This document shows, in pieces, positions 1-50,602 of a stretch of DNA of 50,602 nt. Origin of the DNA: an uncultured Bacteroidia bacterium (GTDB lineage: Bacteria; Bacteroidota; Bacteroidia; Bacteroidales; F082); contig CADBZW010000020.1 of NCBI GenBank assembly GCA_902799345.1, forward strand, positions 1 to 50,602, given 5' to 3'. The translations under genes and the position numbers were made by a program. Under the pieces are notes generated by a model that saw only the letters and a list, made by a program, of their open reading frames with translations, searched no databases and was not told where the DNA came from. The stretch's first letter is position 1; each line of letters starts with the position of its first letter.

Positions 1-2
1 CC

Positions 3-632
3 ATCTACGTCACCAACGCAGCCGGCATCAGCCGCACTACCTACCGCACAATCCTCGTCGGCGAGAAGTGCAACATCGTCTTCCAAATGCACGACGCAGG
101 CGGCGACGGCTGGAAAGGCGCAGCCATCAGCGTGACCGACGAAAACGGCAACCGCATCTCCGTGGTCACCATGACGGAAGGCTCGTCCTTGGCCGTCGAC
201 CTGCCTCTGCTGAGCGGCAACCTCAACTTCATCTGGAACCACGGCTGGTATCATGCCTACGAGGAAAACGACACCGACAGCGAGTGCTCCTTCTCCATCG
301 TCAACGCCGAGGGCGAGACCATCTACACCTCGACCGAACTCGAAGACGGCGTCTTCTTCTCTTACGACCCGTGCAGCGTCGACGCCGTCGAGGAAGCCAC
401 GATGAGCAGCAGTGTCAATGTCTATCCCAACCCGACCAACGGCATGCTCAACATCGCAGGCCAAGGCACGATGCACATCAGCGTCATGAACGTCCTGGGA
501 CAGACCCTCCAAGAGACCTGCTCCGAAGGCAACGCCACCCTCGACCTGAGCCAATATGAATCAGGTATGTACCTCATCCGCATCGAGACGGAAAGCGGAA
601 TTGAAGTACAGAAAGTAAGTATTAGAAAGTAA
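3..632 (+). CDS. T9SS-sorted secreted protein, C-terminal fragment
   Basis: The reading frame is open from base 3 to the stop at 632, so this is the last ~209 residues of a gene that begins left of the window. The first ~25 residues look like the end of an Ig/PKD-like strand region. A segment containing DAGGDGWKGA follows, a motif common in secreted Bacteroidetes beta-sandwich modules. The last ~75 residues are a type A T9SS sorting domain: VYPNPTNG, then VMNVLGQ, then GMYLIRI, ending in Lys. The product is therefore probably exported across the outer membrane and attached to the surface or released. The catalytic part, if any, is outside the window, so function is unknown. A strong terminator follows directly. 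Confidence 0.85.
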   Translation: MYVTNAAGISRTTYRTILVGEKCNIVFQMHDAGGDGWKGAAISVTDENGNRISVVTMTEGSSLAVDLPLLSGNLNFIWNHGWYHAYEENDTDSECSFSIVNAEGETIYTSTELEDGVFFSYDPCSVDAVEEATMSSSVNVYPNPTNGMLNIAGQGTMHISVMNVLGQTLQETCSEGNATLDLSQYESGMYLIRIETESGIEVQKVSIRK

Positions 633-640
633 GACAACAA

Positions 641-675
641 AAAAAATGGGGCGACTTGGTCGCCCCATTTTTTTG
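641..675. terminator. Bidirectional intrinsic terminator
   Basis: GGGGCGA and TCGCCCC pair around a TTGG loop, with an A tract on the left and a T tract on the right. The hairpin can therefore end transcription from both the T9SS gene (+) and the phosphofructokinase gene (-), which converge here. Confidence 0.85.
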
Positions 676-1893
676 TTACCACTTCAAGATCTTCTTGAAA
701 TCATATTCCTCCGGATTCGGCAGGTAGGCCTTGGCGGCTTCGTAGTCGCTGGGGCTGATGTACTGCAAGCCATCGTTGAAGATAAGCTCGGCCTTCGGGC
801 CGTTCAGGTTGACCAGTCGCGGCTTGATCTTGCCGTTCTCATCTTCCACGTCCTTCAGATACAGCGGCATAATCTCGCCCTTCGGGTTGGTGGTGACCAT
901 AGCGCCACTCACACCCTTGTCGAAGAGTTTCTTCACGCCGTAGCCCAGCAGCGAGCAATAGGTCAGGTCGTAGCCGTTGGGCTCGACGCAGCGGATGCCG
1001 TAACCGATCTCGACGGGACGACTCTTCACATTCATGCCCAAAGCCTTCAGGCGTTGTTGCAGCAAGAGGTTGAAGATATGGGCCTTGCTGACGTTGCCCA
1101 GCTCGGGATGGCCGTGCTCGTCGTAGGTGAAGGCCACACCCGACTTCTCGATTTCCTCATCGCTCATAAAGTGGAACACACCCTCGCTGATGATGACCAC
1201 GCCATAGTTGACGCCCAACAGCTTGCGCTTCACGATGGAGCTGACCACCAGCTTGATGATGGCGTCGAAGGTGACTTCTGCCTTGTTGAACATCTCGGGG
1301 ATGACCACCATCGGGCAGTGGCAAGCCGACGTCATACCGAAAGCCAGGTGACCGGCCTCGCGGCCCATGGCGGAGACCACGAACCAGTTGCCGCTCGTAC
1401 GGGCATCTTCGTAGATGGTCTGCACCAAATGCACGGCAGCGTCCTTGGCGGAGTAGTAGCCAAAGGTCGGGCTGCCCTCGGGCAACGGCAGGTCGTTGTC
1501 GATGGTCTTGGGTACATGGATGTTCTGGATGGGGAAGCCACTGCCGGCCAAGAACTTCGAGATGCGGTTGGCCGTCGAAGCGGTGTCGTCGCCGCCGATG
1601 GTGACCAACAGCTTGATGTTGTTCTTGACGAAGAACTCGGTGTTGAACTCCTCATTCTTCGGTTTGTAACGGCTCATCTTCAAGGCTGAGCCACCTTGTT
1701 TGAGGATGGCATCGGCATAGAGGAAGTCCATCTCGACCACATCGGGATTGGGCTTGAAGAGGTTCTTATAGCCTTCGTTGAGGCCGAGTACACGATAGCC
1801 GTCCTTGAGGAAGGTCTTGGCCACGGTGCTGATGACCGTGTTGATGCCAGGTGCCGGACCGCCGCCGGCCAAAATCACTATTGATTCTTTCAT
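676..1893 (-). CDS. pfp: Pyrophosphate-type 6-phosphofructokinase
   Basis: A 405-residue phosphofructokinase that phosphorylates fructose 6-phosphate in glycolysis. The N-terminal LAGGGPAPGIN phosphate loop, GGDDT (100-104), PKTIDND (128-134, with the catalytic Asp) and MGREAGHLA (176-184) are all present. Two positions predict the phosphoryl donor. Asp103 in GGDDT and Lys129 in PKTIDND replace the glycines of ATP enzymes (GGDGS, PGTIDND). In the studied family this pair goes with use of pyrophosphate, which would make the step reversible. The ATG at 1893 starts directly with the conserved N-terminus. A palindromic repeat lies upstream, and no clear -7 box was found. The family is certain; donor specificity is inferred from the two residues. 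Confidence 0.93.
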   Translation of the reverse strand: MKESIVILAGGGPAPGINTVISTVAKTFLKDGYRVLGLNEGYKNLFKPNPDVVEMDFLYADAILKQGGSALKMSRYKPKNEEFNTEFFVKNNIKLLVTIGGDDTASTANRISKFLAGSGFPIQNIHVPKTIDNDLPLPEGSPTFGYYSAKDAAVHLVQTIYEDARTSGNWFVVSAMGREAGHLAFGMTSACHCPMVVIPEMFNKAEVTFDAIIKLVVSSIVKRKLLGVNYGVVIISEGVFHFMSDEEIEKSGVAFTYDEHGHPELGNVSKAHIFNLLLQQRLKALGMNVKSRPVEIGYGIRCVEPNGYDLTYCSLLGYGVKKLFDKGVSGAMVTTNPKGEIMPLYLKDVEDENGKIKPRLVNLNGPKAELIFNDGLQYISPSDYEAAKAYLPNPEEYDFKKILKW

Positions 1894-1950
1894 ATTTAGG
1901 GATTTAAAGATTTAACATTCAAAATTTAAAATTTGCCTGCCGGGGTCTTT

Positions 1951-2074
1951 TGACTCCCCCGCCCTGCGGGCACCCCCTCAAGAGGGGGAAGCCTACCGGA
2001 GTCGAGCCTACCTGACCCAAGTTCCGCGTCGCTTTGCGCTTCCCCCTTTGCAAAGGGGGGCAGGGGGGATTCAA
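1951..2074. repeat. MITE-like imperfect inverted repeat
   Basis: This gene-free stretch between two minus-strand genes holds two arms of about 36-42 bases (1951-1992 and 2038-2073) that are inverted, imperfect copies. Each arm carries runs of C and G and ends in GGGGGAAGC or its complement. The centre is about 45 bases. It looks like a non-coding genomic repeat element; no function is visible. Confidence 0.6.
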
Positions 2075-2102
2075 TGACCCGCCTAGCGCCATTCCCATGT
2101 CC

Positions 2103-5030
2103 TTATTCAATCACCAATTCATCACAGAAGATCCAGGCCTTCTGCCCTGCGCCGACATGGCCTTCGGGGCAGGTGCCGATGGTCTTGGCCACCATCTTCA
2201 CATAACGGGCAGTGGTGCGCGGGCGCACCTCCATCTCTTGGATGAAAGCGCCATCGGCATCCGCGGGGATGTCGTTCTTCACCTTGCCCACGCTGCGGAA
2301 GTTCTTGCCGTCGTCACCGACGAAATACTCCACCTCGGTGGGCATCCAAATCCAGGAGTAGATCTCCTGCAAGAAGCTACCCGCCAAGCGGTTGATTTTC
2401 TTGGGTTGGGCCAGGTCGACAGTGGCGATGAGGTCGACGCCATAATAGCCCTGCCATGTGCCCGTGCGGAAGTTGTCGTTGCCACGCAGATGGTCGATGA
2501 GGGCCTTGGCGCCACCAGCGGCATATTGTTCGTTATACATGTTTTCCAATTTCACGCTACGGTTGGCGTCGATGAGATAGTACTGCGCATCGATCACACG
2601 GCTCCAGCGGTCGCCTTGCTTGGCAGCGGCACGCACTATGGAGTTTTCCTTCAGGCAAAGCGGCTGCTCGTATGGCACTCCATTTTCCGTCGGGTCGCTG
2701 CCGTCGATGGTGTAATAGAGTTCCACGCCTTCGATGGGATGACTCAGGCTCACCATCAGGCTGTCGAAGAAGGTGTCGGAATTGGCGTTGATGGTCGGGA
2801 CGATGACGATGTCGTAGTCTTTGGCGATACGCACCACAGGGCAATTCTCGGGTTGCGTGGCCCAGGTCGAATTGGGTTGGTCGGTCATGGTGAACTCCAA
2901 CTTGCCGCCATTGAAGACCTCGTCGAAGGTGATGTAGCTGCGCTCCAGAGGCTTGCCATTCAACTTCACCGACTGCACGAAGCAGTTTTTGTCGCTCAAG
3001 CCCTTGGCCACCACTTCAAACTGCTTGCCATTCTCGAAAGACAACTTGAGGTTTTGGAAACGCGGCAGACCCAACACATAATAGCCTGCTGCCGGCGTGG
3101 CGGGATAAAAGCCCATGGCGGTGAACACGGCCCATGCCGACATCTGGCCACAGTCCTCGTTGCCGCAGTAACCGTCGCGGCGGTCGCTGTAGAAGTCGTC
3201 CATCACCTGCTTCACATATTTCTGCGTCTTGGTCGGCTGACCGACGAAGTTGTACATATACACCGTGTTGTGGCTCGGCTCGTTGCCGTGGGCATACTGT
3301 CCGATGAGACCCGTGATGTCGGGCTGCACACGACCCGTCAGGTTGGATGGGGCATTAAACAATCCATCGAGTTTGGCCGCGTAGCTGTCCCTGCCGCCCA
3401 TCAAGTCAATGTGGCCGTTCACGTCTTGCGGCACGAAGAAGCCATATTGATAGGAGTTGGCCTCGGTCAGCGTGAAGTTGACCTGAGCGGGGTCGAAGGG
3501 GCGTGCCCAGCCACCGTTGCGACGGCCTTGGAAGAACTGGTTCTCAGGGTTGTAGATGTTCTTATAGGCTTGGGCGCGGGTGTAAAACTCCTTGGCGATC
3601 TCGGTCTCGCCCATGTCTTCGGCCATGCGGGCCACGCACCAGTCGTCGTAGGCATATTCGAGGGTCTTGGAGACGGCCTCGCCTTCCATTTCAATCGGGA
3701 TGTAGCCGTATTTCATGTAAGCGCCCATACCACGGAAGTCGTCTTTTTGGCTGGCTACCATAGCCTCCAGCGCCTTCTTCGTGTCAAAGTCGCGGATGCC
3801 GGAGAAATAGGCGTCGGCGATAACGGGGATGGCGTGGTTGCCGATCATACAGTAGGTCTCGTTGGCGGCCAGTTCCCAAACGGGCAGGATATGGTGCGGG
3901 TTGGTCTCGTACTTATTAATAAAGGTGTTGATGAAGTCGAGGGTGCGCTCACGTTGCATCAAGCTGAAGAGCGGGTGCAGGCTGCGGAAGGTGTCCCACA
4001 AAGAGAACACGGTATAAACGGGTCTCTCCGACTTGTACACCTTCAGGTCGTGGGCACGATAGCGGCCGTCGGCGTCGTTGAAGAGGTTGGGCGCCACCAT
4101 GCAGTGGTAGAGGGCCGAATAAAACACGGTCTTGTTCGATTCATTGGGGTCGGCCACAGCATAGCGCAGCAGTTCCTTGTTCCATTTGTCGTAGGCCTTC
4201 TGTTTCAGCGCGTCGAAGTCGAAGTCACCGTCAGCGAGTTCAGCTTTCAAGTTATTTTTGGCGCCTTCCACGTCGACGGCGGAGAGGGCGATGCGCATGA
4301 CGACAGGCTCGTTGGTTTCAAAATCGAACCAAGCCTTGACGAAGTCGCTTTCCACGCGCATCTCCTTAGTTGGCTGCCCTTTATTAACAAAGGTGTGGCT
4401 CTTGAAAGGCTTCGAAAACTCGGCGTAGAAATAAAGGTATTGCTCCTTGGCCCAGTCGCGGGTCTTGCGGAAACCGCTAATGGCGTTGTCGTTTTCGATT
4501 TGGAGGAACGATTCATACACGAATTCGTCGTTCACGCCTTCCACCATGTCCAAAAGCAAGTGCGCGTCGGCACCTTGCGGGAAGGCACAGCGCATCATAC
4601 CCACGCGGTCGCCAGTAGTCAGTTCCACTTTCACACCATTTTCCAACACTACGGAATAGTAGCCCGCGGAGGCATCTTCGTTCTCATGCTTGAAAGCAAA
4701 CTCATTCTGATACTCGCCCACATAAGGCATAAACCTAAAGTCACCATAGTCGGAGCAGCCGGTGCCGCTGAGGTGGGTGGTGCTGAAGCCGAGGATGGTG
4801 TTGTCGGAGGTGTGGTAACCCGAGCAGCCGTCCCAGTCGTTCATGCGGGTGTCGGGGCTGAACTGCACCATGCCGAAGGGCACCGTGGCGCCCGGGAAGG
4901 TGTGGCCGTGGCCTCCCGTGCCGATAAAGGGGTCAACGTATTGAGCCGCGTCAGTGACGTAGTCGGCCTGGGGTTGTTGAGTGCATGCTGCAAGACAAAG
5001 CAGCAACAAGGGTAAGAATAGTCTTTTCAT
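2103..5030 (-). CDS. GH92 alpha-mannosidase, lipoprotein
   Basis: A 975-residue glycoside hydrolase of family 92, the calcium-dependent exo-alpha-mannosidases that Bacteroidetes use on N-glycans and mannans. I start at 5030 rather than the longer frame from 5102, because the Met there begins a lipoprotein signal peptide with lipobox LAAC (Cys16). The catalytic region begins at YVDPFIGTGGHGH and carries HGNEPSHN (~580), GNEDCGQMSAW (~623) and GFYPATP (~640), which hold the family's acid and base residues. After it come a chitobiase-C-like segment (YYTIDGSDP, ~770) and a C-terminal F5/8-type (CBM32-like) carbohydrate-binding domain (~800-975). It stands alone with no Sus genes adjacent. Linkage specificity cannot be read from sequence. 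Confidence 0.92.
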   Translation of the reverse strand: MKRLFLPLLLLCLAACTQQPQADYVTDAAQYVDPFIGTGGHGHTFPGATVPFGMVQFSPDTRMNDWDGCSGYHTSDNTILGFSTTHLSGTGCSDYGDFRFMPYVGEYQNEFAFKHENEDASAGYYSVVLENGVKVELTTGDRVGMMRCAFPQGADAHLLLDMVEGVNDEFVYESFLQIENDNAISGFRKTRDWAKEQYLYFYAEFSKPFKSHTFVNKGQPTKEMRVESDFVKAWFDFETNEPVVMRIALSAVDVEGAKNNLKAELADGDFDFDALKQKAYDKWNKELLRYAVADPNESNKTVFYSALYHCMVAPNLFNDADGRYRAHDLKVYKSERPVYTVFSLWDTFRSLHPLFSLMQRERTLDFINTFINKYETNPHHILPVWELAANETYCMIGNHAIPVIADAYFSGIRDFDTKKALEAMVASQKDDFRGMGAYMKYGYIPIEMEGEAVSKTLEYAYDDWCVARMAEDMGETEIAKEFYTRAQAYKNIYNPENQFFQGRRNGGWARPFDPAQVNFTLTEANSYQYGFFVPQDVNGHIDLMGGRDSYAAKLDGLFNAPSNLTGRVQPDITGLIGQYAHGNEPSHNTVYMYNFVGQPTKTQKYVKQVMDDFYSDRRDGYCGNEDCGQMSAWAVFTAMGFYPATPAAGYYVLGLPRFQNLKLSFENGKQFEVVAKGLSDKNCFVQSVKLNGKPLERSYITFDEVFNGGKLEFTMTDQPNSTWATQPENCPVVRIAKDYDIVIVPTINANSDTFFDSLMVSLSHPIEGVELYYTIDGSDPTENGVPYEQPLCLKENSIVRAAAKQGDRWSRVIDAQYYLIDANRSVKLENMYNEQYAAGGAKALIDHLRGNDNFRTGTWQGYYGVDLIATVDLAQPKKINRLAGSFLQEIYSWIWMPTEVEYFVGDDGKNFRSVGKVKNDIPADADGAFIQEMEVRPRTTARYVKMVAKTIGTCPEGHVGAGQKAWIFCDELVIE

Positions 5031-5174
5031 AAAGGTAATAGTTTGAGGGTGTAAAAGTAGGAATAAAACCCTTTTGTTTGACATCGGAAGACAATTTTTC
5101 ATGGCACAATATTTGCGGGGTTATTGTTTTTGTAAAAAAAATGCCATTTCAGCATCCAATATTCCAAAAATGAC

Positions 5175-5182
5175 TATATTTG
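5175..5182 (+). promoter_or_regulatory. Bacteroidetes -7 promoter element
   Basis: TATATTTG matches the TAnnTTTG consensus, 57 bases upstream of the secreted-protein start at 5240. No good -33 TTTG was found at the usual 19-21 base distance. Confidence 0.55.
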
Positions 5183-5239
5183 CAGCCCAAAAACAGAAAT
5201 CATTTGTAACAATTCACTAATTATTAAAACACCACTACA

Positions 5240-7219
5240 ATGAAAAAAGCATTACTACTTTCGTTAAGCCTCGTATTAGGCTTCAGTGCTTTTGCACAAC
5301 AGCGTGTTGCCAAGAATGACCTCCAGTCGTTCACTGTCAACAGCAAGAAAGTCGTCGTGGGTAACGAAGTCGGCACCCAAAGCGCCGCCAAGTTCGCTCC
5401 CCAAACCGCCAAGAGCGTCGTCGTCAACAGATACCAAGACTGTGAAGACGCCGAAGTCATCCAAACCACTTTCGACCTGCAGTCGAACAGCTGGTGCTCC
5501 AACCGTATGTACCAACTGCCTAACGGCAACGTCGGCGTGGCTGCCACCATGTCACTCGAGTACAACCAAACTGCCTCTGACCGTGGTACTGGTTACAACT
5601 TCTATGACGCAGAAAGCCAGTCATGGAATGATATGCCCGAAGCACGTGTCGAAGCTGCCAGATGTGGTTGGCCCACCATCGCCCAATGGGGTGACGAAGG
5701 CGAAATCCTCATCTCCCACGCTCCTCTGAGTGTCTACACCAGAGAAGTGGCCGGTCAAGGCGAATGGGTCTACAGAGGCACCCTGCCGAACAGCCCCGAA
5801 GGATTTGAGTACGCTGACGATTTTGCTTGGCCGAGAGTTGCCACCTCTGGCGACCACCACAACATCATCCACGTGATTGGTGACATCCAACACTCTGTCA
5901 GCAGCACTGAAGTCCACCACTGGCAAGTGTATCTCCGTTCGGAAGATGCCGAGAACTGGACCATCACCTATTCACCCCTGGCCCAGGACGGTGAAGAGTA
6001 TGACCACTACACCGCTGATTCCTACAACATCACCGCCAATGGTCACAATGTTGCCATGATTTATGGCGACGACCTCCAAGGCCATGTCGTCATGTACAAA
6101 TCCACTGACGACGGCTTGACCTGGAACAGAACCGTTGTTTGGGAAAACCCCTACTACGGCTATGACTGGGAAACGGATGAAGCTTCCATCTACACCGACA
6201 CTTTGTTCTGCCCCGCCAACTTGGCCATCGCTATCGGTCCTGACGGCGTGGCTCATGTGGCCATGACTGTCTACGAATGCCTTCATGCTGAACTCGGCAC
6301 TGAGTACACCGTCTTCTCAGGCCGTGGCGTTGACGGCGTCTATTATTGGAACGACACCCAAGAAGCTCCCATCCAATCGATTGATGGCAACCCCCACCAT
6401 GCTCTGAGACTTTGGTGGCCGGATGAGGAGAATCCTCAATATGTGACGATGCATAACGACTCCACCAAGTGGATTGGTTATGTGCCGCTCTACCAAGACG
6501 AAGATGGCAACCTCATCCAATATGTCAACGACATGTTCTACCACGAAAACGACTACTTCTACAAGTTCCGCTCCAGCGCAAGTGCCACACCTGCCCTCTC
6601 CATCGACCCGATGGGCAACATCGCCTGCGCCTTCTCAGCTCCTTACGCCAATCCTACGGAAGGCGACCTGAACTACTACAGACACGTCTATGTTAGCTAC
6701 CGCAATGTCGACGAAGGATACTGGCATCAAGTTGAGGATGAACTCTCCGATCCTACGGTAGAGTTCCTCTATGCCGGCTCTGAGAACATCTACGCCATCG
6801 GCGTCGACAACACCGCCAACCCGGGCGAGTTCTGGTTCGGTTACCAAACCGACGACCAAATCGGTCTCTACTGGGGCACCGGAGCCACCCAGGCCACCGC
6901 TTCCGACAACTTCTTCCATGCCGTCAAGGTGACCCCCACTCCTGAAATGGTCAGCGTCCCCGAAAACAACACCACGGCTCAGAATGTGGTTTACAGCATC
7001 TACCCGAACCCTGCCACCGACTATGTCATCGTGAGTTCGTCAGCCGACGCTGAAGCCAACATCACCATCTTCAATCTCGTTGGCCAGACTGTGAAGCAGT
7101 TCAGCAAGAGCCTGAAGACCGGCGAAAACGCCATCAGCCTCGACCTCAACAGCGGTATCTACTTCTGCAACATCGAAGCCAATGGCTACACCAAGACCAT
7201 CAAGTTCATTGTGAAATAA
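5240..7219 (+). CDS. Secreted Asp-box (BNR-like) protein with T9SS tail
   Basis: 659 residues with a clear signal peptide (MKKALLLSLSLVLGFSAFAQ). The body shows beta-propeller features: an Asp-box, STDDGLTW (~287), a weaker one around SEDAENW, and regular Trp/Gly-rich repeats. The last ~75 residues are a T9SS type A domain (IYPNPATDY at ~585, IFNLVGQ, SGIYFCNI, final FIVK). Asp-boxes occur in sialidases and in many non-enzymatic propellers. The sialidase arginine triad is not evident, so I do not call it an enzyme. The next gene is a paralog of similar length. The gene appears monocistronic, with its own promoter and terminator. Confidence 0.85.
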   Translation: MKKALLLSLSLVLGFSAFAQQRVAKNDLQSFTVNSKKVVVGNEVGTQSAAKFAPQTAKSVVVNRYQDCEDAEVIQTTFDLQSNSWCSNRMYQLPNGNVGVAATMSLEYNQTASDRGTGYNFYDAESQSWNDMPEARVEAARCGWPTIAQWGDEGEILISHAPLSVYTREVAGQGEWVYRGTLPNSPEGFEYADDFAWPRVATSGDHHNIIHVIGDIQHSVSSTEVHHWQVYLRSEDAENWTITYSPLAQDGEEYDHYTADSYNITANGHNVAMIYGDDLQGHVVMYKSTDDGLTWNRTVVWENPYYGYDWETDEASIYTDTLFCPANLAIAIGPDGVAHVAMTVYECLHAELGTEYTVFSGRGVDGVYYWNDTQEAPIQSIDGNPHHALRLWWPDEENPQYVTMHNDSTKWIGYVPLYQDEDGNLIQYVNDMFYHENDYFYKFRSSASATPALSIDPMGNIACAFSAPYANPTEGDLNYYRHVYVSYRNVDEGYWHQVEDELSDPTVEFLYAGSENIYAIGVDNTANPGEFWFGYQTDDQIGLYWGTGATQATASDNFFHAVKVTPTPEMVSVPENNTTAQNVVYSIYPNPATDYVIVSSSADAEANITIFNLVGQTVKQFSKSLKTGENAISLDLNSGIYFCNIEANGYTKTIKFIVK

Positions 7220-7242
7220 GCAATCACTTAAGTCTAAAAAAC

Positions 7243-7276
7243 CAAAAAAAGAGGCCTTCGGGTCTCTTTTTTTTTG
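7243..7276 (+). terminator. Intrinsic terminator
   Basis: A stem around a TTCG loop (GAGGCC-TTCG-GGTCTC, with one G-T pair) is followed by an unbroken T tract. It closes the upstream secreted-protein gene. Confidence 0.85.
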
Positions 7277-7285
7277 TCCAAAAAC

Positions 7286-7315
7286 TTGCAGATAAGTTTT
7301 TTTTATTTATCTTTG
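7286..7315 (+). promoter_or_regulatory. Promoter, -33 and -7 elements
   Basis: TTG at 7286-7288 and TATCTTTG at 7308-7315 are 19 bases apart, the normal Bacteroidetes spacing. They drive the gene at 7379 with a leader of about 60 bases. Confidence 0.7.
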
Positions 7316-7378
7316 CCCCATATAATCATTTATTCAAACAACAACCATTTACTTAATTATTAATTTAACTCATTCAAA

Positions 7379-9361
7379 ATGAAAAAGTTATTTACTTTAG
7401 TATTGGCTTTGCTGGTAGCCACCGTTGGTTACCCGCAAGTACAGAAAGTGGCAAGACCCGACGCCAAGAAGGGTATCGCCACGATGCAAAAGGCTCCCAG
7501 ATGGGAAGCCAGCAATGAGAACGCCCAAAGCGACCCGGTGATGACCTCCACCAGAGGCGAAGGCGAGCTGGACTACACCACCTACGACTGGCAGACCAAC
7601 AGCGGTCCTCTCACCAGAACCATCGTTTGGCCTGACGGTAAAGTGAACTTCGCTTTCACCTGCTCTAGCGACAACAACTTCACAGACCGTGGTACCGCCA
7701 TCGGCACCTACGACGCCAACACCGACGAATGGATTCCCAGCGGTGGCCGTGTCGAAAACGTGAAGACCGGTTTCGGCACCATCGCCCGCTATGGTGAGAA
7801 CAGCATCATCGTTGCTGCCCACACTGCCACGCAGTGCGGTGTCTTCATGGTGGAAGATAGGAACAACATCACCCCTAACTCCCTTGCTCCTATCAGCTAC
7901 CTTGACCCCACCTACGATCCTTGCTGGCCGAACGTGATGACCTCGGGTGCCAACCGCAACATCATCCACGTCATTGCCACTGCCAACGCCGCCGACGGTG
8001 TCAACACCGTTGTTCCTGGTGCCGAAGGCGCGAAAACCCCTATCGTCTACTTCCGTTCGCTCGACGGCGGTGAGACTTGGGACAAGTCGAATGTGATCCT
8101 GCCTTACATGGGTCCTGAATACGGCCTCAACTGGGGTTCCAACGTGTGCTACTGGATGGAGACCACCGAAGACAACTGCCTGGCCCTTGTCATCGACAAC
8201 TCCTGGAGCGATGGTATGGTCATCTACAGCTACGACGATGGTGAGACCTGGGAAAGAAAAGTGTACTACCACCACCCCAACATCAACTACAACTACGACA
8301 CCGAAGCTGGCGAGTGGTTCCTCTACCCGCGTTGGGTCTCTGCCCAATGGAGCGCCAACCACAGCCTGCGCATTGCCTACGAATGGAACGGTTCGGCTGG
8401 CTCACCTGCTGACGAAAACGGTTCCTACTATCCTGGCCTCGGCGGCGTTGCCTTCTGGAGCCAAGACATGCCTTTCCGCGGCACTGCAGAAGACACCTAT
8501 GGCTATGGCTACGACCCGAACAACCCGATGCCTCCCACTCCGGGACAGCCCTTCATCATCGACACCGCCTATATCTGGCAAGACCTCTATGCTTCATGGT
8601 GGCCCTGGAGCGATGCCAACCACGAAATGTGGCCGGAATACATTGGCTATCTCACCACTTTGGATGCCGAAGGCAATTGGGAAGACCCCTATACCGCCGA
8701 AGAGTTCAACCTGCCCTTCTCCGCTTCTGAGTTAAAAGACCTCCATGGCGCGTACAATGGCGGCGTCGTGGAAATGCCTACTCTCGTCACCGTTCCCGGC
8801 AACGACAACGAACTGGTTGCCGTGTGGTCAGGCATGGATGAAAACAACGAATCCGATGGCGTTTACTTCTTCAAGCTTTTCGCCGCTTATAGCAGCGACG
8901 GTGGCAACACCTGGAGCCACATGGTGCACCTCACCAATGACTTCAGTTGGAGCTACAACGAGTTCGTGTTTCTTCAGGCTGCCATGGTGGGCAGAACACT
9001 CGTCATTGCCGCCCAAACCGACAACGCCCCTGGCGTCTATGTCAATGGCGGCGAAACCGAACCCAGCGACAACTTCTATGCTGGCTTCACCTTCGAAATC
9101 GACGACCTGTTTGAGACCGACGGCGCTGAAGAAATGATCAGCAACAATGTCCACATGAACATCTATCCCAACCCCGCCGTTGACCAACTCAACGTCACCC
9201 TCAGCAGCAATGCCGACATCGTGATCTACAACATCATGGGTCAAAAGGTGATGAATATGGAAGGCCGCGCTGGTGCCAACAGCATCAACATCAACAGCCT
9301 GAGCAGCGGTATCTACTTCGTGAATGCCGGCAACGACACTCAGAAGTTCATCGTGAAGTAA
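7379..9361 (+). CDS. Secreted Asp-box (BNR-like) protein with T9SS tail, paralog
   Basis: 660 residues, a paralog of the gene ending at 7219. The signal peptide ends near VGYPQ. Three Asp-box motifs are visible: SLDGGETW (~225), SYDDGETW (~283) and SSDGGNTW (~505), consistent with a propeller fold. The T9SS domain starts at IYPNPAVDQ (~595), runs through YNIMGQKV and SSGIYFVN, and ends FIVK. Aromatic residues are very frequent. Likely a surface or released protein that binds or cleaves glycans or protein, but no catalytic set is recognisable. The tandem pair with separate promoters suggests duplication followed by divergence. Confidence 0.85.
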   Translation: MKKLFTLVLALLVATVGYPQVQKVARPDAKKGIATMQKAPRWEASNENAQSDPVMTSTRGEGELDYTTYDWQTNSGPLTRTIVWPDGKVNFAFTCSSDNNFTDRGTAIGTYDANTDEWIPSGGRVENVKTGFGTIARYGENSIIVAAHTATQCGVFMVEDRNNITPNSLAPISYLDPTYDPCWPNVMTSGANRNIIHVIATANAADGVNTVVPGAEGAKTPIVYFRSLDGGETWDKSNVILPYMGPEYGLNWGSNVCYWMETTEDNCLALVIDNSWSDGMVIYSYDDGETWERKVYYHHPNINYNYDTEAGEWFLYPRWVSAQWSANHSLRIAYEWNGSAGSPADENGSYYPGLGGVAFWSQDMPFRGTAEDTYGYGYDPNNPMPPTPGQPFIIDTAYIWQDLYASWWPWSDANHEMWPEYIGYLTTLDAEGNWEDPYTAEEFNLPFSASELKDLHGAYNGGVVEMPTLVTVPGNDNELVAVWSGMDENNESDGVYFFKLFAAYSSDGGNTWSHMVHLTNDFSWSYNEFVFLQAAMVGRTLVIAAQTDNAPGVYVNGGETEPSDNFYAGFTFEIDDLFETDGAEEMISNNVHMNIYPNPAVDQLNVTLSSNADIVIYNIMGQKVMNMEGRAGANSININSLSSGIYFVNAGNDTQKFIVK

Positions 9362-9380
9362 TTCATCAGGACTTACCAAC

Positions 9381-9412
9381 AAAAAAGGAGGCTCAACAGC
9401 CTCCTTTTTTTA
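9381..9412. terminator. Bidirectional intrinsic terminator
   Basis: GGAGGCT and AGCCTCC pair around CAAC, with A and T tracts on the two sides. The T tract runs into the stop codon of the convergent minus-strand gene. Confidence 0.85.
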
Positions 9413-10387
9413 TTGCTCCATGCGGCACCTGGCCACGTCGACGGCAAGATACACCGCCCTACGGTAGGAGTCGGGCACAGCCCGGTTCTGATTGGCCACA
9501 TCAAAGGCGGGCCCGTGCATGGGCGCGGCACACACCACAGGCAAGCCTGCCCAATAGTAGGCACTCCCGCCCACCGTCATCATCTTGAGCGGGAACACGC
9601 CTTGGTCGTAGTACATGGCCAATACCGCATCGTATTTCTTCCATTGCCCGTTGACAAACAGCTGCGACGCCGAGAAAGGCCCAAAGGCCAAGATATCCTT
9701 GCGCTGCGCCTCCTCGACCGCTTTCAGCACCTTGTCGTCGGCGCCGGAAACACCATGAGGGTTGATGCCCATGACAGCGATCTTGGGCGCATTGATGCCG
9801 AAGTCCGTCTTCAATGCAGCTGACAAGGTGGCCATTCTCGTCGCCAGCATGCGCTCGTCGATTTGGGCAAGCGCGGCTTCCAAAGGCATGTCGTCGGTGG
9901 CCAACGCAATGCGCATCATGTCGTTCACCATCACACGCAACGGCGCAGCATCCTTGTAATGCGAGAGCAGAAACTCTTGGTTGTATTGCGCCACCTTAGG
10001 GCTGTCGGGGGCCATCACCAAGGCATCGGCAAGGCCGTTGAACACGTCGTCAAACGCCTTTTTCATCGAAATCACCGACATCTGGGTCGACACCTCCGTG
10101 GCAGCACCCGGCTCAATCTTCAACTCGTTCTCCACGATGTTGATGATATTGAACTTGTTGACGCCCACCTGACGCACGTCACGTGTCAAGGCATAGTTGG
10201 GCGCATCCATGCCGAAGTTCTTCTTGTAGTAGGAAAACGCCTTCGACTGGCCATACAAGACCGGCGTCAACATTTCGAACATCCGAGCATCGGCAAAAGT
10301 CTTCAACATGATTTCATAGCCGATGCCGTTGAGGTCGCCGTGGCTCAACGCCACCTTCGGCAGTGGGTGGGTAGGAGTTTCTTGCAT
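9410..10387 (-). CDS. PdxA-like dehydrogenase lacking key ligands
   Basis: 325 residues along the whole PdxA (4-hydroxythreonine-4-phosphate dehydrogenase) fold: HGDLNGIGYEI near the N-terminus, GINPHG (207-212), GPFSASQLF, then DQGVFPLK and MHGPAFDVA. The start at 10387 is preferred because the promoter at 10433-10463 places transcription start at about 10426, downstream of the longer frame's first ATG. Several signature positions differ from authentic PdxA. The TAPINK motif reads MAPDSPK, the THxPL metal histidine is Asp166 (TDDMPL), and YHDQG reads YYDQG (Tyr260). Only His211 of the three usual metal histidines remains. It may be inactive as PdxA or have another substrate, so I give no gene symbol. 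Confidence 0.75.
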   Translation of the reverse strand: MQETPTHPLPKVALSHGDLNGIGYEIMLKTFADARMFEMLTPVLYGQSKAFSYYKKNFGMDAPNYALTRDVRQVGVNKFNIINIVENELKIEPGAATEVSTQMSVISMKKAFDDVFNGLADALVMAPDSPKVAQYNQEFLLSHYKDAAPLRVMVNDMMRIALATDDMPLEAALAQIDERMLATRMATLSAALKTDFGINAPKIAVMGINPHGVSGADDKVLKAVEEAQRKDILAFGPFSASQLFVNGQWKKYDAVLAMYYDQGVFPLKMMTVGGSAYYWAGLPVVCAAPMHGPAFDVANQNRAVPDSYRRAVYLAVDVARCRMEQ

Positions 10388-10432
10388 AACGTCAATTTTT
10401 AGAATGTTGAATTTCAACATGAAAACAACCTT

Positions 10433-10463
10433 CAAAAATAGACAATAAAATCAAAAAAACAAA
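10433..10463 (-). promoter_or_regulatory. Promoter, -33 and -7 elements
   Basis: On the minus strand, TTTG (complement of 10460-10463) and TATTTTTG (complement of 10433-10440) are separated by 19 bases, a near-perfect Bacteroidetes promoter. It decides the start of the PdxA-like gene. Confidence 0.75.
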
Positions 10464-10481
10464 GAAAAGCGTTGATTTTTA

Positions 10482-11759
10482 TCAAAAAAGTGCCTTTTCG
10501 AAGCCTTGCATGATGATTTTGGTCGCCCCAACCTGCGATTCGAGGTAGTTTCGGCAGGTTTCGGAGGCTTGTGCATAGAACGCCTCGTCGTTCATCAAAC
10601 GGAGGAAAATCGCCTCCAGCTCCGCCGCATCGCGAACGGAGAACGCCCCTTGCAAGGCCACCAAGTCCACGGCCTCCTTGAAGCTCTTGTGCTTGGGCCC
10701 AAACACCACGGGGCAGCCAAAGGTGACCGGCTCCTGGATGTTGTGTATGTTGACGCCAAAACCGCCGCCGATGTAGACAAAGCGGGCGTATTGATAAAGT
10801 TGAGAGAGTATACCTATCGTGTTGACCACCAATACTTTATTACCACCCATAGATACACTCGGCTGCGCCTCGGTATGACATGGGGAAAGTGCCGACCATT
10901 CCGTGTAGAGCATCGCCTGCGGGAACATCGTCTTGATGCGTTCCACATGGCTTTCGGAGACGTCGTGAGGGGCGACGATGAGGCAATAGTCGTCGGGCAG
11001 CTTGGGCAGGAAGTCGTTCAGCAGGCGTTCGTCGGGCGGCCAGGTGCTACCCGCGATGATGCATTTACGCCCCTTGATGAAACGCTCCACCTCGGGGAAA
11101 GGCTTCGCCTGCTCGGCGATGGCTGCCACACGGTCGAAGCGGGTGTCGCCACAAAGCGTGACATTGTCGTAGCCCACATTATGCAACAGCGCCACCGTGT
11201 CTTCATCCTGCACAAAGAAATGGGTCACTGCATCGAGTTGCCTGCGAAACCATTTGCCATAGGGCTTGAAGAAGAACGACTTCTCATTGAGAATCAACGA
11301 GATGTAAAACAATGGGATGCCAGCTTTCTTCAAAGCCCGCATATAATTGAACCAAAACTCGTATTTGATGAAAAACGCAGCCACGAAGTGATGGTGCCGC
11401 ACCCATTTGGAGGCATTCCAAGGCGTGTCGGCGGGCAGATACAGGACCTCGTCGGCATACGCATAGTTTTTCCTCACCTCATACCCCGAAGGGGAAAAGA
11501 AGGAAAGAAGGATCTTATACTCAGGATGCGCCTGTTTCAGGGCCTCGATGACGGGACGGCCTTGTTCAAACTCGCCCAACGAGGCGGCATGAAACCAAAC
11601 CCATCGCTCGTTAGGCTCGTCGACGGTATCGGGAATGTAAGCCTTTCTTTGTTGCCACCGGCCTTCTACCCATTGCTTGGCTTTGGGATGGCCCAATAGG
11701 GCCGCCAGCAAGATGCCGAGAGTGTATAAGAGAACGCCTAAGGTAAACAGCACTTGCAT
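10482..11759 (-). CDS. waaA: 3-deoxy-D-manno-octulosonic acid transferase
   Basis: A 425-residue Kdo transferase that adds Kdo to lipid A precursor at the inner membrane. An N-terminal hydrophobic anchor (MQVLFTLGVLLYTLGILLAA) precedes the GT30 domain. HAASLGEFEQ carries the catalytic Glu (~63). Later GSTWPPDE, a donor-site segment, and GGGFGVNIHNIQEP are typical of the family. The ATG at 11759 shares one base with the stop codon of the upstream gene (TGATG), so translation is probably coupled. A short segment around CHTEAQPSVSMGG (10851-10883) is encoded by a palindromic repeat and looks inserted in a loop before KVLVVNTIGILS. The function call is secure. Confidence 0.93.
   Translation of the reverse strand: MQVLFTLGVLLYTLGILLAALLGHPKAKQWVEGRWQQRKAYIPDTVDEPNERWVWFHAASLGEFEQGRPVIEALKQAHPEYKILLSFFSPSGYEVRKNYAYADEVLYLPADTPWNASKWVRHHHFVAAFFIKYEFWFNYMRALKKAGIPLFYISLILNEKSFFFKPYGKWFRRQLDAVTHFFVQDEDTVALLHNVGYDNVTLCGDTRFDRVAAIAEQAKPFPEVERFIKGRKCIIAGSTWPPDERLLNDFLPKLPDDYCLIVAPHDVSESHVERIKTMFPQAMLYTEWSALSPCHTEAQPSVSMGGNKVLVVNTIGILSQLYQYARFVYIGGGFGVNIHNIQEPVTFGCPVVFGPKHKSFKEAVDLVALQGAFSVRDAAELEAIFLRLMNDEAFYAQASETCRNYLESQVGATKIIMQGFEKALF
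10851..10883. repeat. Palindromic repeat copy inside waaA
   Basis: On the minus strand it contains CATGTCATACCGAG and ends in GTATCT with a GC-rich centre. The same 14-mer and a similar end recur inside malQ at 26547-26580. In both genes the frame encodes CHTE. It is a dispersed repeat that is translated here. Confidence 0.6.
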
Positions 11760-12553
11760 CAATAATAATAGTAATTATCTGGTTGGCGCTGGTAGGTCGG
11801 GATGTTCCACGTGACGCGGATACCGTAGTAGAGGTCATTGTAACGCTTGTGAGGATCGGTGTAGCCCACGGGCACGCCGTCGAACACTCGGAAATCATAT
11901 TCGCGGAGGTCGCGGGTGCGGGCATAGGTCACTTCAAGGGCGACGGATAGGTTGAGGAGGCGGTTGTCGCTGAGATAGAGGTAGCCCGTCTCGAGATGGA
12001 AAGCCGGACCTCCACGCATGCGGTCGTAGCCATATTGGTAGTCGCCAGCCACCACAAAAGGCTTGTTTAACATCGTTTCCTGGAAATCGGTGCGGATGCG
12101 GGTGCGGAGATAACCCACGCCACCTTGCACGAAGAAACCGCTATTGGGGTTGGGACGAAACGGGAACAGCTTGCCCACCTCGGCTTGAAAATGGAAGCCA
12201 CGCTGGTCGATCGTCAACTCGGCCATGCTACCGCTGCCGCCGATGATTTCGCCGTCGACGGTGGTGATGCCTTCGCCGAAGATGGAGATACGGTCACCCT
12301 TCACCCTCTTACCAGTGATGAAGTTACCGTTGGCGGTGAACATCCAGTTGGATCCGGTCTTGTAGACAACGCTGCCGCCTATCGAATGGGTGATGCCATA
12401 CAGATCTTTCGTATCCAAAGCGGGCAACTCAAAGGCATAGGTCACCTGAAACATCGCCACGGGAATGGGGTCCTTCATGATGTCCTTGGCAGGCTGTGCA
12501 AAAATTTGGCACAGGCTCCCAAACAAGAAAAGCGGAATCAGTATTCTGCGCAT
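11759..12553 (-). CDS. Outer-membrane beta-barrel-like protein
   Basis: 264 residues. The start at 12553 gives a signal peptide (MRRILIPLFLFGSLCQIFAQ); the longer frame from 12625 would begin inside the divergent promoter. The mature part alternates hydrophobic and polar residues with many Gly and Tyr (GFFVQGGVGYLRTRI, FHLETGYLYL) and ends YYGIRVTWNIP followed by a Tyr-rich tail. That pattern is typical of small outer-membrane barrels. No named family is recognised. It is co-transcribed with and translationally coupled to waaA (TGATG junction), so a role in the envelope is plausible. Confidence 0.7.
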   Translation of the reverse strand: MRRILIPLFLFGSLCQIFAQPAKDIMKDPIPVAMFQVTYAFELPALDTKDLYGITHSIGGSVVYKTGSNWMFTANGNFITGKRVKGDRISIFGEGITTVDGEIIGGSGSMAELTIDQRGFHFQAEVGKLFPFRPNPNSGFFVQGGVGYLRTRIRTDFQETMLNKPFVVAGDYQYGYDRMRGGPAFHLETGYLYLSDNRLLNLSVALEVTYARTRDLREYDFRVFDGVPVGYTDPHKRYNDLYYGIRVTWNIPTYQRQPDNYYYY

Positions 12554-12602
12554 AATAATTCTTTTTTTATTCAACGAGCAATCGTCGGTTTTAGTATTGC
12601 GA

Positions 12603-12624
12603 TGCAAAAATACGTATTTTTGCA
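12603..12624. promoter_or_regulatory. Divergent palindromic -7 elements
   Basis: A perfect 22-base palindrome centred on TACGTA carries TATTTTTG on the plus strand (12615-12622) and the same element on the minus strand (complement of 12605-12612). It would start transcription toward both the M16 peptidase and the outer-membrane protein/waaA operon. The -33 elements are weak on both sides. Confidence 0.6.
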
Positions 12625-12640
12625 CGCAATTAATCGAAAA

Positions 12641-13882
12641 ATGCTGGAAAACAAATATAGTGAAGCCGTCCTACCTAACGGCATTAGGCTGATACATAAA
12701 GAAAAACACGGCGAAATCGCCCACTTGGTGCTGATGGTGGAGACGGGCACACGCGACGAATTGGCCCACGAAAACGGCCTCGCCCACTTCGTGGAACACA
12801 CCATCTTCAAAGGCACACAGAGCCGCAAGGCCTACCACATCCTGAGCTGCCTCGACAACGTGGGTGGCGACCTCAACGCCTTCACCACCAAGGAGGAGAC
12901 CTGCATACAGGCCACATTCCTCAAGCAGCACTACAAGCGGAGCCTCGACCTCTTCGCCGACATCGCCTTCCATTCCACCTTCCCCGAGAACGAGCTGAAC
13001 AAGGAGAAGGAAGTCATCCTAGACGAAATCAACTCGTATCTCGACTCACCCTCCGACGAGATCTACGACCTGTTTGAGGAGATGGTCTTCAAGGGGCATC
13101 CGTTGTCGCGCAACATCTTGGGTACCACAGCATTGGTGAAAGGCTTCCGCCAACAGGACATTCTCGACTTCATGGCGCACAACTACAGCACCGACCAGAT
13201 GGTGCTGGCCAGCATCGGCGACATCAGCTTCAAGGAGTTGGAACGGATGGTTATGCACTATTTTGGCGGCCAGCCGGCACACCTTATTAATAAAAAAAGG
13301 GAGACCTTCGACAGCTACAAGCCCGAAAACCGCACTGCCAAACGCAACAACCATCTGAGCCACTGCATCATCGGCGGCTTGGCGCCCGAGTTCAGCAGCC
13401 CTATGCGCATGCCCATCGTCATGCTCAACAACGTGCTCGGCGGTCCCGCCATGAGTTCGCGCCTAGGATTGAACATCCGCGAGAAATACGGTTTCGCCTA
13501 CAGCATCGAGTCGCAATACACGGCCTACAGCGATGTTGGCCTCATCAACGTCTACATGGGCGTCGACCCCGACTCGTTGGAGCGCGCCATTGAGTTGGTG
13601 CACAAGGAATTGGACAAACTCTGCACGCAGAAGTTAGGCACCTTGCAGTTGCATCACGCCAAGCAGCAACTCATCGGGCAGGTCGCGTTGAGTTATGAGA
13701 GCGGTATGAACGAGCTATTGAGCGCCACGCGTTCCCTCCTCATGGGCGAGCCTATCGAATACATGGACGACATCATCCGCAACGTGGAGGCTGTCACCGC
13801 CGACGACATCTTGGAGGTGGCCAATCGGGTATTCGATGAAAAACAATTGAGTCGGATTGTCTTTGAAGGCGATACCCCGTAG
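12641..13882 (+). CDS. M16 family zinc metallopeptidase
   Basis: A 413-residue insulinase/processing-peptidase-type protease. The inverted zinc motif HFVEH is at residues 49-53, with the distal Glu in the following helix (NKEKEVILDEI). The N- and C-terminal M16 half-domains are both present, the second with GPAMSSRLGLNIREKYGFAYSI. I start at 12641 (MLENKYSEAVLPNG) because the -7 element at 12615-12622 puts transcription start near 12630. The stop codon TAG lies inside the first REP palindrome, so the last residues (Asp-Thr-Pro) come from repeat sequence. Probably cytoplasmic or periplasmic; no signal peptide is seen. Substrate unknown. Confidence 0.9.
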   Translation: MLENKYSEAVLPNGIRLIHKEKHGEIAHLVLMVETGTRDELAHENGLAHFVEHTIFKGTQSRKAYHILSCLDNVGGDLNAFTTKEETCIQATFLKQHYKRSLDLFADIAFHSTFPENELNKEKEVILDEINSYLDSPSDEIYDLFEEMVFKGHPLSRNILGTTALVKGFRQQDILDFMAHNYSTDQMVLASIGDISFKELERMVMHYFGGQPAHLINKKRETFDSYKPENRTAKRNNHLSHCIIGGLAPEFSSPMRMPIVMLNNVLGGPAMSSRLGLNIREKYGFAYSIESQYTAYSDVGLINVYMGVDPDSLERAIELVHKELDKLCTQKLGTLQLHHAKQQLIGQVALSYESGMNELLSATRSLLMGEPIEYMDDIIRNVEAVTADDILEVANRVFDEKQLSRIVFEGDTP

Positions 13883-14097
13883 GGGTTTCCTCTTCATAAT
13901 AGCCGTAAAGCGCTAAATATCACACTACCCCGTAGGGGTTATCTTTTCATAACCAGCAAACGCCAATACCATAAAAACTACCCCATAGGGGTTATCATTT
14001 AATAACTAACAACACTTAACTCACTCCAGCAGTACCCCGTAGGGGTTCACTTCTCATAACAAACACCAATCCGATAAATAATACCCCGTAGGGGTTT
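13873..14097 (+). repeat. REP-like palindrome array, left block (5 copies)
   Basis: Five copies of CCCCGTAGGGG (one is CCCCATAGGGG) lie at 13875, 13928, 13981, 14035 and 14084, 49-54 bases apart. Most are followed by a conserved T-rich tail ending near CATAA. All are in the same orientation. The block fills the gap between the M16 gene, whose stop is inside copy 1, and the transposase. Confidence 0.88.
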
Positions 14098-14106
14098 TCT
14101 ACAAAG

Positions 14107-14568
14107 ATGGCAAACACATACAATCAAATCTACATCCATTTAGTCTTCGCAGTGAAATACCGCGATGCCGTCATCGACAAATCATGGCGCCAAGAGCTCT
14201 ACCAATACATCATCGGCCTGATTGCAAACAGAGGCCACAAAGTTTATGCTATCGGTGGAATGAGCGACCATATCCACATTTTGGTGAGCCTGTCGCCCAA
14301 ACAAGCCATTTCAGAATTGGTGCTGGAAGTGAAGAGGGCCACGTCATTGTGGATAAAAGAAAAGCAATTTGTTAGATGCCAGTTTGCTTGGCAAGAAGGG
14401 TTCGGTGCGTTTTCGTATGGCAAATCACAGGTGGATAATGTTGTAAAGTACATCCAGAACCAAGAAAATCATCATGCAAAGCGATCATTCAGGGATGAAT
14501 ATGTATCATTCTTGAAATTATTTGGCATCGAATATGATGATAGATATGTGTTTCGTGAGATGGAATAA
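14107..14568 (+). CDS. IS200/RAYT-like Y1 transposase
   Basis: A 153-residue single-strand DNA transposase of the Y1 HUH superfamily. The HUH motif is His55-Ile-His57 (SDHIHILVSL), and the nucleophile is probably Tyr115 in VVKYIQNQ. The length and the FAWQEGFGAFSY segment match the short IS200-like proteins common in Bacteroidetes. The gene is AT-richer than its neighbours. It lies between blocks of short palindromes that point one way on the left and mostly the other way on the right. That is the arrangement of REP-associated tyrosine transposases (RAYTs), so the protein may mobilise the REPs rather than itself. The ORF is intact. Confidence 0.88.
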   Translation: MANTYNQIYIHLVFAVKYRDAVIDKSWRQELYQYIIGLIANRGHKVYAIGGMSDHIHILVSLSPKQAISELVLEVKRATSLWIKEKQFVRCQFAWQEGFGAFSYGKSQVDNVVKYIQNQENHHAKRSFRDEYVSFLKLFGIEYDDRYVFREME

Positions 14569-14577
14569 CAATGGAAA

Positions 14578-14990
14578 GAAAACCCCTACGGGGTAAAGTA
14601 AATGTAGAGAATCGGCCGTTTCAATTAAAAGAAAGCCCCTACGGGGCAGTGTAACAAAAAAAGACGCTTCATTCAATTAAAAGAAAGCCCCTACGGGGCA
14701 AGTTAACAATAAATAAGGCGCTTCCGTCAATTAAAAGGGAGCCCCTACGGGGCAGTGCAACGACAAAAAGCAACTCTTTCCATTATAAGACAACCCATAC
14801 GGAGGCAAGTAACAAAAGCAACACTTTCCATTATAGGACAGCTCCTACGGGGGCAAGTAACTCAGCATAAAAGCGCAGGACCATAAAGACAAGTTCTAAA
14901 ACTGCCCCGTAGGGGCTGACTCTTAATAAACGACAGCCGCAAATAATAAAAACTACCCCGTAGGGGTTTCCTCTTCATAATAGCAGAAAA
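14578..14990 (-). repeat. REP-like palindrome array, right block (8 copies)
   Basis: Six copies read CCCCTACGGGG or close variants (14583, 14636, 14688, 14742, 14794, 14842; the last two degenerate), inverted relative to the left block. Two more in the forward orientation (14905 and 14956) follow. Spacing is about 48-63 bases. The last copy, with its tail, is nearly identical to the first copy of the left block. Confidence 0.88.
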
Positions 14991-15315
14991 AACACTAAGA
15001 TTCCGTTTTAAGTGGAATATTTTAATTTAAAGCGGTATTTTTATGGCTTAAAACAACTTCAAGTCTAAAATGTGCATTTTTTATTTCCCTCACTTACAGC
15101 AACATAGCTCCCCTAACGAAAAATAATTAAAAAAACACTTGACAAAAGTCATTTCAGATTGTAATATTGCAACATGAAACAATAAAATATCAAACTAAAG
15201 CGGAAATAATCAATCTGAAATAATTAAAAACAAAACGGGGTCTGGCCAAAAAACACGACATGAAACTTCATTAACTTCATTTTTCACGAAGCCCTCCCTC
15301 AAAGGAACAAAACGT
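14991..15315. other. Gene-free AT-rich spacer
   Basis: No ORF with coding character was found on either strand. The stretch is AT-rich. TTG at about 15153 followed after some 20 bases by TAATATTG is a possible variant promoter reading right. Nothing else is recognised. Confidence 0.5.
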
Positions 15316-15384
15316 AAGTGCTTCTTTTCATAATGATTTGGTTTTAGTTGTTTTATTGGGGCGGCGCCAGCGCCGCCCCAATTG
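15316..15384 (+). repeat. 35-base direct repeat copy 1 plus GC hairpin
   Basis: Bases 15316-15350 match 16861-16895 at 33 of 35 positions. Immediately after comes a perfect GC-rich hairpin (GGGGCGGCGC / GCGCCGCCCC, 15355-15383). The hairpin lies 45 bases before the next start codon and could act as a terminator or attenuator. Confidence 0.65.
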
Positions 15385-15428
15385 AAAAAGACGAAAAACG
15401 GTATTACTAACATAAAACATAAAAAGCC

Positions 15429-16856
15429 ATGAAAACAAAACTTTACTCCCTCCTCACCGGCCTGCTGATGGCCGCCTGTTTTACGAGCTACGGACAGGAA
15501 ATCGTCGGCACCCTCACCACTCCTGCCACTAGTTTCTATGGCGGCATTGTGGAGACCTCTGATGGCGGATTCCTCATCGGATGCTGCACCAACCTATACA
15601 ACAGAGGATACATGGTCTACAAAGTCGCCCCCGAAGGCGCCTTTCTCGACAGCGTTCGTTTTCCCGGCATCTACGACATGCTGGAGGTTCCGAGCGAACC
15701 CGACCTGACACTGTTGTATGGTTATGAAATCGAAGCCAACTTCTACCAGCTCACACTCACGCTCATTGACGATGACCTCAATGTGGTCAACGAAGCCAGC
15801 ATCCCCATCGGCGAGTATGACTATGATTTCTGGGACGGCTTCGTCTTTGTCTCTCCCAACGGCGAGATCCTTTTCCCCTATAGTGTTAACATGAATGACG
15901 TGTTCCACATCATGCGTATCGCCTTGGACGGTACGGTATTGGAGGACAAGGCTTTCGACGAGATTCCTTGCGGCACTTGGGACAGCGAAGGCACCAACGA
16001 CTCGATGGTGTATTATTCTGACGTCAACGTCTTTACCGAGTCGCCCTTAACCTACAATTGTCTGGGTATCTACAAGAACGCAGAAGACACGACCATCGTG
16101 GTCAACCGCCTCATGGACGAGAACCTGAACCTCATCGAAACCATCGAATATGCATCATACGACCCTGACGCGATTTTCGGTCCAGAGGGCTTCACCTTCG
16201 TCTCCACACTTGGTGCCGAGGCCTCAACACGCAAGACCTACCTTTCCACCTCGATGCGGATGCACAACATGACAACATCCACCATTATCAGATACGACAG
16301 CGACAACCATCCCGATGCCTGGCGAAGATTTACAAGCTACTCACGACCTGGCTATTTAGTGGCCAAAGAAGAAAACAGCTTATACTTCACATATTCAAGT
16401 AATTACAGAATTTCTCTCTATCGTTTAGACGGCGATCTCAACACCCTTTGGCACACTACACTGCCCAGTCCGACTTCAGCAATCACCTCCATACACACGA
16501 TGAAAACCTTTAAAAACGGAGACCTCGTCGTTGGATATAGCATCTATGAGCAAGGCGAGCCTTACGCCAACTACTGCATTGTCCATGACAACACCCTGGA
16601 CGGTATGGACGAACCCATACACGCCGAAAAGCCCTTCGAACTGTATCCCAACCCCACAAAAGGCACCATAACTCTCCGATTCACGAAAAGCGAGCCTACA
16701 AACGTGGAAGTATATGACCTCACAGGCCGTCTGATGATCACAAAAACCAATGGCCTGGAACGACTCGACATGAGCGCAATGCCCACAGGGGTATATATGC
16801 TGCATGTCACCATGAAAGACGGGATAAGCTACAACGAAAAGATCCTAAAAGAATAA
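15429..16856 (+). CDS. T9SS-sorted secreted protein, function unknown
   Basis: 475 residues with a signal peptide (MKTKLYSLLTGLLMAACFTSYGQ). The middle ~380 residues have regular beta-rich repeats (for example GGIVETSDGGFLIG, VYKVAPEGAF) resembling propeller blades, but no enzyme motif. The C-terminus is a T9SS type A domain: LYPNPTKGTI (~405), VEVYDLTGRLM, PTGVYMLHV. The lipobox-like MAAC is followed by more hydrophobic residues, and the YGQ cleavage site fits signal peptidase I better. The gene is bracketed by two copies of a 35-base direct repeat, each followed by a hairpin. Confidence 0.82.
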   Translation: MKTKLYSLLTGLLMAACFTSYGQEIVGTLTTPATSFYGGIVETSDGGFLIGCCTNLYNRGYMVYKVAPEGAFLDSVRFPGIYDMLEVPSEPDLTLLYGYEIEANFYQLTLTLIDDDLNVVNEASIPIGEYDYDFWDGFVFVSPNGEILFPYSVNMNDVFHIMRIALDGTVLEDKAFDEIPCGTWDSEGTNDSMVYYSDVNVFTESPLTYNCLGIYKNAEDTTIVVNRLMDENLNLIETIEYASYDPDAIFGPEGFTFVSTLGAEASTRKTYLSTSMRMHNMTTSTIIRYDSDNHPDAWRRFTSYSRPGYLVAKEENSLYFTYSSNYRISLYRLDGDLNTLWHTTLPSPTSAITSIHTMKTFKNGDLVVGYSIYEQGEPYANYCIVHDNTLDGMDEPIHAEKPFELYPNPTKGTITLRFTKSEPTNVEVYDLTGRLMITKTNGLERLDMSAMPTGVYMLHVTMKDGISYNEKILKE

Positions 16857-16860
16857 CAGC

Positions 16861-16926
16861 AAGTGCTTTCTTTCATAATGATTTGGTTTTAGTTGATTTG
16901 TAGAGACGGTGCAACACCGTCTCTAC
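16861..16926 (+). repeat. 35-base direct repeat copy 2 plus GTAGAGACG hairpin
   Basis: The second copy of the direct repeat (16861-16895) is followed by a hairpin with arms GTAGAGACGGTG and CACCGTCTCTAC. The arm start GTAGAGACG also occurs in the repeat inside malQ. It may act as the terminator of the upstream gene. Confidence 0.65.
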
Positions 16927-16972
16927 TATTTATTACAGATTTGCGGAAGATTTGCTTCCAAAACAAACCAAA

Positions 16973-17479
16973 TCAGTTCGTCTTGAACTTGTACTGCACC
17001 TGCTTCAGCTCTTCGTTGGCCTTGGTGATTTTTTTCTTCAGGTCCGCCTTATAATTGGCGACCTTGGCGGCGATTTCCGCATCGCCCAAAGCCAGCATCT
17101 CGGCGGCGAGGATGGCGGCGTTGAGAGCGCCGTTCACGCCCACTGTGGCCACGGGAATTCCGGGAGGCATCTGGATGATGGACAGCATGGCGTCGAGGCC
17201 GTCGAGCATGCCTTTCACGGGCACGCCGATGACAGGCAGAGTGGTGTTGGCGGCAATCACGCCAGGCAAGGCGGCAGCCATACCCGCGGCGGCGATAATC
17301 ACTTTGATGCCGCGGCCTTGGGCTTCGCGGGCAAAGGTCTCCACCTCTTGCGGGGTGCGGTGCGCACTGAGGGCGTTCATTTCGAACGGGATTTCCATCT
17401 CATCGAAGAACTGTGCGGCTTTTTCGAGAACGGGAAGGTCGGAAGTGCTTCCCATGATGATGCTTACAATTGGGCTCAT
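16973..17479 (-). CDS. purE: N5-carboxyaminoimidazole ribonucleotide mutase
   Basis: 168 residues, the normal length of class I PurE, which converts N5-CAIR to CAIR in purine synthesis. GSTSDLP near the N-terminus, SAHRTP, the Ala/Gly-rich AAAGMAAALPGVIAA and GIPVATVGVNGALNAAILA are the family's binding segments. The start at 17479 (MSPIVSIIMG) is chosen because the longer frame is repeat-derived sequence. No purK is adjacent. The upstream region is occupied by a MITE-like element, so its promoter may lie in or beyond it. Confidence 0.95.
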   Translation of the reverse strand: MSPIVSIIMGSTSDLPVLEKAAQFFDEMEIPFEMNALSAHRTPQEVETFAREAQGRGIKVIIAAAGMAAALPGVIAANTTLPVIGVPVKGMLDGLDAMLSIIQMPPGIPVATVGVNGALNAAILAAEMLALGDAEIAAKVANYKADLKKKITKANEELKQVQYKFKTN

Positions 17480-17489
17480 AACGGTCAAT

Positions 17490-17640
17490 TTTTTGTCACA
17501 AAACCTCCAAAACTTACAAAACCCATTTGCGGATTTGGGAAAGCAGCCAACTGGCCTGCTTTCCGGCGGCGACACGGTTGTGTAGCCGCCCACGCTTCTC
17601 TGTGAAGTTTTGACATGTTTTGTTAGTTTTGTGATTATTA
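17490..17640. repeat. MITE-like element, copy 1
   Basis: About 150 bases with terminal inverted repeats made of CACAAAAC / CAAAAC blocks (17495-17522 and 17604-17635). Inside are two hairpins: one with arms GGAAAGCAG / CTGCTTTCC around GCCAACTGGC-like sequence, one with arms GGCGGC / GCCGCC. Copy 2 at 28880-29027 is in the opposite orientation. No ORF. Confidence 0.75.
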
Positions 17641-17673
17641 ACTCCCGCAAAATTAGTTTTTTTTCATGTATGA

Positions 17674-17703
17674 TTGACCCAATCGAAGCATTTTGTATAT
17701 TTG
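17674..17703 (+). promoter_or_regulatory. Promoter, -33 and -7 elements
   Basis: TTG at 17674-17676 and TATATTTG at 17696-17703 are 19 bases apart, 44 bases before the hpt start. Confidence 0.7.
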
Positions 17704-17746
17704 TGTCGCCTAAACAAAAGGGCAAGAACACTTCAATCCTTTGAAA

Positions 17747-18283
17747 ATGAAGAAAGTAAAGGTTTTAGACAAGGAATTTGGGCTGTATATCCCCCAAGAA
17801 AAAATCGAAGCCAACATCCAAAATGTGGCCGACCAAATCAACCGTGACCTGGAAGGCATGAACCCGTTGTTTCTCGTGATTCTCAACGGCGCCTTCATGT
17901 TTGCCTCGGAATTGTTCAAGCGGCTGACGATACCTTGTGAGATTTCATTCGTCAAGCTGTCGTCGTACGCCGGCACCGAGACCACCAACGTCGTCCGCGA
18001 GCTCATCGGCCTCGACCATCCCTTGGACGGCCGCCATGTGATCATCGTGGAAGACATCGTCGACACGGGCCACACCCTGCGCTACACCACGCAGAAGCTC
18101 CGCGACCTGAGAGCCGCCGACGTGCGCATCGCCACGTTGTTCTTCAAGCCCAACAACTTCCAATACACCTACCCTGTCGACTACATCGGCATGGAGATCG
18201 GCAACGAGTTTATCGTCGGCTACGGATTGGATTATGACCAACAGGGGCGAAATCTGCCAGATATCTATAAAATCATTGAATAA
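17747..18283 (+). CDS. hpt: Hypoxanthine phosphoribosyltransferase
   Basis: 178 residues. It salvages hypoxanthine (and often guanine) with PRPP to give the nucleotide. The PRPP-binding signature VIIVEDIVDTGHTL is intact, the flexible-loop SSYAGTETTN segment and LNGAFMF are present, and the C-terminal GLDYDQQGRNLPDIY is typical. The ATG at 17747 is used; the TTG six bases upstream in the same frame is less likely. It is divergent from purE with an excellent promoter, so two purine genes are grouped here. Confidence 0.95.
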   Translation: MKKVKVLDKEFGLYIPQEKIEANIQNVADQINRDLEGMNPLFLVILNGAFMFASELFKRLTIPCEISFVKLSSYAGTETTNVVRELIGLDHPLDGRHVIIVEDIVDTGHTLRYTTQKLRDLRAADVRIATLFFKPNNFQYTYPVDYIGMEIGNEFIVGYGLDYDQQGRNLPDIYKIIE

Positions 18284-18408
18284 TAATCGTGATTGGCCAA
18301 GGCCAAGAAATCTTGAAAAAATCCATTTCAAAATCATTCAAAATCAAATTATTGAAAGATTTTCCACTCATTTTTGACAGATTTCTTTGCGAAGCAAATC
18401 CCATTAAA
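18284..18408. repeat. Inverted-repeat element upstream of adk
   Basis: The gap between hpt and adk holds a left arm (about 18293-18345: GATTGGCCAAGGCCAAGAAATC then AAAATC runs, in part) and an inverted right arm (18349-18408, ending GCGAAGCAAATCCC). The same kind of arms flanks the repeats after adk. No promoter of the usual type was found. Confidence 0.55.
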
Positions 18409-18418
18409 AACAACCACT

Positions 18419-18988
18419 ATGCTCAACATCATCCTCTTTGGCCCTCCCGGGGCAGGCAAGGGAACGCAGTCGCAGTTCCTGCGCGAGAAATACAACATGA
18501 CCTATATCTCCACGGGTGAAATCCTGCGTGAGGAAATCGCCGCCGAAAGCGAACTCGGCCTGCAGGTCAAGGAAATCATCAGCCAAGGCAACCTCGTCTC
18601 CGACGAAATCGTGGCCAAGATCATCGAGAAGAAACTCTCCGAGAACATGGACTCGGCAGGCTTCCTCTTCGACGGCTATCCGCGCACCGTACGCCAAGCC
18701 GAAATCTTGGACGAGATGATGGAGAAATTCGACATGACGCTGACGGGCGTGCTGAGCCTCGAAGTGCCTGAGGAGCTCCTCATCGAGCGCATGCTGGAGC
18801 GCGGCAAGACCAGCGGTCGCGCCGACGACAACCTCGACTCCATCAAGCACCGCTTTGTGGAATACGAGGCCAAGACACGCCCCGTGCTCGACTACTACGA
18901 AGACAAGGGCAACCTGCATCCGGTGAACGGCGTGGGCGAGATCCCGCAGATCTTCGCGAACCTCTGCACGGTCATTGACACTTTGTAA
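18419..18988 (+). CDS. adk: Adenylate kinase
   Basis: 189 residues, the short-lid type. It interconverts ATP, AMP and ADP. The P-loop GPPGAGKGTQ is at residues 8-17, followed by STGEILREEI, FDGYPRT (AMP site) and ERMLERGKTSGRADDN in the short lid. The start at 18419 (MLNIILFGPPG) is chosen; the 15 extra residues of the longer frame are repeat-derived. Adk lies between two copies of a related inverted-repeat element. Confidence 0.95.
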   Translation: MLNIILFGPPGAGKGTQSQFLREKYNMTYISTGEILREEIAAESELGLQVKEIISQGNLVSDEIVAKIIEKKLSENMDSAGFLFDGYPRTVRQAEILDEMMEKFDMTLTGVLSLEVPEELLIERMLERGKTSGRADDNLDSIKHRFVEYEAKTRPVLDYYEDKGNLHPVNGVGEIPQIFANLCTVIDTL

Positions 18989-19070
18989 CGGGATGCCCTT
19001 CGGGCAGAAATCGTTCAAAAATCTATTATTAAAATCATTCAAAATCTCCTTTGACCATTATGGCAAGGGT

Positions 19071-19143
19071 TGTAGGGCTGTCGTAAAACGGCAGCCGCAA
19101 ATCGGTTTTTTCGATGCGGCTGCCACAATGTGACAGCCCTACA
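19071..19143. repeat. 73-base long hairpin
   Basis: TGTAGGGCTGTC pairs with GACAGCCCTACA and, further in, GGCAGCCGCA pairs with TGCGGCTGCC, around a loop of about 15 bases. It looks like an intact dispersed palindromic element nested between the larger arms. Confidence 0.75.
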
Positions 19144-19176
19144 AATCTAGATTGATTGATTTTATAATATTTTGAT

Positions 19177-19236
19177 ATGATTTTTGATATGATTTTTGAT
19201 ATGATTTTTGATATGATTTTTGATATGATTTTTGAC
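19177..19236 (+). repeat. 12-base tandem repeat, five units
   Basis: Five units of ATGATTTTTGAT (last unit ends GAC). It is part of the AT-rich end of the inverted-repeat element. The unit could be read as Met-Ile-Phe-Asp, but I see no gene. Confidence 0.8.
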
Positions 19237-19266
19237 AGATTTCTTGCCGCTAGGCAATCCCATAAA

Positions 19267-20007
19267 CTAACGTTCCCAGCGGATGTCGTGCTTGAGGGCA
19301 GCAGGTGGATTGCCGCCGATGACCTGATGCTCGCCCGTGATGGAAGAAGTCAGCAGTGTGCCTGCCGCCACGACGGTATTATTCGGCACCTCGGCACCTT
19401 TCAACAGAACGCATTTACAACCCACCCAGACATGGTCACCCACCAGGATGGCCTTGTCGGGGTTGATGCGTTCGTTATTATTTGACGCGGGACGCGGGAC
19501 TTCGGGACTCGGGACTGAACCAGCGTCTCGCGTCTCGCGTCTCGCAGTCTCGTGTCCATAATTATACAGCGGGTGTTCGTCGGTGTCCATCACGAGGATG
19601 TCCCAACTCAGCAGACAGTCACGACCGAATCGGATTTCCTTGGCGCAGACGATGGTGCTCTCTGCTGTCATGTTGAAGCCATCGCCCAGACACAGGTTAC
19701 CCCGCACCGAAACCTTCGAGCCATGCCCGATGCTCGCCTTGCCGCCGAAGCTGACCGTTCCACTCACCTGCCAGATGCCGCGTGAGCGTTTGCGGTCGTA
19801 ATGTCCCACATCACCGAAGCCGATTTTCACCATCGCCCTTTCCACCTTTTCGGGAAGCTCAACCTTGCCGTGCAGCTCACGCAGATAGGTGCGGTGCGAC
19901 ACGACGACGGGCAGCTTCAAAGCCGTCTTCAGAGGAAAATAATGCAGGTTGAAGCGCAGCGTCTTCGGGATGGAGCGGATGATATTGAAGAAATCGAAAG
20001 CGGTCAT
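19267..20007 (-). CDS. Hexapeptide-repeat acyltransferase
   Basis: 246 residues with left-handed beta-helix hexapeptide repeats (SFGGKASIGHGSKVSV, LGDGFNMTAESTI and, near the end, ILVGDHVWVGCKCVLLKGAEVPNNTVVAAGTLLTSS), as in surface-polysaccharide O-acetyltransferases. The start at 20007 (MTAFDFFNIIRSIPKTLRFN) follows a -7 element. Between DEHPLYNYGHE and RINPDKAI there are about 25 extra residues (Arg/Thr/Pro/Ser-rich) encoded by heptanucleotide tandem repeats. These sit where relatives have only a short loop. The frame stays open, but a change of one repeat unit would shift it. The acceptor is unknown. Confidence 0.82.
   Translation of the reverse strand: MTAFDFFNIIRSIPKTLRFNLHYFPLKTALKLPVVVSHRTYLRELHGKVELPEKVERAMVKIGFGDVGHYDRKRSRGIWQVSGTVSFGGKASIGHGSKVSVRGNLCLGDGFNMTAESTIVCAKEIRFGRDCLLSWDILVMDTDEHPLYNYGHETARRETRDAGSVPSPEVPRPASNNNERINPDKAILVGDHVWVGCKCVLLKGAEVPNNTVVAAGTLLTSSITGEHQVIGGNPPAALKHDIRWER
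19484..19553 (-). repeat. Heptanucleotide tandem repeats inside acyltransferase ORF
   Basis: On the minus strand there are three perfect GCGAGAC units and then about four GTCCCGN units, separated by a short spacer. The unit is not a multiple of three. Similar GTCYCGC units recur at 42514-42540. Confidence 0.75.
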
Positions 20008-20026
20008 GATGGTAGGTTTTATGGCG

Positions 20027-20034
20027 CAAAGATA
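20027..20034 (-). promoter_or_regulatory. -7 promoter element for the acyltransferase
   Basis: The complement reads TATCTTTG, 20 bases before the start codon at 20007. The -33 region is only T-rich. Confidence 0.5.
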
Positions 20035-20113
20035 GCAAATCTTGAAAAACAGAATAAAAGCGCCTGTCAACAAATTAAAACGGAAATTTTTCATTTAAAA
20101 TAACCAATTTCGC

Positions 20114-20142
20114 TTGTAAAATTAAAAACTTTACTATTTTTG
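20114..20142 (+). promoter_or_regulatory. Promoter, -33 and -7 elements
   Basis: TTG at 20114-20116 and TATTTTTG at 20135-20142, 18 bases apart. This rules out the TTG-initiated longer frame of the next gene. Confidence 0.6.
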
Positions 20143-20175
20143 TCCCATAATCACGAACATGAAAACAGTAAAGCC

Positions 20176-21438
20176 ATGAAAAAATCCACCTTGTTGTTGC
20201 TGCTTTTCAGCCTTTGCATTGTTTTCCATGCTACAGCCCAAGAGCGAGCCGTCGTGCAGGGCTATTGTCTAGACGAAAACGACAAACCCATTGAGAACGT
20301 GAGTGTGTATGTGCATGACTCGCTGCTTGTTTCCATCACCGACGCCCAAGGTCGCTTCACGTATGGACACGCCAAAGAAGGTGAGAAACTCCGCTTCGCC
20401 CACATGGTCTTTGAGCCGACCTATTACACCATCAAAGAAAAAGACATCGACGGCAAGAACCTCACCGTCAGGATGAAAACCAGGAGCCACGAACTGCTTG
20501 AGGTGACGGTGACCGCCAACGCGCCGCACATCGCCTTCGACAACCCCGTGATGAGCGTCATCGACTACACGATTCGAGAGGACGGTATCTATCTGATTGT
20601 CTACCGTCGCCGCAACTCCGCCCTGCTCCACCTCTCCTTCGACGGGGACACACTGAACGAACTGCCGATTTCGTCGCGCTACAAACACCTCAACAAAGAC
20701 GCTTTCGGCGACATTTATGCCCTCAACGACTATCAAGCCAGCCAAATCGGGTTCATCGATTTCGGCAACGGAAAAAAAGGCATGATGAATTTCTATAACT
20801 CCATGTCGCGCAAGACTTTCCAAGACAAATTCTCCACGATTTTGGCCGCCATCGACAGCGTTTACATCACCGGACGATACTTTTATTACAACAAGGAGAT
20901 GGGCTATTACCGCCATCGATTGGGCAGCGATGAAGAGCCTAAACAGCTCCATTACATCGTAGACGAGGAAGCCCGCGACGACATTTGGTTGCTCCTGCAC
21001 ACGGGTGGCATCGGCGCCAACTTTTGGGTGACCGACCCCATCTATAATCCAATCTATGCCATCGGCGACAAGTTCTACATCTTTGCCTACACCGACCGCG
21101 AGACCATCGTACTTGACAAAGAAGGCAACGAATTGGAACGCCATCCCCTCACCTTCCACCAATACCGCAAATGGAACGGAAAAATGGAACCCGACCGACG
21201 CTGGAAACAAAAGATGATGATGGATGCGGCGCGGAAGGAGTTCTACACCTTTTTCGTCACCGACGGCATCTATACCCTGAAGCGCATCGACCTAAAGACT
21301 GGCACCGTCACCTCCGTGATGGACCTCAGCGGATATCCCTTTGCTCAGAATATGAGGATTCACGACGGCGTTTTGTATTTCATTTATCCTACGGGAATTA
21401 ATAAAAGGAAGGCGCTGTATCAGGTGCGGGTGGAATAG
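20176..21438 (+). CDS. Secreted protein with carboxypeptidase-regulatory-like domain
   Basis: 420 residues with a signal peptide (MKKSTLLLLLFSLCIVFHATAQ). Residues ~25-110 are a CarboxypepD_reg/CNA-B-like fold (VVQGYCLDENDKPIENVSVYVHD...TDAQGRFTY...EVTVTA), as found at the N-terminus of TonB receptors. No barrel follows. The remaining ~310 residues are beta-rich with repeats such as DGIYLIVYRRRNS and FGDIYALNDYQ, perhaps a propeller. It is a distant paralog of the gene at 24461. An ATG at 20160 opens a six-codon reading frame that ends just past this start, a possible leader peptide. Function unknown. Confidence 0.75.
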   Translation: MKKSTLLLLLFSLCIVFHATAQERAVVQGYCLDENDKPIENVSVYVHDSLLVSITDAQGRFTYGHAKEGEKLRFAHMVFEPTYYTIKEKDIDGKNLTVRMKTRSHELLEVTVTANAPHIAFDNPVMSVIDYTIREDGIYLIVYRRRNSALLHLSFDGDTLNELPISSRYKHLNKDAFGDIYALNDYQASQIGFIDFGNGKKGMMNFYNSMSRKTFQDKFSTILAAIDSVYITGRYFYYNKEMGYYRHRLGSDEEPKQLHYIVDEEARDDIWLLLHTGGIGANFWVTDPIYNPIYAIGDKFYIFAYTDRETIVLDKEGNELERHPLTFHQYRKWNGKMEPDRRWKQKMMMDAARKEFYTFFVTDGIYTLKRIDLKTGTVTSVMDLSGYPFAQNMRIHDGVLYFIYPTGINKRKALYQVRVE

Positions 21439-21458
21439 GAAAAAATGCGATCATTCGC

Positions 21459-21520
21459 GTTTTGTCGTAAAAAATATGTATTTTTGCTGTCGGAATTATT
21501 TGACATAAAACCGACAAAAC
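21459..21520 (+). promoter_or_regulatory. Promoter with inverted repeats, likely autoregulatory operator
   Basis: The -7 element TATTTTTG (21479-21486) lies inside a pair of 9-base inverted repeats, GTTTTGTCG (21459-21467) and CGACAAAAC (21512-21520). A second, nested pair is TGTCGG (21488-21493) and CCGACA (21511-21516). AbiEi-type antitoxins are known to repress their own promoters through inverted repeats, and these are the natural candidates. Confidence 0.55.
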
Positions 21521-21532
21521 AAAGCAAAAATA

Positions 21533-22159
21533 ATGGTAGAATCAATTGATAACAAAATACTTAAATCACTTAAAAAACGCGGCAAGGGTACAGTGTTTTC
21601 TACGGAAGAATACGCACACTATGCCGAACCTGATACGGTACAAAAAGCACTAAGCCGAATGGCACGAAAAGGCGTGCTGTTGCACATCTGCCACGGCATT
21701 TATTGCTATCCGAAAGTGGACAAGAAACTCGGTTTGGGTGTGTTGCACCCAACTTTTGAAGATATTGCCCAAGTTATTGCCAAGCGCGATAAGGTCAAGA
21801 TTTTTCCCGCTGGAGCCTTAGCACAGAACTTGTTGGGCTTGTCAACACAAGTGCCAATGAATGTAGTGTATCTGACGGATGGCAGCAACCGAAAAGTCAA
21901 CATCAAAGACGGGAGAGGCATCCTTTTCCGTCACGTTTCGCCTAAGAAACTAGCTTTCAACGACAAATTAGCCATGCTGATTACCACGGCTTTGAGAGAC
22001 TTGGGCGCAAACAATGTGATGGACGAACACAAATCCCAATTAAAGAAGGTACTGAAACGGCATCCTGAACCTTTTTCAATACACGATATGAAATTGATGC
22101 CTTTGTGGATTAGGAATTTAATCACGGAATTGCATGAACAACTTTCTACAACTCACTAA
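21533..22159 (+). CDS. AbiEi-type antitoxin (DUF6088-like)
   Basis: 208 residues. The N-terminal ~80 form a winged-helix pattern (GKGTVFSTEEYAHYAEPDTVQKALSRMARKGVLLHICHGIYCYPK). The rest (IFPAGALAQNLLGLSTQVPMNVVYLTDG...) matches the C-terminal domain of type IV antitoxins such as AbiEi. It would repress the operon and neutralise the toxin without binding it directly. The gene overlaps the toxin gene by 26 bases, typical of such pairs. Base composition is AT-richer than the flanking genes, suggesting transfer. The pair call is strong; the exact subfamily is less certain. Confidence 0.82.
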   Translation: MVESIDNKILKSLKKRGKGTVFSTEEYAHYAEPDTVQKALSRMARKGVLLHICHGIYCYPKVDKKLGLGVLHPTFEDIAQVIAKRDKVKIFPAGALAQNLLGLSTQVPMNVVYLTDGSNRKVNIKDGRGILFRHVSPKKLAFNDKLAMLITTALRDLGANNVMDEHKSQLKKVLKRHPEPFSIHDMKLMPLWIRNLITELHEQLSTTH

Positions 22160-23144
22160 AACGGAGCAGCAAACCGTACTGATGCAGTGCAAGAACTTGA
22201 TGGGTTTGCCTGAGCAAGCCGTCGAAAAAGATTTCTGGGTAACGGTTATGCTGCAACTCATTTTCGATTCCGATTTGAGCAAGCACATCATCTTCAAGGG
22301 CGGAACTTCGCTGAGCAAAAACGGCAATCTGATCGAACGATTCTCTGAAGACATCGACTTAGCCGTGAATTACACCTATTTCGGACTAAACGATGAGCCG
22401 ACCAAAAAACAACTGAAAAAGTTGCGCAAATCATCATCACTATTTGTGAGGGAAGCATTGGCAAACATCATCGCCAAACAAATAGAACGGTACGGATTAC
22501 AGGATTTCTTGAGCATAGCCATTGAGCCTGACGGCGAAGGTGATAACACTTATCCCGAACCGCGCCACATCTACATCTATTACCAATCCGTGTTGCCTGT
22601 TTTCCTCGATTATGTCAAACCTATGATTGTCTTAGAAGTCGGAGCAAGGTCGCTAATGGAGCCTACCGTCGAACTGCAAGTCAAATCTATCATTGAGGAA
22701 ACATTGCCGCAAATCAGCACCGACATCGTCCAAGCGAAAGTTATCACCGCCGCACCACAAAAGACTTTTTTGGAAAAGGCTTTTCTTCTTCACGAACTCT
22801 TTTCCATCGACCACGAAACACTTCCAGCCAATCGTCGCTCAAGGCATTTGTACGACCTCAACCGGATGATGGACAAGGATTTCGCAATAGAAGCTATCCA
22901 AGACGACCATTTATGGGAAAGTATCCGCCACCACAGGGAAATGTTCACATCCATTCTCGGAGTGGATTATAGCGGCGACATTCGCAGTCGAATCTGTCTC
23001 GTTCCGCCTGAAAAGCACCTATATGATTGGCGCAAAGACTATGAAAAAATGTGCGATTCCATGATCTACGGTCCCAAACCGACCTTCGCCGAACTTAAGG
23101 CAAGTATGGAAGATTTGGAGCGACGTTTCAGAAACAGAAAATAG
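22134..23144 (+). CDS. AbiEii-type nucleotidyltransferase toxin
   Basis: 336 residues of the AbiEii/AbiGii (DUF1814) family, nucleotidyltransferase toxins that act as the toxic half of type IV systems and in phage abortive infection. The polymerase-beta-like signature is intact: GGTSLS (56-61) followed by SEDIDLAV (71-78) with the metal-binding Asp pair. Later family blocks are also present: KTFLEKAFLLHELF and SRHLYDLNRMMD. The start at 22134 lies inside the antitoxin gene. No frameshift is visible, so the module may be active. Its target (tRNA in studied relatives) cannot be read from this sequence. Confidence 0.87.
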   Translation: MNNFLQLTKTEQQTVLMQCKNLMGLPEQAVEKDFWVTVMLQLIFDSDLSKHIIFKGGTSLSKNGNLIERFSEDIDLAVNYTYFGLNDEPTKKQLKKLRKSSSLFVREALANIIAKQIERYGLQDFLSIAIEPDGEGDNTYPEPRHIYIYYQSVLPVFLDYVKPMIVLEVGARSLMEPTVELQVKSIIEETLPQISTDIVQAKVITAAPQKTFLEKAFLLHELFSIDHETLPANRRSRHLYDLNRMMDKDFAIEAIQDDHLWESIRHHREMFTSILGVDYSGDIRSRICLVPPEKHLYDWRKDYEKMCDSMIYGPKPTFAELKASMEDLERRFRNRK

Positions 23145-23226
23145 ATATCAGAAAATACTTTTTGGAATGATTTTTGTAGTATTTAACCCAATTTTTACCC
23201 AGTTAAATCCTTAAAAATCACATTCT

Positions 23227-24453
23227 ATGAAAAAAATTTACTTTCTATTGCTTTTGTCAGCATTAACTTTTCAAAGCGCCGTGGCGCAAAACGAACAGCC
23301 CAATCCTTACCAAGTGGCTAAAGAAGATGGCTACGGCTACCGCTCGCTTATCCAACTGCTCGATATGGACAGCACCTTTATCGGCTCGAAGTTTGAACAT
23401 TCCTATCACGACCTGTTAGCCATCTTGTATTCCCGAGTTGGGCGATACAAGGAGGCAAGGCGCGAAGCTGAGGCTTGTGGGACACAATTCCTCGACAATA
23501 TGAGATTCAAAAATAGTTATAAGGATGTGAGAGCCCTTCCCTTGTCGGAAACGATGGACAGCATCATCGCGAACAACCGCGTCATTATGATGAACGAGAG
23601 GCACTTTAACCCACATAATAGGGCTTTCGTTATCAGCTGGTTAGAGAAATGCTATGAAAACGGATACCGTTATCTCGCCGCCGAGACCCTGTTTGCAAAG
23701 GATTCCTTGCTCAACGAGAGGCGCTCGGTGCTTTTGGGCGAAACGGGGTTCTACAGCGACGAGCCTGTCTATGGCGATATGCTCAGGACCGCGCTCAATT
23801 TGGGCTATACACTCGTGCCTTACGAAGGCGACGGCTTCGGCGTTGACCGTGAAGTGAACGAAGCCAAAAACCTTGTCGAAAGAATCATCAGCCAAGACCC
23901 TGAAGCAAAATTCCTGCTTTTAGGCGGCTTCGGACATATCGCCGACCGCAACGGATGGTACACGATGGGCAGATATTTCAAAGAACAATCCGGCATCGAC
24001 CCATTCACGATGCAATGCACATTCTTCGACGACCCATACGGCGAAACCGATTCCTTGCAAACCGTTTATTACGACTTGATTGATGCGATGCCCAACCGCG
24101 AGCCTATCCTTCTTTATGACACGGTGAAGCATATTTACCCATGCACCTCAGGCATGGATGCCACCTGCTGCCTGCCGCGCACACGCTTCATCGAAGACAA
24201 CATCCCCGACTGGAAACTTTACAACGGTAAGGTACTCTACACCATCGACCGCCGATTTATCAAAAAGAACGGCTTCCTCGAAGGCTGCGTGAGCGCGTTC
24301 CTGAAATCGGAAGGAGAGCAATGCGTCCCCATCGACCAATATATGTACGGCAAGGACGAAAACGAGTTCAAGTTGGCGCTTTACAAGGGCGAGTATTTGT
24401 TGAAGTTTGATGACGGGAAGGAGTATAAATATGCTACAATCACCGTAAAATGA
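23227..24453 (+). CDS. Secreted protein, possible ChaN/EreA-like fold
   Basis: 408 residues with a signal peptide ending VAQ. After ~80 helical residues (ARREAEACG region), NRVIMMNERHFNPHNRAFVISWLEKCYENGYRYLAAETL resembles, in pieces, the Glu-x-His core of the ChaN/Tiki/erythromycin-esterase group. A later GGFGHIADRNGWYTMG could supply the second His. That assignment is weak. The C-terminal ~60 residues are beta-rich and end in ATITVK, without a T9SS motif. The next gene starts eight bases downstream, so the two are an operon. Confidence 0.6.
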   Translation: MKKIYFLLLLSALTFQSAVAQNEQPNPYQVAKEDGYGYRSLIQLLDMDSTFIGSKFEHSYHDLLAILYSRVGRYKEARREAEACGTQFLDNMRFKNSYKDVRALPLSETMDSIIANNRVIMMNERHFNPHNRAFVISWLEKCYENGYRYLAAETLFAKDSLLNERRSVLLGETGFYSDEPVYGDMLRTALNLGYTLVPYEGDGFGVDREVNEAKNLVERIISQDPEAKFLLLGGFGHIADRNGWYTMGRYFKEQSGIDPFTMQCTFFDDPYGETDSLQTVYYDLIDAMPNREPILLYDTVKHIYPCTSGMDATCCLPRTRFIEDNIPDWKLYNGKVLYTIDRRFIKKNGFLEGCVSAFLKSEGEQCVPIDQYMYGKDENEFKLALYKGEYLLKFDDGKEYKYATITVK

Positions 24454-24460
24454 GTACGTT

Positions 24461-25909
24461 ATGAAAAAGAACGCTACCCTTGTTTCGCTATTGCTATTCT
24501 TTGCTTCTTCGCTTTTCGCCCAAACCCAAACCACCGTTTACGGTAACCTCGGAGTGGAGAACGTGAACATCAGCATCGTGAACACGCCCTATGGCACCAG
24601 CACCGATGCCAAAGGGCATTACGATCTGCCGCTTTACGACCGCTCGGAGACCGTCAACCTTTATTATTCGTGCATCGGCTATCAGGATACGGTGGTGAGC
24701 CTCACGCCAAGACAGTTGCAGCGCGATTCCATCAACGTCAGTTTCCGTATGCGCAAGATGAGTTACGACCTTCAAGAAGTTGCCGTCTCGGCAAGCAAAG
24801 ACTTTTACCGATCTGGCTCCAACCGCAACATCGCCGACATCGCGTTTTTGGGCGGAAAAATCTACCTTTTGGAGAACAAACCCAAGACTTCATCGATGGT
24901 CGTCCTCGACACCGAAGGCATTGAACAAGCCCACAAGGACTACGACCAACTGTTTGAAAAGTTCTACATTGACGCTTTCGACGACCTCATCCTCGTCGGA
25001 AAGGACAGTTGCTTGCAGGTGTATCTTGATGAAAAACAAGACATTCTGCCCGTTTCCACCTTCTCGCGGGAGGACTACCGCAACAAACTGCTAAAAATCG
25101 TGTGCGAGTACAACGGGGCTTACATCGTCAAGACGATTGTGCATGACAGAGGCCTTTATTGGCTCAAATTCAACCACGGCAAAAGCCAAGACTTCTTTTA
25201 CGTGATGAAAGGCGTTCCCGACGCAAAGCCGCAATACCTTTGCAGTTTCATCGACACCCTCGGCTACCGTGCCTGCCAGTCGGCATGGATGAAGATACAA
25301 AACGAATACCATCAGGCGATGGCGGAAAACTTCACCCTCGAGTCCAACTATGTGGAAAATGACGACGGGAAAGGAGAAAGCATTGTTTCCAAGAGCATCA
25401 AAAAAGCGGAACGAGGAAGCCCGGGCATCGACCTCATCAACGAAGGAACTTGGGACGGAAATTTGGTACGCTTGGCCGAAACCCCTACCTTGCTTGGGAT
25501 GATACAATGGTATTGCTCCATGCTGGCAAAAAAGGAATGTCAGGTTGTCCCATTGAAAGTCAACGGTTTGCTTCAGTTTGCCGATCTTGACAACCGCGAA
25601 ATCGTGGAAATCGGTCCCGACTTCAAGATTGCAAAACGGCAGTCGTTGAAAATCACTTCTGGAGAAAAACATTTCCAAAATGAGTTCCTCACTGACAAGG
25701 CCACAGGCAAGACCTACGGCTTGTTCATTAACAACGGGATGAACTACCTTGGTCTTTACGACCCGACGGCGGGAACAGTCGGCATGGGACAAAAGGCTAG
25801 CAAAAAGATTTTTCCAAGGGTATTCAAGGTGCATGGTGGCTATGCCTACAGCGTGTTTTACGACTCGGGGAGCAACCGCGGGGTGATTAGTCGGATGAAA
25901 ATCGAATAA
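24461..25909 (+). CDS. Secreted protein with carboxypeptidase-regulatory-like domain
   Basis: 482 residues with a signal peptide (MKKNATLVSLLLFFASSLFAQ). Residues ~22-110 form a CarboxypepD_reg-like sandwich (GVENVNISIVNTPYGTSTDAKGHYDLPLYD...LQEVAVSAS). The rest is beta-rich without catalytic motifs. Architecture and the junction (LQEVAVSAS versus LLEVTVTAN) match the gene at 20176, so the two are paralogs separated by the AbiE module. Function unknown. Second gene of an operon with 23227-24453. Confidence 0.72.
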   Translation: MKKNATLVSLLLFFASSLFAQTQTTVYGNLGVENVNISIVNTPYGTSTDAKGHYDLPLYDRSETVNLYYSCIGYQDTVVSLTPRQLQRDSINVSFRMRKMSYDLQEVAVSASKDFYRSGSNRNIADIAFLGGKIYLLENKPKTSSMVVLDTEGIEQAHKDYDQLFEKFYIDAFDDLILVGKDSCLQVYLDEKQDILPVSTFSREDYRNKLLKIVCEYNGAYIVKTIVHDRGLYWLKFNHGKSQDFFYVMKGVPDAKPQYLCSFIDTLGYRACQSAWMKIQNEYHQAMAENFTLESNYVENDDGKGESIVSKSIKKAERGSPGIDLINEGTWDGNLVRLAETPTLLGMIQWYCSMLAKKECQVVPLKVNGLLQFADLDNREIVEIGPDFKIAKRQSLKITSGEKHFQNEFLTDKATGKTYGLFINNGMNYLGLYDPTAGTVGMGQKASKKIFPRVFKVHGGYAYSVFYDSGSNRGVISRMKIE

Positions 25910-25915
25910 AAACCC

Positions 25916-25923
25916 TACCTTTG
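25916..25923 (+). promoter_or_regulatory. -7 element immediately before malQ
   Basis: TACCTTTG matches the consensus but ends only four bases before the malQ ATG. If used, the transcript would begin at or next to the start codon (leaderless). Read-through from upstream is an alternative. Confidence 0.4.
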
Positions 25924-25927
25924 CGGC

Positions 25928-28009
25928 ATGAAAACCCTTTTCAGATTAAGATACGACAGCCACTGGGGCGAGGAATTGTTCCTCACGGGAAACATCCCAG
26001 AATTAGGGAAATGGAATCCTAACAAGGCCGTTGCGATGGAATATGTGGGGCCTGGGATTTGGTCCGCCTCTGTAGAGACGTTGCGTGCAACGTCTAATCG
26101 TCAAACAAACAATGCCAGTGAGACGTTGCACGCAACGTCTCTACAAACGGTGGAATACAAATATATCATCCGCGAAAACGACCAAATCCATTGGGAAGAC
26201 GGCCCCAACCGCATCCTTCCCGAGGGCAAAGACCGCACATGGGATTGGTTTGGCCTCACCGAACGGCAGACGATGAAAGGCGTGGCCGTGCCGTTGTTCA
26301 GCCTGCGCACGGAAAACGATTTCGGCATCGGAGAATATGCCGACCTGCCGAAGTTGGGCGACTGGTGCGTGGCCAACGGACTGAAAATCATACAAATCCT
26401 GCCCATCAACGACACGACAGCGCATTATGACTGGCGTGATTCCTATCCTTATAATGCCATCTCGGCTTTTGCGTTGAACCCGATTTATTTGAATATTGAA
26501 CAACTGTGGGCTTTCCCACCTATAGATTCGCTTCGGATTTTGAAGGCATGTCATACCGAGCCATCAGGCGAAGCGTATCTATGCCTTCAAAATCCTCGGA
26601 AATGCTTTGCATTCGACGAAGTCAATGACATAGGTGGAAAAGCTACATCTTTCAAACGGACGCGAACAATCCTCAACAAAGAAGAATCCGTCGATTATCC
26701 CAAGGTGCTGAAAGCCAAATGGAAATATTTCCAAATCGCTTTCGAGCAGCAATGGGAATCTTTGAAAGAAACCGCTGAATTCCAGCGATTTGTCAAAGAA
26801 AACGAAGACTGGCTGCACGACTATGCCCAATATTGCGCCGAGCGCGACGGCAACGGCACAGAGATCCATCTCTTCCTGCAATACCACTGCGACAAACAGC
26901 TACGCGAAGCCGTCAAAGCCCTGCATGACAAAGGCTTGCTGCTGAAGGGCGACATCCCCATCGGCGTGAATCCCGCAGGCGTGGACGTGAAATCGCATCC
27001 AGACTTGTTCAACCTCGATGTGCAAGTCGGTGCACCGCCCGATGACTTCGCCGCCGAAGGACAAAACTGGGGCTTCCCGTCCTACAACTGGGAGGCGATG
27101 TCGAAGGACGGCTACGCCTGGTGGCAACGCCGCCTGCAAGTGATGGCGCGCTATTTCGACGCCTACCGCATCGACCACATCTTGGGCTTCTTCCGCATCT
27201 GGGAGATTCCCAAGACGGCCAAGTCGGGACTGCTGGGGCACTTCTCTCCCGCCCTGCCCCTGAGCGAAGAAGAAATTGAAGGCCAAGGCTTCCATTTCAT
27301 CAAAAGCAAATATGTAAAGAAAGGCCTCGATACCCTCTTCATCCCTGCCCCGAACGAGAAAGACAAATACATTCCTCGCATCGAGTTGCATAAAACCAAA
27401 GCCTACCAAACCCTCAGCGTTGACCAAAAACAAGCCATCGATGGCATTTACGAAGACTTCTATTTCCATCGCCACAACGACTTCTGGAAGCAGAAAGCCT
27501 TGGAGAAATTGCCTGCTCTCATCAACGCAACGAAGATGATTGCCTGCGGCGAAGACCTCGGCATGATTCCCGCCTGCGTGCCTGAAGTGATGCAACGGTT
27601 GGGCATCATGAGCCTTGAGGTGCAGCGTATGCCCAAGGTGCTTGGCCATCAGTTTGTGCAGACCGAAGACCTGCCCGAGAAATGTGTCTATACAACCGGC
27701 ACCCACGACATGCCCACCTTACGCGGCTGGTTGGCCGAAGACCGCGTCCGCACCCGTCAGTTCCTCAACAGCCTCGACCTCGACGACCGCAAAGTCACCG
27801 CCAAGACCCTCAAAAAGATACTGGAAAAGCATTTTGACAGCCCCTCAAAGTGGAACATCTACCCGCTACAAGACCTCTTGGACTTGGACGAAAAGAATTG
27901 GTCAGCCAACCCCGCCGACGACCAAATCAACGTCCCGGCCAACGCCAAGAATCAATGGAAATGGCGGATGAAGACGAATTTGGAGACTTTATTGCAGCCA
28001 ATCCAATAA
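25928..28009 (+). CDS. malQ: 4-alpha-glucanotransferase (GH77) with CBM20
   Basis: 693 residues. It transfers alpha-1,4-glucan segments in maltodextrin/glycogen metabolism. An N-terminal starch-binding CBM20 (LFRLRYDSHWGEELFLTGNIPELGKWN...) precedes the GH77 barrel. The nucleophile Asp is in YRIDHILG (~413), the acid/base Glu in ACGEDLG (~541) and the third Asp in TGTHDMPTLRG (~593). Relatives I recall from Bacteroides carry two CBM20 domains; I see one. Two stretches are encoded by palindromic repeats inserted in frame: 25 residues in the CBM20 (SVETLRATS...SETLHATSLQ) and about 45 residues after LNIEQLWAFP. Catalytic residues are untouched, so activity is plausible. Confidence 0.92.
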   Translation: MKTLFRLRYDSHWGEELFLTGNIPELGKWNPNKAVAMEYVGPGIWSASVETLRATSNRQTNNASETLHATSLQTVEYKYIIRENDQIHWEDGPNRILPEGKDRTWDWFGLTERQTMKGVAVPLFSLRTENDFGIGEYADLPKLGDWCVANGLKIIQILPINDTTAHYDWRDSYPYNAISAFALNPIYLNIEQLWAFPPIDSLRILKACHTEPSGEAYLCLQNPRKCFAFDEVNDIGGKATSFKRTRTILNKEESVDYPKVLKAKWKYFQIAFEQQWESLKETAEFQRFVKENEDWLHDYAQYCAERDGNGTEIHLFLQYHCDKQLREAVKALHDKGLLLKGDIPIGVNPAGVDVKSHPDLFNLDVQVGAPPDDFAAEGQNWGFPSYNWEAMSKDGYAWWQRRLQVMARYFDAYRIDHILGFFRIWEIPKTAKSGLLGHFSPALPLSEEEIEGQGFHFIKSKYVKKGLDTLFIPAPNEKDKYIPRIELHKTKAYQTLSVDQKQAIDGIYEDFYFHRHNDFWKQKALEKLPALINATKMIACGEDLGMIPACVPEVMQRLGIMSLEVQRMPKVLGHQFVQTEDLPEKCVYTTGTHDMPTLRGWLAEDRVRTRQFLNSLDLDDRKVTAKTLKKILEKHFDSPSKWNIYPLQDLLDLDEKNWSANPADDQINVPANAKNQWKWRMKTNLETLLQPIQ
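26071..26145. repeat. 75-base palindromic repeat in frame inside malQ
   Basis: TGTAGAG and CTCTACA bound two hairpins, each with arms AGACGTTGC / GCAACGTCT (26076-26095 and 26121-26140), separated by about 25 bases. 75 bases is exactly 25 codons with no stop in the malQ frame. The GTAGAGACG end is shared with 16900-16925. Confidence 0.8.
26510..26643. repeat. 134-base nested inverted repeat inside malQ
   Basis: Outer arms are GCTTTCCCACCTAT (26510-26523) and ATAGGTGGAAAAGC (26630-26643). Inner arms are GGATTTTGAAGGCAT (26535-26549) and ATGCCTTCAAAATCC (26581-26595). The centre is the CATGTCATACCGAG repeat also found in waaA. The malQ frame stays open through it. Confidence 0.75.
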
Positions 28010-28016
28010 AAAACCT

Positions 28017-28024
28017 TACCTTTG
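28017..28024 (+). promoter_or_regulatory. -7 promoter element for deoC
   Basis: TACCTTTG, 20 bases upstream of the deoC start codon. The -33 is weak (TTG 22 bases upstream). Confidence 0.5.
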
Positions 28025-28044
28025 AAGCCTAAAATCTTACCACC

Positions 28045-28884
28045 ATGAAATTCAAACCCTACAACCATAGCGAAGCCGCGCTCAACGAGCGCATCGCACT
28101 GATTCTCAACGAAGAGAAGAAGAAAGGTCACGAAAAAGAAGCCTTGCGCACCATCTTCCAAAGCATCGACTTCACCACCTTGGAAGCCTTCGACAACGAA
28201 GCCAAAATCAAGGACTTCTGCGACAAGGCCTTGGCCTTTCCCAAGCAGAAGCCCCACCTCAGCGTGCCCGCCATCTGCATCTACAGCCCTTTCATCCGTC
28301 AGGCCAAGAAGCAACTTGAAGGCAGTGGCATCCGTGTGGCCACGGTGGCCTGCGCCTTCCCCTCGGGCATGATGCCCTTCGACCTGAAGGTCAAGGAGGT
28401 GGAATACTGCGTCAACGAAGGTGCCGACGAGGTCGACATGGTCATCTCGCGCGGCACGTTCCTCGCAGGGCGTTACGACGAGGTCTTCAATGAGATCAAG
28501 ACCATCAAGGAAACCTGTGGCGACAAGGCCAAACTGAAAGTCATCCTTGAGACGGGCGAGCTGAAGACCGTCGAGAACATCCGCAAGGCCAGCGAACTCG
28601 CCATCCTCGCTGGTGCCGACTTCATCAAGACCTCGACGGGCAAGGTGCCGGTGGCCGCCACGCCACTCGCTGCCATCGTCATGATCGACACCATCAAGGA
28701 ATACTACGAGGCCACGGGCAAGAAGGTCGGCTTCAAGCCTGCCGGCGGCATGAAGGTGCCGGAAGATGCCCTCACCTATTATTACCTTGTCAAAAACATC
28801 CTCGGCGAACATTGGCTCAACCCGAACCTCTTCCGCGTGGGAACGAGCCGCCTCGCTGGACTCATTCTGGAACAAATTCAATAA
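28045..28884 (+). CDS. deoC: Deoxyribose-phosphate aldolase
   Basis: 279 residues, the longer Bacteroidetes form. It cleaves 2-deoxyribose 5-phosphate to glyceraldehyde 3-phosphate and acetaldehyde in deoxynucleoside breakdown. The Schiff-base lysine lies in FIKTSTGK (~195) and the second lysine in GFKPAGGMK (~231). GADEVDMVISRG and the DeoC barrel strands are intact. The stop codon lies at the edge of MITE-like element copy 2. No other deo gene is adjacent. Confidence 0.95.
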   Translation: MKFKPYNHSEAALNERIALILNEEKKKGHEKEALRTIFQSIDFTTLEAFDNEAKIKDFCDKALAFPKQKPHLSVPAICIYSPFIRQAKKQLEGSGIRVATVACAFPSGMMPFDLKVKEVEYCVNEGADEVDMVISRGTFLAGRYDEVFNEIKTIKETCGDKAKLKVILETGELKTVENIRKASELAILAGADFIKTSTGKVPVAATPLAAIVMIDTIKEYYEATGKKVGFKPAGGMKVPEDALTYYYLVKNILGEHWLNPNLFRVGTSRLAGLILEQIQ

Positions 28885-29027
28885 TCACAAAACACACAAA
28901 ACTTACAAAACTTTTGTCTTGTTTGAGCGGCACGGCAACCGCCTTGCCGCAGGGAAGCAGCCAGTTGGCATGCTTCCCCGACTCAATAAAAGGTTTTGAG
29001 GGTTTTGCAAGTTTTGTGACAAAAAAC
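28880..29027. repeat. MITE-like element, copy 2
   Basis: About 148 bases, inverted relative to 17490-17640. Terminal arms of CACAAAAC / CAAAAC type (28885-28911 and 28992-29021) enclose a GCGGCA...TGCCGC hairpin and a GGGAAGCA...TGCTTCCC hairpin. The left end reads AATAATCACAAAAC as in copy 1 and covers the deoC stop codon. Confidence 0.75.
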
Positions 29028-29037
29028 AACAAACAAT

Positions 29038-29361
29038 ATGGCAACAATAAAAGGAACTTATAAAGGAAATCTCCGTAACGAGATGACCCATGTGCAGTCG
29101 GGCAACACCATCCTCACCGACGCTCCCACCGACAACCACGGCAAAGGCGAAGCCTTCTCGCCCACCGACCTCGCCTGCGCAGCCCTCGCCGGCTGCATGA
29201 TGACCATCATGGGCATCAGCGCGCAAGGCCACAAATTCGACATCGACGGCACCACCTACACGGTGAAGAAGACCATGAACGCCGCCGCCGAGAGCTGTCC
29301 CGTGGGTCGCTCGCTGCATCCCGACGTCATCGTCAACATCACCATGAACTTCCAAGGCTAA
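29038..29361 (+). CDS. OsmC-family protein with internal deletion
   Basis: 107 residues, whereas OsmC/YhfA proteins usually have about 135-140. These are thiol peroxidases or related stress proteins. Both active-site cysteines are present: Cys53 (LAGCMMTIMG) and Cys87 (SCPVGRSLHPD). The part between them is short. VKKTMNAAAESCPV joins directly where relatives have about 30 more residues (the strand after VxKxM and the following helix). The frame is intact and the ends fit the family. The stop overlaps the next ATG by one base (TAATG). Confidence 0.8.
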   Translation: MATIKGTYKGNLRNEMTHVQSGNTILTDAPTDNHGKGEAFSPTDLACAALAGCMMTIMGISAQGHKFDIDGTTYTVKKTMNAAAESCPVGRSLHPDVIVNITMNFQG

Positions 29362-29615
29362 TGAGATACACTTACAGGACCCAAGGCACCTGCAGCCAAG
29401 CCATCGAATTTGAAATCGAGGACGGCATCGTGAAGAACGTGCAGTTTAACGGCGGCTGCAATGGCAACACGCAGGGCGTCAGCGCCTTGGTGGAAGGCAT
29501 GAAAGTAGAAGATGTCTTGCAAAGGCTGGAAGGCATTCGCTGTGGCTTTAAGAACACCTCTTGTCCCGACCAACTGGCAAAAGCCATACGGGAGGCGATT
29601 GAGAAGAGGACGTAA
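29361..29615 (+). CDS. TSCPD domain protein (TIGR03905-like)
   Basis: 84 residues containing the naming motif TSCPDQL near the C-terminus and conserved cysteines in GTCSQ and GGCNGNTQG. Small proteins of this family are widespread in anaerobes; related domains occur at the C-terminus of ribonucleotide reductases, where they may bind metal. Role unknown. Translationally coupled to the OsmC-like gene (TAATG). Confidence 0.88.
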   Translation: MRYTYRTQGTCSQAIEFEIEDGIVKNVQFNGGCNGNTQGVSALVEGMKVEDVLQRLEGIRCGFKNTSCPDQLAKAIREAIEKRT

Positions 29616-29620
29616 GACTG

Positions 29621-29691
29621 GGGACTGAGGACTAAGGACGGTTGAATTGAGAATTGAGAATTGAGAATTGAGAATTGAAAATTGAGAATTG
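29621..29691 (+). repeat. Two heptanucleotide tandem repeats
   Basis: First GGACTGA-like units (29621-29640), then seven units of GAATTGA with one variant (29644-29691). They lie in the 155-base gap upstream of the vWA lipoprotein gene. No recognisable promoter is seen in the rest of the gap. Confidence 0.75.
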
Positions 29692-29770
29692 TTCGACAGT
29701 TGACAGCTGTTTTTTCGGCATACAATTTTAAAGACTTTATTGCGTTATAGAACAAATAAAACTAACGAAT

Positions 29771-30871
29771 ATGAAGAAACACTTTTTATCGGTGGTTCTG
29801 TTGGCGCTCGTCGTCACCCTCACCACCTTCACGAGTTGCAGGAAACCCAAGACCGACGACAACACCCCAGCCAAAGAAGGCCTTTATCTGGGTATCGTCG
29901 GCTTTAACCAGGAGCTTTACACCATGCCTTTGGGCCTGCTCAACCAAGAAACCAAGCACGACTTCGAGAGCTTCGTCGACGGCCTCGCCATGCAAGACGG
30001 CACCATCCTCTATCATGCCGTCAACACGAGCCTCAACAGCCTGGCCAAATCCAAGGTGCCGGAGAACCTCATCAACGTCTCGGTGGTGACCTTCACCGAC
30101 GGCCTCGACCAAGGCTCCATCGCGCTTTCCGACTTCAATTCGGGCAGCGAATACCTCTCGGCGGTCAATTCGAGGATTATGAACGAACTCGTCGGCGGAA
30201 ACAACATTTCAGCCTATTCCATCGGCGTGCGCGGCTCTGACGTGGTCAATGTGGACGACTTCCGCAACAACCTCAACAAACTTTCGAGCGACCCTTCACA
30301 TAACGTCTTCGAAGTCAACAACATGAGTGAAGCCTCCGAAAAGTTCGCACAAATCGCGCAGAAGCTTTACAACCAAAGAACGATCTACAACCTCACGTTG
30401 AAGATTCCCGTACAAGACCCCAACACCATCATCCGCTTCACCTTCGACAACGTGAACGACCCACAAGCATCTACTTCTTATATTGAAGGCACCTACATCC
30501 GTAGCAATGGAAGAGACATGTTGACCGACCTCCAATACGTCGGAATGGAAAGCATGTCGGGCATCGCCGTCACAGCCAAGGCTGAAGGCATCTTCGACCT
30601 GTTCTCATTCCAAAACCTGATCGATTTCAACGGAAACCAAGTCACCACCGACTATGTGAAATTCTGGAGCAAGACCTCCGCCGTTGGCGCATGGGAGCCT
30701 CACAGCGAGTTTAACTCCTCTGGCAATTCGGAGGTCATCAACGAATACAAGAGCGCGATGATTATGCTCGTGCTCGACTGCTCCAGCTCGCTCGGCACCG
30801 ACTTCGTCAACATGAAGACCGCCGCCAACTCGTTCATTGAGACCCTGAGTGGCAACTACAACGGAAGATAA
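29771..30871 (+). CDS. Lipoprotein with possibly permuted vWA domain
   Basis: 366 residues with a lipoprotein signal (FTSC, Cys23). Two vWA-like signatures appear in unusual order. Residues ~40-200 resemble the middle and end of a vWA domain (LYLGIVGFNQ, GTILYHAVNTSLNSL, VVTFTDGLDQGS at ~107, YSIGVRG, FEVNNMSEASEKF). The MIDAS-like strand (IMLVLDCSSSLGTDF, with Asp-x-Ser-x-Ser at ~336-340) is at the C-terminus, followed by a helix. A domain of ~100 residues lies between. This suggests circular permutation. Probably a surface or periplasmic metal-dependent binding protein. Confidence 0.65.
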   Translation: MKKHFLSVVLLALVVTLTTFTSCRKPKTDDNTPAKEGLYLGIVGFNQELYTMPLGLLNQETKHDFESFVDGLAMQDGTILYHAVNTSLNSLAKSKVPENLINVSVVTFTDGLDQGSIALSDFNSGSEYLSAVNSRIMNELVGGNNISAYSIGVRGSDVVNVDDFRNNLNKLSSDPSHNVFEVNNMSEASEKFAQIAQKLYNQRTIYNLTLKIPVQDPNTIIRFTFDNVNDPQASTSYIEGTYIRSNGRDMLTDLQYVGMESMSGIAVTAKAEGIFDLFSFQNLIDFNGNQVTTDYVKFWSKTSAVGAWEPHSEFNSSGNSEVINEYKSAMIMLVLDCSSSLGTDFVNMKTAANSFIETLSGNYNGR

Positions 30872-30894
30872 GTGCTTCTTGGCAACGACTATTG

Positions 30895-30926
30895 ACAATG
30901 ACCATGACCATCGTCATGGTCATTGT
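30895..30926. terminator. Perfect hairpin, probable terminator
   Basis: ACAATGACCATGAC (30895-30908) pairs perfectly with GTCATGGTCATTGT around CATC; a short T run follows. It lies between the lipoprotein and esterase genes. Confidence 0.6.
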
Positions 30927-30941
30927 TTGCACAAACCACCC

Positions 30942-32534
30942 ATGCGCTGTTACATCATCACGATAGTCCTTTCCTTATGGTTGACCTCCCTTTTTGGTGA
31001 CAACCACAAACAAGACACCTCATTGTGTTTTGGGAAAGCCTATTTCCCCGTAGTGGAGGCCCCTGCATGTTTAAGAAGCACTATTGGCGGCAAGGATTAT
31101 CTAGTTTTCGTTGAAAACAGCGACAGCCTCAGCCTCAAGGGGCACTACATGAGTTTGGAGGAAAACATGACAGACACCCTACCTTTCCGGTTGGAGGCAC
31201 AGGATAGCCATGCCGTGCTATACTACCATGGAGGACAGGAGGCTTTTATTCCCCATGTGGTATCCATGGACAGCTTACACGTTGAAGGGTACGCACAATC
31301 TAACGAGTTCGACTCGACCTCTTTTTGGTTCGAAAAGCACAAGACTCCAGTTTTTCATGACTATGGGAACAGCCGCTACCGCGAAACAGAGTTTTCCGTG
31401 GAAAAAACGAGCAACATCACGTACGGCCGTGCCAGGGGGTTTTGGACGGAGATGCCCCAAGAGGTCCCTGCCCTTGATAAAATCTCCCAAATCGGCAACG
31501 CCATCATCGCAACCCCATTGGACCTCCATCTCGACATTTTCCACCCAAAAGACGACACCCTAAAAAAGCGTCCGATGATTATGTTCATCCAAGGTGGAGC
31601 GTTTTATTTCGGGTCAAAAGGAGACAAAGCCCCCACCCGATGGTGCCAGCATTATGCCTCACAAGGCTATGTGACTGTTTCCATAGACTACAGGATTGGC
31701 TTCCTTCCCACCAAGGCCAGCATTGGCCGGGCAGCTTACCGTGCCGTGCAGGATGCCCATGCCGCTATGCGTTTCTTGGTAGCGCATCATGAAGAGTTTG
31801 GCATCGACACCACCATGATTTTCGTGGGCGGTACCAGTTCAGGGGCAGTCACGGCGCTCAACCTCGCCTTCATGACCAACGAAATGCGTCCAGAATACAC
31901 CCACAAAGGTTTCATGAGATCCGAACTCGGCGACATCGACACTTGCGGCAACGCCTTCAAGAACCATTTCCGCATTCGAGGCCTCGTCGAAATGTGGGGC
32001 GCGCTGCCCGACACTGCCATGATGAAAAGCCGCAACGTCCCCATCCTCGCCATCCATGGCGACGCCGACAAAGTCATGCCCTACGTTTACGGATACCCCT
32101 TTGACGTTGCCAACCCCCTAAACACCTTGATTGTCGATAAAATGTTTGGTGCTTCGAGCATCGTCGACCATGCCAACAAATTGGGATACCAGTCTCGTCT
32201 GTTCACGTTTAGCGGCTGCAAGCATGCGCTTCATTTGGACCCGAAAACAAAAGAATTGAACGACAACTTCTTCGTCGTCCAAGACGTGATGTCGGAGTTT
32301 TTTTACTCTATCATCATGCCCGAAGAACTTGAAATCGTGGAAGAAGGCTCGTCTTATTCCCTTCGTCCGCAACCCATCACAACAAGTTGGCAAGTGGAAG
32401 GCGGCATCATCCTTAACGAGAGCAACAACCATGTAGAGGTGCAATGGATCAAGAACGCACCCAAGCGCAGCATCACCGCTTCGGCGGCCCTACCCTACGG
32501 GCTTGGCTTAAATACGACAAAAACCATCAATTAA
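30942..32534 (+). CDS. Secreted alpha/beta-hydrolase (carboxylesterase-like)
   Basis: 530 residues. The start at 30942 (MRCYIITIVLSLWLTSLFG) gives a signal peptide. Residues ~200-450 form an alpha/beta-hydrolase: oxyanion segment FIQGGAFYFGS (~216), nucleophile elbow GGTSSGA (Ser ~299), Asp in HGDADKVMPY (~373) and His in GCKHAL (~427). About 180 residues precede it and a ~70-residue beta-rich tail follows, with no clear T9SS motif. Likely a secreted esterase; substrate unknown. The next gene starts 11 bases downstream, so they may be co-transcribed. Confidence 0.8.
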   Translation: MRCYIITIVLSLWLTSLFGDNHKQDTSLCFGKAYFPVVEAPACLRSTIGGKDYLVFVENSDSLSLKGHYMSLEENMTDTLPFRLEAQDSHAVLYYHGGQEAFIPHVVSMDSLHVEGYAQSNEFDSTSFWFEKHKTPVFHDYGNSRYRETEFSVEKTSNITYGRARGFWTEMPQEVPALDKISQIGNAIIATPLDLHLDIFHPKDDTLKKRPMIMFIQGGAFYFGSKGDKAPTRWCQHYASQGYVTVSIDYRIGFLPTKASIGRAAYRAVQDAHAAMRFLVAHHEEFGIDTTMIFVGGTSSGAVTALNLAFMTNEMRPEYTHKGFMRSELGDIDTCGNAFKNHFRIRGLVEMWGALPDTAMMKSRNVPILAIHGDADKVMPYVYGYPFDVANPLNTLIVDKMFGASSIVDHANKLGYQSRLFTFSGCKHALHLDPKTKELNDNFFVVQDVMSEFFYSIIMPEELEIVEEGSSYSLRPQPITTSWQVEGGIILNESNNHVEVQWIKNAPKRSITASAALPYGLGLNTTKTIN

Positions 32535-32545
32535 CAATACCCATC

Positions 32546-33070
32546 ATGGACAAAAAAGAACTACGCGCCCACATCAAGGCCTTGAAGAAACAACATACCA
32601 AGGAGCAACTGCTTGAACAATCAGAACAAATCATGGCCAAGCTGGAATGTCATCCCGACTTCGTCAAAGCCGATCGGGTGATGCTCTACAGTGCCCTGCC
32701 CGACGAGGTGCAGACCCAGGCCTTCCTCGAAAAGTGGCACCTGAAAAAACAAATCATCCTGCCCACCGTGGTCGGCGACGACATCGTCCCCGTAGAATAC
32801 GGCAAGGACACCGGTTTTGCCGTGGGCGACTTCAACATCCTGGAGCCGCAAAACGAGCCTTACACGGGCGACTTCGACCTCATCATCGTCCCCGGCGTGG
32901 CCTTTGATAGACACGGCAACCGCATCGGGCGCGGACGCGGCTATTACGACCGTTTCCTCTGCCAGCACCTCGACGTGAAACGCATCGGCATCTGCTTCGA
33001 CTTCCAGCTGGTCGACACCGTCCCTACTGAGCCATTGGATATCATTATGGATGAGGTGATTACACTTTAA
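32546..33070 (+). CDS. 5-formyltetrahydrofolate cyclo-ligase
   Basis: 174 residues. It converts 5-formyl-THF to 5,10-methenyl-THF with ATP. The signature GRGRGYYDRFL (~129-139) and the N-terminal KKELRAHIKALKK with LYSALPDEVQT are typical. The start at 32546 (MDKKELRAH) follows the esterase stop by 11 bases; the longer frame overlaps the esterase and has no family similarity. Confidence 0.92.
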   Translation: MDKKELRAHIKALKKQHTKEQLLEQSEQIMAKLECHPDFVKADRVMLYSALPDEVQTQAFLEKWHLKKQIILPTVVGDDIVPVEYGKDTGFAVGDFNILEPQNEPYTGDFDLIIVPGVAFDRHGNRIGRGRGYYDRFLCQHLDVKRIGICFDFQLVDTVPTEPLDIIMDEVITL

Positions 33071-33125
33071 CCACCTTTTATTGAAATCTTTTCCAAATAT
33101 CCACTTCCATGTCGGGAAAAATGCT

Positions 33126-33133
33126 TATCTTTG
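33126..33133 (+). promoter_or_regulatory. -7 promoter element of the cysteine-peptidase operon
   Basis: TATCTTTG, 38 bases before the C10 peptidase start. The -33 is weak. Confidence 0.5.
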
Positions 33134-33171
33134 AAGCCTCTTTTCAGAAACATCATAGAAACACACTCATT

Positions 33172-35961
33172 ATGCAAAAACATCTCTTTTTATTCCTCGT
33201 TATGCTGCTCGGCATAACCACACTAAACGCCCGTCCCGTAGACGTGGAAAGAGCAAAAGCTATTGGTCAGAAATATGTCAGCGCACATTTCAGCAACATC
33301 CAAAAAGACAACGAATTACAATTGGTCTACACTGGCGTTTCAAGCCGTGGCGAGGCCTGCTTCTATGCCTTCAACAGTGGTGAAAGCAGTTTCGTCATCG
33401 TTTCGGCTGACGACCGCTTCCGTCCCATTGTGGGTTACTCCGACGAAGGCCCGTTTGAAACGGAGAACATGTCGCCCGAGTGCGCCTTCTACCTTGACAA
33501 GATCATCGAAGCGCGTACTAGCCGGGCCGCTGTTTTAGACGACCGCACCGCGGAAGAATGGCAAAGCGTGGCCACCACGGGCAAGCTGCTCTCACGCAAC
33601 GGCGGACGTGGCGTCGACTACATCTGCAAAACTCTGTGGAACCAAGACTCGCCCTACAACCTCTATGCCCCTGAAGCCAGCAACGGCCCTGGCGGCAGAT
33701 GCTATGCCGGCTGCGTCGCCACAGCCATGAGCCAGGTGATGAAACGTTGGGACTATCCCGAACACGGCACCGGTTCCCATACCTATAATGCAGGCGGTTG
33801 GTGGGGGCCATCCTACCCCAACCTCAGCGCCAACTTCGGCGCCACCTATTATGACTGGGACAACATGCCTAACAGGATTTCCTCGACATCACCGCAAGAG
33901 CAAATCGAGGCCATCGCCACGCTGATGTACCATTGTGGTGTGTCGGTCAACATGGGCTTCGCCTACGACGGCAGCGGTGCCAACTCCGAAGACGTGCCCG
34001 ATGCCATCAAAAACTATTTCTCCTATTCGGATGAAGCCAAAATCAGAAGCAGAGACAACTATACCCTTACCAACTGGAAGAACCTGCTCAAGGGACAATT
34101 CGACCTCGGATGGCCCGTCTATTATTCTGGCTATAGCGAAAGTGGCGGACACGCCTTCGTGTGCGACGGCTATGATGACGACGACCTCTTCCACTTCAAC
34201 TGGGGTTGGGGCGGATCCAACGACGGCTATTTTGTTATCGACGAAATCGACTACGCCGATTGGGCGAGAGCCGTCATCAACTTCGTACCTACTAACGTGT
34301 ACAACTACATGGCTCTGGCACCCACCAACCTCACCGTGACGCCCAGCGGCGACTTCGACTATGCCGCCACCTTGCAATGGACCAACCCTTCCAAGAACAT
34401 CCACAACAACAACCTGTCGTCAATCGACCAAATAGTGATCACCCGTAACGGCGAAATCATCCACACCATCAACAACGTGACGCCTGGCGCCAGCATGACC
34501 TATACCGACTACTACATGCCTGCCATCGTAGACTATAGCGTGTATGCCGTATCCCATGACGCCAAAGGCCTGGAAGCTATTGAAACCAACGTATTCCTTG
34601 GCCCTTCGTGCGACTGGACCGTTGAGATGACTTCCTCTAATGCCTCTGGCTGGAACGGCGGCATCCTCACCTTTGTCAACACGGAAGGCACTGAGCTTTC
34701 ACAAGTCACCCTCACCTCCACCAGTGACACCAAGAGCGTCCGTCTGCCCTATGGACACGTTAACATCCGCTGGACCAAGCCCACTCAGGCTGTCGAACAA
34801 ATGAGTTTCGTTATCAAAAACTCGTCGAACCATGTCAAAGTCGCCTTTGAAGGCCGTTCCAACGACATCACACAAGGCTTGTTCTATATTGCCAACAACA
34901 CCTGTGAAAAAGCCGAAGTCGACCTCACCGGCCCTGAAAACTTGACCGTCACGCAAACGGGCAACAATGTCCATCTCTCATGGGAAGGATACAGCAGCGG
35001 CGACGTCATGCATTATCAAATCTACCGAGACAACTTACTGTTTGCCATCACCAACAACACGAGTTTCAACTACACGGAGACCAAAGAGGCCCTACACACC
35101 TACTATGTGGTTGCCTTCACCGAAGACGGCGAGAGCCATCCCTCTAACATCTGCAACCTACAACCTGCAGCCGACCACCTTCCTCCCACCAACCTCCGCT
35201 ATGAAATGACCACACCCACCAAGGCTTTGATTTCATGGGACGCCCCGCAAGCCGAAGGCGTATCAGGGTATATGGTCTACCGTCGTGCCCAAGGCGAAGA
35301 ATTCAAACGCGTCAAGATGCTCAGCGGAACCTCGTTCACCGACAACCTCACCAATAAAACCGACGAGCGCTACGAATACATCGTATGCGCTTCTTATTCG
35401 GGCACACAATACCAATCGAACTTTGCCACGTCGGCAGCCAATCCCGAGCTGAACTTCATCGAGGTCAACAAGACCATCATCCCCAAGAACCTGTCGTTCT
35501 ACATCCACGAAGGCAACGTCGCCCTGCAATGGAAAGAAGCCTCCATGGCACAGTCCTATAAAATCTACCGCAACAGCGAACTCATCGCCCAAGGCGTGAC
35601 GGGAAACAGCTTCGTCGACTATGACGCCAACGCGAGCCAGACCTACCATTACCTCGTCACTGGCTGCACCGACTTCATCGAGTCAAGCCCCTCTAACGAG
35701 GTTTACATCGACTGGACCACCGGCATCAATGAACAGACCCAAAACCTCAGCCTCTACCCCAACCCTACCGACGGCAAGGTGTACATTGAGACCGAAGGCC
35801 TTCGCATGGTGCGTGTCTTCAACCTGATGGGACAAGAGGTGATGAACCAAGCCGTTGACAGCAACTTCACGCTCGACCTCTCCTCACAGCCCCAAGGCTG
35901 CTATTTCATTGAGACCACGACCGAGCAAGGCAGCACGATTACGAAAATCATGAAATACTAA
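33172..35961 (+). CDS. C10 (SpeB-like) cysteine peptidase, T9SS-sorted
   Basis: 929 residues. Signal peptide MQKHLFLFLVMLLGITTLNA, then a SpeB/PrtT-type propeptide (RAKAIGQKYVSAHF... SSFVIVSADDRFRPIVGYS). In the catalytic domain the Cys is in AGCVATAMSQVMKRW (~180) and the His in SGGHAFVCDGY (~326), followed by FHFNWGWGGSNDGYF. Three or four fibronectin-III-like modules follow (~383-850), then a T9SS type A domain (LYPNPTDGKV at ~862, VFNLMGQEV, PQGCYFIET). It should be secreted as a zymogen and activated by prodomain removal. Likely a proteolytic virulence or nutrition factor; first gene of a three-peptidase operon. Confidence 0.92.
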   Translation: MQKHLFLFLVMLLGITTLNARPVDVERAKAIGQKYVSAHFSNIQKDNELQLVYTGVSSRGEACFYAFNSGESSFVIVSADDRFRPIVGYSDEGPFETENMSPECAFYLDKIIEARTSRAAVLDDRTAEEWQSVATTGKLLSRNGGRGVDYICKTLWNQDSPYNLYAPEASNGPGGRCYAGCVATAMSQVMKRWDYPEHGTGSHTYNAGGWWGPSYPNLSANFGATYYDWDNMPNRISSTSPQEQIEAIATLMYHCGVSVNMGFAYDGSGANSEDVPDAIKNYFSYSDEAKIRSRDNYTLTNWKNLLKGQFDLGWPVYYSGYSESGGHAFVCDGYDDDDLFHFNWGWGGSNDGYFVIDEIDYADWARAVINFVPTNVYNYMALAPTNLTVTPSGDFDYAATLQWTNPSKNIHNNNLSSIDQIVITRNGEIIHTINNVTPGASMTYTDYYMPAIVDYSVYAVSHDAKGLEAIETNVFLGPSCDWTVEMTSSNASGWNGGILTFVNTEGTELSQVTLTSTSDTKSVRLPYGHVNIRWTKPTQAVEQMSFVIKNSSNHVKVAFEGRSNDITQGLFYIANNTCEKAEVDLTGPENLTVTQTGNNVHLSWEGYSSGDVMHYQIYRDNLLFAITNNTSFNYTETKEALHTYYVVAFTEDGESHPSNICNLQPAADHLPPTNLRYEMTTPTKALISWDAPQAEGVSGYMVYRRAQGEEFKRVKMLSGTSFTDNLTNKTDERYEYIVCASYSGTQYQSNFATSAANPELNFIEVNKTIIPKNLSFYIHEGNVALQWKEASMAQSYKIYRNSELIAQGVTGNSFVDYDANASQTYHYLVTGCTDFIESSPSNEVYIDWTTGINEQTQNLSLYPNPTDGKVYIETEGLRMVRVFNLMGQEVMNQAVDSNFTLDLSSQPQGCYFIETTTEQGSTITKIMKY

Positions 35962-35971
35962 CCACAACCCT

Positions 35972-37108
35972 ATGAATAAATTTTTGAATATGGCAGCCAT
36001 GGCGCTGCTGTTAGGTTTGGGCACGAGCCTCTTCGCCCAAGAAGCTGAAGAGAAAGAGCCCGTCTATAAGATCACCGAAACCGTCAACGTGAAACATTCA
36101 CCCGTCGACAACCAAGGCAGCTCAGGCACGTGTTGGTGCTTCGCTGGCATCGGCTTCGTAGAGGCGGAAATCATGCGCATCTACGGCAAAGAATTCAACC
36201 TTTCGGAGATGTTCGTCGTCCGCAATGCCTGGACGGAGAAAGTGAACAAATTCGTCCGAATGCACGGCAACAACACCCTCAGCCAAGGCGGCGAGGTGTG
36301 CGACGTGCTCTACATGATCGACAAATACGGCATGATGCCTGAAGACGCTTACAGTGGCAAGGTCATTGGTGAGGAGCGCCACATGCACAACGAGATGAAC
36401 GAGGTCATCAATGGCGTGGCTCGCGCCATCATCAAAAACGGCAACAAGAAAATCTCGCCCGCTGGCCCCAAGGCTTTACAAGGCGTTTTGGATGCCTACC
36501 TCGGCAAGGCTCCGGAAGAGTTCACCGTCGACGGCAAGAAATACACGGCCAAGTCGTTTGCTGACGCCTATCGCATCAACCCCGCCGACTACATCGAAAT
36601 CTGCTCCTTCACCAACGAGGAATACAACAAACCCTGCATGGTGGAAATCCCCGACAACTGGACTTGGACCCCTGCCTACAACCTGCCCCTCGACAAGCTG
36701 ATGGAGGCCGTCGACTTTGCCCTTGAGCACGGCTACACCCTCGGCTGGGCACAGGACGTGAGCAACCCGGGCTTCTCGCGCAAGGAAGGCATCGGCATTG
36801 TGCCCGAAGATCCGAAGGACGAGAATCTCTGGAAAGAAATCGTGGCCGAAAAGAAGGTGACCGACGAAATTCACCAAGCCGCCTACGACAACTGGGACGC
36901 CGGCGACGACCACAGTATGCTTGTGGTGGGTATCGCCAAGGACCAAAACGGCAACAAATACTACAAAATCAAGAACTCGTGGGGCGATGCCGGTCCGTAT
37001 AAAGGCTATTGGTACTGCTCGGAGCAATATTTGCGCCAATACACCATCTTCTTCACGCTCCACAAAGACGCCCTCTCAAAAGAGATGAAAAAGAATCTTG
37101 GACTCTAA
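35972..37108 (+). CDS. Secreted C1B aminopeptidase C / bleomycin hydrolase
   Basis: 378 residues with a signal peptide ending LFAQ. The papain-like triad of the C1B family is intact: Gln-Cys in NQGSSGTCWCF (~54), His in GDDHSMLVVGI (~313), Asn in IKNSWGDAG (~334). Unlike the cytoplasmic PepC of many bacteria, it is exported. C1B enzymes are usually hexameric and trim N-terminal residues from peptides. It begins 10 bases after the C10 peptidase, so it could process its products. Paralog of the next gene. Confidence 0.92.
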   Translation: MNKFLNMAAMALLLGLGTSLFAQEAEEKEPVYKITETVNVKHSPVDNQGSSGTCWCFAGIGFVEAEIMRIYGKEFNLSEMFVVRNAWTEKVNKFVRMHGNNTLSQGGEVCDVLYMIDKYGMMPEDAYSGKVIGEERHMHNEMNEVINGVARAIIKNGNKKISPAGPKALQGVLDAYLGKAPEEFTVDGKKYTAKSFADAYRINPADYIEICSFTNEEYNKPCMVEIPDNWTWTPAYNLPLDKLMEAVDFALEHGYTLGWAQDVSNPGFSRKEGIGIVPEDPKDENLWKEIVAEKKVTDEIHQAAYDNWDAGDDHSMLVVGIAKDQNGNKYYKIKNSWGDAGPYKGYWYCSEQYLRQYTIFFTLHKDALSKEMKKNLGL

Positions 37109-37111
37109 TTT

Positions 37112-37146
37112 TCAATTGTCAATTATCAATTATCAATTATCAATTT
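37112..37146 (+). repeat. Heptanucleotide tandem repeat, five units
   Basis: TCAATTG, three TCAATTA and TCAATTT, directly between the two C1B peptidase genes. Confidence 0.85.
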
Positions 37147-37160
37147 AAAATCATAACATT

Positions 37161-38393
37161 ATGAAATTCAAACACTTATTAACCGCCACCGCCTTGATGC
37201 TCAGCATCAGCGTCGTTGCACAGCCTGAGGCTAAAAAAGACGAAGCCAAGGAAGAGGAAGGCTTCAAGTTTACCACGATCAAGGAACTTCCCATCACCTC
37301 CGTGAAAGACCAGAACCAAGCCGGCACCTGCTGGTGCTACAGCTCGTTGGCTTTCTTTGAGGCCGAACTGCTCCGCATGGGCAAGCCCGAGTACGACTTC
37401 TCGGAGATGTACATCGTTTACAAGACCTACCTCGACCGTGCCGAGGCTGCCATCCGCACCCACGGCGACGTTTCGTTCTCGCAAGGTGGTTCCTTCGGCG
37501 ACGTGCTGTATGCCATCAAGCACTATGGCCTCGTCCCCGATGAACTGATGCCTGCCGGCGCCATGCACGGCGACTCACTGTCGAACTTCACCGAGCTCTC
37601 CGCCGTCACCGATCCCTTCGTGGAAGGTATCGTCAAGAGCTGCAAGATCCAGATGGACAAAGACGGCTGCCCGCTGTGGAAGAAAGCTCTCGCTGGCATC
37701 TACGACGCCTACCTTGGCGTGCCTCCGACCGAGTTCACTTACAACGGCAAAAAATACACGCCCATGACCTTCGCCGAGTCGACGGGCCTCAACATGAACG
37801 ACTATGTCAACATCACCTCCTTCACGCACCATCCTTTCTACGAGCCTTTCGTCATCGAAGTGCAGGACAACTGGCGCTGGGGTCAGGCCTGGAACCTCCC
37901 CATCGACGAGATGATGCAGGTGATGGACAACGCCATCGACAAAGGTTACCCGATTGCTTGGGGTAGCGATGTCAGCGAGGCTGGCTGGCTCCGTGGCAAG
38001 ATGGCCGGTGTGGCTGTCCTCCCCGACCTCGAAGCCAAAGGCCGCGACCTGCAAGGCAGCGACATGGCCCACTGGCTGGGCATGAGTGCCGCCGACCGTA
38101 AGAAGGAAGCCCAAAACGGCCCCACCCCGCAGAAGTGGGTCACGCAGAAGGAACGTCAGATCGCCTACGACAACTACGAGACGGGCGACGACCACGGCAT
38201 GCTCATCTACGGCACCGCCAAGGACCAAATGGGTAACGAATACTTCATGGTGAAGAACAGCTGGGGCGACGCCGGCCAATACAAAGGCATTTGGTACGTC
38301 TCGAAGGCCTTCGTCCGCTACAAGACCATGAACATCGTGGTCCATAAGGACGCCCTGCCGAAAGACATCGCCAAGAAGCTTGGCATCAAGTAA
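37161..38393 (+). CDS. Secreted C1B aminopeptidase C / bleomycin hydrolase, paralog
   Basis: 410 residues with a signal peptide (MKFKHLLTATALMLSISVVAQ). The triad is in DQNQAGTCWCY (~56), GDDHGMLIYG (~347) and VKNSWGDAG (~366). An Ala/Glu/Lys-rich linker precedes the catalytic part. The C-terminus, KDALPKDIAKKLGIK, is similar to that of the upstream paralog; in the family the C-terminal arm enters the cleft and sets aminopeptidase specificity. Third and last gene of the peptidase operon, closed by a terminator. Confidence 0.92.
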   Translation: MKFKHLLTATALMLSISVVAQPEAKKDEAKEEEGFKFTTIKELPITSVKDQNQAGTCWCYSSLAFFEAELLRMGKPEYDFSEMYIVYKTYLDRAEAAIRTHGDVSFSQGGSFGDVLYAIKHYGLVPDELMPAGAMHGDSLSNFTELSAVTDPFVEGIVKSCKIQMDKDGCPLWKKALAGIYDAYLGVPPTEFTYNGKKYTPMTFAESTGLNMNDYVNITSFTHHPFYEPFVIEVQDNWRWGQAWNLPIDEMMQVMDNAIDKGYPIAWGSDVSEAGWLRGKMAGVAVLPDLEAKGRDLQGSDMAHWLGMSAADRKKEAQNGPTPQKWVTQKERQIAYDNYETGDDHGMLIYGTAKDQMGNEYFMVKNSWGDAGQYKGIWYVSKAFVRYKTMNIVVHKDALPKDIAKKLGIK

Positions 38394-38412
38394 ATCAAGT
38401 CTGATTGAACAC

Positions 38413-38443
38413 GAAAAAAGGAAGCCGATGGCTTCCTTTTTTC
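38413..38443. terminator. Bidirectional intrinsic terminator
   Basis: GGAAGCC-GAT-GGCTTCC with A and T tracts on either side, between the convergent peptidase operon and the YitT-like gene. Confidence 0.85.
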
Positions 38444-38445
38444 AT

Positions 38446-39366
38446 TTATCGCTTTATCTGCTCAAACCCCTTACCGTAAGCTCCCATCACCGTATTCATT
38501 GTCATGAAAGCCTTGGGGTCTTCTTCTTTCACGATACGAAGAATCATCTGCGACTCGCGCTTATGGGCGACCACCATCAAGATGGGGCCTTCGCGCTTGG
38601 TGTACCAGCCTGTGCCATTGATGACCGTTACGCCGCGCTGCATCTCGTTGGCGATGCGGGTGGCCACCTTTTCAGGCTCTACGGTAAAAATGAAAGCCTG
38701 CACCGACTGCTTGTTACCCGTGAGCACCAGGTCGATGCAATAACTGCACACGCCCATCACCACGAAGCCGTATATGATGGCCTGTATTTTGTCGTCTTCG
38801 ATGACGAAATAAGAGCATGAGATGATGACGATGTCGATGAGCAGAATGACTCGACCTTGAGAGATGTTGCGGAATTTGCAAATCATCATCGCGACGATGT
38901 CGGTGCCACCTGTGCTACCGCCTTGGGTGAAAGCCACGCCGATGGCCAACCCCGCCAAGCCACCGCCGAGGATGGCCGCCAAAATCTTCTCCTCCACAAA
39001 AGGCTTTAACGCACCCATCGCATTAGGGTCGGTTTGGTAGAGCAACATCGGCTCGGTGATGTAATGCTGCAGGAACGACATGAACAGCGATGCCATGATG
39101 ATGGAATACACCGTCTTGATGCCGAACGATGGTCCTAGCACCTTCAACGAAATGAGCACCAGGATGCCGTTGATGACGAACACCGAGATACCCGTTGAGA
39201 TGCCCGTGGCATAGAAAATCAAGGTGGCGATACCGCTAACGCCACCACCCAAAATATGGTTGGGAATAAGGAAGGCCGTCCAGCCGAAGGCCATCACCAA
39301 CAACGCCAAGGTAATGATGACATATCGTTTCACCTCGGTTAAAACTTCTTTTTTGGATGCTTTCAT
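38446..39366 (-). CDS. YitT family membrane protein with DUF2179
   Basis: 306 residues. About five or six transmembrane helices (VIITLALLVMAFGWTAFLI, GISVFVINGILVLISL, ILAAILGGGLAGLAIGVAF and others) are followed by a cytoplasmic DUF2179 domain at ~215-300 (QSVQAFIFTVEPEKVATRI...GVTVINGTGWYTKREG). The conserved GGSTGGTDIVA is present. The function of the family is not settled. The start at 39366 (MKASKKEV) follows a good promoter; the longer frame would start upstream of it. Confidence 0.9.
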   Translation of the reverse strand: MKASKKEVLTEVKRYVIITLALLVMAFGWTAFLIPNHILGGGVSGIATLIFYATGISTGISVFVINGILVLISLKVLGPSFGIKTVYSIIMASLFMSFLQHYITEPMLLYQTDPNAMGALKPFVEEKILAAILGGGLAGLAIGVAFTQGGSTGGTDIVAMMICKFRNISQGRVILLIDIVIISCSYFVIEDDKIQAIIYGFVVMGVCSYCIDLVLTGNKQSVQAFIFTVEPEKVATRIANEMQRGVTVINGTGWYTKREGPILMVVAHKRESQMILRIVKEEDPKAFMTMNTVMGAYGKGFEQIKR

Positions 39367-39385
39367 AACAAATTGTTTTATGCGG

Positions 39386-39416
39386 CAAATGTAGGGATTA
39401 TTTGATTTAAAACAAA
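39386..39416 (-). promoter_or_regulatory. Promoter, -33 and -7 elements
   Basis: On the minus strand TTTG (complement of 39413-39416) and TACATTTG (complement of 39386-39393) are 19 bases apart, 19 bases before the yitT-like start. Confidence 0.7.
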
Positions 39417-39442
39417 AAAACCTCCTCAAAAAAGAAGAGGCT
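39412..39442 (-). terminator. Terminator after tRNA-Leu
   Basis: Reading leftward from the tRNA, CCTCTTC pairs imperfectly with GAGGAGG and a seven-T run follows. It overlaps the -33 box of the next gene. Confidence 0.6.
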
Positions 39443-39449
39443 TTCTGCG

Positions 39450-39534
39450 TACCCGAGGCCGGGCTCGAACCGGCACGCCTTTAAAGGGCAAGGGATTTTA
39501 AGTCCCTCGTGTCTACCAATTCCACCACTCAGGC
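39450..39534 (-). tRNA. tRNA-Leu (anticodon TAA)
   Basis: 85 bases with a complete cloverleaf. The acceptor stem is GCCTGAG / CTCGGGT, the D-loop has GGTGGAATTGGTAGAC, the anticodon loop is CTTAAAA in GGGA...TCCC, a long variable arm is present, and the T-arm contains GTTCGAGCC. The 3' CCA is not encoded. Confidence 0.95.
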
Positions 39535-39541
39535 ACTTACA

Positions 39542-39567
39542 CAAAAAATCCCGATTTGACTCGGGAC
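39542..39567 (-). terminator. Terminator after tRNA-Gly 1
   Basis: Reading leftward, CCCGA and TCGGG pair around a short loop and are followed by six T. It separates tRNA-Gly 1 from tRNA-Leu. Confidence 0.65.
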
Positions 39568-39571
39568 CTTG

Positions 39572-39647
<76 letters not shown>

Positions 39648-39741
39648 TTCGCTTTGCGAATCGGGGTTTCTGTCGCGACTCGGCATAATCAAACTTCGTT
39701 TGCTTCTGCTCTCACTGCTCCAGAAACACCGCCTGGCTTTG

Positions 39742-39814
<73 letters not shown>

Positions 39815-39876
39815 TTTGCTTGCAAATCGGGAACCTTATCACTTTCGCTCAAGGTTTCCGCTTGCGAATTGCGCGG

Positions 39877-39905
39877 CAAAAGTACAACTTTTTTCAATAC
39901 CGCAA
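39877..39905 (-). promoter_or_regulatory. Promoter of the tRNA cluster
   Basis: On the minus strand TTG (complement of 39903-39905) and TACTTTTG (complement of 39877-39884) are 18 bases apart, about 63 bases upstream of the first tRNA. Confidence 0.6.
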
Positions 39906-39981
39906 GCAATTTTGAGAAAATTTTTCTTTCTTTGTAGTTTTTTCGCTGTTTTTGCGTCAAATAGACAAACGATTCTGAACG

Positions 39982-40464
39982 ATGAAAGAGAAAGAAGCAG
40001 AATTTTCGGACCTCGTGAAAAGGTACAAAAACACCATCTTCACCGTGTGCTACCTCTTCTCGAAGGACCAGGACGAGGTGAACGACCTGTTCCAAGAGAC
40101 GCTCATCAACCTTTGGCGAGGCTTCGACTCGTTCAAGGGGCAATGCAACGTGAAGACTTGGATTTGGCGCGTCAGCCTCAACACCTGCCTCACCGCCGAG
40201 CGCAAGAAGAAACGCAGCGTGGAAACCGTGCCGCTCTCGATGGACATCAACCTCTTCACCGACACCGACGACGACACCCGACAAATCCAGCAACTCTACA
40301 GCCGCATCAACAAATTAGGGCTGGTCGATAGGGCCATCATCTTGCTTTGGCTCGAAAATATGAGCTACGAGGAAATCGGGCAAATCATCGGCATCTCCAC
40401 CAAGAACGTCTCCGTCAAATTGGTCAGAATCAAGGAACAACTGAAGAAAATGTCAAACGAATAA
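39982..40464 (+). CDS. ECF-type RNA polymerase sigma factor
   Basis: 160 residues. Sigma region 2 (FSDLVKRYKNTIFTVCYLFSKDQDEVNDLFQETLINLWRG, with the DxxQE-like core-binding segment) is followed by region 4 with its helix-turn-helix (MSYEEIGQIIGISTKNVSVKLVRIKEQLKK). Group IV sigma factors direct polymerase to a small regulon and are held by a membrane partner. The gene 12 bases downstream encodes a membrane protein in the place of an anti-sigma factor. Confidence 0.93.
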   Translation: MKEKEAEFSDLVKRYKNTIFTVCYLFSKDQDEVNDLFQETLINLWRGFDSFKGQCNVKTWIWRVSLNTCLTAERKKKRSVETVPLSMDINLFTDTDDDTRQIQQLYSRINKLGLVDRAIILLWLENMSYEEIGQIIGISTKNVSVKLVRIKEQLKKMSNE

Positions 40465-40476
40465 AAACGCAAAGCA

Positions 40477-41064
40477 ATGGAAAACAACGAATTGGAAGAA
40501 ATGCGGGCGCAATTGGCCACGTTGAACGAAAAGTTGGATAACGAAAGCATCGTTGACGAAAGGCTTGTCAGTGAAGCCACAAAAAAACACATTTCCAAAT
40601 TGCAGCGGAAACTGATTGGCAGAATCGTCATAATTACCCTGTGGGCAGCTTACTTTTATTGGAGGCTTGAACTTGGGATATTTCTACTTTGGTGCGTGGG
40701 ACTGCTCATCATAAGCATTTATATGTATTGTGTGGTTCGCCACGGCAATTCCGCCTCTCTGCCCGTAACGGAATACGCTCGGCGTCTCCGTAAGGCCCTG
40801 AAAATCTACAAAAAAGGAAATGGATTTATGTGGTTTTTATCCATTGTTCTTATATTGGCTTGGGGTACATACGTGCTTGTCTTAAATTGGCCATCAAATT
40901 TAGAACAAGCATTTATCGTTTTATTTGTGTGTTTCTTGATCGCTCTACTCCTATTGGTGGCCTATTTTATCAGCAATGTGTATGTTACTCCTGATGTCGA
41001 ACTGAAGTTGGAGATGGTTTTGGAGGATTTGGAGAAGGACTCTAATGATTCAGCAACTTCTTAA
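40477..41064 (+). CDS. Membrane protein, possible anti-sigma partner
   Basis: 195 residues. An N-terminal ~45-residue charged helix (NNELEEMRAQLATLNEKLDNESIVDERL) lies on the cytoplasmic side, then four hydrophobic helices (IVIITLWAAYFYWRL; IFLLWCVGLLIISIYMYCVV; FMWFLSIVLILAWGTYVLVL; FIVLFVCFLIALLLLVAYFI) and a short acidic tail. No zinc anti-sigma (ZAS) motif. Position after the ECF gene suggests co-regulation. The last seven residues (SNDSATS) and the stop codon are encoded by the antisense of the mutS-derived fragment at 41042-41101. AT-richer than its surroundings. Confidence 0.75.
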   Translation: MENNELEEMRAQLATLNEKLDNESIVDERLVSEATKKHISKLQRKLIGRIVIITLWAAYFYWRLELGIFLLWCVGLLIISIYMYCVVRHGNSASLPVTEYARRLRKALKIYKKGNGFMWFLSIVLILAWGTYVLVLNWPSNLEQAFIVLFVCFLIALLLLVAYFISNVYVTPDVELKLEMVLEDLEKDSNDSATS

Positions 41065-41101
41065 TCTCATTCAGCTTCATCAATGCCTCAACGGATGTCA
41101 A
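41042..41101 (-). pseudogene. Second copy of the mutS 3' end (fragment)
   Basis: 60 bases match 42541-42600, the end of mutS, at 53 positions. Read in the MutS frame it gives [19 protein letters not shown] and a TAG stop; the real gene has [19 protein letters not shown] and TAA. Of seven differences, five are synonymous and one only changes the stop codon. The ATPase gene's TGA stop is formed inside this fragment. Confidence 0.88.
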
Positions 41102-42309
41102 TACAGCATCCCAAACATCCACAAGGGAATACGGTTCAGATGGCCTATTTCCACGTCGTCAATGGCGAGATAACTGTCTGGGATGTTGGCGATTTGCCTG
41201 AAATCCTTGCTGCTGCCGCCCACCTCGAACAAATATTTCCCATCCAACAGAAAATCGCCCTTTTCGGGCATGGTCAATTGCCCGATGGCCGACAATTGGT
41301 TGGCAAAGAAGGTCTCCCGACAAGTGCCAAGATTCACCGTGCTTGACAAGGCATACATCAAATTGCCGTCGCCGAGGAAGATTTTTCCGGGTTTCGCAAG
41401 GTGTTTGTAGTCTTTTTGCTCTTTTGTCAATAGCAACAGCAGTCCCGCCCTATCCAGCAAATACAGGATTTTAAGGCACTGCGAAGGCGTCACTTCCAAT
41501 TCTTGGCTCAATCTGCTGATATTGGGCTGCAAAGGCACATTGGGCGCAATCACCATCAGCAACTGCTTGGCTTTCTGCACTGTGGCGTATGTAATATCCT
41601 CCACTGCGGGCATGTCGCTTTCCACCACCACATTGACCACTTCTCGCAAACGTGAGTGATAGTCATCCATTGAGATGGATTCCTTGTAAAAAGGATAGCA
41701 ACCCATTTGCAAATAACGGTCGAAATGCTGCAACACACGGGTATGCGACACCACGTCCATCGCTATGGCAAAATGCGACCCAAGCAATTCCTCGACGCTC
41801 ACGGCAGGAAACGCGCCAACACCTTCTAACTCAAGGTATTCACGAAACGAAAGGTCGCGCAAGGTATAAAGCATCTGTCGCCGCGAAAGATCGACTTTGG
41901 AATGGTCTATCTCTAACATCGAAGAACCCGTATAGACAATATGCAACTGGGGATAGCTGTCATAGATGTTTTTGATGTAACGGCTCCAATCGTTGAGTTT
42001 GTGCACTTCGTCCAAAAACAGATGGGTGAATCCGTGCGTATAAAGGTATTCCACCAACTCCATCAGGTCGTGGGCGCGAAACCACAAATCGTCCAACGAA
42101 GCATAAAACACCTTCTGCGCATCGGGAAAGTTCTCTTTGATATGTTGCAGCAACAAAGTGCTTTTTCCCACGCCTCGTGCGCCCCTGATGCCAATCAACC
42201 TTGCCTTCCAGTTGATTTTATGGTGAAGATAACGCTTGAAGGTCAAGTCCACTGTCATCAGTTTGTTATTAAACTGATTCACAAGAGGTAAAATGTCTTG
42301 ATAATCCAT
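41098..42309 (-). CDS. AAA ATPase (AAA_14/DUF4143 type)
   Basis: 403 residues. Walker A GARGVGKSTLL (~45-54), Walker B-like LFLDEVHK (~95) and a sensor region VYTGSSMLEI are followed by a winged-helix-like segment (ISRLSQELEVTPSQCLKILYLLDRAGLL). The C-terminus is DUF4143-like (LYALSS-type region, FFANQL, then DFLLDGKYLFEVGGSSK, a PD-(D/E)xK-like pattern). Such proteins are numerous in Bacteroidales genomes, often in accessory positions, with no settled function. The gene sits between mutS and a second copy of the mutS 3' end and is preceded by four iterated palindromes. Confidence 0.85.
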   Translation of the reverse strand: MDYQDILPLVNQFNNKLMTVDLTFKRYLHHKINWKARLIGIRGARGVGKSTLLLQHIKENFPDAQKVFYASLDDLWFRAHDLMELVEYLYTHGFTHLFLDEVHKLNDWSRYIKNIYDSYPQLHIVYTGSSMLEIDHSKVDLSRRQMLYTLRDLSFREYLELEGVGAFPAVSVEELLGSHFAIAMDVVSHTRVLQHFDRYLQMGCYPFYKESISMDDYHSRLREVVNVVVESDMPAVEDITYATVQKAKQLLMVIAPNVPLQPNISRLSQELEVTPSQCLKILYLLDRAGLLLLLTKEQKDYKHLAKPGKIFLGDGNLMYALSSTVNLGTCRETFFANQLSAIGQLTMPEKGDFLLDGKYLFEVGGSSKDFRQIANIPDSYLAIDDVEIGHLNRIPLWMFGMLY

Positions 42310-42329
42310 AATCGTAATTTTTTATGCTG

Positions 42330-42337
42330 CAAAAATA
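42330..42337 (-). promoter_or_regulatory. -7 promoter element of the ATPase gene
   Basis: The complement reads TATTTTTG, 20 bases before the start codon. The nearest TTTG (complement of 42353-42356, inside iteron 1) is 15 bases further upstream, closer than normal, so the first iteron overlaps the -33 region. Confidence 0.55.
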
Positions 42338-42346
42338 AGCATTTTC

Positions 42347-42457
42347 TGCTTTCAAAAGCATAAAAAATGGAGATTTTCTGCTTTCAAAAGTATAAAAATC
42401 AGAATTTTTCTGCTTTCTAAAGCATAAAAAATTGAAAATATCGTGCTTTCGAGAATA
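42347..42457. repeat. Four palindromic iterons, 32-33 base period
   Basis: TGCTTTCAAAAGCA (42347), TGCTTTCAAAAGTA (42379), TGCTTTCTAAAGCA (42411) and the degenerate TGCTTTCGAGAATA (42444) are spaced 32, 32 and 33 bases apart, about three helical turns. Flanking TTTTC and TAAAAA blocks are also repeated. Located directly upstream of the ATPase promoter, they look like operators bound on one face of the DNA. Confidence 0.8.
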
Positions 42458-42513
42458 GAAAATATCATTTCTGGACGGCTCGTGCCTCGCAGTGAAGCAA
42501 AGTGGGGCAAAGA

Positions 42514-42540
42514 CAGTCCCGCGTCTCGCGTCCCGCGTCC
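42514..42540. repeat. Heptanucleotide repeats next to the mutS stop
   Basis: GTCCCGC, GTCTCGC, GTCCCGC and GTCC in succession, ending at the base before the mutS stop codon. Same unit family as in the acyltransferase gene. Confidence 0.7.
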
Positions 42541-45144
42541 TTAATGATTCAGCAGTTTTTTGATCTCATTCAGCTTCATCAAAGCCTCAACGGGTGTCAA
42601 AGTGTCGATGTTCGTGTTGAGAATGTCCTCCTTGATTTGCAAAAGCAGCGGGTCGTCCAACTGAATGAAACTCAACTGCATGGCATCGTCTTGCTTTTTT
42701 GCGGCGGCTTTTTCGACATCCTCGCTCGTGTGTGACTTTTCCAAAACACTAAGCAAAGCCGTGGCGCGCTCGATGACCTTGCGCGGCATGCCCGCCATCT
42801 CGGCCACATGGATACCGAAACTATGGGCACTACCGCCACGCTTCAACTTGCGTAAAAACACCACCTTGTTGCCGACTTCCTTCACCGAAACATGGTAGTT
42901 CTTGATGCGGGCGAAAGAGTCCTCCATCTCGTTCAGTTCGTGGTAGTGCGTGGCAAACATCACCTTGGCACGACTCACGGGGTGGTCGTGCAAAAACTCG
43001 GTGATGGCCCATGCGATGCTGATGCCGTCGTAAGTGCTGGTGCCGCGCCCGATTTCGTCCAAAAGCACAAGGCTCCGCGATGACACATTATTCAAAATGC
43101 TCGCCGTCTCGTTCATTTCCACCATAAAGGTCGATTCGCCTGAAGAGATGTTATCAGAGGCACCAACGCGGGTGAAAATCTTGTCAACTAAGCCAATACG
43201 CGCCGAAGCCGCAGGAACGAAACAGCCCATCTGCGCCATCAGCACAATCAATGCCGTTTGTCGCAACAAGGCCGACTTACCCGACATGTTGGGACCCGTG
43301 ATGATGATGATTTGCTGCTTGTCGCGGTCGAGGTAGACATCATTGGCGATGTAGCTCTCCCCTACTGGCATCATCTGCTCGATGACAGGGTGACGCCCTT
43401 CCTTGATGTCGAGGACAAACGAGTCGTCGATGACGGGCTGCACATAGTTGTTTTTCAACGAAATATCGGCAAAGCTCACCAAGCAGTCGATGCGGGCCAC
43501 AATGGAAGCATCCACCTGGATAGGTTCCACAAACTCCGTCACAGCCGTGACCAATTCGTTATACAACCTCTGCTCGATAATGCTGATTTTCTCCTCCGCG
43601 CCGAGAATCTTCTGCTCGTATTCCTTCAGTTCCTCGGTGATGTAACGTTCGGCGTTGGTGAGGGTCTGCTTGCGGATCCACTCGGCCGGCACCTTGTCCT
43701 TATGGGCGTTGGTCACTTCGAGATAATAGCCAAACACATTGTTATATCCCACCTTCAGCGAGCTGATGCCCGTGGCTTCCATCTCGCGACGTTGGATGCC
43801 CATGAGGTATTCCTTGCCCGAGCGCGACAGGTTGCGCAGGTCGTCCAACTCAGGGTCGACGCCATCGGCGATATAGTTGCCTTTGGAGAGCAAGGCCGGC
43901 GCATCGGGGTTCAAGTCCTTCTTGATGCGCTCACGGATGGAGGCACAAGGGTTGAATTGCTCAGCAAAACGCAGCAAAGCAGGATGTTGGCTCTCCTCAC
44001 AAGCCGTCTTCAAGACTTCGATTTGGTCCAAGGCGCGCCCCACCTGCAACAGTTCTCTCGGATTGACTCTCGACAATGAAACCTTGGAGATAAGTCGCTC
44101 CAAATCACCCACTTGACGAACGGCATCCTGGAACTTCTGAATCTGTTCGCGGTGTTCCACGAAATAGCGCACCACCTCATACCTCGCCTCGATTTGCTCT
44201 TTGTTCTTCAACGGCAGACTCAGCCAGCGGCGCATCAATCGACCACCCATCGGCGAGACCGTCTTGTCGATAACGTCAATCAAGGTTTTGGCATTGAGAT
44301 TGGATGTGTGCAACAGTTCCAAATTGCGAATCGTGAACTTATCCAGCCACACATACTGCCCTTGGTCGATGCGGGAGAGCGAGGTGATATGGTTTAGTTT
44401 ATCATGTTGTGTTTCAATCAGATAATGGATTGCCGCACCAGCCGCCACGATGCCTTTCGGGAAGTCGTCGACGCCAAAGCCTTTCAGCGACACCGTATGA
44501 AAATGTTTGTTGAGGATCTCGTTGGCATAATCGTCGGTGAAGACCCAGTCGTCGAACACGGTGAGGTAATACTTCGCGCTGAACAGGTCGATGAAGTCCT
44601 TGCGCTTGTTGCGTTGCACCAAAACCTCGGAGGGATTGAAGCTCTGCAACAGCTTGTCGATGTATTCGTTGGTGCCTTGGGTGAGGAGGAACTCGCCCGT
44701 CGAGACATCCAAAAAAGCCACACCTGATATCTCCTTTTCGAGATGCACCGAAGCCAGGAAATTGTTCTCTTTCTGTTCCAGCACATTGTCGTTATAGGTC
44801 ACACCTGGCGTCACCAGCTCCACGATGCCACGCTTCACCAGTTTCTTGGCCAGTTTCGGGTCTTCAAGCTGCTCACACACAGCCACTTTCAGTCCGGCAC
44901 GAACCAACTTGGGCAGATAGGTATCCAAGGCATGGTGCGGAAAGCCCGCCAATTCGATGTCGGCAGACGCGCCGTTGGAGCGTTTGGTGAGCACGATGCC
45001 CAGAATTTTGGAAGACTTCACTGCGTCTTCGCCGTAGGTCTCGTAGAAGTCGCCCACTCGGAAGAGCAACATGGCGTCGGGGTATTTCGCCTTAAAGGAA
45101 AAATACTGTTTCATCAACGGGGTTTCGGTCGCTTTGTCTGCCAT
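42541..45144 (-). CDS. mutS: DNA mismatch repair ATPase MutS
   Basis: 867 residues, full length. It recognises mismatches and starts repair with MutL. The mismatch-binding wedge Phe33-Tyr34-Glu35 ([11 protein letters not shown]), connector and lever domains, Walker [15 protein letters not shown] (~617), STFMVEM and Walker [17 protein letters not shown] are all present, and the C-terminus ends [10 protein letters not shown]. The last 19 codons have a second copy at 41042-41101. Start at 45144 ([14 protein letters not shown]) is standard for the family. Confidence 0.97.
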
Positions 45145-45166
45145 AGGAAAATCGGAATTGAGGGGT

Positions 45167-45174
45167 CAAAATTA
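45167..45174 (-). promoter_or_regulatory. -7 promoter element of mutS
   Basis: The complement reads TAATTTTG, 22 bases before the mutS start; the -33 is weak. Confidence 0.45.
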
Positions 45175-45244
45175 CAAAAAATATCCGCATCAACGACAGA
45201 CCCAATCTCTTTTTTCGCTTATTTTGCCGCCCAAACGAGAAATC

Positions 45245-45778
45245 ATGCGCAAACTCAGTATGGACGAGCTGCACCGCCTAAGCAAGGAAGACTTTGAGCG
45301 GGCCGACAAGCTACCTGTCATTATAGTATTGGACAACATCCGTTCGTTGAGCAATGTGGGGGCCTTCTTTCGCACAGCCGACGCCTTCCGCATTGGGGAG
45401 TTGCTATTGTGCGGCATCACGGCCTGTCCGCCCCACCGTGAGATCCACAAGACCGCCTTGGGCGCCGACGAGACCGTGAAATGGCGTTATTTTGAAAGCA
45501 CCGAGGCGGCGTGCCAGGCCCTAAAAGCCGAAGGCTACAAGATTTTTGCCGTCGAGCAGGTGGAAGGCAGCGTGCCTTTACAAGAATTCAAATTCGAACT
45601 GAAGACTGCCTACATCTTGGGCAACGAGGTGGAAGGCGTCAGCGAGGAGGCTTTACCCTATTGCGACGGCGCCATTGAACTGCCACAGGAGGGCACAAAA
45701 CACTCCTTAAATGTGTCGGTTTGTGCCGGAATTGTCATGTGGAAGGCGTTTGAAATGCTGAATTTGGGAATAAAATAA
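45245..45778 (+). CDS. SpoU/TrmH-family RNA 2'-O-methyltransferase
   Basis: 177 residues, a single SPOUT domain. Motif 1 (LDNIRSLSNVGAFFRTADAF), motif 2 (ILGNEVEGVSEE) and motif 3 (IELPQEGTKHSLNVSVCAGIVMW) form the trefoil-knot SAM site. It lacks the N-terminal RNA-binding extension of rlmB, and the target RNA cannot be read from sequence. The ATG at 45245 (MRKLSMDELHRLSKED) is used; the longer frame overlaps mutS. Divergent from mutS. Confidence 0.92.
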   Translation: MRKLSMDELHRLSKEDFERADKLPVIIVLDNIRSLSNVGAFFRTADAFRIGELLLCGITACPPHREIHKTALGADETVKWRYFESTEAACQALKAEGYKIFAVEQVEGSVPLQEFKFELKTAYILGNEVEGVSEEALPYCDGAIELPQEGTKHSLNVSVCAGIVMWKAFEMLNLGIK

Positions 45779-45862
45779 GGGCGTTTTGATGGTTTTTTGG
45801 TCAAAAACAGCGAAAAATCGTATTTTTTTTCAACATTTTGTGTTGACAATTGAAATATTTCC

Positions 45863-45870
45863 TATTTTTG
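45863..45870 (+). promoter_or_regulatory. -7 promoter element of the OmpA-like gene
   Basis: TATTTTTG, 76 bases before the start. TTG at 45843 is 17 bases upstream, slightly short. The ~75-base leader is A/T-rich. Confidence 0.55.
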
Positions 45871-45946
45871 TCGCTAATTAGTAAAAGAATAAAGTTTAGA
45901 AAACAACAATAACTAATCAAATTTACAAACCTAACACAATTACATT

Positions 45947-47824
45947 ATGAAGAAACATTTGACTATCTCAAAGCTCATGATGCTTATCGTCATGGCTATC
46001 CTTCCCTTCAGCATGTATGCCCAAGAGGAAGGCAAAAAAGAAGGCAAAAAACAGTCCAAACCTACCGAAAGGTATTGGTACATCCAGGCTGACGGAGGTC
46101 TCTCCATCAACCACGGTGACCTGGCCAGCTATAACGGCGGCATTTGGGACGATTGGAAGCACTTCCAGACTTCTTCTTTCCAGAACTTCGGCAAGAGCTG
46201 GAACGCACACCTCGGTTTTGGTTACCAATTCAGCAAAGTCGTTGGTTTCAACATCAAGGGCGGTTACGGTCGCATCAACGGCCACAAGCATTTAGACAAG
46301 CAAGGTAACGTTCAGTACCTCTACCTGCTTGACCTCGATGGTAATGCTATTGGTACAAACCCGGACAATGTGTATGTTGGTTCCAAGCACGACCTTGCCC
46401 TCGACATGACCGACTATTTCGAAGGCAGCTTCAACTTCACCTTCAACCTCTTCAACATGTTCAAGTATAACCCGAGAAGGGTTTTCAACTTGATTCCCCA
46501 TGTTGGTATCGGTGGCCTTTACTACAAGGCTGGTCAGGTGGATAGAATGAACTACGATCCGAACAACTCGGATACCGAAGAAGTGTTGTACACTGTCGCC
46601 AACAAAAGAGACAAGCGTCAGCTCCACTTCAATGTTCCCGTTGGTATGGAATTGAACTTCAACATCACCCCCAAGTTCGACCTGTTCTTGGACTACACCT
46701 ACACCTTCACTGGCACCGACAATCTTGACCAAGTGTGCAAGTTCAATGAAAGCGGCCACGTCATCAACGACAAGGATATGTACAGCCAGTTCAACCTGGG
46801 TCTCCGCGTGAAGTTCAACGATCCTTGCGACATCGAGAAGATGGCCCGCGAATCGAAGAAGATCACCTACAAAGTGAATCCTGACCCGCTGGTCGAAGGC
46901 GAAGACGGCAAGGTTTGCTTCGATGTCATCGTCACCATCCCTGGTGAATACTTCGAAAAGAAGGCTGTCATGAACCTGAAGCCTTACCTCACCTACAACG
47001 GTGGCCAAATCGACCTCGATCCCATCACCTTCGTTGGTGAAAAGGTTAAGGGCGAAGGCGACTTCCGCGTCAACTACAAGGAAGGCGGCGAGTTCACCAA
47101 GCACTACTGCAAGGACTATGTGCCTGAGATGGAAAACAGCGAGCTGAAGGGCGACCCGATGTTCTATGTCTACGACGGCACCATCTATCCCACTCAAGAA
47201 GAAATCGTGAACAACACCTACTTCACCACGGGTGCTACCGAGAAGCTGGCTGACGGCGTCATCCCGATGAAGAAAGAAGAATGGGTTGACAAAGAAGTCA
47301 CCGAGACCGTCGAAGAGATGCAAGCTGTCAAGAAGCTCACCTACTTCTTCAACAAGGACAGGTCCAACATCGCTGACAGAAAGAAACTCAACAACGAAGC
47401 CGATGCCGCTTTCAAAGACCTTATGAACGCTGGCGTGACCGAGTTCGAAATCAGAGCTTGGGCATCACCTGAAGGTGAAGAAGGCCACAACAACGAGTTG
47501 TCCAACAACCGTAGCACCTCTGCTGAGAACCAACTGAAGAAGCTTGCCAAGAAGGCCGAAATCAACGTCACTGGTAAGGGCTTCGGCGAAGACCTGAACC
47601 TCTTCATCGAACTCGTCCAGAACTCCGACCTGAAGGACAAGGATGCCATCATCAACAACATCAACAATGCCAGCAATAAGCAGCAGGCCATCGAAGAAAT
47701 GTGCGACATCTATCCGCAACTCGAAAAGAACATTCTGCCTCAAATCCGCCGCGCTGAAGTCTACGTGAACGAACCCGTCCAAAAGACCATCACCAAGACC
47801 ATCAGAGTGAAGGTTGAGAAATAA
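45947..47824 (+). CDS. Outer-membrane barrel protein with OmpA-like domain
   Basis: 625 residues with a signal peptide ending SMYAQ. Residues ~40-290 form a beta-barrel pattern (YWYIQADGGLSINHGDLA..., WNAHLGFGYQFSKVVGFNIKGGYG, LFLDYTYTFTGTD). A ~120-residue beta domain follows (ITYKVNPDPLVEGEDGKVCFDVIVTIP). The C-terminal ~150 residues are an OmpA-like peptidoglycan-associating domain (LTYFFNKDRSNI...FEIRAWASPEGEEGHNNELSNNRS). Likely an abundant outer-membrane anchor. Codon use is strongly biased, suggesting high expression. Own promoter and strong terminator. Confidence 0.88.
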   Translation: MKKHLTISKLMMLIVMAILPFSMYAQEEGKKEGKKQSKPTERYWYIQADGGLSINHGDLASYNGGIWDDWKHFQTSSFQNFGKSWNAHLGFGYQFSKVVGFNIKGGYGRINGHKHLDKQGNVQYLYLLDLDGNAIGTNPDNVYVGSKHDLALDMTDYFEGSFNFTFNLFNMFKYNPRRVFNLIPHVGIGGLYYKAGQVDRMNYDPNNSDTEEVLYTVANKRDKRQLHFNVPVGMELNFNITPKFDLFLDYTYTFTGTDNLDQVCKFNESGHVINDKDMYSQFNLGLRVKFNDPCDIEKMARESKKITYKVNPDPLVEGEDGKVCFDVIVTIPGEYFEKKAVMNLKPYLTYNGGQIDLDPITFVGEKVKGEGDFRVNYKEGGEFTKHYCKDYVPEMENSELKGDPMFYVYDGTIYPTQEEIVNNTYFTTGATEKLADGVIPMKKEEWVDKEVTETVEEMQAVKKLTYFFNKDRSNIADRKKLNNEADAAFKDLMNAGVTEFEIRAWASPEGEEGHNNELSNNRSTSAENQLKKLAKKAEINVTGKGFGEDLNLFIELVQNSDLKDKDAIINNINNASNKQQAIEEMCDIYPQLEKNILPQIRRAEVYVNEPVQKTITKTIRVKVEK

Positions 47825-47841
47825 GAAACCTGCTCTTGAAA

Positions 47842-47876
47842 GAAAAAAGCCGCTCAGTGAGCGGCTTTTTTTTTGA
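47842..47876. terminator. Bidirectional intrinsic terminator
   Basis: AGCCGCTCA-G-TGAGCGGCT with A and T tracts on either side, between the OmpA-like gene and the convergent kinase gene. Confidence 0.88.
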
Positions 47877-47887
47877 CTTTCCCGAAA

Positions 47888-48535
47888 TCACAAATCCACC
47901 CGATGCAGCCCGATATTGTAAGGCTGGTCAATCACCTCGATGATGCGACGATAATCCTTTTCACTGGCCACGAAATCAAGATGGGTGGTGTCGAGTAACA
48001 AGATCCTCATATTGCCCTGCTGCTGGTTGAGGAAGTTCATATACCCCTGCTGTATGTCGGCAAGATAGTCATCGCTGATTTCCTGCTCATAGCTGCGCCC
48101 ACGCTTATGGATGTTGGCTTGCAAGCGATCAATGTCGGAATAGAGATACACCAACAGCTCAGGCTTGGGCATGTCGGAGAAAATGATGTTGAAGAAACGA
48201 GCGAACAACTGGTATTCGTCATCCTGCAGATTATTGCGGGAGAAAATCAGCGACTTGGCCACATAATAATCCGAGATAATGAAGTCGTGGAACAAGTCGA
48301 GCGCCCCCAACTTGTCCTTGAGCTGTTGGAAACGCAAGGCCAAGAAGGTCATCTCAAGCTGAAAAGAATACTTTTCGGGCTCCTTGTAGAACTTGGGGAG
48401 AAAAGGGTTTTTGTCGCCCTCAAACTCTTCCAACACCAATTTCCCGTTGAAGTCGTTGGCGATACGGGTGGCCAGGGTCGTCTTACCCGCCCCGATAGTT
48501 CCTTCTATAGCTATGTAATTGTACTGCATAATCAT
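47888..48535 (-). CDS. Deoxynucleoside kinase
   Basis: 215 residues. It phosphorylates deoxynucleosides (deoxyadenosine/deoxyguanosine type in Gram-positive relatives). P-loop IAIEGTIGAGKTTLA (~8-22), an acidic Glu pair in LVLEEFEGDKNPFL, HDFIISDYYVAKSLIF (the DRS-like region) and lid arginines in HKRGRSYE are present. The ATG at 48535 overlaps the folK stop by four bases (ATGA); the Met two codons later is the alternative. Co-transcribed with folK. Confidence 0.9.
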   Translation of the reverse strand: MIMQYNYIAIEGTIGAGKTTLATRIANDFNGKLVLEEFEGDKNPFLPKFYKEPEKYSFQLEMTFLALRFQQLKDKLGALDLFHDFIISDYYVAKSLIFSRNNLQDDEYQLFARFFNIIFSDMPKPELLVYLYSDIDRLQANIHKRGRSYEQEISDDYLADIQQGYMNFLNQQQGNMRILLLDTTHLDFVASEKDYRRIIEVIDQPYNIGLHRVDL

Positions 48536-49023
48536 TCTATTTTTCTGACAACCGAGACATCGGGGCAACGCCTCAACAGCTCGGTTTGGGTAAGGTTGAA
48601 CGCCGGATGCACGAACTGAGGCACCAACTCGCACAATGGCAACAAAGCAAAACGGCGCATGTGCAGTCGAGGATGCGGAACGGTGAGACAGTCGGTCAGC
48701 ACGATGCGGGAACCGTAATACAGGATATCCAAATCCGCTGTCCGAGAGCAATAGCCTTCCACTTCAGGATGGCGCACTCGCCCCAGCTCGGCCTCGATGT
48801 CGAGCAACTGTCGCATCATGGCTTCGGGTTCAAGCTCTGTCTCAACGATGACGAGCCGGTTCATGAACCACTCCTCAGCCTCGAAGCCCCACGGCTCCGA
48901 CTCGTATGCCGCCGAGACCGACACGACGTGGCCACACCTATTATTAATATATAGGCAGGCCTGGGCAAAGATTTGGTCTTTGTCGCCCATGTTCGATCCG
49001 AAAAGAATGTAGCATTTTTCCAT
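48532..49023 (-). CDS. folK: 2-amino-4-hydroxy-6-hydroxymethyldihydropteridine diphosphokinase
   Basis: 163 residues. It transfers pyrophosphate from ATP to the pterin in folate synthesis. N-terminal YILFGSNMGDK, SAAYESEPWGF, VRHPEVEGYCSRTADLDILYYG (Asp pair binding magnesium) and VPHPRLHMRRFALLPLCEL are the family blocks. The start at 49023 (MEKCYILFGSN) is preferred to the frame from 49065, which begins at the promoter. Overlaps the kinase gene by four bases. Confidence 0.95.
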   Translation of the reverse strand: MEKCYILFGSNMGDKDQIFAQACLYINNRCGHVVSVSAAYESEPWGFEAEEWFMNRLVIVETELEPEAMMRQLLDIEAELGRVRHPEVEGYCSRTADLDILYYGSRIVLTDCLTVPHPRLHMRRFALLPLCELVPQFVHPAFNLTQTELLRRCPDVSVVRKIE

Positions 49024-49062
49024 ACTTCGCAGTGTCTCAGCATACCTCGTTGAGATTTTCTG

Positions 49063-49070
49063 CAAAGGTA
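49063..49070 (-). promoter_or_regulatory. -7 promoter element of folK operon
   Basis: The complement reads TACCTTTG, 39 bases before the folK start. It lies back to back with the sppA -7 element 13 bases away. Confidence 0.5.
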
Positions 49071-49083
49071 AGTTTTTTTTATG

Positions 49084-49091
49084 TACTTTTG
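49084..49091 (+). promoter_or_regulatory. -7 promoter element of sppA
   Basis: TACTTTTG, 28 bases before the sppA start. The upstream sequence is T-rich without a clear -33. Confidence 0.5.
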
Positions 49092-49119
49092 CGGTCTAAT
49101 CTCACAAAAACAAAACATC

Positions 49120-50602
49120 ATGAAATTCGGAAAAATCCTTTTGGCTGCCTTCTTAGGCACCTTGATTGCTTTGGTAATCAACTTCTTCATCAAAGTCGGA
49201 GTGATTTCATCCATGATTTCCAGCTTCTCGAAATCTGACGCTGAGACCACGACTACCGTGAAACCCAACTCGGTGCTTTACATGAAGCTCGACTACGACA
49301 TTCCGGACCGCAGCGTCGACAACCCCTTCGGCGGCCTCGACTTCAGATCAATGGAATCGAAAGACGCCACGGGCATGACCGACATCCTGCACAACATCGA
49401 ACATGCCAAGACCGACCCCAACATCAAGGGTATCTACATGGAGCTGAGCAGCATCCCGACCTCCACCGCCACCTTGCAGGAGATCCGCGACAAACTCCTC
49501 GAGTTCAAGGAGTCTGGCAAATTCATCGTCACCTACGGCGAGAGCTATTCGCAAAGCGCCTACTACATGGCCTCCATCGCCGACAAGATCATCCTGAATC
49601 CCGAAGGTGCCCTCGACCTGCACGGCATGGCCTCGCAGATTATGTTCTACAAGCACCTGCTTGAAAAACTTGACGTCGAAATGCAAATCGTCCGTGGTCC
49701 CAACAACCGCTTCAAGAGTGCCGTGGAGCCTTATTTCTTAGACAAGATGAGCGAAGCCAACCGTGAGCAGATGGACAAGCTGCTGGGCACCGTGTGGGGA
49801 CAGATCCTCCAAGGCATCAGCCAAAGCCGCAATATCAGCGTGGAACAACTCAACCAGATCGCCGACAACTTGGAGACCATTTTCGATGCCGACAAAGCTT
49901 TGGAATATGGCCTTGTCGACAACCTTTACTACAAAGACCAAGTCCTTGAAGAACTGAAAGGCTTGACGGGCAGCAACAAGGACATCAACGCCATCGGCAA
50001 CGCCAACTATGCCAAGACCTACAAAGACAAGAGCATGAGCAAAAACGAAGTGGCCGTCATCTACGCCTCGGGGCAAATCTTCGACGGAAAGGGCAACGAG
50101 GAACAAAACATCTATTCAGAAAACCTCTCCAAAACTATCCGTAAGGCCAGAGAAGACGAGAACGTGAAGGCCGTCGTGCTGCGCGTCAACTCACCTGGTG
50201 GCAGCGCCGTGGCTTCGGCCATCATCGGTCGCGAGCTCGACCTCACCAAAGAGGTGAAGCCCGTCATTGTTTCAATGGGCAACTACGCCGCCTCTGGCGG
50301 TTATTGGATTTCGGCCAAGGCCGACTACATCTTCGCCGACCCCACCACCCTCACGGGTAGCATCGGCGTGTTTGGCACCTTCCCGAACGCACAAGGCTTC
50401 CTGAACGACAAGATCGGCCTCACCTTCGACGTGGCCAAGACCAACGAGAATGCCGACTTCGGCACGATTACCCAACCGCTCACCGAATTCCAATATAGCA
50501 AGCTGCAAGAGATGGTAGTGAAGACCTACGACCAGTTCACCAAACGCGTGGCCGAAGGCCGAGGCTTGACGCAGGCCTTCGTCGACAGCATCGGACAAGG
50601 TC
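49120..50602 (+). CDS. sppA: Signal peptide peptidase SppA, 67K type (3' end cut)
   Basis: The first 494 codons of an inner-membrane serine protease that degrades cleaved signal peptides; the gene runs off the window. The N-terminal membrane anchor (ILLAAFLGTLIALVINFFI) precedes two ClpP-like halves. The lysine of the Ser-Lys dyad is in NRFKSAVEPY (~199) in the first half. The serine is in GNYAASGGYWIS (~391) in the second, after VNSPGGSAVAS. It is the long, fused-domain form. Divergent from folK. Confidence 0.95.
   Translation, partial: MKFGKILLAAFLGTLIALVINFFIKVGVISSMISSFSKSDAETTTTVKPNSVLYMKLDYDIPDRSVDNPFGGLDFRSMESKDATGMTDILHNIEHAKTDPNIKGIYMELSSIPTSTATLQEIRDKLLEFKESGKFIVTYGESYSQSAYYMASIADKIILNPEGALDLHGMASQIMFYKHLLEKLDVEMQIVRGPNNRFKSAVEPYFLDKMSEANREQMDKLLGTVWGQILQGISQSRNISVEQLNQIADNLETIFDADKALEYGLVDNLYYKDQVLEELKGLTGSNKDINAIGNANYAKTYKDKSMSKNEVAVIYASGQIFDGKGNEEQNIYSENLSKTIRKAREDENVKAVVLRVNSPGGSAVASAIIGRELDLTKEVKPVIVSMGNYAASGGYWISAKADYIFADPTTLTGSIGVFGTFPNAQGFLNDKIGLTFDVAKTNENADFGTITQPLTEFQYSKLQEMVVKTYDQFTKRVAEGRGLTQAFVDSIGQG

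What the first reader, a model, noticed from the sequence alone, without database searches (positions are those of the whole stretch)
41042..42600. AAA ATPase cassette flanked by two copies of the mutS 3' end
The ATPase gene and its iterons lie between the genuine mutS end (42541-42600) and a 60-base second copy (41042-41101), in direct orientation. The copies share 53 of 60 bases. Five of seven differences are synonymous in MutS and one only swaps the stop codon, so both copies descend from functional mutS ends. Elements that integrate at the 3' end of a conserved gene leave this kind of signature, restoring the gene with their own version. Here the element would be only about 1.4 kb, with no recombinase, carrying an ATPase type that is abundant but unexplained in Bacteroidales. 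The duplicate also provides the ATPase stop codon and, on the other strand, the end of the membrane-protein gene.
Basis: partly seen in the sequence, partly recalled or inferred. Interest (0 to 1): 0.75.

Follow-up and report, generated by a model that had tools for sequence, protein, structure and literature searches.

The report
Defence-like ATPase gene inserted beside mutS
A single ATPase gene of a very common but uncharacterised family was spliced in behind the DNA-repair gene mutS and pushed a 60-base remnant of the old mutS end aside; this looks like ordinary one-sided recombination rather than a new transposon, but the ATPase family turns out to carry its own tightly spaced DNA repeats that make its function testable.

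Summary
In detail: 53 of 60 bases match, the differences are as described, and similarity stops at 60 nt on both sides. One relative (G002) has the predicted empty site. The outer copy is closest to G002. The present mutS tail is closest to G007, which keeps a 75-nt, 99%-identical remnant of this ATPase behind mutS. So the ATPase probably came with a donor mutS end that displaced the old one. 'Restoring the gene with its own version' is partly right. An autonomous ATPase element is not supported: direct repeats flank 27/150 family loci versus 14/415 generic ORFs, but also 7/65 Fic genes (ATPase above Fic: p=0.13). Best explanation: one-sided homologous plus illegitimate recombination. What is family-specific is the promoter: tandem repeats of 32-33 bp period whose sequence tracks ATPase relatedness. 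The protein matches the PADLOC candidate PDC-S01, in print the fourth most common prokaryotic defence system, with validation pending for most such candidates (passages). Predicted fold: AAA+ ATPase, probable winged helix, PD-(D/E)XK-like end (domain reading mine).

The parts
41042..41101 (-). Outer copy of the mutS 3' end (taken as the displaced old end); also supplies the ATPase stop codon and the end of the convergent membrane gene
41098..42309 (-). AAA_14 ATPase, 403 aa, PDC-S01-like; Walker A (G43-T51) and Walker B (D100 E101) positions are among the invariant family columns
42342..42442 (-). Three near-palindromic repeats, 32-nt period, in the ATPase promoter region; the repeat pattern (up to 1 mismatch) occurs nowhere else in the window's genome
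42470..42540 (.). Spacer between iterons and mutS, partly a repeat found at many places in genomes of the genus; similar spacer in G029
42541..42600 (-). Genuine mutS 3' end (inner copy); its tip ATCAAAAAACTRCT is shared with G007, G003 and G012 only, among 24 relatives
42541..42755 (-). mutS tail (215 alignment columns) most similar to G007 (195/205 = 95.1%, highest of 78 pairs, median 83.1%)
42541..45144 (-). mutS, 867 aa
40477..41064 (+). Membrane-protein gene whose last codons lie in the outer copy; in G002 the same gene overlaps the single mutS end by 21 nt

Best explanation
Shown by sequence comparison: G002 has a single mutS end overlapping the 3' end of the convergent membrane gene; the window has the ATPase plus promoter repeats between two mutS ends. 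The outer end is closest to G002 (55/59), and the inner end with the preceding tail of about 215 nt is closest to G007, which keeps a remnant of the same ATPase there. Inferred: DNA from a G007-like or G029-like relative, carrying mutS tail - spacer - iterons - ATPase, recombined homologously inside the recipient's mutS, while its other end was joined illegitimately 60 nt before the recipient's mutS stop (TCAA at the junction could be a microhomology). The old 60-nt end stayed, perhaps because it is also the end of the membrane gene. The ATPase is thus an acquired single gene, and its own machinery need not have moved it. Its likely role, inferred from the predicted fold and the promoter arrays, is a DNA-bound AAA+ switch that assembles on its own 32-33 bp operator array (autoregulation) and acts through a nuclease-like C-terminal domain, as a candidate defence gene.
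For: Empty site in G002. In G016, G018, G021 and G028 an ORF of 247-253 aa, unrelated to the membrane protein except for its last ten residues, also ends 21 nt inside the mutS end, so joining of other genes to this mutS end has happened more than once. Allele pattern of the tail. ATPase remnants beside mutS in G007, G003 and G012, and a homologue in G029 (82% DNA, 90% protein), with differing sequence directly after the ATPase end. The same architecture elsewhere: an acyl-CoA dehydrogenase-like gene end copied right after the ATPase stop in G016 (82 nt), with a terminator-plus-iteron remnant in G010. Fic genes show it too, for example a stop codon plus terminator-like stretch copied at the Fic stop in L304. 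Precedent: HFIR with displacement of the old module (PMC5361080, passages; PMC3240628, abstract).
Against: G002 could instead be a site re-emptied by recombination between the repeats. Over the last 110 columns the best pair is G003-G012 and WIN-G007 is only third (93%); the 3' third of mutS is generally conserved, and the single best break for WIN-G007 fell at 827 nt, not 215. WIN is mosaic: spacer and stop region like G029, tail like G007. The outer copy begins within -4 to +5 nt of the inserted gene's stop in 7 of 27 ATPase hits and 3 of 7 Fic hits, more exact than random joining suggests. No donor with all parts was found; the G007 contig ends about 30 nt past the remnant.
Confidence: 0.6

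Rival explanations
1. ATPase-encoded mobility: the ATPase binds its iterons, its PD-(D/E)XK-like domain makes staggered nicks, and the unit inserts with long variable target duplications (about 40-250 bp).
For: 27/150 loci have flanking repeats against 14/415 ORFs (p=4.6e-8); 3 of those 14 are themselves AAA_14 or ATPase_2 ATPases. The closest relative at another site (81% protein) sits beside a rarA-like gene in G022, with DNA homology limited to window 41098-42431. L244 (65 nt, 100%) and L207 (50 nt, 98%) look recent.
Against: Fic genes show the same at 7/65, p=0.13 for ATPase above Fic; a modest ATPase excess is not excluded. Most copies have diverged. In G022 the second rarA copy lies 418 nt beyond the ATPase, after a stretch that reads like a DUF4143-ATPase tail, and no second copy was matched in G018. 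No inverted repeats of 16 nt or more join the two ends of the unit.
Confidence: 0.12
2. A circular DNA carrying the ATPase and a piece of the mutS end integrated by a single homologous crossover, giving two hybrid copies.
For: Direct repeats with donor-like and recipient-like alleles. Circularisation followed by single crossover of incoming DNA is described in E. coli (PMC3240628, abstract).
Against: A 60-nt homology would leave mutS upstream of -60 recipient-type, yet -60 to -215 is G007-like. No circle was observed.
Confidence: 0.15
3. Old insertion with a target duplication that simply diverged; the allele pattern reflects later gene conversion among species.
For: ATPase or remnant beside mutS in 5 genomes (WIN, G029, G007, G003, G012) suggests age.
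Against: The outer copy was not found in G029 (676 nt available), G003 or G012. The differences are mostly synonymous in MutS and match alleles of other species.
Confidence: 0.13

Closest known systems
Homology-facilitated illegitimate recombination / sequential displacement (Vibrio cholerae T6SS immunity arrays, PMC5361080)
   Same: One end anchored by homology, the new gene added, the old 3' module displaced downstream
   Different: Here the anchor is a housekeeping gene end, the displaced piece is 60 nt, and the cargo is a candidate defence ATPase; the mechanism is inferred, not reproduced (it is a proposed model in that paper too)
PDC-S01 candidate defence ATPases (PADLOC)
   Same: Profile match E 3.1e-26; ATPase fused to a PD-(D/E)-X-K member (passages of PMC12988326)
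   Different: Promoter arrays of 32-33 bp period and flanking gene-end repeats were not mentioned in the passages I saw; antiviral activity not tested here
Integrative elements targeting gene 3' ends
   Same: Gene end duplicated and gene restored
   Different: No recombinase gene recognised; the copies are not identical; related loci lack the second copy

Membership tests
AAA_14 / DUF4143 ATPases (Pfam) | AAA_14 domain above gathering score | tested here: met
   95.9 bits against 27; AAA_14 matches 56 of 56 members of alignment A1 at E<=0.01
AAA_14 / DUF4143 ATPases (Pfam) | DUF4143 C-terminal domain | tested here: inconclusive
   Not hit in the window protein, hit in 44 of 56 alignment members at E<=0.01
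PDC-S01 (PADLOC) | Match to PDC-S01 profiles | tested here: met
   Seven PDC-S01 profiles, best E 3.1e-26; PADLOC's own cut-off not shown
PDC-S01 (PADLOC) | PD-(D/E)XK C-terminal nuclease fold | tested here: inconclusive
   Model pLDDT 94.8, helix-strand C-terminus; E362 and K368 invariant, D352 at 90% or more; the 50 PDB matches listed are AAA+-type proteins and do not test this domain
PDC-S01 (PADLOC) | Anti-phage activity | not testable with these tools
   Needs a bench assay
Site-specific integrative element at a gene 3' end | Encoded recombinase | tested here: not met
   The only long ORF between the repeats is the ATPase, with no recombinase domain; short overlapping ORFs were not scanned
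Site-specific integrative element at a gene 3' end | Empty site with one copy | tested here: met
   G002, one genome
Site-specific integrative element at a gene 3' end | Same duplication at other copies of the element | tested here: not met
   Absent in G003, G012 and the 676 nt available in G029; 27 of 150 family loci show some flanking repeat
Homology-facilitated illegitimate recombination | Donor allele on the anchor side | tested here: met
   215-column tail closest to G007, top of 78 pairs, though not top over the last 110
Homology-facilitated illegitimate recombination | Non-homologous or microhomologous other junction | tested here: inconclusive
   TCAA shared between the G029-type flank and the mutS end (sequences); true donor flank unknown

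The most novel reading that the evidence does not exclude
PDC-S01-type ATPases are self-addressed selfish genes: each clade's protein reads its own near-palindromic 32-33 bp operator array and uses its nuclease-like domain to break DNA at neighbouring gene ends, promoting its own copying into relatives with co-conversion of the flanking gene end, in the manner of a homing gene without an intron.
Probability: 0.1. Interest if true: 0.85.

Novelty: new variant of a known kind. Interest (0 to 1): 0.5.

Why it matters
The insertion shows how single accessory genes may enter genomes with no transposon: anchored in a conserved gene end, leaving a small displaced remnant that can be scanned for. The ATPase family is among the commonest candidate defence genes (PMC12988326 and PMC13356809, passages), with validation pending for most such candidates in the passage I saw. 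Relative-specific operator arrays with a fixed period give a direct biochemical handle: which DNA it binds, whether it oligomerises along it, and whether it represses itself.

Tried and rejected
Longer mutS duplication: rejected, similarity ends at 60 nt. Chance match: rejected. Phage cargo: only 5 relatives in viral contigs, and the paired iteron pattern has 0 exact matches there. Iterons as genome-wide binding sites: the pattern occurs only at this locus in the window genome. ATPase-specific insertion: weakened by the Fic control; score thresholds 40, 50, 60 and 80 gave p=0.296, 0.128, 0.255 and 0.264 for ATPase above Fic. Empty site for the holA-like case (L076): the family search (6 genomes) found only distant relatives of the gene, uninformative. 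rarA-like case (L050): the second copy is not directly at the ATPase. Of the 5 generic-ORF hits, 3 are AAA_14 or ATPase_2 ATPases (Pfam), 1 is an ORF beside a family ATPase and 1 is window 15429-16856; all were kept in the 14 of 415. Generic ORFs were mechanical ORFs of 200-900 aa, so some may not be genes; one search required only 300 nt of flank, required 600-700. Some of the 27 ATPase hits are AT-rich or iteron similarity (L041, L029, L229, L142) or similarity of neighbouring genes (L033, L139); they were kept. Skipped before counting: L140 and L241 (short flanks), L170 and L210 (already in the first set); for Fic, L282, L314 and L331 (no motif) and 2 with short flanks. 70 of the listed Fic matches were fetched. 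Mismatched flank pairs (1105) reached 62 at most, above the threshold of 50. In one search a repeat of the generic-ORF shuffle test gave 10 of 224 instead of 12; 4 of those 10 have period 33 and lie in loci fetched for ATPases (L042, L071, L136, L129). Literature: ten searches on DUF4143, AAA_14, PDC-S01, COG1373, DUF234, HFIR and combined terms; in the listings I saw no title or abstract start on promoter arrays or gene-end duplications for this family. Of the papers, three were seen in passages (PMC13356809, PMC12988326, PMC5361080), one as abstract and outline (PMC3240628), the rest as listings. Gene names rarA, holA and acyl-CoA dehydrogenase are my reading of translations, not a family search.
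Full report
Observation. The 60-nt direct repeat exists as described. Its seven differences are five synonymous changes, a TAA/TAG swap and one Pro/Ser change, and similarity ends abruptly on both sides. The ATPase ORF (41098-42309, minus) takes its stop codon, and the membrane gene (40477-41064, plus) its end, from the outer copy.

Relatives. A DNA search of 60 genomes (41 had some match) and local alignment of fetched stretches gave several states at the mutS 3' end. G002: membrane gene contiguous with a single mutS end, no ATPase at the site (77% over 40477-41101; its ORF ends 21 nt inside mutS). G029: ATPase beside mutS (82% DNA), no second mutS end in the 676 nt available beyond it. G007, G003 and G012: no ATPase body at this site, but the last part of the ATPase gene (75 nt at 99% in G007 and 96% in G003; 26 nt at 92% in G012) plus iterons; in all three the mutS/iteron junction and the internal deletion junction read alike (my reading). 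G016, G018, G021 and G028: an ORF of 247-253 aa, unrelated to the membrane protein except for its last ten residues, ends 21 nt inside the mutS end. G022: mutS and the membrane gene 3.9 kb apart, with a 78% identical ATPase elsewhere, next to a rarA-like gene.

Which copy is old. The outer copy is closest to G002 (55/59) and G019 (54/58), against 53/60 to the inner copy. It carries the tip ATTAAGAAGTTG, seen in 8 of 24 relatives (my count), and runs into the same membrane-gene tail as G002. The inner tip ATCAAAAAACTRCT is seen in G007, G003 and G012 only, the genomes that have the remnant; G029, with an ATPase, has the ordinary tip. Over the last 215 columns WIN and G007 are 95.1% identical (195/205), the highest of 78 pairs (median 83.1%); over the last 110 columns G003-G012 is highest and WIN-G007 third. 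I read this as a donor tail that came in with the ATPase. Caveat: mutS is more conserved in its last third in nearly all comparisons, and a single-break scan put the WIN-G007 break at 827 nt, so the length of any transferred tract is uncertain.

Is it the ATPase that does this? I tested 150 distinct family loci for direct repeats between 1 kb upstream and 600 nt downstream: 68 of 69 from the stretches, and 82 of 83 new ones. 27 reached score 50 (11 and 16), against 14 of 415 generic ORFs (5 of 224; 9 of 191), p=4.6e-8. Three of the 14 are themselves AAA_14 or ATPase_2 ATPases. Among 1105 mismatched flank pairs the 99th percentile was 34 and the maximum 62. Examples: the 3' end of an acyl-CoA dehydrogenase-like gene copied at the ATPase stop in G016 (82 nt), a holA-like gene end (150 nt, L076), a rarA-like gene start (64 nt, L050), a 65-nt exact repeat (L244). 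The control that matters is another single accessory family in the same genomes: 7 of 65 Fic loci show it too, including a copied stop codon and terminator-like stretch in L304. ATPase above Fic gives p=0.13, Fic above generic ORFs p=0.015. So the signature is better seen as a mark of single-gene acquisition in general than as a property of this ATPase, although a modest ATPase excess is not excluded.

What is special to the family. Of 149 ATPase promoters, 81 have a tandem repeat in the 180 nt upstream at p<=0.01 (100 shuffles each), against 12 of 224 generic ORFs (10 of 224 in a second run). The period is 32 or 33 nt in 74 of the 84 cases with p<=0.02, and 64-66 in 7 more. Fic promoters also have repeats (15 of 65) but with scattered periods, one of 15 at 33. 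Among the 81 ATPases with 32/33- or 64-66-nt arrays, the unit is matched (18 or more of 24) in all 92 directed pairs with at least 80% protein identity and at chance level below 50%; units are more palindromic than shuffled ones (mean 6.35 against 5.18 of 9 pairs). In the window genome the pattern occurs only here. I infer that the protein binds its own promoter as an oligomer, about three helical turns per contact.

The protein. It matches seven PADLOC PDC-S01 profiles (best E 3.1e-26), Pfam AAA_14, and no NCBIfam model. A profile of the family found no convincing relative of known structure in the PDB by sequence (best hits are RecA fusions and P-loop matches). The AlphaFold2 model has mean pLDDT 94.8: an AAA+ domain, a helical linker, a helix-helix-helix-strand-strand unit (241-312) that I take for a winged helix, and a C-terminal unit with D352, E362 and K368 conserved, compatible with a PD-(D/E)XK domain. 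Foldseek's best PDB matches include Apaf-1, ORC, RFC and DnaA (E 2e-6 to 6e-6) with TM-scores of about 0.3 and rmsd above 10, so they support an AAA+ relationship and no more. PMC12988326 (passages) describes PDC-S01 as an ATPase fused to a PD-(D/E)-X-K member, fourth most common defence across prokaryotes, with validation pending for most PDCs; PMC13356809 (passages) reports it as the most frequent individual locus in rumen genomes (10,358).

Mechanism and precedent. The structure expected from homology-facilitated illegitimate recombination is an anchor gene with a donor-type end, the new gene, then the displaced recipient end. PMC5361080 (passages) proposed this for displaced immunity genes in Vibrio; PMC3240628 (abstract) describes the process and, as an alternative fate, circularisation with a single crossover. 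TCAA is shared by the G029-type ATPase flank and the mutS end (sequences), compatible with a microhomology but short. A fact I cannot fully explain is that the displaced copy starts within -4 to +5 nt of the inserted gene's stop in 7 of 27 ATPase and 3 of 7 Fic cases; four of the seven (L041, L029, L229, L142) are AT-rich or iteron similarity, and the alignment window began at -4, so some could start earlier.

Verdict. Real insertion, reading partly right, mechanism probably general and not element-specific. The lasting lead is the relative-specific 32-33 bp operator array of a very common, uncharacterised ATPase family.

Noticed in passing
window 42470-42540: This stretch has many further matches across genomes of the genus, the window's own included: an interspersed repeat.
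   Followed up: no
window 39574-39654 and 39741-39821: Two 81-nt copies, 99% identical, that look like a duplicated tRNA gene; not checked with a tRNA finder.
   Followed up: no
window 15429-16856: ORF with a 52-nt direct repeat on both sides; looks like an interspersed repeat, not tested.
   Followed up: no
L161 (G018, rarA-like site): A stretch that reads like a DUF4143-ATPase C-terminus with its own roughly 32-nt tandem repeats and no body: a possible second case of the 'iterons plus tail' decay pattern.
   Followed up: partly
L096 1434-2858 and L052 1908-3356: ATPase_2 and AAA_14/DUF4143 genes with palindrome-like repeats on both sides of the gene.
   Followed up: partly
L110 (G000:C46): The window genome has another family ATPase beside a second ATPase-like ORF, with a 75-nt palindrome-rich direct repeat around it.
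   Followed up: partly
G016, G018, G021, G028 (L103, L101, L097, L102): An ORF unrelated to the membrane gene ends in the same ...NDSATS read from the antisense of the mutS end: two unrelated genes have been joined to the same mutS end.
   Followed up: partly
Fic loci L263-L332: 15 of 65 Fic promoters have significant tandem repeats of varied period; possible autoregulation.
   Followed up: no
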